A stretch of 47,763 bases of DNA from Acidimicrobiia bacterium (GTDB taxonomy: Bacteria; Actinomycetota; Acidimicrobiia; IMCC26256; DASPTH01). The stretch covers positions 3,852-51,614 of the forward strand of contig JBBDHW010000024.1 in assembly GCA_040880805.1 (NCBI GenBank), read 5' to 3'. Shown here piece after piece: positions 1 to 47,763 of the stretch. The notes beneath the pieces are model-generated. The model was not told where the DNA came from. It saw nothing but the letters and a program-made list of their open reading frames with translations, and did not search any database. Each line of letters opens with the position of its first letter. The stretch's first letter is position 1. The translations under genes and the position numbers were made by a program.

Positions 1-55
1 CGTTCTCCTACGACTCGCAGGCCGGGTTCAGCGTCGCTTCGAGCGATGCGGTGGT
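1..55 (+). repeat. Direct repeat inside the surface-protein gene, copy 1 (copy 2 at 325-379)
   Basis: Bases 1-55 are identical to bases 325-379, after which the copies diverge by synonymous changes. Both encode the same strand (FSYDSQAGFSVASSDAVV). Because copy 1 touches the window edge, the repeat unit may extend further left. The spacing of 324 bp equals 108 codons, so the duplication keeps frame. Confidence 0.9.
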
Positions 56-1694
56 GTGTACGTTCACGAACACGCGCCAGACGGGCACGATCAGGGTGAA
101 CAAGGTGTGGTCGGGTGGCGCGTCGGGTGAGCTGCCGACGGTGGATCTGAACATCGGGACGACGGGGTCGGGTCACCAGGTGAACCAGACGGGTGTGACC
201 GGGCTCGGCAACGGCACGACGGGCGCGCAGACGGTGGTGACCGGTTCTCCGTATTTCGTGTCGGAGTCGGCCCTGGCGGCGGGTTGGGCTGCGGGGTCGG
301 CGGTGTGCACGAAGAACGGCACCCCGTTCTCCTACGACTCGCAGGCCGGGTTCAGCGTCGCTTCGAGCGATGCGGTGGTCTGCACGTTCACCAATGCGAA
401 GCAGGGGTCGATCACGATCACCAAGGTGGCCGTTCCGCAGGACGCGCAGAACTTCACGTTCGCGACGACGAACCTCGGTGGGTCGTTCACCCTCGACGAC
501 GACACCGACAACGCGCTGTCCAACGTAAAGACGTTCCCGGGTCTCGCCCCAGGGACCACGTACACCGTCACCGAGAACCCGGTCACGGGGTGGAAGCTCA
601 CCGCGCTCGACTGCACCGGTCTCGGCCAGGGTGACTCCGCGACCTTGGCTACCGGTGTCACGTCGATCGCGCTCAAGCCCGGTCAGGACGTGAGCTGCAC
701 CTACACCAACACGTCGCCCGACCTGGGTGTCGAAAAGTCGGACGACCCCGACCCGGTGGTGGCCGGCAACCAGCTCACCTACACGGTGACGGTCACGAAC
801 CACGGACCGGCCGACGCCACGGGCGTGGTGGTCACCGACACGCTCGACCCGAACACCACGTTCGTGTCGACGTCGCTCGGCGCGGACTGCCAGCACGCGG
901 CGGGTGTGGTCACGTGCCAGATCGGGAACCTCGCAAGCGCTGCGTTCGTGAACTTCACGATCACGGTCACGGTGTTGCCGGGCGCGCCCGTCGGTACCGA
1001 CACCCTCGACAACCACGTGGAGGTGTCGGGGGACCAGCCCGACTGGAACCCGGACAACAACACCGATGACGAGCTCACATCGGTCATCAGCGTCGTCGAC
1101 CTCGCCGTCGTCAAGACCGCCGACGTGGCCTCGGTGATCCCGGGCCAGAGCTTCACCTACACGTTGAGTGTGCGGAACCTCGGCCCGTCGGACGCGCAGG
1201 TGGACGCGACGGTCATCGACGTGCTGCCGACCGACATCACATTCGTGTCGTTCCATCCGCTCGCAGCGGGTGTGAGCTGCAGCCCGCCCGTTGGCCAGCA
1301 GCTCACCTGCACGATCCTGAAGGGTCTGCTCGGGGCCGGCGATCCGCCGGTGCTCATTCGCATCAACGTCACGATGGCGGGGACGCCGTCGGGGCAGCCG
1401 GTCACGAACAAGACGGTCGTGACGAGTCCTGACGACGAGGCGCCGTGTGTCGTGACGCCCACGGACATCACGTGCAACCCGGCGAACACGAACAACTACT
1501 CCGAGGTGCAGACCCCGGTCGTCGTCTCGGAAGTGATCGTCACGCCGCCGCCGCCGCCGCCGGCGAAGGTGACAGCGCTCGCCTTCACGGGTACGAACTC
1601 GCTGTTGGGGGGTCTCGTCGGGTTCGTGGCGCTGCTGCTCGGTGTGCTCCTGGTGATGGTGACCCGCCGCGGGCGCCGCGGGCTCGCGTTGTAA
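1..1694 (+). CDS. DUF11-repeat surface protein with LAxTG sorting signal (5' partial)
   Basis: This is the 3' part of a secreted, wall-anchored protein; the frame is open from base 3, so the true start lies outside the window. About 563 residues are visible. They comprise two prealbumin/SpaA-like modules, each ending in a Cys-Thr-Phe/Tyr-Thr-Asn strand (to about residue 240), two DUF11-type repeats with the typical 'TYTVTVTN.GP' and 'TYTLSVRNLGP' strands, a proline run, then LAFTG (nt 1578-1592), a hydrophobic membrane segment and an Arg-rich tail. LAxTG is the motif used by class E sortases of actinobacteria, so covalent attachment to the cell wall is inferred. No sortase gene is in the window. 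The two halves of the first module are almost the same at DNA level, which suggests growth by internal duplication. Function is probably adhesion or an envelope layer; the substrate or partner is unknown. Confidence 0.85.
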   Translation, partial: FSYDSQAGFSVASSDAVVCTFTNTRQTGTIRVNKVWSGGASGELPTVDLNIGTTGSGHQVNQTGVTGLGNGTTGAQTVVTGSPYFVSESALAAGWAAGSAVCTKNGTPFSYDSQAGFSVASSDAVVCTFTNAKQGSITITKVAVPQDAQNFTFATTNLGGSFTLDDDTDNALSNVKTFPGLAPGTTYTVTENPVTGWKLTALDCTGLGQGDSATLATGVTSIALKPGQDVSCTYTNTSPDLGVEKSDDPDPVVAGNQLTYTVTVTNHGPADATGVVVTDTLDPNTTFVSTSLGADCQHAAGVVTCQIGNLASAAFVNFTITVTVLPGAPVGTDTLDNHVEVSGDQPDWNPDNNTDDELTSVISVVDLAVVKTADVASVIPGQSFTYTLSVRNLGPSDAQVDATVIDVLPTDITFVSFHPLAAGVSCSPPVGQQLTCTILKGLLGAGDPPVLIRINVTMAGTPSGQPVTNKTVVTSPDDEAPCVVTPTDITCNPANTNNYSEVQTPVVVSEVIVTPPPPPPAKVTALAFTGTNSLLGGLVGFVALLLGVLLVMVTRRGRRGLAL

Positions 1695-1710
1695 GTGGCC
1701 GTCAGGCCAC
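1695..1710. terminator. Hairpin between convergent genes
   Basis: A perfect 6-bp stem (GTGGCC/GGCCAC) with a 4-base loop sits exactly between the stop of the surface protein and the stop of the convergent gene, overlapping the latter's last codons. There is no T-tract. It could act as a weak bidirectional terminator. Confidence 0.35.
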
Positions 1711-1995
1711 GAGCAGCAGCGCGGCGAGCGCGGCGATGACCGCGGTGCCGGGCTCCACCAGGGGGTAGCGCGCCGAGATGCGGGTGCCGCACGTGCGGCA
1801 ACGCCCGCGCAACGCGAGCCACGACAACACGGGCACGAGCTCCACGGGGCGCAGCGGCGTCTCGCAGGCAGGACAGTGCGAGCCGGGCGTGATGATCGAC
1901 TCGTGCCGGGGCACGCGCCGGATCACGACGTTCAGGAACGACCCGAGCAGGGCGCCCGCCACGGCCGCGACGGCGACCACGATCGCGGTCTTCAC
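1702..1995 (-). CDS. Orphan prepilin-peptidase N-terminal (DiS_P_DiS) domain protein
   Basis: A 97-residue protein that matches only the N-terminal domain of type IV prepilin peptidases (PilD/A24 family). It has an N-terminal membrane helix, then the 'GSFLNVVI.R.P' motif, two CxxC pairs (CPAC and CRTC) that in the family form the cytoplasmic zinc site, a 'P.LSWL.LRGRC..C' core and 'YPLVE' before a second helix. The two aspartates of the A24 protease domain are absent because the protein stops after about 97 residues, against 230-290 for a complete enzyme. It may be a stand-alone module or a truncation; no pilin genes are nearby. It ends 14 bp from the next minus-strand gene's stop side and could be the last gene of a small operon with 2009-3101. 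Confidence 0.75.
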   Translation of the reverse strand: MKTAIVVAVAAVAGALLGSFLNVVIRRVPRHESIITPGSHCPACETPLRPVELVPVLSWLALRGRCRTCGTRISARYPLVEPGTAVIAALAALLLVA

Positions 1996-2008
1996 CGCGG
2001 CGGGCGCG

Positions 2009-2422
2009 TCACACCGGTCCTTCGCGAGTTTCCTCGGCCCAGAACTGGACGGTGCGGCGGAGCTCGCCGTCGACGTAGATGTGCAGCTCGTACGCGCCGG
2101 GCTTCGGGAGCACCGCCCCGTGCATGTCGATGGCCAGCGGCACCTGGATGTGCTCTCCGGCGTAGGTTCCCGTGGAATCGTTTACCTGGATATCGGCAGC
2201 GACGCGCCCGACCTCCTCGCCATCCTCACCGATGATGACGAGCGCGAACCCGTGGCTGCGCTCGGCCTCGATCCGCTCGAGCTCGAGTACGAGCGCGAAT
2301 CCCACCCCAAGTTGCGCGGGGTACGACGCTCGGCGGATGCGCGTGATCCCGCCCGAGAGCACGAACAGCAGACCGTCGCGCACTTGCACGTGGTCGCACA
2401 GCAGCGACGTGGTGATCTCCAC
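2009..2422 (-). CDS. DUF6941 family protein
   Basis: A 137-residue beta-rich cytosolic protein resembling the DUF6941 family: an opening 'TTSLLCDHVQVRDGLLFVL', a central 'FALVLELERIE' strand and a closing 'PGAYELHIYVDGE'. The function of the family is not known to me. I chose the GTG at 2422 because a clear GGAGG-type ribosome site lies just upstream and because the preceding gene's stop is only 5 bases away; a longer frame upstream to 2482 overlaps that gene without a ribosome site. It is translationally linked to the upstream gene. Confidence 0.7.
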   Translation of the reverse strand: MEITTSLLCDHVQVRDGLLFVLSGGITRIRRASYPAQLGVGFALVLELERIEAERSHGFALVIIGEDGEEVGRVAADIQVNDSTGTYAGEHIQVPLAIDMHGAVLPKPGAYELHIYVDGELRRTVQFWAEETREGPV

Positions 2423-2426
2423 CTCC

Positions 2427-3101
2427 CTACCTCCGAACTCGCCAACGGCGGCGCGGGTGAGTGCCCGCGACTGCACCGGCAACGCGGTCGAGCACCTGGG
2501 TCGAAGACGACGCGACGCGCGGCTGCACCGCCGTCATCCGTACCGCGACCGTGTCGACGAGCGAGTCGTCGAACGCGAGGCGGGGCCGCCGGGACGTGAT
2601 CGCGTGCAGACGACGAGCCACGATCACGGCGTCGCGGTACGAGAAGGGGTCGAGGCGAGTCGCGACGCCCTCGAGGTGCGTGCGCCAGCGGTCGCGCTCG
2701 TCGGCAGGCGCGAGACGCACGACGTCGTCGTCGGGTGAGGCGATGTTCCTGTACACGGTGGTCACGCCGCGCGCGATCGTGGGGTCGTCGAGCAACGCGC
2801 CGTCGAGGAGTAGCTCAGGGCCGACGTGCGCGCACGCGCGCGCAGCACCGTCGGGCAGGCCGTCGTCCAGCAGACAACTGCGCAGCTCGGCTTCGAGCTC
2901 GAGGAACCACCGTTCGGAGTGGAAGACTTGGTCGGTCGCGTGGTGCAGCGCGATGCCGCCGCCGAGAGCGCCTTCTGCCGGCCCCAAGCGCGTCCTCCCC
3001 ATCGCCGCGAAATCGGGCAGCGCAGTGCCCACGAGGAAGGCAGGGTCGTCGCTGCTGGCACGGGCGCGAAGTCCGGCGGCGATGTGACCGACGAAGTTCA
3101 C
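2427..3101 (-). CDS. Conserved hypothetical protein, ACP-phosphodiesterase-like
   Basis: A 224-residue protein starting at GTG. The opening 'MNFVGHI', a 'GTALPDF' stretch near residue 25-31, 'GIALHHATDQVFHS' near residue 50 and a later His-containing 'AHVGPELLLDG' resemble the layout of the AcpH-type acyl-carrier-protein phosphodiesterase family, in which conserved His and Asp residues bind metal. The similarity is by eye and weak, so the activity is unproven. The C-terminal 25 residues are Arg-rich. It is the first gene of a probable three-gene minus-strand unit ending at 1702. The 91 bp upstream are shared with the divergent response regulator. Confidence 0.55.
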   Translation of the reverse strand: MNFVGHIAAGLRARASSDDPAFLVGTALPDFAAMGRTRLGPAEGALGGGIALHHATDQVFHSERWFLELEAELRSCLLDDGLPDGAARACAHVGPELLLDGALLDDPTIARGVTTVYRNIASPDDDVVRLAPADERDRWRTHLEGVATRLDPFSYRDAVIVARRLHAITSRRPRLAFDDSLVDTVAVRMTAVQPRVASSSTQVLDRVAGAVAGTHPRRRWRVRR

Positions 3102-3147
3102 GCATACATCTTGCCCTGCCCGGTCACAACGTGACGGCGCGGTCGGA

Positions 3148-3178
3148 GTGACGGCCAGGCGGCACAGCCTCCTAAATT
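3148..3178 (+). promoter_or_regulatory. Possible promoter of the response-regulator gene
   Basis: TAAATT at 3173-3178 fits the actinobacterial TANNNT -10 element and is conspicuous in this GC-rich DNA. GTGACG at 3148-3153 is a weak -35 candidate, 19 bases away. The predicted start site would leave a 5' leader of only about 8 bases before the ATG at 3193. Confidence 0.35.
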
Positions 3179-3192
3179 AAGCTCCGTCTGCG

Positions 3193-3852
3193 ATGACATC
3201 ACCAGAGGGCGGCCTGCGAGTGGTGATTGCAGGTAAGCACGCGCCCACTCGCGAGCTATTCCGTGAAGCGCTCGAGCGGTCTGGCATTCATGTATGCGGC
3301 GAGGCGCGGAATGCCGCCGGTGCGGTGCGGGAGGTGACAGAACAACGACCCGACATCGTGCTTCTCGACCCCGCCCTCCCCGGTGACGGTATCCGGGCGA
3401 CCATCGAGATCACGGAGCTCGTGCCCGCCACACCGGTAGTCATGTACGGGGACTTCGAGGACGACGTCACCCTCTTCGAGGCGCTCGACGCGGGGGCGTG
3501 CGGCTACCTGCTGAAGGACATCGACCTCGAGCGGCTTCCCGCCGTGCTCAAGGGCGTCCTGAGGGGGGAGTCGGCGCTCCCGCGGACCCTCGTGGCGCGG
3601 GTCGTCGAGGAGTTCAACGCGCGGGGTCGGGCGCTGGATCTGCTGGTGGGCAGGGACTCTGCTGATCGCCTCACGAACCGCGAGTGGGAAGTGCTCGAGT
3701 TGATGCGCAAGGACTACTCGACGGCCCAGATCGCGGACGCGCTGTTCGTGTCACCCGCCACCGTCCGCACCCACGTGTCGGCCATCATGCGCAAGCTCCA
3801 TGTCGCCGACCGCGCCGCCGCGGTCCGGTTGATCGAACAACGCTCGTCCTGA
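3193..3852 (+). CDS. LuxR/NarL-type response regulator with atypical receiver domain
   Basis: A 219-residue transcription factor with an N-terminal receiver domain (about residues 8-125) and a C-terminal GerE/LuxR helix-turn-helix (about 153-215, 'LTNREWEVLELM' then 'SPATVRTHVSAIMRKL'). The phosphoacceptor Asp59 and the conserved Lys108 of the receiver are present. However, the metal-binding acidic pair that normally follows the first strand is Gly14-Lys15, and the usual Thr/Ser after strand 4 is replaced in 'MYGDFED'. It may therefore work without normal phosphorylation. No histidine kinase gene is adjacent, so it is an orphan regulator here. Its last about 100 bases overlap the 3' end of the convergent PAP2 gene. 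Confidence 0.85.
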   Translation: MTSPEGGLRVVIAGKHAPTRELFREALERSGIHVCGEARNAAGAVREVTEQRPDIVLLDPALPGDGIRATIEITELVPATPVVMYGDFEDDVTLFEALDAGACGYLLKDIDLERLPAVLKGVLRGESALPRTLVARVVEEFNARGRALDLLVGRDSADRLTNREWEVLELMRKDYSTAQIADALFVSPATVRTHVSAIMRKLHVADRAAAVRLIEQRSS

Positions 3853-4503
3853 GACGGCGACGCACAGCGCGCACCAACCCCAGCCGAGCGCGAGCCCTCC
3901 GACCACGTCGCTCAGCCAATGGACGCCGAGCAGCACGCGTGACGCGGCGACGGCGACGCCGAGCGCGAACGCAACGCCGAGCAGGGTCGCCCGTGTGCGT
4001 CGAGTGAGCCCGATCCCGAGGACGAGCGCGATCGCGGTGTAGACGGCGGCAGTGCCCGCGGTGTGGCCGCTCGGGAACGCGGCGCCGAGCGCGGCGGCAC
4101 CGGCCGTCACCGTGGGACGCGCCCGGTCGACGAGGTCTTTCACCTCGCGGGTGAGCAGCCACTCACCGGCCCCGATCGCGACGATGAAGGTCGCGAGCCG
4201 CACGCTCGGCATCCGCACGAGCTGGATCACACCCACCACGACGAGGGCGATCACCACCACCTCGGTGGAGCCGAGGCGGGTGACGGTGCGGAGCAGCGAT
4301 CGACCGACGTCGTCTGCGTGCTCGATGCCCCATGCCGCGATGTCGTGGTCGAGGTCGACGAGTGCGTTGTGGGTGGTCACGAGCCAGGCGAGCACCGCCA
4401 CGATCAGCGTGCCCGCGGCCGCGCACGCGAGCGCCCAGGCCGTCGCCGTCTGCGCCCCCGAGGGCCACCGCTGGAACGCGAACGCGGCGAACACGCCGAG
4501 CAC
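3751..4503 (-). CDS. PAP2-family membrane phosphatase (start uncertain)
   Basis: An integral membrane phosphatase of the PAP2 superfamily (phosphatidic acid, PGP or undecaprenyl pyrophosphate phosphatases). All three signature motifs are intact: K-x6-RP ('KDLVDRARP'), PSGH, and SR-x5-H-x3-D ('SRVLLGVHWLSD'). Five or six hydrophobic helices surround them. The start is a problem: hydrophobic coding sequence continues upstream of the GTG at 4503 to about 4560 ('IVLLALFGPPVVLG'), but no ATG, GTG or TTG occurs there in frame. A well-placed ribosome site plus ATG at 4573 lies in another frame, so a small indel or sequencing error near 4555-4573 is possible. The 3' end overlaps the regulator gene on the other strand. 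The substrate cannot be told from sequence. Confidence 0.75.
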   Translation of the reverse strand: MLGVFAAFAFQRWPSGAQTATAWALACAAAGTLIVAVLAWLVTTHNALVDLDHDIAAWGIEHADDVGRSLLRTVTRLGSTEVVVIALVVVGVIQLVRMPSVRLATFIVAIGAGEWLLTREVKDLVDRARPTVTAGAAALGAAFPSGHTAGTAAVYTAIALVLGIGLTRRTRATLLGVAFALGVAVAASRVLLGVHWLSDVVGGLALGWGWCALCVAVSGRALFDQPDRGGAVGDMELAHDGRHVGADGGG

Positions 4504-4614
4504 GACTGGGGGACCGAAGAGCGCAAGAAGAACGATCCTCCATCTTGGCCGCGACCGCGAGCGCCGACTCCATCGGTACGCTCCCTCGACGCAAGGATCG
4601 GGGAGGGGCTGCGG

Positions 4615-6912
4615 GTGCGGGTGCGGCTGGTAGTGGCGGCGGTCTTGGCGCTCGGTGCCGGGCTCACGGGCGCGGCCGGGGCGGCGGCGGGGGCGGCCGA
4701 GGCTCGGGAGTCTCGGGCGCACGTCGACCGGGTGCTGATCGTCTCGCTGCCACGGGTGTCGTGGAGCGACGTGGCGGATCGCGACGACGTCCCCCACCTG
4801 AAGCGTCTCCTCGACGGCTCGGCGGTCGCCGACCTGTCGGTGCGGGCACCGAGCATCCGGCCCGACCTCGCGGGCGGCTACGCGACGCTGAGCGCGGGCG
4901 ACAAGGCCGTCGGATCCGGCACGGCCGACGACGGAGCCGCGTTCGTGGTGGACGAGCATGTGGGCGCAGGCACCGCGCGGCAGGCTTTCCTGCGACGTAC
5001 CGGCACCGACGCGTCGCGGGGGCTGGTGCATCTCGGGCTCCCGCAGATCGTCGACGCCAACGAGGCGACCGACTTCGAGGCGGAGGTGGGCGCGCTCGGC
5101 GACGCGCTCGATGCCGCGGGCTACGCACGCGCGGTGATCGCGAACGGCGACGGTGTGGAGTTGCCGTCGCCGGCACCCGAGAGCGACGACCCCGCCGACG
5201 ACGCCTCGCGCCGCTTTCGCCGCGAGGCGGTCACCGCGCTCATGACGTCGGACGGGAAGGTGCCCGCGGGGCAGGTGAGCAAGGACCTCCTCGAGGACGA
5301 CCCCAACGCCGCGTTCGGCGTGCGTCTCGACGTCGACCTCGTGATCGACGCGTTCGATGCGGTGTGGACACCGAAATCAGTGGTGCTCGTGGAGGCGTCC
5401 GACCTCGTGCGCGCCGACGCGTACCGAGACCTCGTGTCGTCGGATCAGCGCGCCGCGGTGCTCGGCCGCGCGCTCCGCGCGTCGGACGCGCTCGTCGGCG
5501 CGTTGATGGAACGCGTCGACCCGGCGCGCGACGCGGTCGTGCTCGTGGGGCCGGCGGCGCCGTCCGGTGGGAGCGTGCTCACGATCGCCGCGGTGCGCGC
5601 ACCGGGCTTGGAGCCGGGCCTGCTGCGCTCGGGCACCACCCAGCGGACCGGGTACGTGCAGCTCATGGACATGGGCCCGACGGTGCTCGACCTGCTCGGC
5701 GTGCCTCGCCCCGACTCGATGCGCGGGCGGCCGGTCGAGGTGGGCGACGGCGGGGGCAGCGCCGCCGACCGGCGCGACTTCCTGGTGGACGGCAACGAGG
5801 CGTCGACGTTCCGCGTGCGCATCGTGAACCCGGTTCCGAACGTGTTCATCGGCTTGGCGGCGGCGCTCGCCGTCGCGACCGTGCTCGCACTGTGGCGGCC
5901 GGGCCTGCGACGGTTGCGTGTCGTGTTGCCGGTCTGCGCGTGCGTCGTGCTCGCGTACTTGCCCGCGGTGTACCTCGCCCGGCTCTTCCCGTTCCACGAC
6001 GTCGGCGCTGCCGCGTACTGGTTGTTCCTGCTGGTCGGGTCGATCGCGCTCGGCGTGTCGTACCGTGCGGTCGCGCGCGGACGCGACCTCGACTCGGTCA
6101 TGATCGGGCTCGGCGTGCTCGTCGCCGTGCTCGTGATCGACGTGGTGCTCGGCAACCCGCTCCAGTTCAACAGCGCGCTCGGCTTCTCGCCGTCGGTGGC
6201 GGGCCGCTTCATCGGGTTCGGCAACGCCGCGTATGCGGCGCTCGCATCCGCCGCGATCCTGCTCGCGGGCCTGCTCGCGCACCGCATCGGTGGACGGCGC
6301 GGCGCGTGGTGGGGTGTGGGTGTGATGGCGGTCGCGCTGGCTGCCGACGGTGCGCCCATGTGGGGAGCCGACGTGGGCGGCGTGCTGTCGATGGTGCCCG
6401 CGTACGGCATCACCGCGGCCCTGCTTCTTGGTATCCGGGTGCGGGTCCGTACGGTGGTCGCGTTCGTGAGCGCGGCGCTGGTCGCGCTGGCGGCCGTGAC
6501 GGTCGTCGACCTGCAGAAGGTGTCCGGCCGCCGGCGCCATCTCGGGCGTCTGATCGAGCAGATCCAGGACGAGGGGTTCTCCGCGTTCACCGACGTCGTG
6601 CAGCGCAAGATCAGCCACAACCTCGACTCGCTCTCCACGTCGAGCTTCCGGTACCTGGTGGTGGTGGGGGTCGCGTTCGTCGCGTACCTGCTCTGGTGGC
6701 CGCCGCGGCAGTTGGTGCGGTTGTTGGAGCGCGTCCCCGAGCTCCGTGCCGCGCTGATCGGGTTCGGTGTGCTCGCGGTGCTCGGCTACGGCCTCAACGA
6801 CGCGGGTGTGACCGTGCCGGGGTTGATGCTGGGCGTGCTGATCTGCACGCTCGTACCGTTGCTCGTGCCGAGGCTCGTGCCGAGCGCGGCTGAGGAGTTG
6901 GTGCGGTCATGA
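4615..6912 (+). CDS. Alkaline-phosphatase-superfamily-like polytopic membrane protein
   Basis: A 765-residue protein beginning with a signal peptide (Arg start, then a Val/Leu/Ala-rich core and an Ala-rich cleavage region). It continues with an extracytoplasmic domain (about 40-390) of the alkaline-phosphatase/sulfatase fold type, recognisable from the opening 'VLIVSLPRVSW' and the closing 'DMGPTVLDLLGVPRPDSMRGR'. About nine transmembrane helices follow (about 400-765), including a 'GFGNAAYAALASA' helix. I do not see the full metal-binding Asp/His set, so catalysis is doubtful. The GTG at 4615 is chosen because GGAGGGG lies 6 bases upstream; the next GTG at 4621 is an alternative. It overlaps the next gene by ATGA. 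A cell-envelope role is likely; the substrate is unknown. Confidence 0.65.
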   Translation: MRVRLVVAAVLALGAGLTGAAGAAAGAAEARESRAHVDRVLIVSLPRVSWSDVADRDDVPHLKRLLDGSAVADLSVRAPSIRPDLAGGYATLSAGDKAVGSGTADDGAAFVVDEHVGAGTARQAFLRRTGTDASRGLVHLGLPQIVDANEATDFEAEVGALGDALDAAGYARAVIANGDGVELPSPAPESDDPADDASRRFRREAVTALMTSDGKVPAGQVSKDLLEDDPNAAFGVRLDVDLVIDAFDAVWTPKSVVLVEASDLVRADAYRDLVSSDQRAAVLGRALRASDALVGALMERVDPARDAVVLVGPAAPSGGSVLTIAAVRAPGLEPGLLRSGTTQRTGYVQLMDMGPTVLDLLGVPRPDSMRGRPVEVGDGGGSAADRRDFLVDGNEASTFRVRIVNPVPNVFIGLAAALAVATVLALWRPGLRRLRVVLPVCACVVLAYLPAVYLARLFPFHDVGAAAYWLFLLVGSIALGVSYRAVARGRDLDSVMIGLGVLVAVLVIDVVLGNPLQFNSALGFSPSVAGRFIGFGNAAYAALASAAILLAGLLAHRIGGRRGAWWGVGVMAVALAADGAPMWGADVGGVLSMVPAYGITAALLLGIRVRVRTVVAFVSAALVALAAVTVVDLQKVSGRRRHLGRLIEQIQDEGFSAFTDVVQRKISHNLDSLSTSSFRYLVVVGVAFVAYLLWWPPRQLVRLLERVPELRAALIGFGVLAVLGYGLNDAGVTVPGLMLGVLICTLVPLLVPRLVPSAAEELVRS

Positions 6913-7316
6913 GCTGGACGTGCCCCCAGTGCGATCGCAGGTTCGGACGCACGAACCAGTCCCACGTGTGCCTGCCCGTGGCCGCGGTCGACGACTACTT
7001 CGCGGCGCGACCGGCGTACGAGCGCGAGATCTACGACGCGGTGGTCGGGCACCTCCAGACCGTGGGCACCGTCGACGTGGAGGCCGCGACCGTCGGGATC
7101 CTCGTGAAGCGGCGGCGCACGTTCGTGGAGTTGCGCCCGAAGCAGAAGTGGGTGGAGCTGTCGATCATGCTCACCCGACCGATCGACGACCCGCGGGTGT
7201 CTCGCCGGATCGTGGTGTCTCGCGGCCGCTTCGCCTACTTCTTCCGCCTGCGGAGCGCCACCGATGTCGACGACGATCTGCGCGAGCTCCTCACCGAGTC
7301 GTGCCTCGCGTTCTAA
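6909..7316 (+). CDS. DUF5655 domain protein with zinc-ribbon-like N-terminus
   Basis: A 135-residue protein, translationally coupled to the preceding gene by an ATGA overlap. The N-terminus has a CPQC pair and a later Cys ('SHVC') that could form a small zinc-binding knuckle. The rest matches the DUF5655 pattern: 'AAR.AYEREIYDAVVGHL', 'VGILVKRRRTFVELRPKQKWVELS', and a Leu-rich end. DUF5655 is often found attached to other modules and may bind nucleic acid or transport substrate, but no function is established to my knowledge. Its pairing with the membrane protein is not explained. Confidence 0.7.
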   Translation: MSWTCPQCDRRFGRTNQSHVCLPVAAVDDYFAARPAYEREIYDAVVGHLQTVGTVDVEAATVGILVKRRRTFVELRPKQKWVELSIMLTRPIDDPRVSRRIVVSRGRFAYFFRLRSATDVDDDLRELLTESCLAF

Positions 7317-7330
7317 GCCTTCCCCTTCCC

Positions 7331-7379
7331 GTTTTGGCGTTACGAGGTCGTCAGATGCGCGACCTGGCAACGCCAAAAC
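7331..7379. repeat. Long inverted repeat downstream of the DUF5655 gene
   Basis: Two 20-base arms (7331-7350 and 7360-7379) pair with 3 mismatches around a 9-base loop. The outer 11 bases of each arm (GTTTTGGCGTT and AACGCCAAAAC) pair perfectly. It lies 15 bases after a stop codon and could be a transcription terminator, although there is no classical T-tract after it. Its inner part shares the core AGGTCGT-AGA-GCGC with another hairpin at 43365-43411. The rest of the 7317-7512 gap shows no supported gene. Confidence 0.8.
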
Positions 7380-7512
7380 AGTCGACGCCGCCGGGACGAC
7401 CACGTCGCCTTCGTCGCCCGCCGCTCTCGCTCCGCTCCAGCGCCGACGAGGTGGCCTGGGTGGAGGCGTTCGTGCGGTTGCGCGATCGCGCCGGGTCGTA
7501 GAGCATGTGCGT

Positions 7513-7845
7513 ATGCCAAAGGGAATATTTTTCGTGCAGTCGCAGGCGTCGGACGAGTCCCGGACCGACGAGTTCCACAAGTGGTACGACAACACGCACA
7601 TCCCGCAGCTCTGCGAGATACCGGGCATCGTGAGCGCGCGCCGGTTCGACTTGGTCAGCGCGGGGTTCGCGCCCGCCGACCCGTCGGTGCCGAAGCACCT
7701 CGCGATCTACGAGCTCGACGCCGACGATCTCGGCGCGGTGATGCAGGAGATCATGGCGCGCTCGGGTGACGGGAGGATGGAGCTCAGCGACGCGCTGCAG
7801 CACGATCCAGCCCCGGCCACGCTGCTCTACGTCGAACGCGACTGA
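7513..7845 (+). CDS. Small EthD/DUF4286-like alpha-beta barrel protein
   Basis: A 110-residue protein resembling small dimeric alpha-beta-barrel proteins of the EthD/DUF4286 kind: an opening strand 'GIFFVQSQ', then 'EFHKWYDNTHIPQLCEIPGIVSARRF', a pattern in which a short helix with Trp and His precedes a central strand. Such proteins bind small hydrophobic or aromatic compounds in some pathways; the ligand here is unknown. An ATG at 7513 is used; an in-frame GTG at 7507 is possible. The first codons are unusually AT-rich for this DNA. It stands alone, with no obvious operon partner. Confidence 0.65.
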   Translation: MPKGIFFVQSQASDESRTDEFHKWYDNTHIPQLCEIPGIVSARRFDLVSAGFAPADPSVPKHLAIYELDADDLGAVMQEIMARSGDGRMELSDALQHDPAPATLLYVERD

Positions 7846-7893
7846 GCTCTTCAGGCGCTCGGTGGCGATCGCACAACTGATAGTGGGGCGCGC

Positions 7894-7899
7894 TACTCT
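7894..7899 (+). promoter_or_regulatory. Possible -10 element of a leaderless small gene
   Basis: TACTCT fits TANNNT and ends 9 bases before the ATG at 7909. Transcription would start at or next to the start codon. No convincing -35 element is seen. Confidence 0.3.
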
Positions 7900-7908
7900 T
7901 CCGGGTCG

Positions 7909-8115
7909 ATGAGAGCAGTGAGGATGCCCCCTGAAACCGAAAGAGACCCTGCTGCATCCGACGAAGCCGCCGAGGCCCTGGTTGAAGAAGCAGACGTGAG
8001 TGACCCGGTTCCCGCGGAAGTCGTCGAAGGGGCACGGAAGGCACTTTCGGCTCGGGCGGCCAGGCATACATCGGCAACCCGCGACGCTGATCCCGCAGCG
8101 TCAACCGACGCGTAG
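7909..8115 (+). CDS. Small acidic hypothetical protein
   Basis: A 68-residue open frame rich in Ala, Glu and Asp with no membrane segment. Residues 30-45 ('DVSDPVPAEVVEGARKAL') resemble the opening of the small proteins that often sit next to ECF sigma factors in actinobacteria, such as the one at 18093-18542, but the rest of that domain is missing. It could be a real small gene, supported by the possible leaderless promoter at 7894, or a decayed fragment. It lies in the 319-bp gap between 7845 and the convergent sugar transferase, where nothing else is supported. Confidence 0.35.
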   Translation: MRAVRMPPETERDPAASDEAAEALVEEADVSDPVPAEVVEGARKALSARAARHTSATRDADPAASTDA

Positions 8116-8164
8116 CCCCGCATCGGCTGCACGCGTGGCCGCGCGGGTGTGTGCGCGCGCCCGC

Positions 8165-9760
8165 TCATATCGAGACGCGGGGACCCACCGCGATCGACGA
8201 GGTTTCATCCAGATCGGGCTCCTCGGGCGCGCTGCTCTCTCGCCGGACCGCGCTGAACGCCTGTCCCACCACAGTCGCGAGCGTCCGCATGAGGATCGTC
8301 GCGTCCATTCGTGCCGACCAATTCTCGGCATAAAAGAGGTCGAGGCGACGGTAGATCTGAAACGACGGGTTGTGCCGCGCCTCGACCTGCCACAGCCCCG
8401 TGACCCCGGGGCGAAGACCGAGCCGCGTCAGGTGTTCGTTGTCGAACTCCGCCACCTCGTCGGGTAACGCCGGCCGCGGCCCGACGAGGCTCATCTCACC
8501 CCGGATCACGTTGACGAGCTGGGGGAGCTCGTCGATGCTCGTGGCCCGCAGCAAACGACCGACTCGGGTCACGCGAGGGTCGTCGGTCATCTTGAAGAGC
8601 GGCCCGTCCTCGCGCTCGTTGTACGCCTTGACGAGAGCGAGCTGGCTTGATGCGTCCGACACCATCGTGCGCAGCTTCAGGAGGGTGAACCGTTTTCCGT
8701 CGAGGCCGACGCGTTCCTGGCGGAACAGCACCGCTCCCCGGTCCTCGAGCTTGGTGGCGATGGCGGCGATCGCGAGGAAGGGCGTTGACAGGACAAGGAC
8801 CAACGACGCGAGCGAGACGTCGATCAAGCGCTTCAAGTTCCGCTGCCACCCCGCGAGCGTGGGCCGTTCGATATAGAAGAGCGGTACGTGTGAGATGGGC
8901 AGCGCGCGGAACCGCTGTTGGCTGATTCGCGCGAGACCCGTGGATATCTGGACGTGGACCCCTCGAGCCAGGAGATCCCGGGTCACACGCTTCATCTCCG
9001 GCGCCGGCAATCCCGTTACCGCGATCATCGCGCCGGCATCGAGATCGCGCGCGATGTTGCAAGCATTCCGCGTAGGACCAAGCCACGGCACTTCGGTTCC
9101 GAGGAGCGCCCACTCGTCGCCCGGGCCCACGAACCCGCGGACGCGGTAGCCGAGCTCGGGCTGCGTCTCGAGAAGTTGGCAGAGGTCGGCGGCTTCCTCG
9201 TTCGTGCCCACGATGACGACGTCGCGACAGAACCGCCCACGTGCACGGCAACGGCGTAGCCAGACCGCATAGCCGCTGCGGAGCAGGGTGAGTACGGCGA
9301 ACAGCGCGACTGCGGCGACGATCGCGAGCAGGGCGGTCACGTCGACCCCGAGAGCGCTGCCGAACAGCACTGCCGCGAAGGCAGAGATCGCTGCGCTACG
9401 CAGTAGGCGACTCATCTCGACTGCTCGGACGGCGCACACCCTCGCGAGGTACAGGCGCTCCGACGCCAAGAACGCCATCGTCACCGCACTGACGGCTACG
9501 ACGAAGGTTGCTCCGATCAGCAGGTTCCTGCGCATCGACGACGCTGCGGGCATGATGGAGATCACCGTTATCGTCCACACCGCGACCACGCCGAGCAGAT
9601 CCAGGGCTACCAAGATCGCCCGGAGGCGAGTCGATCCCCACCCGCGTCTCCGGCTGGACGGGCGCGTGAGCGGCGGTGACAGCGTCGGGACGTGTGCCGC
9701 GACCAGTGGAGTGCCTGCCCGAACCTCCTCGGGTTGCCCAATTGCCCCAAACGTCGCCAC
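8165..9760 (-). CDS. Polyprenyl-phosphate sugar-1-phosphate transferase (initiating enzyme)
   Basis: A 531-residue membrane enzyme of the WbaP/CpsE type that transfers a hexose-1-phosphate from a nucleotide sugar to undecaprenyl phosphate and so starts repeat-unit synthesis. It has about four N-terminal helices (45-165), a central Rossmann-like CoA-binding-type domain ('DVVIVGTNEEAADL', about 185-300), another helix, and the C-terminal bacterial sugar-transferase domain: 'RLIDVSLAS', 'ERVGLDGKRFTLLKLRTM', 'RVTRVGRLLRATSIDELPQL', 'EMSLVGPRPALP', 'LRPGVTGLWQV', and 'YRRLDLFYAENWS'. The start is GTG 9760, preceded by a GAGG site. It is the last gene of the minus-strand block A, separated from the heparinase-like gene by 152 bp, so it may also have its own promoter. 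The transferred sugar is not evident. Confidence 0.92.
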   Translation of the reverse strand: MATFGAIGQPEEVRAGTPLVAAHVPTLSPPLTRPSSRRRGWGSTRLRAILVALDLLGVVAVWTITVISIMPAASSMRRNLLIGATFVVAVSAVTMAFLASERLYLARVCAVRAVEMSRLLRSAAISAFAAVLFGSALGVDVTALLAIVAAVALFAVLTLLRSGYAVWLRRCRARGRFCRDVVIVGTNEEAADLCQLLETQPELGYRVRGFVGPGDEWALLGTEVPWLGPTRNACNIARDLDAGAMIAVTGLPAPEMKRVTRDLLARGVHVQISTGLARISQQRFRALPISHVPLFYIERPTLAGWQRNLKRLIDVSLASLVLVLSTPFLAIAAIATKLEDRGAVLFRQERVGLDGKRFTLLKLRTMVSDASSQLALVKAYNEREDGPLFKMTDDPRVTRVGRLLRATSIDELPQLVNVIRGEMSLVGPRPALPDEVAEFDNEHLTRLGLRPGVTGLWQVEARHNPSFQIYRRLDLFYAENWSARMDATILMRTLATVVGQAFSAVRRESSAPEEPDLDETSSIAVGPRVSI

Positions 9761-9781
9761 TGTGCTGCCTCTTCATGCCGC

Positions 9782-9798
9782 CCAGTCAGAGCGACTGG
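9782..9798 (-). other. Hairpin in the leader of the sugar-transferase gene
   Basis: A perfect 6-bp inverted repeat (CCAGTC/GACTGG, 5-base loop) lies 22 bases upstream of the GTG start, inside the 152-bp gap 9761-9912. It could end read-through from the upstream operon or shape the leader of the sugar-transferase mRNA. No T-tract follows. Confidence 0.3.
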
Positions 9799-9912
9799 AC
9801 ACCGAAGATTCGCGAGTTGCCCGCCGAAGGAAGGAGCAGCGCCGAAGCGGACTGATACGAAATGTTGGGTGAACACCGCCGAGGTGACGAGACGGCGCGC
9901 CCGGAGGTCAGC

Positions 9913-11907
9913 TCACGCATCGAGGCTGATGCTGCTCACGAGATCGACCGGGGATCCGTTGCAACGGAAACGCCCGACCAGCGTGGTGGATGGAGTCTTC
10001 GTGCCGAACCGCGGGGAATACCAGCCCAGCACCGGGTCGGTCTCGCCCCGGTGCGCGGTCCACCGGAGCCGATCGGGCAACGTGAGGACGGCGCGTGCGC
10101 GCCCGCCGTCGGTCGGCCACTCGAGCGTCGCGATGGCGCCGGTGAGCTCGGCCCGGACCGTCGGACCCAGGTGAAAGCTCAAACGGAGCGAGTGGGTCCC
10201 GGTGGTCTCGATGCGGTCGATGATGTCCAGCCGGCGAGCAGAACGAAGGACACGCACGGTTCGCCGGTGCCGAGCGGGTGGGCGCAGCGCAAGGTAGCCG
10301 TCGTGGTGGGCCGACCATTCGTCGAGACCGTCGTCCCGCTCGACAACTCGACTCGAGGCGCCGGCGTGCCGCAGCCAGAGGAATGGACCGCCCGACACGG
10401 ATTGGTCGACACCTGCGAGCTCGACGGTGTTGTGGGCACGCGTCGATCGGAAATAGTCACGCCACTCGGGTTCGCCGTGGTAGCAGTACGTTCCGGGGTC
10501 CGCGAGCACATCGACTCCGCCGTGGCGCACCTCGATTGCGAGCGCGTCGGCGTGCGCGTGAGCCGCGATCGACAGGAACCCGTGGGGGCCGCCATCACAG
10601 CGACACCAGATCTCGGGGCCGTCATCGCAATCGGTTCGCAGGATCGTCATGCCCGCATCGCGGAAGTGAGATGGGCGGCAGATGTGTCGATCGAGAGCGT
10701 CGCGGCGCGGTGCGCCGAGGGCCCCGATCACCGTGGCGGCGACGCTCGGCTCACTGTCCGGCCACCAGGGTTGGGGGCCGAACAGGACCGAGCCCACGGA
10801 GAGCACCGAGGACCAGCAGCTGACGCCGTCGCCATCGACGACCAGTGCGCGGCCCTCGTCGCCGTCGCCCTGGCGGGGTGGACGACCGGCCTCGTCGAGC
10901 ATGGCGGCGGCGGCGTCGACCATCCGCACGATGCGCGACCACGTCGGCGCGCTCAACGGATGACCCGCAGCGTCCGCCTCCGCCGCGGAGATCAGGCAGA
11001 GCTCCGCGACGAATGCGTGATAGTCGGATGCGAGCTCGCGGTTGAGGCCGCTCGGGAACGTATTGCGTTCGACCTCCTGCTCGAGCAGCTGCGTTGCCAC
11101 CGTGCGCCAACGCTCGCTCTCGGAGAACCAGGGAAACGCGCAACTCGCGACGAGTTGACCGGCCGCTTCCGCGATCACATGGTTGTTCGCGGACGAGCCC
11201 CGGCTCGGGAACGCCGCGAGGTACTGCTGATGCCAGTAGAGCTGCCATGCTGCCGACTCGCTCAGTTCGAACAGATCCGGCGCCCCCGTCCAACCGTCGA
11301 GGAGGCGTCGCACCCAGGTCCACGCGACGAGGCGGATGGCGATCTCGATGCCGCTGGTCCAGTGCACCCCCGACAGGAACGGGTTCTGCGCCCACCACGA
11401 GTTGAGGTGTCGAGCTGCGAGCTCCGCGTACGCATCGTTCTCGGTGAGAGCCCAGGCCGCGGCGAGGAGCGTGATGTGGTGGTGGCGTGACAGCTCCCAT
11501 ACCTGCTTGATGTTCCCCGTCTCGAGCTCGGAGCGGTGATCGACGAGGAACGCGCATCGATCGCGCGGCGCCTGCCGACCCGTGACGGGATCGTGGAACC
11601 AGTCGGGCTCGGCCAGATCGATCCGCCGTGTTCCGAGGACCGACCAGCAACCCGCCAGGAGCCGATCCGCACTCTCGAGCAGCGATTGCCGGGAAGCGGT
11701 CGGAGCCGCGTCGGCGAATCCGGGTGGGAGCAAGGTGGGGAACCGGCGCGCCCCGATTGTCGGTGCCGGCCCGATGTCCTCGCCCACGTGGACCTGGTTT
11801 CGCCTCCACACCATTCGCCGAAACTCGTCGCGCCCCCGCCACATGATTTCGCCCGGAGACATTCGCTTCACGCGTCTCCAGTACCACCCGAGTCGCGCTC
11901 CGCTCAT
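9913..11907 (-). CDS. Heparinase II/III family protein
   Basis: A 664-residue protein of the polysaccharide-lyase type often found in exopolysaccharide loci. The N-terminal all-alpha toroid domain (about 60-340) contains 'HWTSGIEIAIRLVAW' and the 'SSANNHVIAEAAGQL' motif. The C-terminal beta-sandwich (about 370-640) carries 'HAHADALAIEV', 'GTYCYHG' and 'FRSTRAHNTVELAGVDQS', which supply the His and Tyr residues used by family members. No signal peptide is evident, although the N-terminus is basic ('WYWRRVKRMS'). Its job may be trimming or modification of uronic-acid-containing glycan. It overlaps the upstream dehydrogenase gene by ATGA, a pairing seen in many glycan clusters. Confidence 0.88.
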   Translation of the reverse strand: MSGARLGWYWRRVKRMSPGEIMWRGRDEFRRMVWRRNQVHVGEDIGPAPTIGARRFPTLLPPGFADAAPTASRQSLLESADRLLAGCWSVLGTRRIDLAEPDWFHDPVTGRQAPRDRCAFLVDHRSELETGNIKQVWELSRHHHITLLAAAWALTENDAYAELAARHLNSWWAQNPFLSGVHWTSGIEIAIRLVAWTWVRRLLDGWTGAPDLFELSESAAWQLYWHQQYLAAFPSRGSSANNHVIAEAAGQLVASCAFPWFSESERWRTVATQLLEQEVERNTFPSGLNRELASDYHAFVAELCLISAAEADAAGHPLSAPTWSRIVRMVDAAAAMLDEAGRPPRQGDGDEGRALVVDGDGVSCWSSVLSVGSVLFGPQPWWPDSEPSVAATVIGALGAPRRDALDRHICRPSHFRDAGMTILRTDCDDGPEIWCRCDGGPHGFLSIAAHAHADALAIEVRHGGVDVLADPGTYCYHGEPEWRDYFRSTRAHNTVELAGVDQSVSGGPFLWLRHAGASSRVVERDDGLDEWSAHHDGYLALRPPARHRRTVRVLRSARRLDIIDRIETTGTHSLRLSFHLGPTVRAELTGAIATLEWPTDGGRARAVLTLPDRLRWTAHRGETDPVLGWYSPRFGTKTPSTTLVGRFRCNGSPVDLVSSISLDA

Positions 11908-14081
11908 GTCGGCTGCGGTTCGCCAGTCGCGAGACTCTGAGCGACCGCCAGGGTCGCCTTCGTCGTCGCGGCCAGTGATGCGAGAGGAATGGGCATCGGT
12001 CCGCCCGATCGAACCGCGTCGAGGAATTGTCGGACCTGCTGACGTTGCCCCTTGTCGACCGAACCCCGCGCGTACATGGTTCGGCGCCGACGACCCGCCC
12101 AGATCGAGGCACGCCGGAAGTTGTCGAGCCGTGCCGTCCGACCGGAGGCGGATATCTCGATCGTCTCCTTCGGGTAGCGAGCGTTGCCATTCGTGAGATA
12201 GGTCAGACCGGCGATCGATCCGTCGTCGAAGGAGATGGTGATCTGCAGATCGTCACCGTGCCCGGCGCGCATCGCGTGTACCTGCGTGGGCCGTGAACCG
12301 AGCCACCAGCTCAGCGTGTCGATGAAGTGTCCGCCTTCACCGACGAATCGTGAGCCCTCGCGCTCGTCGTCTGCGTACCAACTTCGAGTCTCGAGCGGCC
12401 CGGCGTTCACGAGGTAGCGAGCCGAGGCCGCGCCTCCGAGCGGGCCGAAACGGGTCGTCAACTCTGCGAGGAGCGGAGCGAAGCGGCGATTGAAGCCCAC
12501 CATGACGCGGTCGTTTCCCGACGACGCGGCAACGTCGAGGACGCGTGTCAGCTCGTCGGTGTCGAGTGCGAGCGGCTTCTCGACGAATACCGACTTGCCG
12601 CATTCGAGCGCGCGGCACGTGAAATCGGCGTGCGAATCGTGACGCGTCACGATGAACACTGCGTCGATCGTCTCGTCGTCGAGTATGTCTGCGGGATCGG
12701 TCGAGGCGCGTGTGAAACCGAAGCGGCGTTGTGCGTTGAAGGCGCTCAGCGAGGTCCGCGTCGCGACGTGGACCAGCTCGACGCCGGTGGTGCCGTCGAG
12801 ATGGGGCAGGAGCATCGACGTCGCGTAGTTCCCTGCCCCGATGAAGCCGATCCGGAGGGTGGAACCAACCGAGCGTCGCGGGGCGGGCCGGGGCGTGGAC
12901 GCCGTCCGGTCGGTACAGATCGAGACCGTCGCGGGCGACGGCTCGGTCGCCGCCGCGTAGCGGAAGAGGTATCCCACTCCCTTGAGTGCGCCGCCGTCGA
13001 GGCGTTCGTAGACCTCAACGGCCTGCTCGACGGGAAACACCGCCGAGACCAAGGAGTCGACGTCGATCGCTCCTGTCCGAACGAGGTCGAGGAAGCACTC
13101 CAAGTTGCGACGCTCCGTCCATCGGACGTATCCAGCCGGGTAGTCGATGCCGTCGAGCTCGTACCGGTCGTCGTAGCGTCCCGGGCCATACGAGCGGGAG
13201 AAGCGAACATCGAGCTCCTTCTCGTAGTACTCGTTCCACGGCAAGTCGAGGCGGCACTTGCCGATGTCGACGACGCGTGCCCGATCGCGCGCCAGGCGGG
13301 CCGCGGCATGGACGGGCTCGCTCGAGGCCGAACCTGCTGCGAGAAACACGTGATCAACGCCGAGACCGCCGTTGGTATCGGAGATCCAACGGTCGATCCG
13401 ATCGATGCCCGCGTCCTCCGGGTTCGCGCAGATCAGCGCGCCTGCCTGTTCGGCTCGGGCGCACCGATCACCCACCACGTCGAGTCCGACCACACGAACA
13501 CCGGACGCGATCAAGAGTTGCACGACGAGCTGCCCGACCAGGCCGAGGCCCACGACGCATGCCGTATCCCCGAGCTGGACCTCGGCCCGCCGAACGCCGT
13601 GCATGGCGATCGCCCCCACCGTGGCGAACGCCGCCAGCCGTGCCGGGACACCCGGCGGAACCGCCGCGCAGAGGTTCGTCGGAACCCAATTGACCTCGGC
13701 GTGGAGCGCATACTCGTTGCCGGCACAGGCGACGAGCTGCCCCTTCGCGAACTCGTCGGCTCCGGGGCCGACCTCGATCACGACCCCGCACAGCGAGTAA
13801 CCGAGCGGCGTGTACGAATCGAGACGACTGGTCACCTTCCGGTACGCGGCCACCGGTCCGAGCTGCGCCACCGAGTCGACCACCTTCCGCACCTGATCGG
13901 GGCGCGCGCGCGCCTTTCCCGCCAGCGAGAGCTGGGCTTCCCTGACCTTCATCATCTCGGTTCCTGTCGAGATGAGTGAGAAGAGCGACCCCACCAACAC
14001 GCCACCGGGCCGACACGCGGGTGGCGGGACATCGAGCACGCTGAGGCCCCCCGACTGATAGTTCTGCGCTACCAGCTTCAC
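11904..14081 (-). CDS. Bi-domain oxidoreductase: zinc-type alcohol dehydrogenase plus Gfo/Idh/MocA
   Basis: A 725-residue fusion with two NAD(P)-dependent domains. Residues 1-375 form a medium-chain dehydrogenase-like unit ('LISTGTEMMKV', 'PLGYSLCGVVIEVG', Rossmann motif 'VVGLGLVGQLVVQL'). Residues 405-725 form a Gfo/Idh/MocA unit ('IGFIGAGNYATSMLLP', 'CGKSVFVEKPLAL' with the conserved Glu-Lys-Pro, 'GEGGHFIDTL' with a likely catalytic His). This arrangement is an established family that sits next to heparinase-like genes in polysaccharide loci; it probably oxidises or inverts a nucleotide sugar. The start is GTG 14081, 27 bp after the AsnB gene, and the end overlaps the next gene by four bases. 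The exact substrate is unknown. Confidence 0.9.
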   Translation of the reverse strand: MKLVAQNYQSGGLSVLDVPPPACRPGGVLVGSLFSLISTGTEMMKVREAQLSLAGKARARPDQVRKVVDSVAQLGPVAAYRKVTSRLDSYTPLGYSLCGVVIEVGPGADEFAKGQLVACAGNEYALHAEVNWVPTNLCAAVPPGVPARLAAFATVGAIAMHGVRRAEVQLGDTACVVGLGLVGQLVVQLLIASGVRVVGLDVVGDRCARAEQAGALICANPEDAGIDRIDRWISDTNGGLGVDHVFLAAGSASSEPVHAAARLARDRARVVDIGKCRLDLPWNEYYEKELDVRFSRSYGPGRYDDRYELDGIDYPAGYVRWTERRNLECFLDLVRTGAIDVDSLVSAVFPVEQAVEVYERLDGGALKGVGYLFRYAAATEPSPATVSICTDRTASTPRPAPRRSVGSTLRIGFIGAGNYATSMLLPHLDGTTGVELVHVATRTSLSAFNAQRRFGFTRASTDPADILDDETIDAVFIVTRHDSHADFTCRALECGKSVFVEKPLALDTDELTRVLDVAASSGNDRVMVGFNRRFAPLLAELTTRFGPLGGAASARYLVNAGPLETRSWYADDEREGSRFVGEGGHFIDTLSWWLGSRPTQVHAMRAGHGDDLQITISFDDGSIAGLTYLTNGNARYPKETIEISASGRTARLDNFRRASIWAGRRRRTMYARGSVDKGQRQQVRQFLDAVRSGGPMPIPLASLAATTKATLAVAQSLATGEPQPT

Positions 14082-14108
14082 GTCGTCACATCCATGACGG
14101 GATCACGC

Positions 14109-16016
14109 TCAGCCTCGCACGCCGAGCGCTCGGTTATGGCGGTACCACAGCTCCAGAGTGAGGAGATGCCAGATCTGCTTCGCCCGGTCCTCACGACCCG
14201 TTCGTTCCTCTTGGATCAGCCTCTGCACGCCGGAGCGTTCGACGTAGCCCGCGCCGACGAGATCTCCCGATACGACGAGGTCATCGACCATCTCGCGGAG
14301 ATCACGCGAGATCCAGGCGCGTATCGGCGCACCGAACGACGCCTTGGGACGATGGATGATGTCGTCGGGCAACCAGGCGGACGCCGCCTCCTTGAGCGCC
14401 ACCTTGCCGCGCCGGTTTCGCACTTTGTCCGCGCCCGGGATCGAGAATGCGGACCGGACGACTTCGACATCCACGAAGGGAACACGGACTTCGGTCGAGG
14501 CCGCCATGCTCGCGCGGTCGGTGTACGCAAGGTTGAGCCCCGGAAGGAACATCCGCGTGTCGGCAAGACACATCCGATTCACGTGGTCGGGAAGGGTCGT
14601 GTCGTCGTAGATCGCTTGGTGCTCGGCGACGACATCGCCGACGTACGGCAAGAGGTCCGGGCCGACCAACGACATCAGCTCTTGGGTGTCATAGAGCGTG
14701 TAGCTCCTCCGGAAGGCTGCTTCCTCGGGAAGGTCTGCGAACGTCAGGAACCGCTTCGCCCAGCGCGGCCCGCGCAACCCCTTTCCGCCGACCGCGACCG
14801 GAAGGTGCCCGACGACGGGTCGCACAACACGGTTGCGGACCGGCGCGGGAAGTCTCCGATACTGCGAAGCCGTGACGCACGCAAGGTGCTTGCGGTAGCC
14901 GCCGAACAGCTCGTCGGCGCCCATGCCGGAGAGGAGCACCTTGACGCCGGCATCGCGCGCCGCGCTGCAGATGAGCAGAGTGTTGATGGCCGCCGGATCA
15001 CCGATGGGCTCGTCGAGGATGTCCACCATGGTGGGCAACAGCTCGACGATGTCGGGAGCGATCTCGATCTCGTGGAGGTCGATGTCGTACTGCGCCGCGA
15101 CTCTGCGCGCGTAGACGGCGTCGTCGGGCATCGCCTCACGACGTTGGTCGTCGGAACGGAACGTGATCGTGTAGGCATCGACGCTCGACTCGCGGCGCCT
15201 CGCCAACACGGTCACGATGCTCGAGTCGAGGCCCCCGCTGAGGAAGCTCGACACCGGGACGTCACTCACGAGATGCGCGGCGACCGACTCCTCGATGACG
15301 GGACGAAGATCCACCGCCGGTCCCTGGGCCGCTTCGGCGGCGACGTCGGTGACGTTCCAGTAGCGACGAACCCGAGATTCCCGGTCGGGGCGGAACTCGG
15401 CCCACGATCCGGGTGGAAGCTTCCGCACGTCGCGGATGGCACACCGCTGGTCCGGGACCCAGTAGTACAGCAGCGATGCCACGAGGGCGCCGGGATCGAC
15501 CGAGAGGTCCGGGCCGAGCGCCGCGACGAGCGCCTTGAGCTCGGACGCGAAGACCATGCCGCCGCTGCGCTCGAGAAAGTACAGCGGCTTGATCCCGAGC
15601 TGGTCCCGCGCCAGGACCATGTGCCCGGTTGCGTCATCGAGCAGGGCAAACGCGAACATGCCCCGGAAGCGATCGAGAGCTCGGTGACCCCAGCGCCGCC
15701 AGGCCTCGAGCACCACCTCGGTGTCGGATGCCGTCGTGAAGGACACCCCGCAACTCGCCAACTCGCGTTTGAGCTGGCGGTAGTTGTAGAGCTCGCCGTT
15801 GTAGACGAGGGTGAGGCCACCCTTGGAAAAGGGCTGGTTCGCGGCAGCGCTCAGGTCGATGATCGAGAGTCGGCGATGGGCCAGACAGGTGTCGGACGTG
15901 CCTTCGGAGCGGTGCAACCCGGCTGCGTCGGGACCTCGGTGCGCAAGGTGTTCGCTCATCAACTGAACGACGGCCGCACCGCCCGGCCACCGGTAGCTTC
16001 CGGCGATTCCGCACAT
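14109..16016 (-). CDS. asnB: Asparagine synthase (glutamine-hydrolysing)-type amidotransferase
   Basis: A 635-residue class II glutamine amidotransferase. The N-terminal nucleophile Cys2 ('MCGIAGSY') and glutaminase residues ('HRGPDAAG', 'HRRLSIIDLS', 'YNGELYN') are intact. The C-terminal synthetase domain has the ATP-pyrophosphatase loop 'SFLSGGLDSSIV' and 'SGMGADELFGGY'. It would transfer ammonia from glutamine to a carboxylate; in polysaccharide loci such paralogs may amidate a uronic acid rather than make asparagine. It begins one base after the stop of the PAP2-GT4 fusion gene, showing tight coupling. The symbol follows the family; the physiological acceptor is inferred only from context. 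Confidence 0.92.
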   Translation of the reverse strand: MCGIAGSYRWPGGAAVVQLMSEHLAHRGPDAAGLHRSEGTSDTCLAHRRLSIIDLSAAANQPFSKGGLTLVYNGELYNYRQLKRELASCGVSFTTASDTEVVLEAWRRWGHRALDRFRGMFAFALLDDATGHMVLARDQLGIKPLYFLERSGGMVFASELKALVAALGPDLSVDPGALVASLLYYWVPDQRCAIRDVRKLPPGSWAEFRPDRESRVRRYWNVTDVAAEAAQGPAVDLRPVIEESVAAHLVSDVPVSSFLSGGLDSSIVTVLARRRESSVDAYTITFRSDDQRREAMPDDAVYARRVAAQYDIDLHEIEIAPDIVELLPTMVDILDEPIGDPAAINTLLICSAARDAGVKVLLSGMGADELFGGYRKHLACVTASQYRRLPAPVRNRVVRPVVGHLPVAVGGKGLRGPRWAKRFLTFADLPEEAAFRRSYTLYDTQELMSLVGPDLLPYVGDVVAEHQAIYDDTTLPDHVNRMCLADTRMFLPGLNLAYTDRASMAASTEVRVPFVDVEVVRSAFSIPGADKVRNRRGKVALKEAASAWLPDDIIHRPKASFGAPIRAWISRDLREMVDDLVVSGDLVGAGYVERSGVQRLIQEERTGREDRAKQIWHLLTLELWYRHNRALGVRG

Positions 16017-16017
16017 G

Positions 16018-18093
16018 TCAGGCCGTCAGCTCGCGGCGACGGTCGAGCGGTTCGATCGTCGTGCTGGTCTGCTCATGGCCGAGCAGCGTGTCGTAGACGC
16101 GTACATAGGCTTCGGCCTGGTGGTTCCAGGCAAGCTCGTCCACGATCCGAGCTCGGCCGAACGCCCCCATCGTCTTGCGTCGCGGCTCGTCGTCGAGCAG
16201 CGCAACGATCGATTCGGCATAGCTGCCGACTTTGTTCGGCTGTGCGTAGACCGCCGCAGCCCGAGCCGACACTCGGGTCTCCCGTAGGTCGAACGCAACC
16301 ACCGGCAGACCGAACGCCATGTACTCCATCGTCTTGTTCATCGTCGAGACGTCGTTGAGCGCATTCTTCGGGTCGGGAGAGAGGCCTATTTCAGCGGTGG
16401 AGAGGACGTCGGCAACGACATCGTCGGGTACTCGGCCGGTGAGCTGGACGTAGTCCTGCAGCGCGAGGTCGGCGCGGAGCCGCACCAGATCGTCGAAGCA
16501 ATCGCCAGACCCCATCAACGTGAAACTGATGTCTTCCCGACCCCATGTGTGCACGATGACATCGGCGGCACGGATCACGATGTCGACACCATCCTGGGGA
16601 CCCATCACACCGATGTACGCGACGAGGAACCGTCGTCCACGCTTGAGATCCGGCTTCGCGGCCCGCCGTCGCAGTTGGTCTGCGTTCGGGCCCGTCCGCA
16701 CGATCGTGACCTCGGAAGCGTCCTTCCCGCCACGAGCGATGGCAATCTCACGGTACGAGGCGTTGGTGGCGATGACATGGTCGGCGGTGTGATGCGTGCA
16801 GCGCTCCAGCAGCCGGAGACCCCAGTACAGCGAACGCGAACCGCCCGGGAAGCGGGACTCGTACAGCTCCGGGCACAGGTCGTGATGGTCGAAGACGAAG
16901 CGGGTGCCACCGACCAACCGGAAGAAGATCCCGAGTGGCCAGAAGATGTCGGGCGGATTGCACGTCTGGAGCGCGTCGAAGCGCCGTGCGCGCCACCTAC
17001 GGAGCACCAGACGCGCGGTCATCGCGAACGAATACGCGTATTCGCCGACGAACCCGGCCGCCCCGGAGGACCAGGTGCGAGCGGGATACTTGTAGAGGGC
17101 CACGCCGTCGATCACGTCGAACGACGGATCACCGGGTCCCTTCGGACAGACGACGGCAACGTCGTAACCGGCCGCAGCGAGGGCCCGACACTCGAGCCAC
17201 ACCCGGCGGTCGAACGGCACCGGCAAGTTCTGGACGATGATCAGAACGCTCCGCCTTGCCCGGGGTCTTCGGGCTCGGCGAGCGCGCCGTCGACGGCCGC
17301 TCGGCAGGCTCGAGAGTCCAGGGGTTGTGCGAGACAAGCTGCGACCTCTTGGTCCTCGTCGCGCCGGCTCGGTCAGTGCCCGGGGTAGCGCGTGCTCACT
17401 GTCAGGAGTCACCGCACGCTCGTCAGATACCTCGATCCGGGAGCCGGCGTCCCCGACGACCTCGGTCCCGGTCCTCGACCGGCGCCAGGGGATCGTGGCG
17501 ACCACCGCCACCCAGGCGGATCCGAGCACGATGCTGACGACGACATCGCTCAGTACGTGGTCGAGGAGCAGGAGTCGTGCGCACGCGACCGCGACGGCGA
17601 TCGAGCCGAGTCCCGTCGCCATCGCCAGTCGCGGGGCGCGGGGAAGCGCCGAACGAACGACGAGCACGACGAGCAATCCGAAGACGGTCACGGCGAGCAG
17701 CACGTGACCCGACGGGAAGCCCTTGGCCGGTCCGTACGCCTGGGGCCGAGTCACGAAGAGGCGCACCGCAACGGTGAGCAGGGCAGCGCCGAGGAACGCG
17801 CTGCAGCACTGCACGAGCGGTGCGACGGAACGTGATGCCCACGCGAAGCAGGCACCGGCAGCCAGAGCGACGATCGCCGTGACCGGGAGGCTGCCGCACC
17901 AGCTGATCGCGTTCAGCGAGGACTCATCGAGCGATGCGAAGTGTGAGGAGATGAAGTGCGTCGTCGGCGAATCGACATCACGGCTCGTCGCTGCACCCAG
18001 CGGGCCGGTGACGAGGACGCCGGTGACCACGCCGCCCGTGAGCAGCACCGCAAACAGAGCGGCCAGACGTCCGAGGAACCGCCGGGCGGGCAT
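16018..18093 (-). CDS. PAP2 phosphatase - GT4 glycosyltransferase fusion protein
   Basis: A 691-residue two-part protein. Residues 1-205 are a PAP2 membrane domain with about six helices, 'RP' at 116-117, PSGH at 127-130 and His179/Asp183 of the third motif; the usual Lys of the first motif and the Ser of the third are replaced, so activity may be reduced. Residues 205-280 are a linker ending in an Arg-rich stretch. Residues 281-691 are a GT4-type glycosyltransferase ('PVPFDRRVWLE' opening, 'HHDLCPELYESRFPG', 'YIGVMGPQDGVD', 'TMEYMAFGLPVVAFD'). The frame is unbroken. The ATG at 18093 is chosen because it overlaps the upstream stop as TGATG; an ATG at 18108 is possible. The phosphatase half could recycle undecaprenyl pyrophosphate next to the transferase. 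Confidence 0.85.
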   Translation of the reverse strand: MPARRFLGRLAALFAVLLTGGVVTGVLVTGPLGAATSRDVDSPTTHFISSHFASLDESSLNAISWCGSLPVTAIVALAAGACFAWASRSVAPLVQCCSAFLGAALLTVAVRLFVTRPQAYGPAKGFPSGHVLLAVTVFGLLVVLVVRSALPRAPRLAMATGLGSIAVAVACARLLLLDHVLSDVVVSIVLGSAWVAVVATIPWRRSRTGTEVVGDAGSRIEVSDERAVTPDSEHALPRALTEPARRGPRGRSLSRTTPGLSSLPSGRRRRARRARRPRARRSVLIIVQNLPVPFDRRVWLECRALAAAGYDVAVVCPKGPGDPSFDVIDGVALYKYPARTWSSGAAGFVGEYAYSFAMTARLVLRRWRARRFDALQTCNPPDIFWPLGIFFRLVGGTRFVFDHHDLCPELYESRFPGGSRSLYWGLRLLERCTHHTADHVIATNASYREIAIARGGKDASEVTIVRTGPNADQLRRRAAKPDLKRGRRFLVAYIGVMGPQDGVDIVIRAADVIVHTWGREDISFTLMGSGDCFDDLVRLRADLALQDYVQLTGRVPDDVVADVLSTAEIGLSPDPKNALNDVSTMNKTMEYMAFGLPVVAFDLRETRVSARAAAVYAQPNKVGSYAESIVALLDDEPRRKTMGAFGRARIVDELAWNHQAEAYVRVYDTLLGHEQTSTTIEPLDRRRELTA

Positions 18094-18542
18094 CAGAGCC
18101 CCACCCATTCTGTGTGGACCGCGAGTGCTCCCGGCCTGCTCGGCACGATGCGCAGGCGCACCGGAGCCTTGGGCACCTCAGGCGACTGGAACCCCCCGTG
18201 TGGCAACACGCGCACGCGCAGGGGCGGTTGGCCCGGGCGCTGCAAGAAGATCGCCTCCGGCCGGGTTGCGGTCAGCACCTGTCCGGCGAGCACGAAGCCA
18301 TTGGGCGTGGCCGCGCACATCACGAGCACTCCGAGCCCCGGCCCCACGAACAGGAGGTGTCGGTTCGACAGGTCGACATCCTCGTCAGTCGTGTCCCCGC
18401 TCAGCAGCGAATCGAAGACCAAGAGGAGGAGTTCGTCGCCAGGAGCCCGCTCGTCGAACGCGCGGCGTGCGTCATCGAGCACCCAGCGGGGGGGTGCCTC
18501 GCGGTCGTTCAGGGGCCAGTCCCTCAGTTCGGGGGACACCAC
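18093..18542 (-). CDS. Hypothetical protein partnered with ECF sigma factor
   Basis: A 149-residue soluble protein downstream of the sigma-factor gene. An N-terminal segment 'VLDDARRAFDERAPGDELLLLVFDSLL' and a beta-rich C-terminal part ('GFVLAGQVLTATRPEAIFLQRPGQPPLRVRV' region ending in 'APVRLRIV') match by eye a family of small proteins commonly encoded directly after ECF sigma factors in actinobacteria. Their role is not established; regulation of the sigma factor is a reasonable guess. The start is GTG 18542 without a clear ribosome site. Its stop overlaps the start of the fusion gene (TGATG). The 113 bp between this gene and the sigma factor contain only a short unconvincing frame. Confidence 0.6.
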   Translation of the reverse strand: MVSPELRDWPLNDREAPPRWVLDDARRAFDERAPGDELLLLVFDSLLSGDTTDEDVDLSNRHLLFVGPGLGVLVMCAATPNGFVLAGQVLTATRPEAIFLQRPGQPPLRVRVLPHGGFQSPEVPKAPVRLRIVPSRPGALAVHTEWVGL

Positions 18543-18655
18543 TGCACCCCGGCGTTCGCGACACCTGAAGGGTCGTGGACAACACGCGGCGCGGACCGCG
18601 TCGATCGGTTACGAAGGCTCTCTCCCTGCGATGCCCGCGCTCGTTGCATCGAACA

Positions 18656-19261
18656 TCAAGAGGGTCCTTCCTCGAGAAAGATACCCGAACTCGTAGCGAG
18701 CCGGCGGAGGTGCTCGAGGCATCGCGCACGCGTCGGCCCGATACTGCCGATCGGCATCTCCAGCGCCTGCGCGAGATCCCGGTAGCTCAGGGCCTCTTCG
18801 CCGATCAGGAGCCGTAGGATCAGCTGACAGCGTACGGGCAGTCGGTTGAACACAGCCCACACCTGCCCATCACGTTCATCGGTCAGTAGCCGGGTGTCGG
18901 CTGATACATCGTCCACCGAGCCGACGCTGAAGACTGCCTCGTCGCTACTCGGGATCGTTCGCTTGGCCATGCGCAACACGCGGAGCGACTCGTTCCGCGC
19001 CGTTGTCGCCAACCAGGCGCCGACGCGGTCGGGCTGCTCGATGCGACCCAGGTGCTCGACCAGGCGGAGCCACGTGGTCTGCGAGACATCGGCAGCGTCG
19101 GCCGCACTGAGCCGATGGCTTCGCGCGACCGCCCAGACCATGCCGGCAAAGCGCTCGACGAGCTCGTTCCACGCGTCGACGTCACCGTTGGCGGCGGCCG
19201 TGACGAGCTCGGCAACCGGCCATACGTCAGGCACGCGCGACTGTAAGGATTCCCCGCCCAT
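18656..19261 (-). CDS. ECF-type RNA polymerase sigma factor
   Basis: A 201-residue sigma-70-family protein of the extracytoplasmic-function group. Region 2 (about 25-95) includes 'WNELVERFAGMVWAVARSHRLSAADAADVSQTTWLRL', and region 4 (about 140-195) includes 'LPVRCQLILRLLIGEEALSYRDLAQALEMPIGSIGPTRARCLEHLR'-like helices. I use ATG 19261 because GGAGGGG lies 8 bases upstream; a GTG at 19276 in the same frame overlaps that site. It is the first gene of block A and is divergent from the chain-length operon, so it may control polysaccharide synthesis. No classic anti-sigma factor with a membrane helix is adjacent. Confidence 0.9.
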   Translation of the reverse strand: MGGESLQSRVPDVWPVAELVTAAANGDVDAWNELVERFAGMVWAVARSHRLSAADAADVSQTTWLRLVEHLGRIEQPDRVGAWLATTARNESLRVLRMAKRTIPSSDEAVFSVGSVDDVSADTRLLTDERDGQVWAVFNRLPVRCQLILRLLIGEEALSYRDLAQALEMPIGSIGPTRARCLEHLRRLATSSGIFLEEGPS

Positions 19262-19327
19262 TCTCCGCCCCTCCACAAGAACCTGATTTCGGTCTCTGCC
19301 CCACCCGTTAGGTTGCTACATCCGACG

Positions 19328-19348
19328 ACTTCTCCACAACTTCTCCAC
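19328..19348. promoter_or_regulatory. Tandem 10-bp repeat between divergent ECF sigma and Wzz-like genes
   Basis: ACTTCTCCAC occurs twice, at 19328-19337 and 19339-19348, one helical turn apart. It lies in the 249-bp divergent control region 19262-19510. Such spacing is typical of an operator bound by a dimer or by two monomers. A partial inverted repeat (CCGGT...ACCGG) follows at about 19348-19367. No clear -35/-10 pair is recognised. Confidence 0.4.
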
Positions 19349-19510
19349 CGGTTTGTCCCCAGACCGGACCCCAGTTCCTGCCCGAGGAGCCAGAGTCGCT
19401 GTATCTCTCGGCGCCGCCCAGGCTCTGATGGACGTGCGGACTTCTGGGGTACCGAGGCCGCGCGCGTCCCACTCCCCGGAGGTCGGGTGCTCGCGAGAGG
19501 GGGTGATGCG

Positions 19511-21028
19511 ATGACCGACGGCGCGGTCGACGCGCGGGGCGCTCTCCGCGCCATCGGGCGACGCTGGCGCGTCGTCGTCGCGCTGACGGCGCTCGGAGCG
19601 GTTGTCGGACTCGTCTACGCCCCTTCGCGCCCCAGCTGGCAGACGGCGCGATCGCTCGTGCTGCTCCCCCCGACAGCATCGGCTTCCAGCGGCCGGCCGG
19701 CGCGCGACGTCGACACCCAGGTGCTGATCGCCTCGAGCGCTCCCGTACTGGCCGGGGCCGCCCGCGCGATCAACACGCCGCTGAACTTCAAGGCGCAGGT
19801 GGACGTCTCCGCGTTGACCACCGATATTCTCGCCATTCGGGCGCGGGCGCATTCGTCAAAGGACGCCATTGCGCTCGCCAACGCCGTCGCGCACAGCTAC
19901 GTGGACTACTCGACGGGAGCGCTCTCCGATGACGCCAGGGCCGCGGTCGGCGCGCTCCAGGACAAAGCGGCGCAGTTGCGAGCCAAATCCGATGATCTGG
20001 AAGCGCAGATCGCGGACCACACGGCGCGATTGGCGCCGGTCCAGCCCGGAACACCCGACGCCGTCAGCGAGAGCGCCGTCCTGGCGAGGTTGCAGGCTCG
20101 TCTGACCGACACCGCGCAACAAGTCGACGGGGTGAACGCTCGAATCGGTGACACCGAACTCGGGAGCGCACTTGCGAACAACGGCACTCGAGTGCTCGAG
20201 CGCGCCACCGCTGCTTCGGGCCCGTCCGCACTCCGGGTGATCCAACCCACCTTCCTCGCGGTGCTGTTCGGATTCCTGCTGGGTGTTGTGGTGGCGCTCT
20301 GGATCAACTCCCATGACCGACGCCTTCGGAGCCGCGACGACATCGCCCACGCGGTCGGCGCTCCGGTCGTCGCGTCGCTGACCGCAACCCCGATCAAATC
20401 TCGTGCGTGGTCGAAGTGGTTACGCGGCTACGAACCCAGCGTCCTCGACGAGTGGTTGAGTCGTCAGATGTTCCAGCGCCTCAACCGGCAAGACCGAGAT
20501 GGGCCCAGAGAGATCACGCTGGTCACGCTGGCGGGCGATGCGAACGCGCTCGTGGTCACGGCCAAGGTGGCCGTCTGCAGTGCAAGCATCGGCGAGCGCA
20601 CCATCCTCAGTGTGGCGACGCGGCACCCCAGCGCGACAAGCCTCAGGTCGATCTGCAACTCGTCCGAAGAGCACGCTCAGGCGATCCGACCGAATCTCTC
20701 GATGCACGACGGGCCAGTGTTTCTCGAGTCCACGACTCTCGACGCCGATGTCGTGATCGCCGTCGTCGTGGCGGAAGGTGTCATCGAGTTGCCGGGTTGG
20801 AGCGCGAACTCCGGTCTTCTCATCTGCGTGACCGCGGGTTTCGCGACCCGAGACGCCATCGTCGCGGTCACCTTGGCCGCAGCGAACGCCGGTCACCCGC
20901 CGAATGGCGCGATCGTCGTCAATCCCGACCCGCACGACGAATCGGGCGGACGGCTCGTTCAGGATCCCGTGACCGCGCCAACCGCGCCTCCGACGCGGAT
21001 CACGGGAATCGCGGGGAGATCGGCGTGA
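19511..21028 (+). CDS. Wzz-like chain-length protein with degenerate kinase-like tail (1)
   Basis: A 505-residue membrane protein of the polysaccharide co-polymerase type. A first helix near residues 22-38 ('VVVALTALGAVVGLVY') is followed by an extracytoplasmic part with a coiled-coil-like middle (about 120-215, 'ALQDKAAQLRAKSDDLEAQIADHTARL'), a second helix near 240-260 ('FLAVLFGFLLGVVVALWI') and a cytoplasmic tail of about 240 residues. The tail resembles the ATPase domain of bacterial tyrosine kinases in layout but has no Walker A GxGKS/T loop and no Tyr cluster. ATG 19511 follows a GAGAGGGGG site. It overlaps the next gene by GTGA. Its role is likely control of glycan length, without kinase activity of its own. 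Confidence 0.75.
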   Translation: MTDGAVDARGALRAIGRRWRVVVALTALGAVVGLVYAPSRPSWQTARSLVLLPPTASASSGRPARDVDTQVLIASSAPVLAGAARAINTPLNFKAQVDVSALTTDILAIRARAHSSKDAIALANAVAHSYVDYSTGALSDDARAAVGALQDKAAQLRAKSDDLEAQIADHTARLAPVQPGTPDAVSESAVLARLQARLTDTAQQVDGVNARIGDTELGSALANNGTRVLERATAASGPSALRVIQPTFLAVLFGFLLGVVVALWINSHDRRLRSRDDIAHAVGAPVVASLTATPIKSRAWSKWLRGYEPSVLDEWLSRQMFQRLNRQDRDGPREITLVTLAGDANALVVTAKVAVCSASIGERTILSVATRHPSATSLRSICNSSEEHAQAIRPNLSMHDGPVFLESTTLDADVVIAVVVAEGVIELPGWSANSGLLICVTAGFATRDAIVAVTLAAANAGHPPNGAIVVNPDPHDESGGRLVQDPVTAPTAPPTRITGIAGRSA

Positions 21029-22659
21029 ACCGGTCGCGTTCCGCAGGCTTCCTTCTTGTCGACGAGCGCGGGACGGGGCGTGACACCCTGAGCGTCGAGC
21101 CCTGGACGCAGTCCGACGCGCAAGGGGGTGTCTCGCCCCAATTCGACGCCCTACGTCGGAGCGAGTCGACCTCGACCAGCGGATACGTCAACCTGCACTA
21201 CATCCTGACTTCCCTCAAACGGCGGATCAGGTGGATCTGTGCGTTCGCGATCGCAGGGATGGTCGGCGCGGCCGTGTTCTCGCAGGCGTACCCCCCGCGC
21301 GCTTCGGCCAGCACGACGATTCTGCTCAAGCACGGGACAGGGGCAGATCCGACCCGGGCGATGGCCACCGATCTGAGTTTGCTCGAGACGGACACGGTCG
21401 TGAAGAAGCTCACCGAGTCGCTCCACCTCCACGAGTCCGCCGACAAGGTTCGATCGGAGTACCACGGAACCGCGCCGAGCGACGATGTGCTCAACATCAC
21501 GGCGACCGGGTCGTCGGATTCGGACGCGGTCCGGCGCGCCAATGCCGTGGCGCACGCGTTCCTCGCATTCCGTCAGCACGTGTACCAGCGACAGTCAGAG
21601 GTGGTCGGCAAGGCGCTCGAAGGTCGCACGCGCGCGCTCCAGACCGAGCTCGACTCGGTGACGACGACGGTCAGTTCGCTCTCTCCGAGCGCGATCTCGA
21701 ACCCGGGTCAGACCGCAGACCCACAGTTGGATCAACTGCTCCAGCGACGAGCGCAGCTCAGCACGGAGATCCTGTCGCTCCAGAACTCGATCCAGGCCAA
21801 CGCGATCTCGAGCGCGTTGGTGGTCAACGGCAGTGGGGTCATCGATGCGGCGAGCCCGGCATCGGGGTCGAACGTCTTCGCGCTGCTCAGGAACATGGCG
21901 TCCGGACTGGCCGCCGGACTGCTCATCGGCATCGGCGCAGTCGTGCTCCTGTCCGTCACGTCCAATCGTGTCTGGCGCCGTGAGGATGTCGCCCGAGCGC
22001 TCCGTGCGCCGGTGGCGCGGAGCGTCGGAAGGATCCGAGTCCGGCGCTTCGGGAGAGCTTCCGCAATGCGGTCGAGGCTCCGGAACCCAGGCCTCGGAAT
22101 GCGGACGATCGACGAACACTTGCTCGAAGCGCTGCCATCCGACGCGCCCGCCCTGGCGATCGTGTCCGTCGACAGCCTCGACGTCGGCGTGCTCGCTGCG
22201 TGCCTCCTCACGATCTCGCTCGACAAGCGAGGGTCCCGCGTGGCCCTTGTCGACCTCACGGGTACCGGGCTGCCGTTCGCCGTTCTCGGTGTCACCCGGG
22301 ATGTTCGACCACGAGGCGCAACTAGAGCAACCGCGCCGGCGGTCACGATCCGGCCGCCGGTCTCGAACAGCAGGGAGACCGTGATCGCGCTCGCGAAGCT
22401 GGATCCTGCGGTTGGAGCGGATCATCTCCGGGAGTTCGCAGCACGATCCGTGGTCTTCGTGACCGCGGGACGTTCGACGGTGAACACCCTGTGCGCAACG
22501 TCTGACATGCTCGAGGCTGCCGGAATCGAGGTCCACTCCGTCGTGCTGGCGGACGCCAGTAGGTACGACGACAGCCTGGGCTTCTCGACCGGCCGGAGTG
22601 AAACCTTCTCGCGGCTCGCCGACGGCACGGACGTTCCGAGCCAAAACGTTGCGTCGTGA
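21025..22659 (+). CDS. Wzz-like chain-length protein with degenerate kinase-like tail (2)
   Basis: A 544-residue paralog of the preceding gene. After a 60-residue cytoplasmic start, a 'NLHYILTSLKRRIRWICAFA' segment leads into the first helix, then a periplasm-like region with a 'QTELDSVTTTVSSLS' coiled coil, the second helix at about 290-312 ('MASGLAAGLLIGIGAVVLL') and a cytoplasmic domain. That domain keeps a Walker-A'-like strand ('RVALVDLTG') but lacks the nucleotide loop of Walker A. GTG 21025 is preceded by GGGGAGAT and overlaps the previous stop. Two such proteins encoded in tandem may form a mixed complex around the polymerase encoded next. Confidence 0.72.
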   Translation: MNRSRSAGFLLVDERGTGRDTLSVEPWTQSDAQGGVSPQFDALRRSESTSTSGYVNLHYILTSLKRRIRWICAFAIAGMVGAAVFSQAYPPRASASTTILLKHGTGADPTRAMATDLSLLETDTVVKKLTESLHLHESADKVRSEYHGTAPSDDVLNITATGSSDSDAVRRANAVAHAFLAFRQHVYQRQSEVVGKALEGRTRALQTELDSVTTTVSSLSPSAISNPGQTADPQLDQLLQRRAQLSTEILSLQNSIQANAISSALVVNGSGVIDAASPASGSNVFALLRNMASGLAAGLLIGIGAVVLLSVTSNRVWRREDVARALRAPVARSVGRIRVRRFGRASAMRSRLRNPGLGMRTIDEHLLEALPSDAPALAIVSVDSLDVGVLAACLLTISLDKRGSRVALVDLTGTGLPFAVLGVTRDVRPRGATRATAPAVTIRPPVSNSRETVIALAKLDPAVGADHLREFAARSVVFVTAGRSTVNTLCATSDMLEAAGIEVHSVVLADASRYDDSLGFSTGRSETFSRLADGTDVPSQNVAS

Positions 22660-23912
22660 GCGCACTGCTCGCGCCCCGCGCATCGAGGTCCGATGTCGCG
22701 ACCGACCGCCGGCATGATCGAACCGTCGGCGTCATCTGGGGGCTGTTGCTGTTCAATGGCCTGGCGTTCACAACCCTTCACCCGGTGTTCGTGTCGATCC
22801 CGCCGCCGGTCGGAAAAGGGTTGACCCAGGGTGCCCTCGCCCTCGCCTTCGTGCTCGCGCTCCTCGTGAATCGCGGTCACGTCGTGAAGCTCAACGTCTT
22901 CCTCGCGCTGACGACGCTTCTCGTCGGATTCTCGCTGATCTCCAGCATCCGGCTCGGTAACGGGCCCGGGACGATGGTGCGAGAGGTGCGCTTTGCTGTC
23001 TTCGTTGCCGTCCTGTGGCTGCTGACGCCCTGGTGGGGACGACGGGATCTCCTTCTCGCGCGCTGGCACCTCTGCTGCCTGCTCGCGGTCGAGGCAACCG
23101 TCGCGCTCGGCTTCCTCATCTCGCCGGGCGGCGCCTATTCCGATCAACGACTCCACGGGTACCTCTACCCGATTCCACCACCCCAAGTCGCTCATTACGC
23201 GGCGATCGCTGCCGGTATGGCAATCGTGCTGTGGCTCGCCCATCAGATACGGGGAAGTCTGGCGGCCGTCGTCGCGGGGGGCAGCGTGTTCCTCATCGTC
23301 CTGTCGCACACCCGCACCGCGACGCTCGGACTCGTCGTCGGCGTGGCCGTCGCCACAGTCAGTCTCTTCCTGGTGCTGCGACGGGCGCGACGAACGTTCG
23401 TCATCGCTCTTGTTGTGATCGGCCTCGCGGCGATCCCCTTCGCTCCCGCGATCGAGAGCTGGTTCACGAGAGGTCAGACATCCGAGGAGATCGCACAGTT
23501 GACCGGCCGGACGAAGGTGTGGAACCGGGTGATCGAAGCGCCGCGCTCAGAGCTCGATCGATGGTTCGGTGCCGGCTTGTCGAACAAGGCGTTCGACGGA
23601 CTTCCCATCGACAACAGTTGGCTCGCCGTCTACATGGATCAAGGTCTGATCGGCGACGCACTCGTTGCCGGCCCCCTGTTGTTCCTGCTGCTCCTCGCTG
23701 CGTTCCGTCCTCGCGGCGGTGCCACCGCGCTCGCGCTGTTCATCATCGTGTATTGCATGATCGCCTCGTACACCGAATCTGGGCTCGGTGACGTGTCGCC
23801 CTACTTGCTCGACCTGACGGTCGCGGCGTCCCTCTTGACGCTCGAGAAAGCGCCGGCGCCTGCTCAGGCTCCGGCCAACTTGTTGCCGGCTCGTGCGACC
23901 GGTGGTCAATGA
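22656..23912 (+). CDS. O-antigen ligase/Wzy-like polysaccharide polymerase
   Basis: A 418-residue protein with about ten to twelve hydrophobic helices, consistent with the O-antigen ligase/polymerase (Wzy_C) family. The family-typical loop 'SHTRTATLGLVVG' (about 208-220) and a large extracytoplasmic loop with 'LTGRTKVWNRVIE' and 'GAGLSNKAFDGLPIDNSWLAVYMDQGLIG' contain the Arg, His and Asn-Ser-Trp features of such enzymes. It would join lipid-linked repeat units outside the membrane. The GTG start overlaps the stop of the chain-length gene (GTGA), which supports a joint function. It is the last gene of block B. Confidence 0.85.
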   Translation: MSALLAPRASRSDVATDRRHDRTVGVIWGLLLFNGLAFTTLHPVFVSIPPPVGKGLTQGALALAFVLALLVNRGHVVKLNVFLALTTLLVGFSLISSIRLGNGPGTMVREVRFAVFVAVLWLLTPWWGRRDLLLARWHLCCLLAVEATVALGFLISPGGAYSDQRLHGYLYPIPPPQVAHYAAIAAGMAIVLWLAHQIRGSLAAVVAGGSVFLIVLSHTRTATLGLVVGVAVATVSLFLVLRRARRTFVIALVVIGLAAIPFAPAIESWFTRGQTSEEIAQLTGRTKVWNRVIEAPRSELDRWFGAGLSNKAFDGLPIDNSWLAVYMDQGLIGDALVAGPLLFLLLLAAFRPRGGATALALFIIVYCMIASYTESGLGDVSPYLLDLTVAASLLTLEKAPAPAQAPANLLPARATGGQ

Positions 23913-23922
23913 ACGACGGGCT

Positions 23923-23943
23923 GGAGATGGGCGTTGAATCTCC
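23923..23943. terminator. Hairpin between convergent blocks B and C
   Basis: GGAGAT (23923-23928) pairs with ATCTCC (23938-23943) across a 9-base loop, followed by the pyrimidine run TTCCCTCT. It lies in the 49-bp gap between two convergent operons, so it is a plausible terminator for the plus-strand transcript. Confidence 0.4.
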
Positions 23944-23961
23944 TTCCCTCTGCGCGGGTGG

Positions 23962-24951
23962 TCAGCCCCAGATGTCGCGGACAACGTTGAGCACCACGCG
24001 TGAGCCGAGCCGGTCGAGCTTGACGGGCAGCTCGCGCATCTCCGACAAGCTCTCGCGCACCGCACCCTGCCGCTCGATCGGGCACAAGACGAGCAGGAAG
24101 CCTCCGCCGCCCGCACCGGTGACCTTGGCGCCGGAGGCGCCTCCTTCGAGCGCGCGCGCGACCGCCGCGTCGATGTGGTCGTTCGAAACGCCCGATGCCA
24201 ATTTCCGCTTGGCTGCCCAGCCCTCCCGGAGTGCGGTCCCCACGACTTCCATGTTCCCGCTCCGCAACCCCTCCGCGGCGATGCCGGCAAAATCGCGCAT
24301 GCGGTCGAGATGTGGGCGCGTGGTCGAGATGTTGTCGCGCTGTTCGCGGAGGATCGACTCGGCGCTCCTCGTGACGCCGGTGTAGAAGAGCATGAGCTGC
24401 TGCTGGAACGCCCGTCGAGCGGCCGCGCAGAGCCCGAGCTCCTGCGGGACCACCTGATCACCGGGGCCGAAGCGGATGTCCTGGATCCCGCCGAGCGCGG
24501 CGATGTACTGGTCCTGCTTGCCGATCGGCTTGCCGCAGCGTTCGATCTCGATGGTGCATGCCCGCTCTGCGAGCTCCTCAGCGCACACCGCGCGGCCCTG
24601 GTAGGCGAACAACGCGTGCAACAACCCGACGGTTACTGCAGAAGAGGACCCGAGACCCGAGCCCGCAGAGGGGATGTCTGCCAACGTGGTGATCTCGACG
24701 CCACTGGTCACGCCGGTCATCTGCATGGCCTCTCTGACGAGCTCGTGCTCGAGGTCTGCGACGCACGACACGATCTCCTTCTTCGAGTAGTTGACGTAGA
24801 TGTCGTCGTCGAAGCGCTGCTTCACGATGACATAGACGTACTTGTCGAGCGCGCAGTTGAGGACCCTGCCGCCGTGCTCGCGGTAGTAGTCGGGCAGGTC
24901 AGTGCCACCGCCGAGCAACCCGATGCGCAGAGGTGTCTGGGTGATGATCAT
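23962..24951 (-). CDS. hddA: GHMP kinase, D-glycero-D-manno-heptose 7-phosphate kinase type
   Basis: A 329-residue sugar kinase of the GHMP superfamily, closest in style to HddA, which phosphorylates C1 of D-glycero-alpha-D-manno-heptose 7-phosphate. The N-terminal 'TPLRIGLLGGGTDLPDYY' is the sugar-binding opening of this subgroup. 'SAGSGLGSSSAVTVGLLHAL' (about 92-111) is the ATP loop, and 'GAKVTGAGGGGFLLVL' the C-terminal glycine motif. GmhA- and GmhB-like genes lie upstream in the same operon, which supports the heptose assignment over galactokinase or fucokinase. ATG 24951 overlaps the stop of the preceding SDR gene. Confidence 0.82.
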   Translation of the reverse strand: MIITQTPLRIGLLGGGTDLPDYYREHGGRVLNCALDKYVYVIVKQRFDDDIYVNYSKKEIVSCVADLEHELVREAMQMTGVTSGVEITTLADIPSAGSGLGSSSAVTVGLLHALFAYQGRAVCAEELAERACTIEIERCGKPIGKQDQYIAALGGIQDIRFGPGDQVVPQELGLCAAARRAFQQQLMLFYTGVTRSAESILREQRDNISTTRPHLDRMRDFAGIAAEGLRSGNMEVVGTALREGWAAKRKLASGVSNDHIDAAVARALEGGASGAKVTGAGGGGFLLVLCPIERQGAVRESLSEMRELPVKLDRLGSRVVLNVVRDIWG

Positions 24952-26060
24952 CGTCGCGTCCTCCGGACGACTCCCAGTGATCGCATGCGTTCGTTGGCCC
25001 GAGCGAGCACGCCGTCGAGATCGGGCACCGTCTCGAGCCACTCGGCGTACGCCGCGACCGATTCGGCCGGTGTGTGCCGCGGTGCCCAGCCCAGTGTGGC
25101 AAGGGCGGCGATGTCCGAGAGTATGTGGCGTGTGTCACCGAATCGGTACTCGCCGGTTACGACCCCCGGGTGGTCGGACCCGTACTGGTGCATGACGATG
25201 TCGGAGAACTCGCGAGTCGTGACCGGCTTGCCCCCGCCGACGTTGAAGACCCGCCCAACAGCCTGCTCATTCTCCAGCACGAGAATGTTCGCGTCGACGA
25301 CGTCGTCGATGTTGACGTAGTCGCGGATCGACGCTCCATCTTCGTAGAGTGTCGGTGTTGCCCCCTGCCGGTAGCTCAGACAGAAGATGCGGCACGCACC
25401 CGAATACGCGTTGTACACCGACTGGCGCGGGCCCTGCACGATGCTGTACCGCAGCGCGACAGTCGGGATGTCGTACCTGCGCCCGACGTTGACGGCGATC
25501 ATCTCCTGGCCGAGCTTCGAGATTCCGTACGGGTTCTGTGGATTGGAGATCCACTCGGGAGTGGCCAGCACTTCCAGCGGCCCGCCGCACGCGCGGCACG
25601 GGATGTCCCACTGACCGGCGGCAATTGCAGCCTCGGAGCGCATCCCTGGAAGCTGCTCGCCGTCGAGTCGGCATTGGTAGAGCCCTTCACCCATGGCGGC
25701 TTGCGACGACGCGACGACGACGCGGGCGAGGTCGAGGCGTTCGCCGACGATGATCTCATAGAGCAGTGCTGTCGAGACGACGTTCACGTCGGAGAAGCGC
25801 GAGAAGTCGGTGAGATAGTCCTGGTACGCGGCGAAGTGGTACACGGCGTCCACGCGACGCAGCAGGTGCCTGACGAGGTCGCGGTTGCGGACGTCGCCCT
25901 CGACGAAGTCGATCTCGCGGTTGAGGTACGGCGGATGCCCGCATCGGTGAACCGGCGCGGTCAGCGCGTCGAGGACGACGACGTCGTGCCCGAGCGCGAG
26001 GAGCCGGTCGCTCGTGTGCGAGCCGATGAAGCCGGCGCCCCCGGTGACCAGGATCTTCAT
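24948..26060 (-). CDS. NAD-dependent sugar epimerase (SDR) with Cys-containing insert
   Basis: A 370-residue extended SDR enzyme acting on a nucleotide sugar. The N-terminal 'ILVTGGAGFIGSHTSDRLL' binds NAD, and the catalytic pair is in 'YGISKLGQE' (YxxxK) with an upstream 'ASSQAAMGEG' Ser. An insert between strand and YxxxK holds a CRACGG motif of the kind seen in dTDP-L-rhamnose 4-epimerase-like proteins. The later 'RYSIVQGPRQSVYNAYSG' and 'YEDGASIRDYVNIDDVV' are typical of 4-epimerases. The Ser-Ser-Gln site lacks the Asp-Glu pair of 4,6-dehydratases, so an epimerase or reductase is more likely. Both ends overlap neighbours by ATGA. The substrate may be the activated heptose. Confidence 0.82.
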   Translation of the reverse strand: MKILVTGGAGFIGSHTSDRLLALGHDVVVLDALTAPVHRCGHPPYLNREIDFVEGDVRNRDLVRHLLRRVDAVYHFAAYQDYLTDFSRFSDVNVVSTALLYEIIVGERLDLARVVVASSQAAMGEGLYQCRLDGEQLPGMRSEAAIAAGQWDIPCRACGGPLEVLATPEWISNPQNPYGISKLGQEMIAVNVGRRYDIPTVALRYSIVQGPRQSVYNAYSGACRIFCLSYRQGATPTLYEDGASIRDYVNIDDVVDANILVLENEQAVGRVFNVGGGKPVTTREFSDIVMHQYGSDHPGVVTGEYRFGDTRHILSDIAALATLGWAPRHTPAESVAAYAEWLETVPDLDGVLARANERMRSLGVVRRTRR

Positions 26061-27277
26061 CGGGCTGCGTGACGTCGGCGTTCGGCGACCTGGCGGTAGA
26101 CGTCGAGGGTGGACGCCGCCGTCGCTCCCCACGTGAACTGGGCCGCCCGCCGGAGTCCCTGGTCGCGCAAGCGCTCCGTCCCGGCGATCGCATCGACCAT
26201 TGCCTGGGCGATCGACGCCGGATCACTCGGGTCGGACAGGAGCGCGGCTCCGCCGGCGATCTCGGGCATGGCGCTCGTATTCGAGGTCACGACCGGGCAG
26301 CCGCACGCCATCGCCTCGAGGATGGGGAGGCCGAAGGTCTCGTTGAACGACGGATACACCAAGACGTCTGCAGCCTGGTAGAAGCGGGCAGTCACCTCGA
26401 GCGGGACACCGCCGACGAAGACGACATCTCCCGAGACGCCGAGTTCGGCGGCGAGAGCGCGCAGCCGTGCGACGTAGCGCTCGTCGCGTCCAGGGCCAAC
26501 GATGGCCAACTGACGATCTCCCAGCCTCGTTCGTGCCAGCGCCCAAGCCCGCAGCAGCCCATCGCAGTTCTTGTAGGGCCAGAGCGACGACACGAAGAGC
26601 GCGAAGGGCTTCGTGACGCCGTACGACGCCACGCGAGCGCGAGCCGCCGCCACATCGCCCGGTTTGAAGAGATCGTGGTCGACGGCCTCGTAGATCAGCT
26701 CGAGTTTCCGAGGATCGACCCGCAGGTACTCCTCGATCTCGGATCTCAAGCTCTCGGAGTTGATGATGATCGCGTCCGCGACCCGCGCCGAGCGCGGATA
26801 GCTCATCCGACGGTACGTGCGAGCCAACGGCGCTATCGAATCAGGTGCTGTGAAGGCGTGCATGGTCTTCATGTGGATGACGAGGGACCAGAACGGATTC
26901 ACGAGTGGCGCCATCAATGTGTTGAAGACGTCGATGCGGCTGAGCGGCAACCGTACGGGCGAGTAGAGGTGCTCGCTGAGCGTGCGCAGCGTGCGCCGTT
27001 CGTTCGACCACGGGTACGTGATCGAGAGGACGTTCGGCCCGTAGCCCTCGTATCCGTGGCGTGACTTCGGACTCACGAGCAGATACAGCTGCTCTCGTGG
27101 CTGGAGGCGCTGCGCCATCTCGGGGATCACGCGGGTCCAGAACCAGTGAGCGCCCGAGGGGTGGTCGGGATCGTCGGTCAACAGGTTGATCGCAACTCGC
27201 AACTCGCGCGGTTCGCCCTGCGAGCGGACCGTCGGAGCGCATTGCTCCCTCTCCGGGGCGCGCTGAGCGGTGACCAT
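26057..27277 (-). CDS. GT4 family glycosyltransferase
   Basis: A 406-residue retaining glycosyltransferase of the GT-B fold. The N-terminal acceptor half opens after a 25-residue polar start with 'LRVAINLLTDDPDHPSGAHWFW'. The donor half has 'FALFVSSLWPYKNCDGLLRAW', 'LAIVGPGRDERYV' and the GT4 Glu-containing 'NETFGLPILEAMACGCPVV'. It probably adds one sugar of the repeat unit on the cytoplasmic face of the membrane. ATG 27277 lies one base after the GmhA-like gene's stop, and the end overlaps the SDR gene. The donor could be the heptose nucleotide made by its neighbours, but this is context only. Confidence 0.88.
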   Translation of the reverse strand: MVTAQRAPEREQCAPTVRSQGEPRELRVAINLLTDDPDHPSGAHWFWTRVIPEMAQRLQPREQLYLLVSPKSRHGYEGYGPNVLSITYPWSNERRTLRTLSEHLYSPVRLPLSRIDVFNTLMAPLVNPFWSLVIHMKTMHAFTAPDSIAPLARTYRRMSYPRSARVADAIIINSESLRSEIEEYLRVDPRKLELIYEAVDHDLFKPGDVAAARARVASYGVTKPFALFVSSLWPYKNCDGLLRAWALARTRLGDRQLAIVGPGRDERYVARLRALAAELGVSGDVVFVGGVPLEVTARFYQAADVLVYPSFNETFGLPILEAMACGCPVVTSNTSAMPEIAGGAALLSDPSDPASIAQAMVDAIAGTERLRDQGLRRAAQFTWGATAASTLDVYRQVAERRRHAAR

Positions 27278-27278
27278 G

Positions 27279-27935
27279 TCAGAAGGTGCTCGACGAGATC
27301 GCGTCCGCCGTCATGCGTGACTGCCGGATGTATTGGGCCAGGGCGTGCATGACGGCTTCGTGGACGTCCTCGACAATGCCGTAGTTCGTCCCGTCGACGT
27401 GAACGGCGACGTCGGCGATCGCCCTGGCGTCACCTCCGTCGAAGCCGGTCAGCGCAATCGTGCGCAGGTCGTTGTCGCGGGCCCAAGCGAGGGCACGGAC
27501 GATGTTGCGAGAGCGCCCCGATGACGAGATGCCGATGAGGACGTCGCCCGGTCGCGACTGCGACTTCAGCTGGTATGCGAAGACTTCGTCGTACGCGATG
27601 TCGTTGGCGATCGCCGTGAGCAGTTCGATGTTGCTGCTGAGGCTCACGACGCGCGGAGACACGTCAGTCTCCGTGCGGATGCCCTTCACGTGATCGCATT
27701 GCAGATGGTTCGCGATCGCGGCCGAGCCACCATTGCCGCACGAGAAGACGTTCGTACCGCGCGTATAGGCTTTGAGCAGGATCGTTGCCGCACGGTCCAG
27801 CGCGTCTGGTTCGATCGAGCTCGCGGCGCGCACGAACTCCTCGCTGTACTCGCTGAAGTACGACGACGCGCTGTTGTACGGGGCCGTCGGGAACTTCGTC
27901 GGGGTGACGAGAGCCAGCGGCGCGAAGGCCCTCAT
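27279..27935 (-). CDS. gmhA: Sedoheptulose 7-phosphate isomerase-like SIS protein
   Basis: A 218-residue SIS-domain sugar isomerase of the GmhA group, which converts sedoheptulose 7-phosphate to D-glycero-D-manno-heptose 7-phosphate. It has 'FSCGNGGSAAIANHLQCDHVKG' (split here only for description; residues about 75-96) with the phosphate-binding Ser, 'LIGISSSGRSRNIVRAL' as second phosphate site, and 'GIVEDVHEAVMHALAQYI' carrying the metal/catalytic His and Glu near the C-terminus. ATG 27935 overlaps the preceding phosphatase stop (ATGA). Presence of kinase and phosphatase in the same operon makes the heptose pathway the best reading. Confidence 0.85.
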   Translation of the reverse strand: MRAFAPLALVTPTKFPTAPYNSASSYFSEYSEEFVRAASSIEPDALDRAATILLKAYTRGTNVFSCGNGGSAAIANHLQCDHVKGIRTETDVSPRVVSLSSNIELLTAIANDIAYDEVFAYQLKSQSRPGDVLIGISSSGRSRNIVRALAWARDNDLRTIALTGFDGGDARAIADVAVHVDGTNYGIVEDVHEAVMHALAQYIRQSRMTADAISSSTF

Positions 27936-28588
27936 CGCGCAATCCGCTCGAGTATGAACGAACTCGCGGCTGCGAGGCTCGGAAATGACCAGACGCCAGG
28001 ACGCTCGTCGTCGACGGCCCCGAGATGGATCGCTGACGCGCCCACCGCCGCGGCGAGGCCGACGTCCTCGGGACGGTCGCCGACGACCCACGACGATGCC
28101 AGGTCCAGATTCAACGCCGCGGCGGCCGCCTTGGCCATGCCCGGTCGCGGCTTGCGGTCCTCGCTCGTACGAGCGAAGGCCTCGACGATCCCTGCGGGGT
28201 GGTAGGGGCAGTAGAGGAACATGTCGACGTGCGCTCCGTGCTCTGCCAGACGCTCGGTGATGTGCTGGTGCACGCGAGCGACATCGTCGGTTTCGAACAG
28301 CCCTCGGGCGATGCCGGACTGGTTCGTCACCACCGCCACGGGGATCCTTGCCTGGTTGAACGCGGCAATCGCCTCGGGCGCGCCGTCGATCAATTCGACG
28401 CGGTCGACGGAACCGACGTAACCGTGGTCGACGATCAATGTCCCGTCGCGGTCGAGGAGGATCCCCGGTCGGGGAGCGACCGCCTCCTCTCCGCCGGCCG
28501 CGTCTGTCCGGTCGACGGTCGCGACGGAGTTCGCCGCCGTAGTGGCCACACCGGTCAGAGCGCGGTGGGCCGCCCCAGATACACGCAC
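27932..28588 (-). CDS. gmhB: HAD-IIIA heptose bisphosphate phosphatase-like protein
   Basis: A HAD phosphatase of the GmhB group that removes the C7 phosphate from heptose bisphosphate. The nucleophile motif is 'LLDRDGTLIVD'; then 'VVTNQSGIARGLF', a CxxH-type zinc-loop portion 'YCPYHP', 'RKPRPGMAKAAAAAL' and 'VVGDRPEDVGLA' follow. The core begins about 40 residues after the chosen start. The start is uncertain: GTG 28588 has AAAGG 6 bases upstream, while an ATG at 28678 would give 30 more residues but has a poor ribosome site. The N-terminal extension is Ala/Thr-rich and not conserved in the family. The gene overlaps gmhA by four bases. Confidence 0.82.
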   Translation of the reverse strand: MRVSGAAHRALTGVATTAANSVATVDRTDAAGGEEAVAPRPGILLDRDGTLIVDHGYVGSVDRVELIDGAPEAIAAFNQARIPVAVVTNQSGIARGLFETDDVARVHQHITERLAEHGAHVDMFLYCPYHPAGIVEAFARTSEDRKPRPGMAKAAAAALNLDLASSWVVGDRPEDVGLAAAVGASAIHLGAVDDERPGVWSFPSLAAASSFILERIAR

Positions 28589-28703
28589 CGGCGGCCTTTC
28601 AGCGGAGATGATGGCCTGGCAGCTCGAATCCTCGGGGGAGAGTCTGCATTTTTCGGCCCCGGAGCCCCGATCGAGCATGTTGGCCCCGAGCAGCAGAGCG
28701 CGG

Positions 28704-29460
28704 TCATGCGCGGTCCTGGTACCCGCGGCGCAGAAACCTGGGCGTCACACTCTTCACCAAGAGGCGAGCGGCCGTCCGTGGGTTTGGGTTGTACGCCTTC
28801 CAAAGCTGTTGTTGATGAGCATCTCGACCGTCACGATCGCTGATCTGCTCGAGCCATCACGTGTCGACAACCTGGCGAAGCTTGTTGGGTATGGCCAGGA
28901 TGACGTCGTCGAGGATCGTGATGTACCGAGAGTCATCGGATCGCAACAGCTCCACGATGTCGACAAGCGACGGCCAGTCAGCCGCTCGATGTTGAGGGAG
29001 GGGTCCGAGGAAACCCCGCGCGTCGTCGATCAGCACGCACGACGACGCGAGATGACGGAAGTCTCGGATGGCTGACCAACTCGGCGATCAGCGGACACTG
29101 CGTGGCATCGCCGACGGGGTCGAAGACCCTCGAGGAGAGGTTGTCGATCATCCCGCCATGGGCGTCGAGCCAGAAGATGACCGGCTCGTCCACCGAAAGG
29201 ACCACCTCTCTCAACACATCCTCTGATGACCCCCTGAGAAATGTGACTCCCGGTCGGCTTCCGTGACGTTCGACAGCTCGGGTGTGCAGTCTCTCGTCCA
29301 GCTCGATGCTCCAGACGCGCGACACGGCCGCGCGCAAGATGAGCGTTCCTTCGGCCTTGTAGGTACCGGTTTCGATCGCGGCGTCGATGCCGCCGGCGAC
29401 CGCGAGAGCGTGGACGAGATCAGGGGGGCAACTGAAACGAACGTCGCCCACAGTGAGCAC
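28704..29460 (-). pseudogene. Broken class I methyltransferase-like gene (frameshift plus in-frame TGA)
   Basis: The first 140 codons read as a SAM-methyltransferase-like protein ('IETGTYKAEGTLIL', 'VWSIELDERL', 'VTFLRGSSEDVL', 'FWLDAHGG', 'DATQCPLIAELV'). Near 29036-29043 the frame fails. Moving by one base restores a fitting sequence ('VLIDDARGFLGPLP', 'WPSLVDIVELLRSDDSRY', 'ILDDVILAIPNKLRQVVDT'). That frame meets TGA at 28857-28859, and then coding-like sequence goes on in the same frame ('WLEQISDRDG', 'LWKAYNPNPRTAARLL') to TGA at 28704-28706. The whole is about 251 codons plus one extra base. Two lesions suggest true decay rather than a single read error. The GTG start directly follows the rfbC-like stop. 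Confidence 0.75.
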
Positions 29461-30015
29461 CTAACCCCGCGACAACAAGCCGGTTGCCACCGCCAGCGAC
29501 GGCGCAGACCGGTCCCGCTCGGACAGGGCGGCCACTGGGAGCGGCCACGGTATGGCGAGCTCAGGATCGTCGAACGCGATCGCGACCTCGTCGTTGGGGT
29601 CGTGCGGACGGTCGATGCGGTACGAGACGTCGGCAGGGTCGGTGAGAGCCTGGAACCCGTGGGCGCAGCCGGCGGGCACGTAGAGCGACGTCTGCTCGGA
29701 CCCCCGCAACTCGAAGCTCCGCCAGTTGCGGTAGGTCGGCGAGGCCGGCCGCAGGTCCACCACGACGTCGAAGACCGCGCCGTAGGAGCATCGAACGAGC
29801 TTGGACTCCCCCTCCCCGCGCCGCACGTGCAGGCCTCGCACCACGCCGCGGCTCGACCGGGAGATGCTGTCCTCGGCGAACGTCGACGGGTCGATCCCCG
29901 ATCTCCGCATGACCTCGGTGTCGAAGGTGCGGCAGAAGAAGCCGCGCTCGTCGGCGTGGGGCGCGGGCTCGAAAAGGTGCGCCCCGGCGATGCCCGCGAC
30001 TTGGACCACCTCCAT
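29461..30015 (-). CDS. rfbC: RmlC-type dTDP-4-keto-sugar 3,5-epimerase
   Basis: A 184-residue cupin-fold epimerase. The catalytic set of the family is in place: Arg60 and His63 ('VVRGLHVRRG'), Lys72, Tyr132 ('VSYRID') and Asp168 ('LSERDR'). The second conserved aromatic position, around residue 138, is His within 'RPHDPNDE', where the family normally has Tyr; this may change base or sugar binding. In a classical rhamnose set, rmlA, rmlB and rmlD would be near, but none is seen in this window. It may thus act on another 4-keto sugar, such as a modified heptose. It is encoded 12 bases after the GT2-pyruvyltransferase gene. The symbol reflects family only. Confidence 0.85.
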   Translation of the reverse strand: MEVVQVAGIAGAHLFEPAPHADERGFFCRTFDTEVMRRSGIDPSTFAEDSISRSSRGVVRGLHVRRGEGESKLVRCSYGAVFDVVVDLRPASPTYRNWRSFELRGSEQTSLYVPAGCAHGFQALTDPADVSYRIDRPHDPNDEVAIAFDDPELAIPWPLPVAALSERDRSAPSLAVATGLLSRG

Positions 30016-30027
30016 GAGACCTCCTCC

Positions 30028-32172
30028 CTACGCAGCGGGCGGGCGCATGCCGACGCCCCTGCACGGGTCGTGCTCGGAAAAGAGCACTGAGGACAACATG
30101 GAGAACTGCTCGCCGACCAGCGCCCCGTTGGTGTCGCTGCGCTCGGCGAGGGCGCGGCGCAGCTCGGGAGACCGGCGCTCCAGCTCTCCGAATCGCGCGA
30201 TGAGCTCGTCGCTGTGCAGCGCGCGGGCGGACAGCGCGAACTCCGACATGCCCATGTCGGCCATCAGCGCTTCGTGCTTGCTGCCGTAGCCGATCGAGAT
30301 GGTCGGCTTGGAGAGCTTGAGGGCGCAGACGACGTTGTGGTATCTCGTGGCGACGACGCTGCCGACGGACGCCATCTTCGCGATCAGCTCCCGCAGCGAG
30401 GAGCACCGCTCGGCGACGACCTGCCCCGGCTGCAGGTCCGGCCGGTGTGCTCGAACGTCGGCCAGGATCTCCTCCACGGTGCTGCCGTCCGCATCGTCAC
30501 CCCAGAACAGTCGGACCCGGCGATCGCCATCGACCAACCACCGGATGAAACGCTTCATCTCGCCGAGGTACCGGGCGTGGATCCGGTCGGCTTCGCGGCG
30601 GTCGTCGTTCCCGCCGTGGTACGCCATCACGCCCACCCCGACGGTCCTCGGGTCGCCGGGCTCGCCGGTGGGCGTGTCGAGACCGAAGACCAGGTCGGGA
30701 TAGATACGGCCGTCGGCGGGATCGATCCCCGACGCCCGCATCGCGTCCCACGAAGGGACGTCGCGATAGGAACGGTAGAAGGCCAGCCGGGCGGCGGAGT
30801 TGAGCAACCAACGAGTCGCCCGCTGGTTGACGGTCGTCGCACCGACGCTCACCAGCGCGATCTTCGTACCGAAGAGCCTTCCGGACGTGCAGAGGAGGAA
30901 GAGGGCGTAGGGCATGTGCCAGGGGCGCAGCGGGAGGGACGACTCCAGGAGGCCCGTGCCCGGCACGATCACGACATCGTGCCGGCGTACCCACGAGGCC
31001 GTCCGGAACGCGTCGACGCCCTTGCCGAGCACCTTGAGGACGATCGCCGGCACACCGGAACTCTGCTCCTCGTACCTGCTGTACCAGAGCAGCGGGATGG
31101 CCTCGACACCGTACTGGCGGCGTAGCCGATCCGGACTCTTGCACATGGCGTCCACGACCGCGCCGGTATGGCTGGCCTGGAGGTACGTGAGGACGACCTC
31201 GACGGAGGCGTCATTGCCGAGGTTGCCCGATCCGATGTGCCCGAACAGCCCGACCCGCGGAGCGGAACCGGCGGGCGGCGTCCGCTTGGCGACGCCCGCC
31301 TCGGCCTGCCGGGCGCGCCAGTCGCCGGTCCGTCTGAACAGCCACGTGGTCAGGTGCCGGTAGCACGCACGACGGTCGGCAGGCGAGAGCGGCGCCCGGT
31401 GAATGGCGGCGACATAAGCCCCGACGTACTCGCCGTAGAGGCGGGCGGCGGGGTTCCGGAGCCGGCTCGCCCGTCGCGGGTCCATGTTGGCGCACCGAGA
31501 ACGCACGGTCGGGCGCGCCCGCCCCGCGGGCTCGTCGTGGTCGCGCCGGAAGTACAGCCAATCGGGGACCTGGTAGAAGGGACCATGCAGGCTCAGCTCG
31601 GTGACGACGGTCCGGTCGGCGTGGTGGTGGCTCCCGTGCGGCATGACTCGGCGGAGAACGCGCGTCCAGACCACGCCGTAGATGTCGTCGCAGGTCCAGC
31701 TGTCGCACAGCATGCTCTCGAAGCGCTCCGGGGCCCGCAGCGACGACGTGGCGAGCGGGTATTCGAGGGCATGGGTGACATTGCCGGCCCGGTCGATCTT
31801 GGCCGTCCACGAGTGCGCGAGCACGACGCGGGGGTCGGCGTCGAGCGCCGCCACGCAGCGCTCGAGCAGGTCAGGGCCGTAGACGTCGTCGCCGGACGCC
31901 CACTTGAACAGCTCTCCCCGGGCACGCTCGAGGACGAAGTTGTGGTTCGCGGCGAGGCCGATGTTGCGTGCCTGGCGGAAGTAACGGACCCGCGGGTCCT
32001 GTCGCTCGTAGCGGCGGCAGATCTCGGCGGTTCGATCGGTCGAGGCGTTGTCGGAGATGATCAGCTCGAAGTCGCCATAGCTCTGCTCGAGGAGGGTGTC
32101 GAGCGACTTCGACACGGTGAGCTCGGCGTTGCAGACGGGAAGTCCGATGCTCAGGCGCGGTGGCGTGCCCAT
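30028..32172 (-). CDS. GT2 glycosyltransferase - polysaccharide pyruvyltransferase fusion
   Basis: A 714-residue fusion. Residues 1-290 are a GT2 (GT-A) glycosyltransferase: '[21 protein letters not shown]', '[16 protein letters not shown]' and the metal-binding 'WASGDDVYG' with Asp95-Asp96. Residues about 305-714 form a polysaccharide pyruvyltransferase: '[21 protein letters not shown]', '[10 protein letters not shown]', and '[30 protein letters not shown]'-like C-terminal motif with the conserved His. Together they could add a sugar and ketalise it with pyruvate from phosphoenolpyruvate. ATG 32172, with GGGAGG upstream, overlaps the 3' end of the upstream SDR gene by 22 bases. The frame is clean through the junction. 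Confidence 0.85.
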
Positions 32173-33227
32173 GTCCTCGCCTCCCACCACTCGGGCGCCT
32201 GCACACGCAGTAGCTCGTCGACCAGCCCGGCCGAGCGCAGCTCCTCGATTCGCCGGAGCCGCACGAACCGCGACGAGACAACGTCGTCGTGGGTGAGGCG
32301 GAACCGCGTGTAGGCGTCGATCAGCTCGTCGACCCCGAGCCGCACGTTCCAACGAAGGACAAGCCCCGGAAAGGTGTCGGCGAGCCTCGAGAAGTCGACG
32401 CAGTAGCTGCGCCGGTCCGGGCCGGCGCCGTCGGCGAGCGACACCTTCGATCCCGGCACGGCCTCGCCGACCAGGTCCGCGATGTCGCGCACTTGCACGT
32501 TGTCCTGCGGCCGGCCGACGTTGAACGCCTCGTCGTGGACCAATTGCCGCGGAGAATCCAGGGCGGCCGCGAACGTGCGGCAGATGTCTTCCACGTGCAC
32601 GAGCGGACGCCATGGCGAACCGTCGCTCTCCAGGCGCACCGCTCCGGTCGTCATGGCCACGGCCGCCAGGTTGTTCACGACGATGTCGAGACGCAGCCGA
32701 GGCGAGGTGCCATAGGCGGTCGCGTTGCGTAGGTACGTCGGGCTGAAGGTGTCGTCGGCCAGCCGCGACAGGCCCCGCTCGGCCACGACCTTGGACGTGC
32801 CGTACGGGGTGACGGGGTGCAACTCGGCATCCTCGGCCACCGCACGAGAGCCGGCCGCGCCGTAGAGGCTGCACGACGACGCGAAGAGGAAGCGTTCGAC
32901 ACCGGCATGCTTCGCCGCGCGGGCCAGGTTCAACGTGCCGTCCACGTTCACCGAGTAGGTGGTCGCGGGGTTGACGTCGCCGAGCGGGTCATTGGACAAC
33001 GCCGCGAGGCAGATCACGGCGTCGTAGCCGGCCAGGTGGCACGCGCGCGCGTCCCGGAGGTCGAGCGGGATGCGCCGGTCGAGGTCGTCCGGGACCGGAC
33101 CGAAATCGCAACCGTCGTAGAGACCGATGTCGAGGCCCGTTACCTCGTGCCCGTTCGCCCGCAGGAAGGGAACCATGACGGCGCCGATGTAGCCGCGGTC
33201 ACCTGCAACAAGGACCTTCATCGCCAT
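32151..33227 (-). CDS. NAD-dependent epimerase/dehydratase (SDR)
   Basis: A 358-residue extended SDR enzyme. The NAD site is '[19 protein letters not shown]', with Asp in place of the usual second-position Gly of GGxGxxG. The active site has 'FASSCSLYG' and 'YGTSKVVAE' (YxxxK). Further family marks are '[22 protein letters not shown]' and '[15 protein letters not shown]'. The lack of a Thr-Asp-Glu site argues against a 4,6-dehydratase. Relatives occur beside RfbF-like nucleotidyltransferases and zinc-type C-methyltransferases, as here. ATG 33227 is used; ATG 33221 is equally possible. The substrate is unknown. Confidence 0.82.
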
Positions 33228-33254
33228 CCCATCGGTCTCGCTCCCGCCCGCCTC

Positions 33255-33277
33255 CCGCCTCTTGAACAAGAGGGCGG
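33255..33277. other. Hairpin inside block C
   Basis: CCGCCTCTT and AAGAGGGCGG pair around a GAAC loop with a single bulged base. The element lies in the only sizeable gap in the first half of the operon (33228-33321). It has no T-tract on either strand, so it may be an RNA-processing or partial termination site that lowers expression of the genes from 33227 on. Confidence 0.45.
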
Positions 33278-33321
33278 TGAAGGGACCTTGATACTGCGGA
33301 GGATCTCTCCGCGTTAGGGAG

Positions 33322-35274
33322 TCAGGCGCCGAGCGCCTCGATGTCCACCCACTTGCCGCCGCACGCCTCGACGCCCGGAAGGGCCGCCCGTACCTCTGCG
33401 AGCAGCTCGGGCAGGAAGAGGAGTACCGACTCGGGCCGGGCGGCGGCGAGGCGCGAGGGTTCGACGATGGGAATGTCGGTGCCGGGCATCCGGCAGCCCT
33501 GCTTGGCGGGCGAGGCATCGGCAACCGCGGGCAGGAGTTCCCTGTCGACCCCCGCGCTGACCAGCAGGGCGGTGGCACGTGAGGCTGCGCCGTAACCGAT
33601 GACGGACCTCCCGGCGCGCCGCTCCGTCACCAGCCAATCGTGCAGTGTGCGGGCACTGGCGTGCGCCCGGTCCTTCAGACCGTTGAGCACGGTTGGATCG
33701 CGTACTCCGGCACGGGCCTCCGCGGTAAGGACGGACTGCACCGAGGCATGAGGCTCGCACCGTGCGTCGGCATTCCGGCCTGCCGCCATCAACACCGTGC
33801 CCCCGTACAGTTCGAACTGCCACACCCGGCGCGGGGACCACCCTTCGGCGGCCAGCATGCTCGTCAACGCGGTCGTCGAGTAGTAGGCGTAGTGGCCGTG
33901 CCGAAGCGCGTTCCACTGTCCGAGGCGGACAATCGCCTGAAGCGAGTGATATTGCAGCAGCAGGTGGCCACCCGGCGTGACCCGCGAGACTCGCTCCGCG
34001 AGAGCCGCCGACTGGTCCGCGCCATGCATCATCCCGAAGCAGTCGAGGACGAGGTCGGCCGGTTGACCAGCCCCTACCGGAACCAGGCCGCGATCTTCCA
34101 GCAGTTCTCGCCACGAGCCGCCGTGCGGGCTGCCGTACTCCGCGACACTCGCTCCCTTCGACAGGAGCCCGTCGGAGGCCAAACGCTCGATGGCGTCTCT
34201 CGCCTGGGCGACGAGGGCCGCCGGCTCGACCCCCCTCGGTTCCTCGGGCACGGTGGGGTCCCCGACCAGCTGGGCGAGGCCACACGCGGAGCACAGCCAC
34301 ATCTGCAGGGGGTACGCCGGGTCCGGCTGCGGGTCGCCGGCCCGCGGGAAGTGGTCGCACGGGGGCTGGTCCCCCAGATCCAGCACCAGATCTCCGGATC
34401 GTCCGCCACACGCCCGGCACGCGACTTCACGCACTCCTCCCGTCCTCTCGAGTCCTCGATCGGCGCGGCCCATCGACTGCAACGTCTCGAGCGATGCACG
34501 AGCCAGGGGACCGATCCTGCCGCCGGACGCCCCCCTGGCCTCGAGGAGCTGCAGGGCGTTGGTCACGTCCTTGTGCAACATCCGATGGGTGTTCTGCACG
34601 TGCTCGGGGCTCTCGAGACCGGTTCCCAACCGTCCCCCCACAAAACCTCGGTAGGGGAAGTCGGTGAAGAACTCTGTGAGTACCTCCGACTCGATCCCGC
34701 ACTCGCTCCCGACCAGCATGGCGTCGTGCACGATCTCGACGTTGGCCGCGTAGAGGAGATTGAAGAGCAGCTTCACCTGCTGTCCGGACCCGAGCGCGCC
34801 GCAGTGCCGGATCAACCCCCCGTAGGCTTCGAGCAGCGGCCGGCAACGTTGGAGGAGCGCCTCGTCGCCTCCCACGGGGATCGGCAGCGTGCCGGCGGCG
34901 GCGCTCGTCGGTCCCCCGCAGAGCGGCGCGTCCAGCACGCCGACCTTGTATCGGTCGGCGAGCGCGGCGACACGCCTGCATCCCTCCGGTCGCATCGTGC
35001 TGTGCAGGATGAGCACGCTGCCTTCGCTCATCCCGTGAAGCAGCCCACCCTTGCAGACCTCGAGCACGTCAGGCTCGTCGGTTACGCACAGGCACACGAC
35101 GTCCGACGCAGCACCGAGCTCCACCAGGTTGGTGGCGACCCGCGCCCGCGTACCGCCGAAGGGTTCCAGTGATGACGGGCGTCGTGCCCACACCGTGAAG
35201 GGGAAGCCGGCTGCCAAGACACGCAAGGCCATCGGTGTACCCAGACGCCCGACGCCGACGAAACCGACGCGCAT
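33322..35274 (-). CDS. 3-hydroxyisobutyrate-dehydrogenase-like - C-methyltransferase-like fusion
   Basis: A 650-residue fusion. Residues 1-270 follow the beta-hydroxyacid dehydrogenase plan: '[14 protein letters not shown]' (NAD(P) site), '[17 protein letters not shown]' and the catalytic Lys168 in '[14 protein letters not shown]'. Residues 285-335 are the zinc-binding module of NDP-sugar C-methyltransferases (Cys286, Cys289, Cys328, Cys331). Residues 350-650 carry a SAM-methyltransferase-like domain with a reduced glycine loop ('[14 protein letters not shown]') and the C-terminal second Rossmann-like module ('[12 protein letters not shown]', '[15 protein letters not shown]'). ATG 35274 lies 10 bases after the deacetylase gene; an upstream ATG at 35313 would overlap it. 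The dehydrogenase could oxidise or reduce the sugar that the other half methylates. Confidence 0.85.
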
Positions 35275-35284
35275 GCCGGCGCCG

Positions 35285-35962
35285 TCAGCCGACTTCGGTC
35301 GTCTCTGGTCCACCGGGCAGCACGATCGACTTGGCGCAGCCGAATGCCTCGGCGTAGCGCGCGCGGCATTCCATGCCGCGCAGCCGGGCCAGTCCCAGGA
35401 ACACTTCGTCGTCCCACCAGTCGTGGGCCTGCTGGGACGGGAAGCACTTGTGCAGCAGTTCCACCTTGCGCTGCACCGCGTCGGGCGTCAGCGGCACGTA
35501 GGTCGCCGCGCGGCCCAGGTCACCGTCCCACTTGGGGATCTCGTAGGCCAGGTAGAGCTCGTCGCGGAAGACCGTGGGGACGATCTCACCGATGGTCCGG
35601 TGGTCCTGGTGGAGGTCGGTGCCGGACGGGGCGAGGATGAGATCGGGTGACCACGACCGAGCCACCTCCTCGAGGACGCTCTTCACCCGGTCCCAGACCG
35701 ATGGGAGCCGGCCCTCGGGCAGGTCGTGCAGGTCGATCGTCAGCGGGGCGGACGGGAGAAAGGCCTCGGCGGCCTCGCGCGCCTCGGCATGGCGCTCCGG
35801 CGTTCCGGTGAGGACGACGTAGTGGGCCTCCAGATCGGGCACGCTCTGGTCCAGGCTGAGCAGCAAGCCGCCGGCACCGATCTCGATGTCGTCGGCGTGG
35901 GCGCCGATGGCCAGCACGCGCAGGGACCTGCCCGCGGGCGTCCCGAGACGGAGTGGTAGCAC
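35285..35962 (-). CDS. PIG-L family deacetylase
   Basis: A 225-residue zinc-dependent de-N-acetylase of the LmbE/PIG-L family. The signature 'AIGAHADDIEIGAGG' (AHxDDxE, about residues 18-32) and the later 'SGTDLHQDHRTIGE' supply the metal His and Asp residues. Members remove N-acetyl groups from GlcNAc-type sugars or related compounds. Its place between an RfbF-like nucleotidyltransferase and a methyltransferase fusion is shared by other glycan clusters, which points to work on a nucleotide-linked amino sugar or an unknown acyl sugar. It begins 6 bases after the nucleotidyltransferase stop. Confidence 0.85.
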   Translation of the reverse strand: MLPLRLGTPAGRSLRVLAIGAHADDIEIGAGGLLLSLDQSVPDLEAHYVVLTGTPERHAEAREAAEAFLPSAPLTIDLHDLPEGRLPSVWDRVKSVLEEVARSWSPDLILAPSGTDLHQDHRTIGEIVPTVFRDELYLAYEIPKWDGDLGRAATYVPLTPDAVQRKVELLHKCFPSQQAHDWWDDEVFLGLARLRGMECRARYAEAFGCAKSIVLPGGPETTEVG

Positions 35963-35968
35963 GGTCGA

Positions 35969-36835
35969 TCAGCTCGGCACAGCGTCGGCCAACGGCCGGT
36001 GGCCGTTCGAGGCGCTCGGGGGTGGACTGCCGTACACCGGTCCGGTCCTCCCGGATCGCTCAGGGTCCCAGATCATCCAGGGGCTCTCGGCGCGGTCGTA
36101 CATCTCCTCGAGCTGCGCGCGCTCCTTCACGGTGTCGGCGGGCGACCAGTATCCCTTGTAGGGGTAGGCGAGCACGCGTCCCTTGCCGACCAGCCGCGCC
36201 AGAGCCTCCTCGACGAGGTCCTCGTCTTCGGTCAGCTCGTCGAAGATCGCCGCCCGGAACAGGAAGTAGCCACCGTTCTCCCAGTAGCGCAGGTCGCGCA
36301 TGGGGGTGATGCTGGTGACCAGGCCCTCGTCGTCGATGTCCACGGCGTGGTGCGATGACTGGGGAGGCACCGCCAGCAGTCCGGCGACCGCGCTGCTCGC
36401 CCGGAAGCGCTCGATCATGTCGGGAAGCGGCGCATCGGTGAGGACGTCGGCGTAGTTCGCGAGGAACATGGGTTCGTCCGCGACAAACCGCTGGACCCGG
36501 CGCAGCCGTTCGCCGATCGGCGAGCTGAGGCCGGTGTCGACGAAGGTGATGCGCCAGTCGGCGATGTCGGTCTTGAACAGGGTCACCTCGCGCGCGCCCT
36601 TCTCCAGGACGAAATCGTTGGACTTGGTCTCGTCGTACTGGAGGAAGAAGTCCTTGACCGCCGACGCGCCGTAGCCCAGGCAGAGCACGAAGTCGGTGTG
36701 CCCGAAGTAGGCGTAGTAGCGCATGACGTGCCAGAGGAGCGGGCGCTCCCCGACGAGCGCCATCGGCTTGGGCGCGCTGGTGACACCGTCGCGCATTCGC
36801 ATCCCGAGGCCTCCACAGAACAGCACGACCTTCAC
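35969..36835 (-). CDS. RfbF-like sugar-1-phosphate cytidylyltransferase
   Basis: A 288-residue nucleotidyltransferase of the glucose-1-phosphate cytidylyltransferase type. The start motif 'VVLFCGGLGMRMRDG' is followed by 'KPMALVGERPLLWHVMRYYAYFGHTDFVLCLGY', which is characteristic for RfbF rather than for RmlA or ManC. A long insert with 'GEREV'-like strands and 'VDTGLSSPIGERLRRV' follows, then 'ENGGYFLFRAAIFD' and 'KGYWSPADTVKERAQLE'. It would couple CTP with a sugar 1-phosphate. GTG 36835 is preferred since GAGG lies 8 bases upstream; a GTG at 36844 is possible. It is the only nucleotidyltransferase in the window, so it may activate the heptose 1-phosphate. Confidence 0.82.
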   Translation of the reverse strand: MKVVLFCGGLGMRMRDGVTSAPKPMALVGERPLLWHVMRYYAYFGHTDFVLCLGYGASAVKDFFLQYDETKSNDFVLEKGAREVTLFKTDIADWRITFVDTGLSSPIGERLRRVQRFVADEPMFLANYADVLTDAPLPDMIERFRASSAVAGLLAVPPQSSHHAVDIDDEGLVTSITPMRDLRYWENGGYFLFRAAIFDELTEDEDLVEEALARLVGKGRVLAYPYKGYWSPADTVKERAQLEEMYDRAESPWMIWDPERSGRTGPVYGSPPPSASNGHRPLADAVPS

Positions 36836-36849
36836 GATGAACACCTCAT

Positions 36850-38082
36850 TCAGATGATCTCCAGTTCGGGGATCGGGACGACGAGCCGACAGCCCCAGGA
36901 CCGGACGTAGTCGAGCTGCCGGCTGATCTCGTCGCGGAGGTTCCAGGGCAGGACGAGGATGTAGTCGGGCTTGGTCTCGGCGAGGTGATCGGGGGAGTAG
37001 ACGGGGATGTGGGTTCCGGGCAGGAACTTCCCCTGCTTCGTGGGGCTGCGATCAACGGTGTAAGCGAGCAGGTCCGACCGGATGCCGCAGTGGTTGAGCA
37101 GCGTGTTCCCCTTGCCCGGAGCGCCGTAGCCCGCGACCGACCAGCCCGTGGCGGCCGCCCCCAGCAAGAACCCGACCAGGTCACTCTTGATCTTCCTCAC
37201 CTGCGCGGCAAAGCCGGCGTGCCCCTCCAGGGTGGACAGCCCCGCGCGGTCCTCGTCCTCGAGGACCTCCTTCACCCGAACGCCCGGCTCACCGGCGCTC
37301 TCCTCCGGACGGGCGTGGACCCGCAGCGAGCCGCCGTGGGTGTCGAGCTGCTCCACGTCCACGACCCGCAGGCCTGCCGTGCGCAGCGCGCACGACGACG
37401 TCCGCATGGTCAGGTACGAGTAGTGCTCGTGGTAGATCGTGTCGTACTGGGACCCCGCGATGAGGCGGAGGAGGTGCGGGAACTCGAGGGTGACCAGGCC
37501 GGTGTCCTTGACCAGGGCTCGCAGCCCGGCGGCAAAACCACGAATGTCGGGTACGTGTGCGAAGACGTTGTTGGCGACCACGAGATCGGCGCGGCCGTGC
37601 TCGCGTGCGATCTCATGACCGGTCCGGGAGCCGAGGAACTCGACGATGGTCCGCACGCCGCGGGCACGCGCCGCCTCTGCGACGTTGGCCGCCGGCTCGA
37701 CGCCGAGGACCGGGATCCCGGAGGCCACGAAGTGCTGCAGGAGGTAACCGTCGTTGCTGGCCACCTCCGTCACCAGGCTGCCGGAGGCCAGACCGAGCTG
37801 CTCGATCATCGCCTCCGCGTAGCGCTCGGCGTGCACCACCCAGGAATCGGCATACGACGAGAAGTAGGCGTAGTCCGAGAAGATTTCCTCTCCGGGCACG
37901 TAGCCGGGGAGCTGCACCAGTAGGCAGGACGGACACTGGCGAACGTGGAGCGGGTAGAAGACCTCGGGCTCGTCGAGCTGCTCGGCTGCCACGTAGCTCT
38001 CGCACAGCGGCGACATCCCGAGGTCGACGAAGGTGTGCGTGAGGTCGGCACCGCAGAGGCGGCACGCGCACTTGGACGGCAT
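36850..38082 (-). CDS. Zinc-binding class I C-methyltransferase (NDP-sugar type)
   Basis: A 410-residue SAM-dependent methyltransferase of the TylC3/NovU-like plan. An N-terminal zinc module (Cys7, Cys10, Cys50, Cys53) precedes the SAM domain with 'VTEVASNDGYLLQHFVASG' (about 104-122) and 'NNVFAHVPDI'. The 'YHEHYSYL' segment carries the His residues used for catalysis in relatives. The C-terminal module opens with 'GYGAPGKGNTLLNHCGI' and 'VDRSPTKQGKFLPGT'. Such enzymes methylate a ring carbon of 4-keto nucleotide sugars. ATG 38082 follows a GGGAG site. It is the first gene of block C and lies back to back with the flippase gene. Confidence 0.87.
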   Translation of the reverse strand: MPSKCACRLCGADLTHTFVDLGMSPLCESYVAAEQLDEPEVFYPLHVRQCPSCLLVQLPGYVPGEEIFSDYAYFSSYADSWVVHAERYAEAMIEQLGLASGSLVTEVASNDGYLLQHFVASGIPVLGVEPAANVAEAARARGVRTIVEFLGSRTGHEIAREHGRADLVVANNVFAHVPDIRGFAAGLRALVKDTGLVTLEFPHLLRLIAGSQYDTIYHEHYSYLTMRTSSCALRTAGLRVVDVEQLDTHGGSLRVHARPEESAGEPGVRVKEVLEDEDRAGLSTLEGHAGFAAQVRKIKSDLVGFLLGAAATGWSVAGYGAPGKGNTLLNHCGIRSDLLAYTVDRSPTKQGKFLPGTHIPVYSPDHLAETKPDYILVLPWNLRDEISRQLDYVRSWGCRLVVPIPELEII

Positions 38083-38306
38083 GAGGCTCCCAGTTCGGGA
38101 TCGACCAGTTCCGATCAGAACGAGCGCCGAGGCACGCCGGTTGATACGTCGCCAGGCTGCTCCCGGTGGCCCAGGAATCTTGTATCTGTGCTGCCCAATC
38201 CGGCTCATGGGGAGGAGTGGGCGGGACGGCGACGTCGCCGGCGACGACGCGGCACGCGCCCGGCGCCGAGACGCATGCCGTGCCCGACGAAGAGAGGAAG
38301 CCCACG
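38083..38306. promoter_or_regulatory. Divergent control region between blocks C and D
   Basis: These 224 bases lie between two divergent genes and must hold the promoters of both. I see no convincing -35/-10 pair or operator in them. A GAGAGGAAG ribosome site precedes the flippase start at 38307. Confidence 0.4.
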
Positions 38307-39659
38307 ATGATGATCGGCACGCGTCCCGATGCGGAACGGGCCGAACAACCGACGGGCGCGGCTCGCCGGTGGCTGAGCGCGAGGATCGGCCCACCGGGTT
38401 CGGGGCCGCGACGCGCGGCAATCACGATGATCGACCAGTGCTTCTCGTCTGCCTCCAACTTCGTCGTCGGGATCGTCGTGGCGCGAGTTGCAGGCCCGGC
38501 CGGGCTCGGCGCCTACTCGGTTGCCTACGCCGCGTGGTTGGTGTTGGCCGCGGTCCACCGCGCGGTCGTGACCGATCCGATGTCGATCAACAATGACGTT
38601 CGGCGACCGAACTCGAACGAACGGCTGCAAGCGGGCATGGCAGCCGAGGTCTCGCTCGGGGTGGTCATCGCTCTCGTATTCGCCGCGGTCAGCGTTCCCG
38701 TCATTCTCCTCGGACAGCGAAACGTCGGAATCGCGCTCTTGACGCTCGCGCCGTTCTTGCCGTTCCTGTTGGTGCAGGACTACTGGCGATGGTCCGGTTT
38801 CATGCAAGCGCGCCCGGGCCGGTCCCTCGCCAACGACACGCTGTTCAATTGCGTCCAGGCAACGCTGCTCGTCGGCCTCATCCTCGCCGGTTTGCGCTCA
38901 CCGTCGGTTGCGATCGTCGCGTGGGGAGCCGGTGCAGTGGCGGGTTCCGCGTACGGGCTCCGGCAATTCTCGGTGCGCGTGCAAACTCGTGGCGGGTACT
39001 CGATCGTGGCGTCTCGTTGGCACATGAGCAAGTGGCTCCTCGCGAGCAGCGTGTCCGGGTGGGCGAGCAGCCAGGCGTATCCTCTGTTCGCCGGACCTTT
39101 CGTCGGTTCCGTCGGTCTCGGTGGGCTGAAGGCGGCGCAGAGCCTGGTTTCCGGCCCAACACTCGTGCTGGGGCAGGCGGCAGGGAGCATCGGCCTCCCC
39201 GAGGCGTCCCATGGGCTCGAGCACGGCGGCTGGGTCAAGTTGCAACAGGTCGCACGCTGGATGACGCTCTGGTCCGCCTTGACCGTTGGCGTCGTCGCGA
39301 CCGTCGTGTTTCTGGTCGGTGGGAAACTGCTCGGTTGGATGTACGGCAGCGAGTTCGTGCGGTACGCGAGCACCGCGCGAATCATTTCGCTTGCTTGGCT
39401 CATTGCGGCCTTCTCGGGGGGCCCGATGCTCATCCTCAAGGTGACGAGAAACAGCCGTGCGTTGTTCAACATCGGCCTCGTCACCCAGGTCACACTGGTG
39501 ACTTTGATCATCGCGCTCTCGAGCACCGTGGGCGTGAACGGTACGGCATGGGCAATGGTCGTCACCGCGGCTGTCGGTGTGACCTTGCAGCGACGCGCAC
39601 GACGAGTCGTAGCGCGCGAGTACGCCACAGGCGTGCGACCCAGAGAGCAATACCGATGA
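38307..39659 (+). CDS. Wzx-like lipid-linked oligosaccharide flippase
   Basis: A 450-residue membrane protein with about 12 hydrophobic helices, in the style of the polysaccharide-biosynthesis/MOP flippase superfamily. The start region after a 35-residue polar tail shows 'CFSSASNFVVGIVVARVAGPAGLGAYSVAYA', the typical first two helices with a Gly-rich turn. It would move undecaprenyl-linked repeat units across the membrane. ATG 38307 follows GAGAGGAAG. It overlaps the following glycosyltransferase by ATGA. No other flippase or ABC exporter is found in the window, so it is the best partner of the polymerase at 22656. Confidence 0.82.
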   Translation: MMIGTRPDAERAEQPTGAARRWLSARIGPPGSGPRRAAITMIDQCFSSASNFVVGIVVARVAGPAGLGAYSVAYAAWLVLAAVHRAVVTDPMSINNDVRRPNSNERLQAGMAAEVSLGVVIALVFAAVSVPVILLGQRNVGIALLTLAPFLPFLLVQDYWRWSGFMQARPGRSLANDTLFNCVQATLLVGLILAGLRSPSVAIVAWGAGAVAGSAYGLRQFSVRVQTRGGYSIVASRWHMSKWLLASSVSGWASSQAYPLFAGPFVGSVGLGGLKAAQSLVSGPTLVLGQAAGSIGLPEASHGLEHGGWVKLQQVARWMTLWSALTVGVVATVVFLVGGKLLGWMYGSEFVRYASTARIISLAWLIAAFSGGPMLILKVTRNSRALFNIGLVTQVTLVTLIIALSSTVGVNGTAWAMVVTAAVGVTLQRRARRVVAREYATGVRPREQYR

Positions 39660-40807
39660 GGAGTCGCTCGGGCCGCGTGGTCTTGGACTTGCGCGACGCC
39701 GGTCAAGGCCACACTGGCGTCTCGCGAGTCCTGAGAGAAATCGGAAGCAGGTTGCTGCTCCTCGAACCCGCGCGGTATCACGCGGTGTGCTCCGAGGCCG
39801 GGGTGCGGCTGCTCGACGGCGTTGATCGTGCTCGACTGACGGTCGTTCCTCCGCATTCGCAAGCGGTCTTCGAGCAGGTGACGCTCCCGGCGGTCGCGAC
39901 TCGGCTCCGAGCACGCGCTGTTTACAGTCATCGGGAGTGTGGCGCACTGTGGGGTCCACCACTCCTGCTTCATGTCCCCGAGGACCCCGAGATTCGCTGG
40001 CGACGGCAGCCGGTGCGACTGACCTCGCGGGAGGCCGGGCAGGCTCACGAGATCGCCCGGCGCGGTTACAGCCGGCTACTCATGAACACCGCGCTGAGGC
40101 GGGCACGAGTCGTCACCTCGACGCGCGCGACAGCGGTTGATCTGGAACGTCGGCACGGACTGCCCATCGATCGTGTGACGGTCGTACCGCTCGGGATCGA
40201 CCTCGATCGGTTCCGGCCGGTCCGGCGTAGCTCATCTGGAGACATTCCATACATGTTCCACTTGTCCTCAGACGATCCTCGCGAAGGCACGTCCGTGGTG
40301 ATCGACGCGTTTGCTCAACTGGTCGCCAACTCGACGGATCCCGTCAGGTTGATTGTGGCCGGCGAATTGGGAAGCAGGCGACAACCGGTCGTCGAGCTCA
40401 TCGCGAGCCGAGGACTCGGAGGGTTGGTCGACACCACGGGTCCAGTGACCGACGAGCACCTCGTCGAACTCTATTCAGGTGCCGCCGCAACCGTGGTGGC
40501 GTCGACGGACGAGGGCTTCGGCTTGCAGACGCTCGAAGCCCTCGCTTGTGGATCGTTGCTCGTCGCGGCGCCTGCGGCTGCGACCCGAGAAGTCGCTGCT
40601 GGAGCCGACGTCGAGTGGACACCAGTCGAGAGCGGACCGATGGCGGCGGCCTTCGAGGCGGTTGTGCACGATCACGCGCGCCGGCTGCGAGCATCGAAGG
40701 TCAATCGAGAGGCGGCAAGACGATTCTCGTGGGAAGCGACCGCTCGTTGTCTCGACCGCCTCCTCGGCGAGATGGCCGAACCGGGCCAGTGGTGCGCGCC
40801 AGCGTGA
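39656..40807 (+). CDS. GT4 family glycosyltransferase
   Basis: A 383-residue GT-B glycosyltransferase. The N-terminal half starts with 'VVLDLRDAGQGHTGVSRVLREIG'; a central 'VTSTRATAVDLERRHGLP' and 'VTVVPLGIDLDRFRP' lead to the donor half with 'YMFHLSSDDPREGTSVVIDAF' and 'TDEGFGLQTLEALACGSLLVAAP' (GT4 Glu motif). It probably adds a sugar to the repeat unit before flipping. It is coupled to the flippase gene by ATGA and ends block D. Donor and acceptor are not evident. Confidence 0.85.
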   Translation: MRSRSGRVVLDLRDAGQGHTGVSRVLREIGSRLLLLEPARYHAVCSEAGVRLLDGVDRARLTVVPPHSQAVFEQVTLPAVATRLRARAVYSHRECGALWGPPLLLHVPEDPEIRWRRQPVRLTSREAGQAHEIARRGYSRLLMNTALRRARVVTSTRATAVDLERRHGLPIDRVTVVPLGIDLDRFRPVRRSSSGDIPYMFHLSSDDPREGTSVVIDAFAQLVANSTDPVRLIVAGELGSRRQPVVELIASRGLGGLVDTTGPVTDEHLVELYSGAAATVVASTDEGFGLQTLEALACGSLLVAAPAAATREVAAGADVEWTPVESGPMAAAFEAVVHDHARRLRASKVNREAARRFSWEATARCLDRLLGEMAEPGQWCAPA

Positions 40808-40825
40808 TCGCCACCGTCGGCTGCA

Positions 40826-40839
40826 CCTCTCTATAGAGG
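40826..40839. terminator. Short hairpin between convergent genes
   Basis: CCTCT and AGAGG pair around CTAT in the 35-bp gap between the GT4 gene and the convergent coiled-coil gene. The stem is short and only a weak terminator at best. Confidence 0.3.
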
Positions 40840-40842
40840 CCT

Positions 40843-41748
40843 TCAGCGGGCGCGGCCGAAGAAGCGGCGTTTGCGCTTGGTACCGGCATCCGCCTCGTCG
40901 CGCCAGAAGTAGTCCGTGGCCGGTGCCCCGCCGTTGTCCGTGGCAGGGGCTTTCGCGTCGGGGGTCGACTCCGGTGGTCGCCAGCTCACTTTCAGTGGTG
41001 CCGGGTGTTGGGTCGAGCCCACGGGTGCGTCGTGCGGCATCGGCGCGGGCGTGGGTGGCGCGGGGGCGGGCGTGGGTGGCGCGGGGGCGGGCCCGGGCGA
41101 CGAGGACGCGGACGGCGCGTGCTCGACCTCGGCCTTGGCCGTCGCGCGTGCCGCGGCAACGATCCGCGCGCCCTCGACGCGTGCCTGCTCGACCATCTGC
41201 CGGCGCTCAGCGTCGAGGCGGCGGGCGAACGCGGCGACTTCGTCGACTGCTGCGGCACGGATGCGCGCCGCCTCGGCATGCGCTTCAGCGATCACCCCCG
41301 CGCGCTCGACGGAACCGCTTGCCAGGATCTGTTCCCGTTCGGTGCGGGCTGCATCGCGTAGGTCCTGCGCGTGGCCTGCAGCTTCTGAGACCACGCGTAC
41401 GGACTCGAGCTCACCTTCGGCGACCACGGCGCGCGCCTCGGCAGCTGCGACCGCCATGCGCTCGCTCGTGGCAGCGCTGGCGGCCGCCCGGGCCTCCTCG
41501 ACGATGCGCGCGGCATCCTCCCGCGCGTCCGTTCGAGCGTCGGAACGGATCTGCGCGCTCTCGCGTCGCGCCTCGGCCCGTAGCTCGGCGCTCTCGACCT
41601 CGACGGCGACGCGGGCCTGGGCGCGGATCTCGGCGGCTTCGGCGTCGGCCACGGCGAGCTCGTGGCGGGCCGTCGCCCGCGCCCGCCGGAGGACGGCGAC
41701 GGCCTTGCGCCGCAGCCGCTTGGCCGACTTCTTGGTCTGCTTGCTCAC
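40843..41748 (-). CDS. Alanine-rich coiled-coil protein with Pro-Ala repeat
   Basis: A 301-residue soluble protein. A basic start (Lys/Arg-rich, about 1-28) leads into a long charged Ala/Glu/Arg helix (about 28-205) with strong heptad character, then a Pro-Ala tract with tandem 'PAPAPPTP' units (about 212-235), a polar linker and a basic C-terminal end 'KRKRRFFGRAR'. The layout recalls DivIVA/Wag31-like or ATP-synthase-b-like scaffold proteins, but I see no specific domain. It could be a cytoskeletal or polar scaffold. It is divergent from the acyl-CoA ligase, 66 bases apart. Confidence 0.6.
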   Translation of the reverse strand: MSKQTKKSAKRLRRKAVAVLRRARATARHELAVADAEAAEIRAQARVAVEVESAELRAEARRESAQIRSDARTDAREDAARIVEEARAAASAATSERMAVAAAEARAVVAEGELESVRVVSEAAGHAQDLRDAARTEREQILASGSVERAGVIAEAHAEAARIRAAAVDEVAAFARRLDAERRQMVEQARVEGARIVAAARATAKAEVEHAPSASSSPGPAPAPPTPAPAPPTPAPMPHDAPVGSTQHPAPLKVSWRPPESTPDAKAPATDNGGAPATDYFWRDEADAGTKRKRRFFGRAR

Positions 41749-41814
41749 AGGCTACCAGCGTACGGACTGTCCGTCTTAGGCTCGCGGATCCTGCCGGACT
41801 CTGGGGGTGCTCTG

Positions 41815-43353
41815 GTGAAGGTTCCGCTGACCGTTTCCGACTTCCTCGAACGGGCCGAGCTCGTCTACGGACGCCGGGTCGGCGTGGTCGACGAGCCCGA
41901 TCAGCCCGCCGAGTCCTGGGGCGAGCTCACCTACGCGCAGATGGCCGAGCGGGCGCGGGCGCAGGCGGCGGGACTCGACCATCTCGGTGTCGCGCAGGGC
42001 GAACGCGTCGCGATGGTCACGCAGAACGCGGCGCGTCTCCTCACGAGCTTCTGGGGCGTGAGCGGCTACGGCCGCGTGCTGGTGCCGATCAACTTCCGCC
42101 TCAACGCCGACGAGGTGGGGTACATCGTGGAGCACTCGGGCGCATCGGTGCTCCTCGTCGACCCCGAGCTCGACGACGCACTCCGCGACGTCACCGCGAA
42201 ACATCGCTTCGCGATCGGCGCCGAAGCCGACGCCGAGCTCCTCGCGTTCGACACCGAGCCCGAGCCGTGGGACGAGCCCGACGAGGATGCCACCGCCACC
42301 ATCAATTACACGAGCGGTACGACGGCGCGTCCGAAAGGTGTGGAGCTCACGCACCGCAACATCTGGATCAACGCGGCCACCTTCGGCTGGCAGGCCGGCG
42401 TGAGTGATCGCGACGTGTACCTCCACACGCTCCCGATGTTCCACTGCAACGGGTGGGGCATGACGTACGCCGTCACCGGGATGGGCGCGAAGCACATCGT
42501 GCTGCGCAAGGTCGACGGCACGGAGATCCTCCGGCGCGTCGAGCAGCACGGCGTCACGCTCATGTGTGGCGCGCCCGCGGTCGCCAACGCGGTGCTCGAC
42601 GCGGCCTCGACGTGGGACGGTCCGATCCCGGGTCGCGACCGCGTGCGCATGATCATGGCCGGCGCGCCGCCGCCGACCCGCACGATCGAGCGCGTCGAGA
42701 GCGAGCTCGGCTGGGAGTTCGGCCAGATCTACGGGCTCACCGAAACGTCGCCGCTCCTCACGATGAACCGCCGTCGCGCCGAGTACGACGATCTCGATCC
42801 CACCGAGCGTGCACGTCGCCTCGGTCGTGCTGGCGCGCCCGCGCTGGGGGTGCAGATGCGCGTCGACGGTCAGGGCGAAGTGCTGGCGCGCAGCAACGTG
42901 GTGCTCGAGGGCTACTGGCAACAGCCGGAGGCAAGCGCCGAGGCGATCGTCGACGGGTGGTTCCACACCGGCGACGGCGGCACGTTCGACGACGACGGCT
43001 ACCTCACGATCTCCGATCGCAAGAAGGACGTGATCATCAGCGGCGGCGAGAACGTGTCGTCGATCGAGGTCGAGGACGTGCTCTGCTCGCATGCCGCGGT
43101 CGCCGAAGCGGCCGTGATCGGCGTACCCGACGAGAAATGGGGCGAGACGGTGAAGGCGCTCGTGGTGCTCGCACCCGGCGCGAGCGCGACCGAAGACGAC
43201 CTGATCGAGCACTGTCGCGGCCGGCTCGCCCACTTCAAGTGCCCGACGTCGGTGGAATTGCGCGACGCGTTGACGCGTACCGCCACCGGCAAGCTCCAGA
43301 AGTTCAAACTGCGCGCCCCCTACTGGGAGGGCAAAGAACGCCAGGTCGGCTGA
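41815..43353 (+). CDS. AMP-dependent acyl-CoA synthetase/ligase
   Basis: A 512-residue ANL-superfamily enzyme that activates a carboxylic acid with ATP and joins it to CoA. The P-loop-like 'INYTSGTTARPKGVELTHRN' (about 162-181), 'YGLTETSPLL', 'GWFHTGDGGTFDDDGYLTISDRKKDVIISGGENVSS' motif region and the C-terminal catalytic Lys in 'TATGKLQKF' are intact. Length and order fit medium- or long-chain fatty-acyl-CoA ligases. GTG 41815 is the start, with a modest GGGGGT site. It is a single gene followed by the hairpin at 43365. The chain length preference cannot be told. Confidence 0.88.
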   Translation: MKVPLTVSDFLERAELVYGRRVGVVDEPDQPAESWGELTYAQMAERARAQAAGLDHLGVAQGERVAMVTQNAARLLTSFWGVSGYGRVLVPINFRLNADEVGYIVEHSGASVLLVDPELDDALRDVTAKHRFAIGAEADAELLAFDTEPEPWDEPDEDATATINYTSGTTARPKGVELTHRNIWINAATFGWQAGVSDRDVYLHTLPMFHCNGWGMTYAVTGMGAKHIVLRKVDGTEILRRVEQHGVTLMCGAPAVANAVLDAASTWDGPIPGRDRVRMIMAGAPPPTRTIERVESELGWEFGQIYGLTETSPLLTMNRRRAEYDDLDPTERARRLGRAGAPALGVQMRVDGQGEVLARSNVVLEGYWQQPEASAEAIVDGWFHTGDGGTFDDDGYLTISDRKKDVIISGGENVSSIEVEDVLCSHAAVAEAAVIGVPDEKWGETVKALVVLAPGASATEDDLIEHCRGRLAHFKCPTSVELRDALTRTATGKLQKFKLRAPYWEGKERQVG

Positions 43354-43364
43354 CCCAGACATCG

Positions 43365-43411
43365 AACCTGCGTCGTTCAAGGTCGTAGAGCGCCCACGAA
43401 CGACGCAGGTT
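43365..43411. repeat. Inverted repeat downstream of the acyl-CoA ligase gene
   Basis: AACCTGCGTCGTTC (43365-43378) pairs perfectly with GAACGACGCAGGTT (43398-43411) across a 19-base loop; a flanking G-T and C-G pair extend the stem. It lies 12 bases after the stop and may end transcription. The loop begins AAGGTCGTAGAGCGC, close to the inner part of the hairpin at 7331-7379, while the arms are unrelated. Confidence 0.8.
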
Positions 43412-43524
43412 TGCGTGCTCGACGGGCCCGCGTGCCATTCGTCGACAGGGGGAAGGCTCCCGAGCCCACACCGACGGCACCGGTCCCGCCGCCGATCGGT
43501 TGGGGCCTGGGGCCGCGACGGTGA

Positions 43525-43860
43525 TCCGCCAAGCACGTGGTGGCGGTACGCCAGAACCTCCGGTTACTCGTCGACGCGAACGGCGCGTTCGTGTGGGCGG
43601 GCGGCCGGCTCACACCCGCCGATCTCGCGAACTCGATCATTGCAACGGGCGCGGTGCGCGCGATGGAGATGGACATCAACCCCGACTGGGTGCACTTCAA
43701 CTCGTACGACGTCGCGCCCGACGGATCGGTGAGCGGCAACGGACTGTTCGGTGCGACCGGCGCGAATCGCTACCTGCGTCCCGACGCGCGCGACTTCGTC
43801 GCGGTGATGGTGCGCGGGACGGTGATTCCCGCGCGACGGCGAAGCTCGGGAACGGCCCGA
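43525..43860 (+). pseudogene. Remnant of a phosphodiester-glycosidase (NAGPA/DUF2233-like) gene
   Basis: The frame reads 'VRQNLRLLVDANGAFVW', 'LANSIIATGAVRAMEMDINPDWVHFNSYDV' and 'RYLRPDARDFVAVMVRG', which match only the C-terminal part of actinobacterial phosphodiester glycosidase-like proteins. An in-frame TGA at 43522-43524 cuts the frame, and the bases before it carry, in a different frame, a Pro/Thr-rich linker-like piece ('APEPTPTAPVPPP'). The catalytic N-terminal part is missing. It therefore looks like a deleted and frameshifted relic. It is convergent with the amidase gene. The exact ends are arbitrary. Confidence 0.55.
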
Positions 43861-45081
43861 TCAAGGGCGAGGCGCGCGGGGGTTAGGCAACACGCTCGCG
43901 AGCCACGCTGCACAGGCGAGCAGGAGCGCGTCGCCGCCGTAACGGCCGACGAGCTGCACGCCGACGGGGAGCCCCGTCGATCCGGTGAGGCCGGGTATCG
44001 CGATCGCCGGCCATCCGAGCAAGGTCCACAGGCGCGCGAAGCGTGGGTCGCCGGTGGAGCCGAGACCTTCCGGCGCCTCGCCCGACGCGGCGAGCGTGAG
44101 GAGCACGTCGGCGTCGCCGAACAGGTCGCTATACGCGGCGCGCGCGGTGGCGGCGCGTGCGAGCACCCGGTCGTAGTGCGCGGGGTCGATTTCGTCGCCC
44201 CGCTCGAGGATGCGTTGCAGACTCGCCGACACGCGCCCACGTTGGGTGTTCCACTCCCACGCGAGCGAGCGCACCGCCTCGTACGACATCACGATCGGCT
44301 GGTCGCTCGCGAGGCCGTCGAACATGGCGGGCAGCGCGGCATCCGTGATGGTCGCGCCCGCGTCGGCAGCAGCGCGCGCCGCATGCTCGACCGCGTCACG
44401 GGCGTCGCTCGTCGCGTCGAGCCAGTGCTCGGTACGGATGACGGCGATGCGCGGCGCCGCGCCGAGTTGCGGTGCGGGAGTGCGACCGGTGAGCACGACG
44501 CGAACCCGGTCGAGCAGCGCGACGTCGCGCGCGGACCAGCCGACGGTGTCGAGCGACGGGGCGAAGGGTTTCACGCCTGCAGTGGTGACGGTGCCGAACG
44601 TGGGCTTGAAGCCGAACACGCCGCAGAAGCTCGCGGGCCGGATCACCGAGCCGGCGGTCTGCGTGCCGAGCGCGACGTGGACCATGCCGGTGGCGACCGC
44701 AGCCGCCGACCCGCTCGACGACCCACCGGGCGTGTGCGTGGTGCGGTGCGGGTTGGTGGTGGGGCCGGGTTCGAACACCGCGAACTCGGTGGTGACTGTC
44801 TTGCCGAGCGCGACCGCGCCCGCGGCGCGCAACTGCGCGACGACCCCGGCGTCGCCGCGCGGCCGGTGCCCGGCGTAGATGGGGGATCCGTACTCGGTGG
44901 GCTGGTCGGCGGTGTCGAAGATGTCCTTCACGCCCAGCACGACGCCCGACAGTGGTCCGGTCGGCACGGCCTTCGCCTCGGCGCGCGCGCGTGCAGGATC
45001 GAGGTACGCCCACGCGTGCACGGTGGGCTCCCACTCGTCGACCGTCGCGAGGGAACGCTCGACCGCGTCGAGCGCGGTCAC
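43861..45081 (-). CDS. Amidase-signature family amidohydrolase
   Basis: A 406-residue enzyme that hydrolyses a carboxamide. The Ser-cisSer-Lys triad is visible: Lys in 'GVVLGVKDIFDTADQPT', cis-Ser in 'HTPGGSSSGSAAAVA', and the nucleophile Ser in 'LGTQTAGSVIRPASFCG'. The protein is shorter than GatA (about 480), lacks the usual longer C-terminus, and no gatB or gatC is adjacent, so it is not the tRNA amidotransferase subunit. GTG 45081 overlaps the stop of the DUF4333 gene (GTGA), so the two are co-translated. The substrate is unknown. Confidence 0.85.
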   Translation of the reverse strand: MTALDAVERSLATVDEWEPTVHAWAYLDPARARAEAKAVPTGPLSGVVLGVKDIFDTADQPTEYGSPIYAGHRPRGDAGVVAQLRAAGAVALGKTVTTEFAVFEPGPTTNPHRTTHTPGGSSSGSAAAVATGMVHVALGTQTAGSVIRPASFCGVFGFKPTFGTVTTAGVKPFAPSLDTVGWSARDVALLDRVRVVLTGRTPAPQLGAAPRIAVIRTEHWLDATSDARDAVEHAARAAADAGATITDAALPAMFDGLASDQPIVMSYEAVRSLAWEWNTQRGRVSASLQRILERGDEIDPAHYDRVLARAATARAAYSDLFGDADVLLTLAASGEAPEGLGSTGDPRFARLWTLLGWPAIAIPGLTGSTGLPVGVQLVGRYGGDALLLACAAWLASVLPNPRAPRP

Positions 45082-45572
45082 ACCACGCCGGTGATCGTCA
45101 CGTTCCCCGCGGAGTCGCGCACGGTGAGCTGCACGTCGCGCGCCGAGCCGTCGGCGATGATCGCGCGGCAGGTGAGCTGCTGCGCGGGCCGCAGCACCAG
45201 CCAGGTCGTCGTACCACAGGAGACGGTGGCGGGGAGCGACGCGTTGGCGGCGACGAACTCCTCGAGCGACTGCTTCGTGAGGACGGCCTGTGTGGTCTCG
45301 AAGCTCACGGTGCCGCGACGGCCGGCTTGGGTCGCGTCGACCTCGAGGAAGGTCCCCGGGAGCTGCACCGTGCAGGTGAAGCGTGTGCCGGCCTTCTTCG
45401 CGATGCCGTCCGGGCAGGCGACGTTGCCGAACGCGAGGCCGGGGTAGGTGGCCGTGACCTGCCGCGCGATCTCGCGCCGTACCGCCCGCGGGTTCAGCGT
45501 GGCGGCATGGGCAACGCCTGTGAGGGCGACTACCCACGTCGCCATCACAATTCTGGCCGCCGCTCTACGCAC
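45078..45572 (-). CDS. Secreted DUF4333 domain protein
   Basis: A 164-residue exported protein. A signal peptide (about 1-24: Arg-rich start, hydrophobic 'IVMATWVVALTGVAHA', Ala-x-Ala cleavage site) precedes a domain with four Cys. 'NVACPDGIAKKAGTRFTCTV' with the CP...FxC pattern is typical of DUF4333, found in actinobacterial envelope proteins. A second Cys pair ('VSCG', 'LTCRA') lies in the C-terminal half. The function is unknown. It is encoded upstream of and overlapping the amidase gene, and divergent from 45603. Confidence 0.7.
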   Translation of the reverse strand: MRRAAARIVMATWVVALTGVAHAATLNPRAVRREIARQVTATYPGLAFGNVACPDGIAKKAGTRFTCTVQLPGTFLEVDATQAGRRGTVSFETTQAVLTKQSLEEFVAANASLPATVSCGTTTWLVLRPAQQLTCRAIIADGSARDVQLTVRDSAGNVTITGVV

Positions 45573-45590
45573 CGCCGCAGACTAGGCCCC

Positions 45591-45596
45591 TACCAT
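45591..45596 (+). promoter_or_regulatory. Possible -10 element of a leaderless gene
   Basis: TACCAT fits TANNNT and places the transcription start at about 45603, the GTG start codon itself. No ribosome site is seen upstream, which supports leaderless translation. No -35 is apparent. Confidence 0.3.
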
Positions 45597-45602
45597 TCCG
45601 TG

Positions 45603-46325
45603 GTGACCTCGCCAGGACGGACGTCTCAGGGGAAGACCATCGTGCCGAAGGCGCAGCCGGTACCGGCGGCGCCACCGAACGCGGGCGAGGTGCTGCGCCA
45701 TGGTGCCCAGGTGGGGTTGGGCGCGCTCGGCTTGGCGCGCAATGCCATCGGGAGCATGCTGAACCGGGCGCCGACGGCCCGAACTCGAGTGCCGTCGCCG
45801 CCCGGCACGGTCGACCTCGTTCCGGGTGCGATCCTCGGTCTGGCGATCGTGGCCGAGCGGCGGGCCCGCGTGCTCGCCGACACCATCGCGTCGGGTGCGA
45901 TGAGCGCGGCGGGGGTTGCGACCCGCCCCCGGGTCGTGCAGCGCGCGCTCCGGCCGCTCGAGGACCAGATCTGGCGGTTGCACGAGCTGGCGCGACGCGA
46001 GCAGGCCCGGAACCAGGGGGAAGCCGCCATGGCGATCCCCGTGATCATCCAGCAGATCACCGAGAACGTCATCGCCCAACTCGACCTCGAGCGCATCGTG
46101 CAGCAGATCCCGATGGGCGACATCGTGGGCGCGGTCGACATCGAGGCAATCGTCGCCCGCATCGACCTCGTCGGCGTGATCCGCGAGTCGACGTCGAACA
46201 TCACGACGGAAGCGGTCGACGCGTTGCGCGACCAGGGGATGGCACTCGACGCGTTCGCGGCGCGCGTCGTGGACGGGTTGCTGTTCCGCAAGCGGCCACG
46301 AAAGCTCGACGTCGGCGCTTCGTGA
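45603..46325 (+). CDS. Hypothetical protein linked to an RDD membrane protein
   Basis: A 240-residue protein without clear signal peptide. A Pro/Ala-rich start is followed by amphipathic helical stretches ('VLRHGAQVGLGALGLARNAIGSML') and a middle part 'AIVAERRARVLADTIASGAMSAAG'. The C-terminal half has repeats of the type 'LDLERIVQQIPMGDIVGAVDIEAIVARIDLVGVI', suggesting short tandem helical units of about 12 residues. I do not recognise a named domain. GTG 45603 or 45600 is the start; there is no Shine-Dalgarno site. It overlaps the RDD gene by GTGA, so the two products may act together at the membrane. Confidence 0.6.
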   Translation: MTSPGRTSQGKTIVPKAQPVPAAPPNAGEVLRHGAQVGLGALGLARNAIGSMLNRAPTARTRVPSPPGTVDLVPGAILGLAIVAERRARVLADTIASGAMSAAGVATRPRVVQRALRPLEDQIWRLHELARREQARNQGEAAMAIPVIIQQITENVIAQLDLERIVQQIPMGDIVGAVDIEAIVARIDLVGVIRESTSNITTEAVDALRDQGMALDAFAARVVDGLLFRKRPRKLDVGAS

Positions 46326-46807
46326 AGACCGAGCGTTCGCGCGCCAGCACGTTGCAGGGCCAGAGGGCCGGGTTCGTGTCGCGCGTCACGGCCGCTGCCA
46401 TCGACGTCGGCATCGTGTTCAGCGCGTTCTTCGCGGCGCTGGCGGGCTTCGCGGTCGTGCGCTACCTCCTCACGAACGACCCGCTCGATCTTCCCGACCC
46501 GGGCGCGGTGTGGAGTGGCGTGGGCATGTTCGTGATCCTCGTGTTGGTCCTGACCGTCGCCTGGGCGGGGTCGGGGCGCACGCTCGGCGACACCGCCGTC
46601 GGACTGCGCGTCGTCACCGAATCGGGCGAGGAGCTCCGATGGCGCCGTGCGCTCGTGCGTGCGCTCGTCGTCGTGTTCCTGCCGGTGATCAGCATGGCGT
46701 GGATCCTTTTGAGCCGGAAGAACGCGGGATTGCACGACCTCGCGTGCCGGACAACGGTGATCTACGACTGGCGCGCACGTTCGATAGATTCCCGACCTCG
46801 CGAATAG
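46322..46807 (+). CDS. RDD family membrane protein
   Basis: A 161-residue integral membrane protein of the RDD family. The first helix region contains 'GFVSRVTAAAIDVGIVFSAFFAALAGF', where the Arg and Asp positions give the family its name. A second helix ('VGMFVILVLVLTVAWAG') is followed by 'GRTLGDTAVGLRVVTESGEELRWRRALVRAL' and a last helix, then 'NAGLHDLACRTTVIYDW' with the final conserved Asp. Some RDD proteins are sodium/proton antiporters, but for most the role is unknown. It is co-translated with the preceding gene; cysD follows 11 bases later but probably has its own promoter. Confidence 0.8.
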   Translation: MKTERSRASTLQGQRAGFVSRVTAAAIDVGIVFSAFFAALAGFAVVRYLLTNDPLDLPDPGAVWSGVGMFVILVLVLTVAWAGSGRTLGDTAVGLRVVTESGEELRWRRALVRALVVVFLPVISMAWILLSRKNAGLHDLACRTTVIYDWRARSIDSRPRE

Positions 46808-46810
46808 GAT
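46805..46810 (+). promoter_or_regulatory. Possible -10 element of cysD
   Basis: TAGGAT fits TANNNT and ends 8 bases before the GTG start of cysD. The same bases include AGGA, which could instead serve as a weak ribosome site at a spacing of 9. Either a leaderless transcript or read-through from the RDD gene is possible. Confidence 0.3.
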
Positions 46811-46818
46811 TTTCCGCC

Positions 46819-47724
46819 GTGCCCACGCAGCTCTCGCATCTGGACGCGCTCGAGGCGGAGTCCATCCACATCATGCGGGAGGTCGCGGCCGAGTTCGAGA
46901 AGCCGGTCCTCCTCTTCTCGGGCGGCAAGGACTCGGCGGTGATGCTGCGGCTGGCCGAGAAGGCGTTCTGGCCGGCTCGCATCCCGTTCCCGGTGATGCA
47001 CGTCGACACCGGTCACAACTTCGACGAGGTGCTCGAGTTCCGCGACCGGCGGGTTGCCGAGCTCGGCGTGCAGCTCGTGGTGGCCTCGGTGCAGGCGTCG
47101 ATCGACGCCGGACGCGTGGTCGAGGAGACCGGGCCGCGGGCGAGCCGCAATCGCCTCCAGACCGTCACCTTGCTCGACGCGATCACCGAGCACGGCTACG
47201 ACGCGGTGTTCGGCGGCGGACGGCGTGACGAGGAGAAGGCGCGCGCCAAGGAGCGGGTCTACTCGTTCCGTGACGACTTCGGGCAATGGGACCCGAAGAA
47301 CCAGCGGCCCGAGCTGTGGAACCTCTACAACGGGCGTCACCGCAAGGGCGAGCACATCCGCGTGTTCCCGATCTCGAACTGGACCGAGCTCGACGTGTGG
47401 CAGTACGTCGCGGCGGACGGCGTCGAGCTGCCGCCGATCTACTACGCGCACCGGCGCGAGGTGTTCCGGCGCGACGGCATGTGGCTCGCGGTGTCGCCCT
47501 ACGTCACGCTGATGGACGGCGAAGAGCCGGTGGAGATGATGGTGCGGTACCGCACGGTCGGCGACGCGTCGTGCACGGGCGCGGTGGAGTCCTCCGCGAT
47601 CGCGATCCACGACGTGATCGCAGAGATCGCGGCCTCGCGCATCACCGAGCGTGGCGAGACGCGCGCCGACGACAAGTTCGCCGAAGCCGCGATGGAAGAC
47701 CGCAAACGCGAAGGGTATTTCTGA
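46819..47724 (+). CDS. cysD: Sulfate adenylyltransferase subunit 2
   Basis: A 301-residue ATP-pyrophosphatase-type enzyme, the normal length for CysD. It makes adenylyl sulfate from sulfate and ATP together with the GTPase CysN. The PP-loop 'LLFSGGKDSAVMLRLAEKAF', 'PVMHVDTGHNFDEVLEFRD', 'GGGRRDEEKARAKER' and 'FPISNWTELDVWQYVA' are all conserved. The C-terminal 'ERGETRADDKFAEAAMEDRKREGYF' region is typical. GTG 46819 begins the family-standard N-terminus ('LSHLDALEAESIHIMREVAAEF'). Its TGA overlaps the ATG of the next gene, as expected for a cysDN operon. Confidence 0.95.
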   Translation: MPTQLSHLDALEAESIHIMREVAAEFEKPVLLFSGGKDSAVMLRLAEKAFWPARIPFPVMHVDTGHNFDEVLEFRDRRVAELGVQLVVASVQASIDAGRVVEETGPRASRNRLQTVTLLDAITEHGYDAVFGGGRRDEEKARAKERVYSFRDDFGQWDPKNQRPELWNLYNGRHRKGEHIRVFPISNWTELDVWQYVAADGVELPPIYYAHRREVFRRDGMWLAVSPYVTLMDGEEPVEMMVRYRTVGDASCTGAVESSAIAIHDVIAEIAASRITERGETRADDKFAEAAMEDRKREGYF

Positions 47725-47763
47725 TGCCAGAGGCGAGCGCCCGCGGCGCAGGTACCCTGCGCC
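47724..47763 (+). CDS. cysN: Start of sulfate adenylyltransferase subunit 1 (3' partial)
   Basis: The first 13 codons of a gene whose ATG overlaps the cysD stop (TGATG). The visible residues are MPEASARGAGTLR, which fits the short tail before the GTPase P-loop in CysN. The identification rests on position after cysD, because the window ends before any GTPase motif. Confidence 0.6.
   Translation, partial: MPEASARGAGTLR

Follow-up and report, generated by a model that had tools for sequence, protein, structure and literature searches.

The gene on the minus strand at positions 33322-35274 raises the question of whether a dehydrogenase and a protein of the sugar C-methyltransferase type are truly joined in one polypeptide, and what such a protein would do. 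The window, by which we mean the whole analyzed stretch of 47,763 nucleotides, comes from a 3.49-Mb draft genome of an Acidimicrobiia bacterium (69 contigs, 95% complete). A single unbroken frame of 650 codons, without an internal stop, runs on the minus strand from the ATG at 35274 to the stop at 33324-33322, and the plus strand of this interval does not encode the fusion gene. The parts of the gene are listed here with the evidence for each; MT2 is a name coined in this analysis.

33322..35274, minus strand: whole fusion gene (HIBADH-like dehydrogenase::MT2), 650 aa; open frame and Pfam
34471..35274, minus strand: dehydrogenase half, residues 1 to about 268; Pfam, alignment, model and Foldseek
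34435..34470, minus strand: linker, residues 269-280, 12 residues of low pLDDT; alignment and model
33325..34434, minus strand: MT2 half, residues 281-650; Pfam, alignments, model and Foldseek
34432..34447, minus strand: GAGGA (34447-34443), 8 nt, then GTG (34434-34432, codon 281), where stand-alone MT2 proteins normally begin

The order of domains that had been read from the sequence alone, a dehydrogenase followed by a methyltransferase-type half in one frame, was borne out by Pfam, since NAD_binding_2 (residues 2-158, E 5.5e-33, 114.7 bits), NAD_binding_11 (residues 162-250, 31.5 bits against a cut-off of 30), Methyltransf_13 (residues 286-336, E 2.7e-13, 50.3 bits) and Methyltransf_14 (residues 490-643, E 2.4e-33, 115.6 bits against a cut-off of 23.5) all scored above their cut-offs. 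Methyltransf_23 gave a partial match to residues 415-480, under its cut-off. The dehydrogenase aligns to about residue 268, near the C-termini of its relatives, and MT2 starts at residue 281. The GAGGA and GTG281 at this point form the sole in-frame combination of a Shine-Dalgarno sequence and a start codon within the fusion open reading frame, and codon shuffling of codons 276-284 gave a probability of about 0.02 for a Shine-Dalgarno-like start at this place. The sequence of the junction suggests that two genes were joined end to end with the start of the second retained, and MT2 may also be translated alone from GTG281. A TGA in one of the shifted frames overlaps the MT2 start, GTGCGTGA. This overlap would be compatible with two separate, overlapping genes that only appear fused because the linker of 36 nt contains a one-base error from sequencing or assembly, as would the draft state of the genome with its 69 contigs and the absence of the fusion from other genomes. 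However, no stop interrupts the frame, G+C at third codon positions has a coding-like value of 0.83 on either side of the joint, the gene, which is single-copy in the genome, lies inside a 134-kb contig and not at its edge, and errors break genes more often than they join them, so that we consider such an artifact very unlikely. The fusion gene is a real, rare combination of known parts.

An architecture search agreed with the earlier statement that no described sugar pathway enzyme with this domain order is known, as no second fusion was found among about 1,600 genomes, although the scan of genome contigs, made with short exact peptides, counts as a weak negative. Likewise, none was present in 72,556 plasmid records or in viral contigs. 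Rhizobium plasmid matches (H4 and similar) that seemed to span both halves were confirmed for the dehydrogenase part alone when the locus was examined.

The dehydrogenase half carries the motifs GxGxxG (as GVGRLG), WARR, HST..P and DAPLCGG, the residues Lys168 and Asn172, and KDV at 235-237. Lys168, already proposed as catalytic by the sequence-only reading, is invariant together with Asn172 (KxxxN) in an alignment with seven relatives, which also share the cofactor loop, WARR and the KDV near the C-terminus; the basic residues of WARR suggest a cofactor of the NADP type. A Rossmann domain followed by an all-alpha domain, the arrangement of the beta-hydroxyacid dehydrogenase superfamily, was found by Pfam, in the AlphaFold2 model (pLDDT 84) and with Foldseek, which placed L-serine and 3-hydroxyisobutyrate dehydrogenases nearest among solved structures; the two halves were modeled separately, the combined alignment having misplaced the dehydrogenases. 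On predicted fold and catalytic residues the placement in this superfamily stands. With the 3-hydroxyisobutyrate, tartronate semialdehyde and L-serine 3-dehydrogenase family (PDB 3w6u, 1vpd, 3qha) the first half shares NAD_binding_2, NAD_binding_11, Lys168/Asn172, GxGxxG and the fold, but it differs from this family in its C-terminal fusion, in three changes of the pocket and in remaining under all NCBIfam equivalog cut-offs. In NCBIfam it lies near tartronate-semialdehyde reductase and 3-hydroxyisobutyrate dehydrogenase, with a best score of 121 against a required 341 bits and, for the 3-hydroxyisobutyrate dehydrogenase equivalog TIGR01692, 104.9 bits against 291.6. The substrate motifs DAPVSGG and KxxNN, which are a subfamily-level feature, are not kept: the Ser of the former is replaced by Cys119 (DAPLCGG), the first Asn of the latter by Phe171 (KLLFN), and the GSAxS of the seven relatives by FPYRG. 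These changes in the pocket could reflect either a new substrate or decay.

The second half resembles the sugar C-methyltransferases TcaB9, KijD1 and MtmC (PDB 3ndi, 5t64, 4rv9) in its zinc module, three-domain fold and C-terminal domain and in two active-site histidines. The four cysteines of the zinc module, noted earlier from the sequence, are present within Methyltransf_13 (Cys 286, 289, 328 and 331), the C-terminal Methyltransf_14 domain is intact, and the AlphaFold2 model (pLDDT 89) has these three enzymes as its nearest structures (Foldseek E 1e-27 to 1e-30). Unlike them, however, it lacks the NDG motif, the segment bearing Y76 and about 35 residues of the core, carries Arg for Y222 and Gly for E224, and is fused to a dehydrogenase. 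HGGSW stands in place of NDG and RHGH in place of YHEH, whereas both canonical motifs are invariant in 23 of 23 canonical relatives. The SAM site that defines an NDP-sugar C-methyltransferase is accordingly missing and the SAM-binding core incomplete, with Methyltransf_23 only partial, and of the TcaB9 active-site set Y76, H181, Y222, E224 and H225 (numbering mapped via the E-to-Q change in 4e2y and the titles of mutant entries) the two histidines alone are left. The reduced SAM glycine loop described in the sequence-only reading was therefore confirmed, while its label of a zinc-type sugar C-methyltransferase proved too strong.

Stand-alone relatives of this half are about 370 aa long and mostly 49-62% identical to it (best 62%). 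They occur on plasmids of Pseudonocardia, Tsukamurella and Gordonia, in Mobilicoccus and in more than 100 further genomes from this phylum; the organisms named are Actinomycetota. Among 29 distinct aligned members, the fusion included, NDG was found in none; HxG[ST]W takes its place (one member has HSG.W), RxGH replaces YHEH in 29/29, and His137 and His181 (MT2 numbering), the equivalents of TcaB9 H181 and H225, are invariant in 29/29, while the SAM core of the aligned members is shorter by about 35 residues. Judged by these alignments, MT2 is a family of actinobacterial proteins that descends from NDP-sugar C-methyltransferases; its members no longer have the motifs of the SAM site but retain the zinc module, the C-terminal domain and two active-site histidines, and we infer that the loss of SAM binding is a family-wide property older than the fusion. 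Simple decay is disfavored because the new motifs are strongly conserved. The earlier suggestion of a new role for the second half holds insofar as the role apparently differs, but this role would predate the fusion because the same loss is seen in every aligned stand-alone relative. A loss of the SAM site caused by the fusion is ruled out on the same grounds, and the more specific proposal that the half was altered to present substrate to the dehydrogenase is not supported, as the loss also occurs in genomes with no adjacent dehydrogenase. If the second half could still transfer methyl groups by means of an atypical SAM site, the protein would be a bifunctional C-methyltransferase/ketoreductase, a reading that would fit the overall fold shared with KijD1, TcaB9 and MtmC (TM 0.81-0.90) and the retention of both active-site histidines. 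In contrast, NDG, the acidic VEP segment and the roughly 35 core residues are missing from the aligned members, Y222 and E224 are replaced, and a complete enzyme, MT1, is already encoded in the cluster; we regard continued methylation by this half as extremely improbable.

The stand-alone proteins WP_085916396.1 (Pseudonocardia) and WP_068740425.1 (Tsukamurella) have HxG[ST]W, RxGH and the sugar cluster in common with the fusion but, unlike it, consist of about 370 aa alone, none with a dehydrogenase domain. Both are annotated merely as methyltransferase-domain proteins, and no relevant paper on MT2 or its sugar cluster was found in the open-access literature, subscription journals lying outside the search. 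The more general point is the MT2 family itself, which is widespread in actinobacteria, annotated as methyltransferase and, by its sequence, very probably unable to methylate, a misannotation that affects how branched-sugar pathways are predicted for mycobacteria-like actinobacteria.

The genes around the fusion in the window are the following.

36850..38082, minus strand: MT1, a complete homologue of SAM-dependent sugar C-methyltransferases that retains NDG and YHEH, in the same run of genes upstream of the fusion
35969..36835, minus strand: RfbF-like sugar-1-phosphate nucleotidyltransferase, by profile score
35285..35941, minus strand: PIG-L-family protein, ending 10 nt ahead of the fusion ATG (Pfam)
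32151..33221, minus strand: SDR/epimerase-family protein, the next gene downstream of the fusion (Pfam)
29461..30015, minus strand: RfbC-like dTDP-4-dehydrorhamnose 3,5-epimerase family protein, a usual neighbor of MT2 elsewhere (Pfam)

MT1 is found in 15 of the 16 MT2 neighborhoods compared, which usually also hold RfbF-like, PIG-L, SDR and RfbC genes, and six of them also contain a gene whose annotation elsewhere is glutamate-1-semialdehyde aminomutase. The conserved cluster of which MT2 is part has the composition MT1-RfbF-PIG-L-SDR-RfbC(-aminomutase-like); the window retains MT1, RfbF, PIG-L, MT2, SDR and RfbC, and the fusion gene belongs to a cell-surface sugar cluster. Against TIGR02623 (glucose-1-phosphate cytidylyltransferase; cut-off 300) the RfbF-like protein reaches 195 bits, and no CDP-glucose 4,6-dehydratase above the TIGR02622 cut-off was found in the whole genome. 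Complete C-methyltransferase homologues are also common in IMG/VR viral contigs, with 179 matching stretches (L120-L199). A HIBADH homologue, by contrast with the conserved genes, lies near MT2 in 0/16 neighborhoods, so that no gene-neighbor link between dehydrogenase and MT2 was found in these loci; the dehydrogenase is a newcomer to the cluster. Its nearest relatives (about 37-49% identity), from the same class and from a large family within its phylum, have a thiolase/lipid-transfer protein, P450, hydrolase and SDRs as neighbors and no sugar genes (domain names were checked for locus L108 alone, the other loci being assessed by reading), and these loci are of a catabolic type. At loci L106, L108 and L109 the nearest dehydrogenases form tandem pairs of diverged HIBADH homologues, and the pair at L108 adjoins thiolase-like and P450 genes.

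In our reading, to which we assign a probability of about 0.6, two genes were truly joined end to end, specifically in this lineage and most likely recently, and the product links an NADP(H) dehydrogenase to a non-methylating MT2 module binding sugar nucleotides. A dehydrogenase of the 3-hydroxyisobutyrate/tartronate-semialdehyde type would have been joined 12 residues ahead of the natural MT2 start; the MT2 half would hold a nucleotide-linked keto sugar produced by the cluster, its two kept histidines perhaps serving a non-methylating enolate chemistry, and the dehydrogenase joined to it would oxidize or reduce a group of the held sugar or of its small-acid substituent. The coupling of the two steps is inferred from the fusion and its context; the presence of a dehydrogenase in the same protein limits the likely chemistry of the MT2 step to oxidation or reduction. 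There is no sign of selection keeping the fusion, because no second genome has it, nor is there an independent link between the two activities, because none of the 16 MT2 loci has a dehydrogenase and the nearest dehydrogenases sit in catabolic-type loci. The main rival is a run-on protein with independent halves, in which the stop of a dehydrogenase gene that had come to lie upstream of MT2 was lost while MT2 kept its ancestral job, being made both as part of the fusion and from GTG281. The end-to-end joint with its short, disordered linker and retained ribosome-site-like GTG, the single occurrence of the fusion and the missing neighborhood link between the two families are all in line with such a run-on; yet both halves retain their full fold and their catalytic or family motifs, and the altered dehydrogenase pocket suggests a new substrate, so that we consider the run-on unlikely. 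A bolder version of the tethered-fusion reading, which we hold to be quite unlikely, would see in MT2 an unrecognized family whose sugar C-methyltransferase scaffold was turned to a SAM-free keto-sugar reaction (epimerization, isomerization or elimination via the kept histidines), and the dehydrogenase fused to it here would be the first of the beta-hydroxyacid type known with a nucleotide sugar as substrate.

Several further features were seen on the minus strand downstream of the fusion. The gap of about 100 nt that separates the fusion from the SDR gene contains a GC-rich hairpin at 33254-33277, ccgccctcttgttcaagaggcggg, in a region with a z-score of -2.1 and without a T-run, which is possibly an attenuator or a processing site. 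Another joined open reading frame, at 30028-32172 (714 aa), encodes a GT2-type glycosyltransferase and, in frame after it, a CsaB-like polysaccharide pyruvyl transferase. Further downstream, past the sugar cluster, at 23962-28678, lie genes that by reading are of the heptose type, namely a GmhA-like isomerase, a GmhB-like phosphatase, a GHMP kinase and an epimerase.
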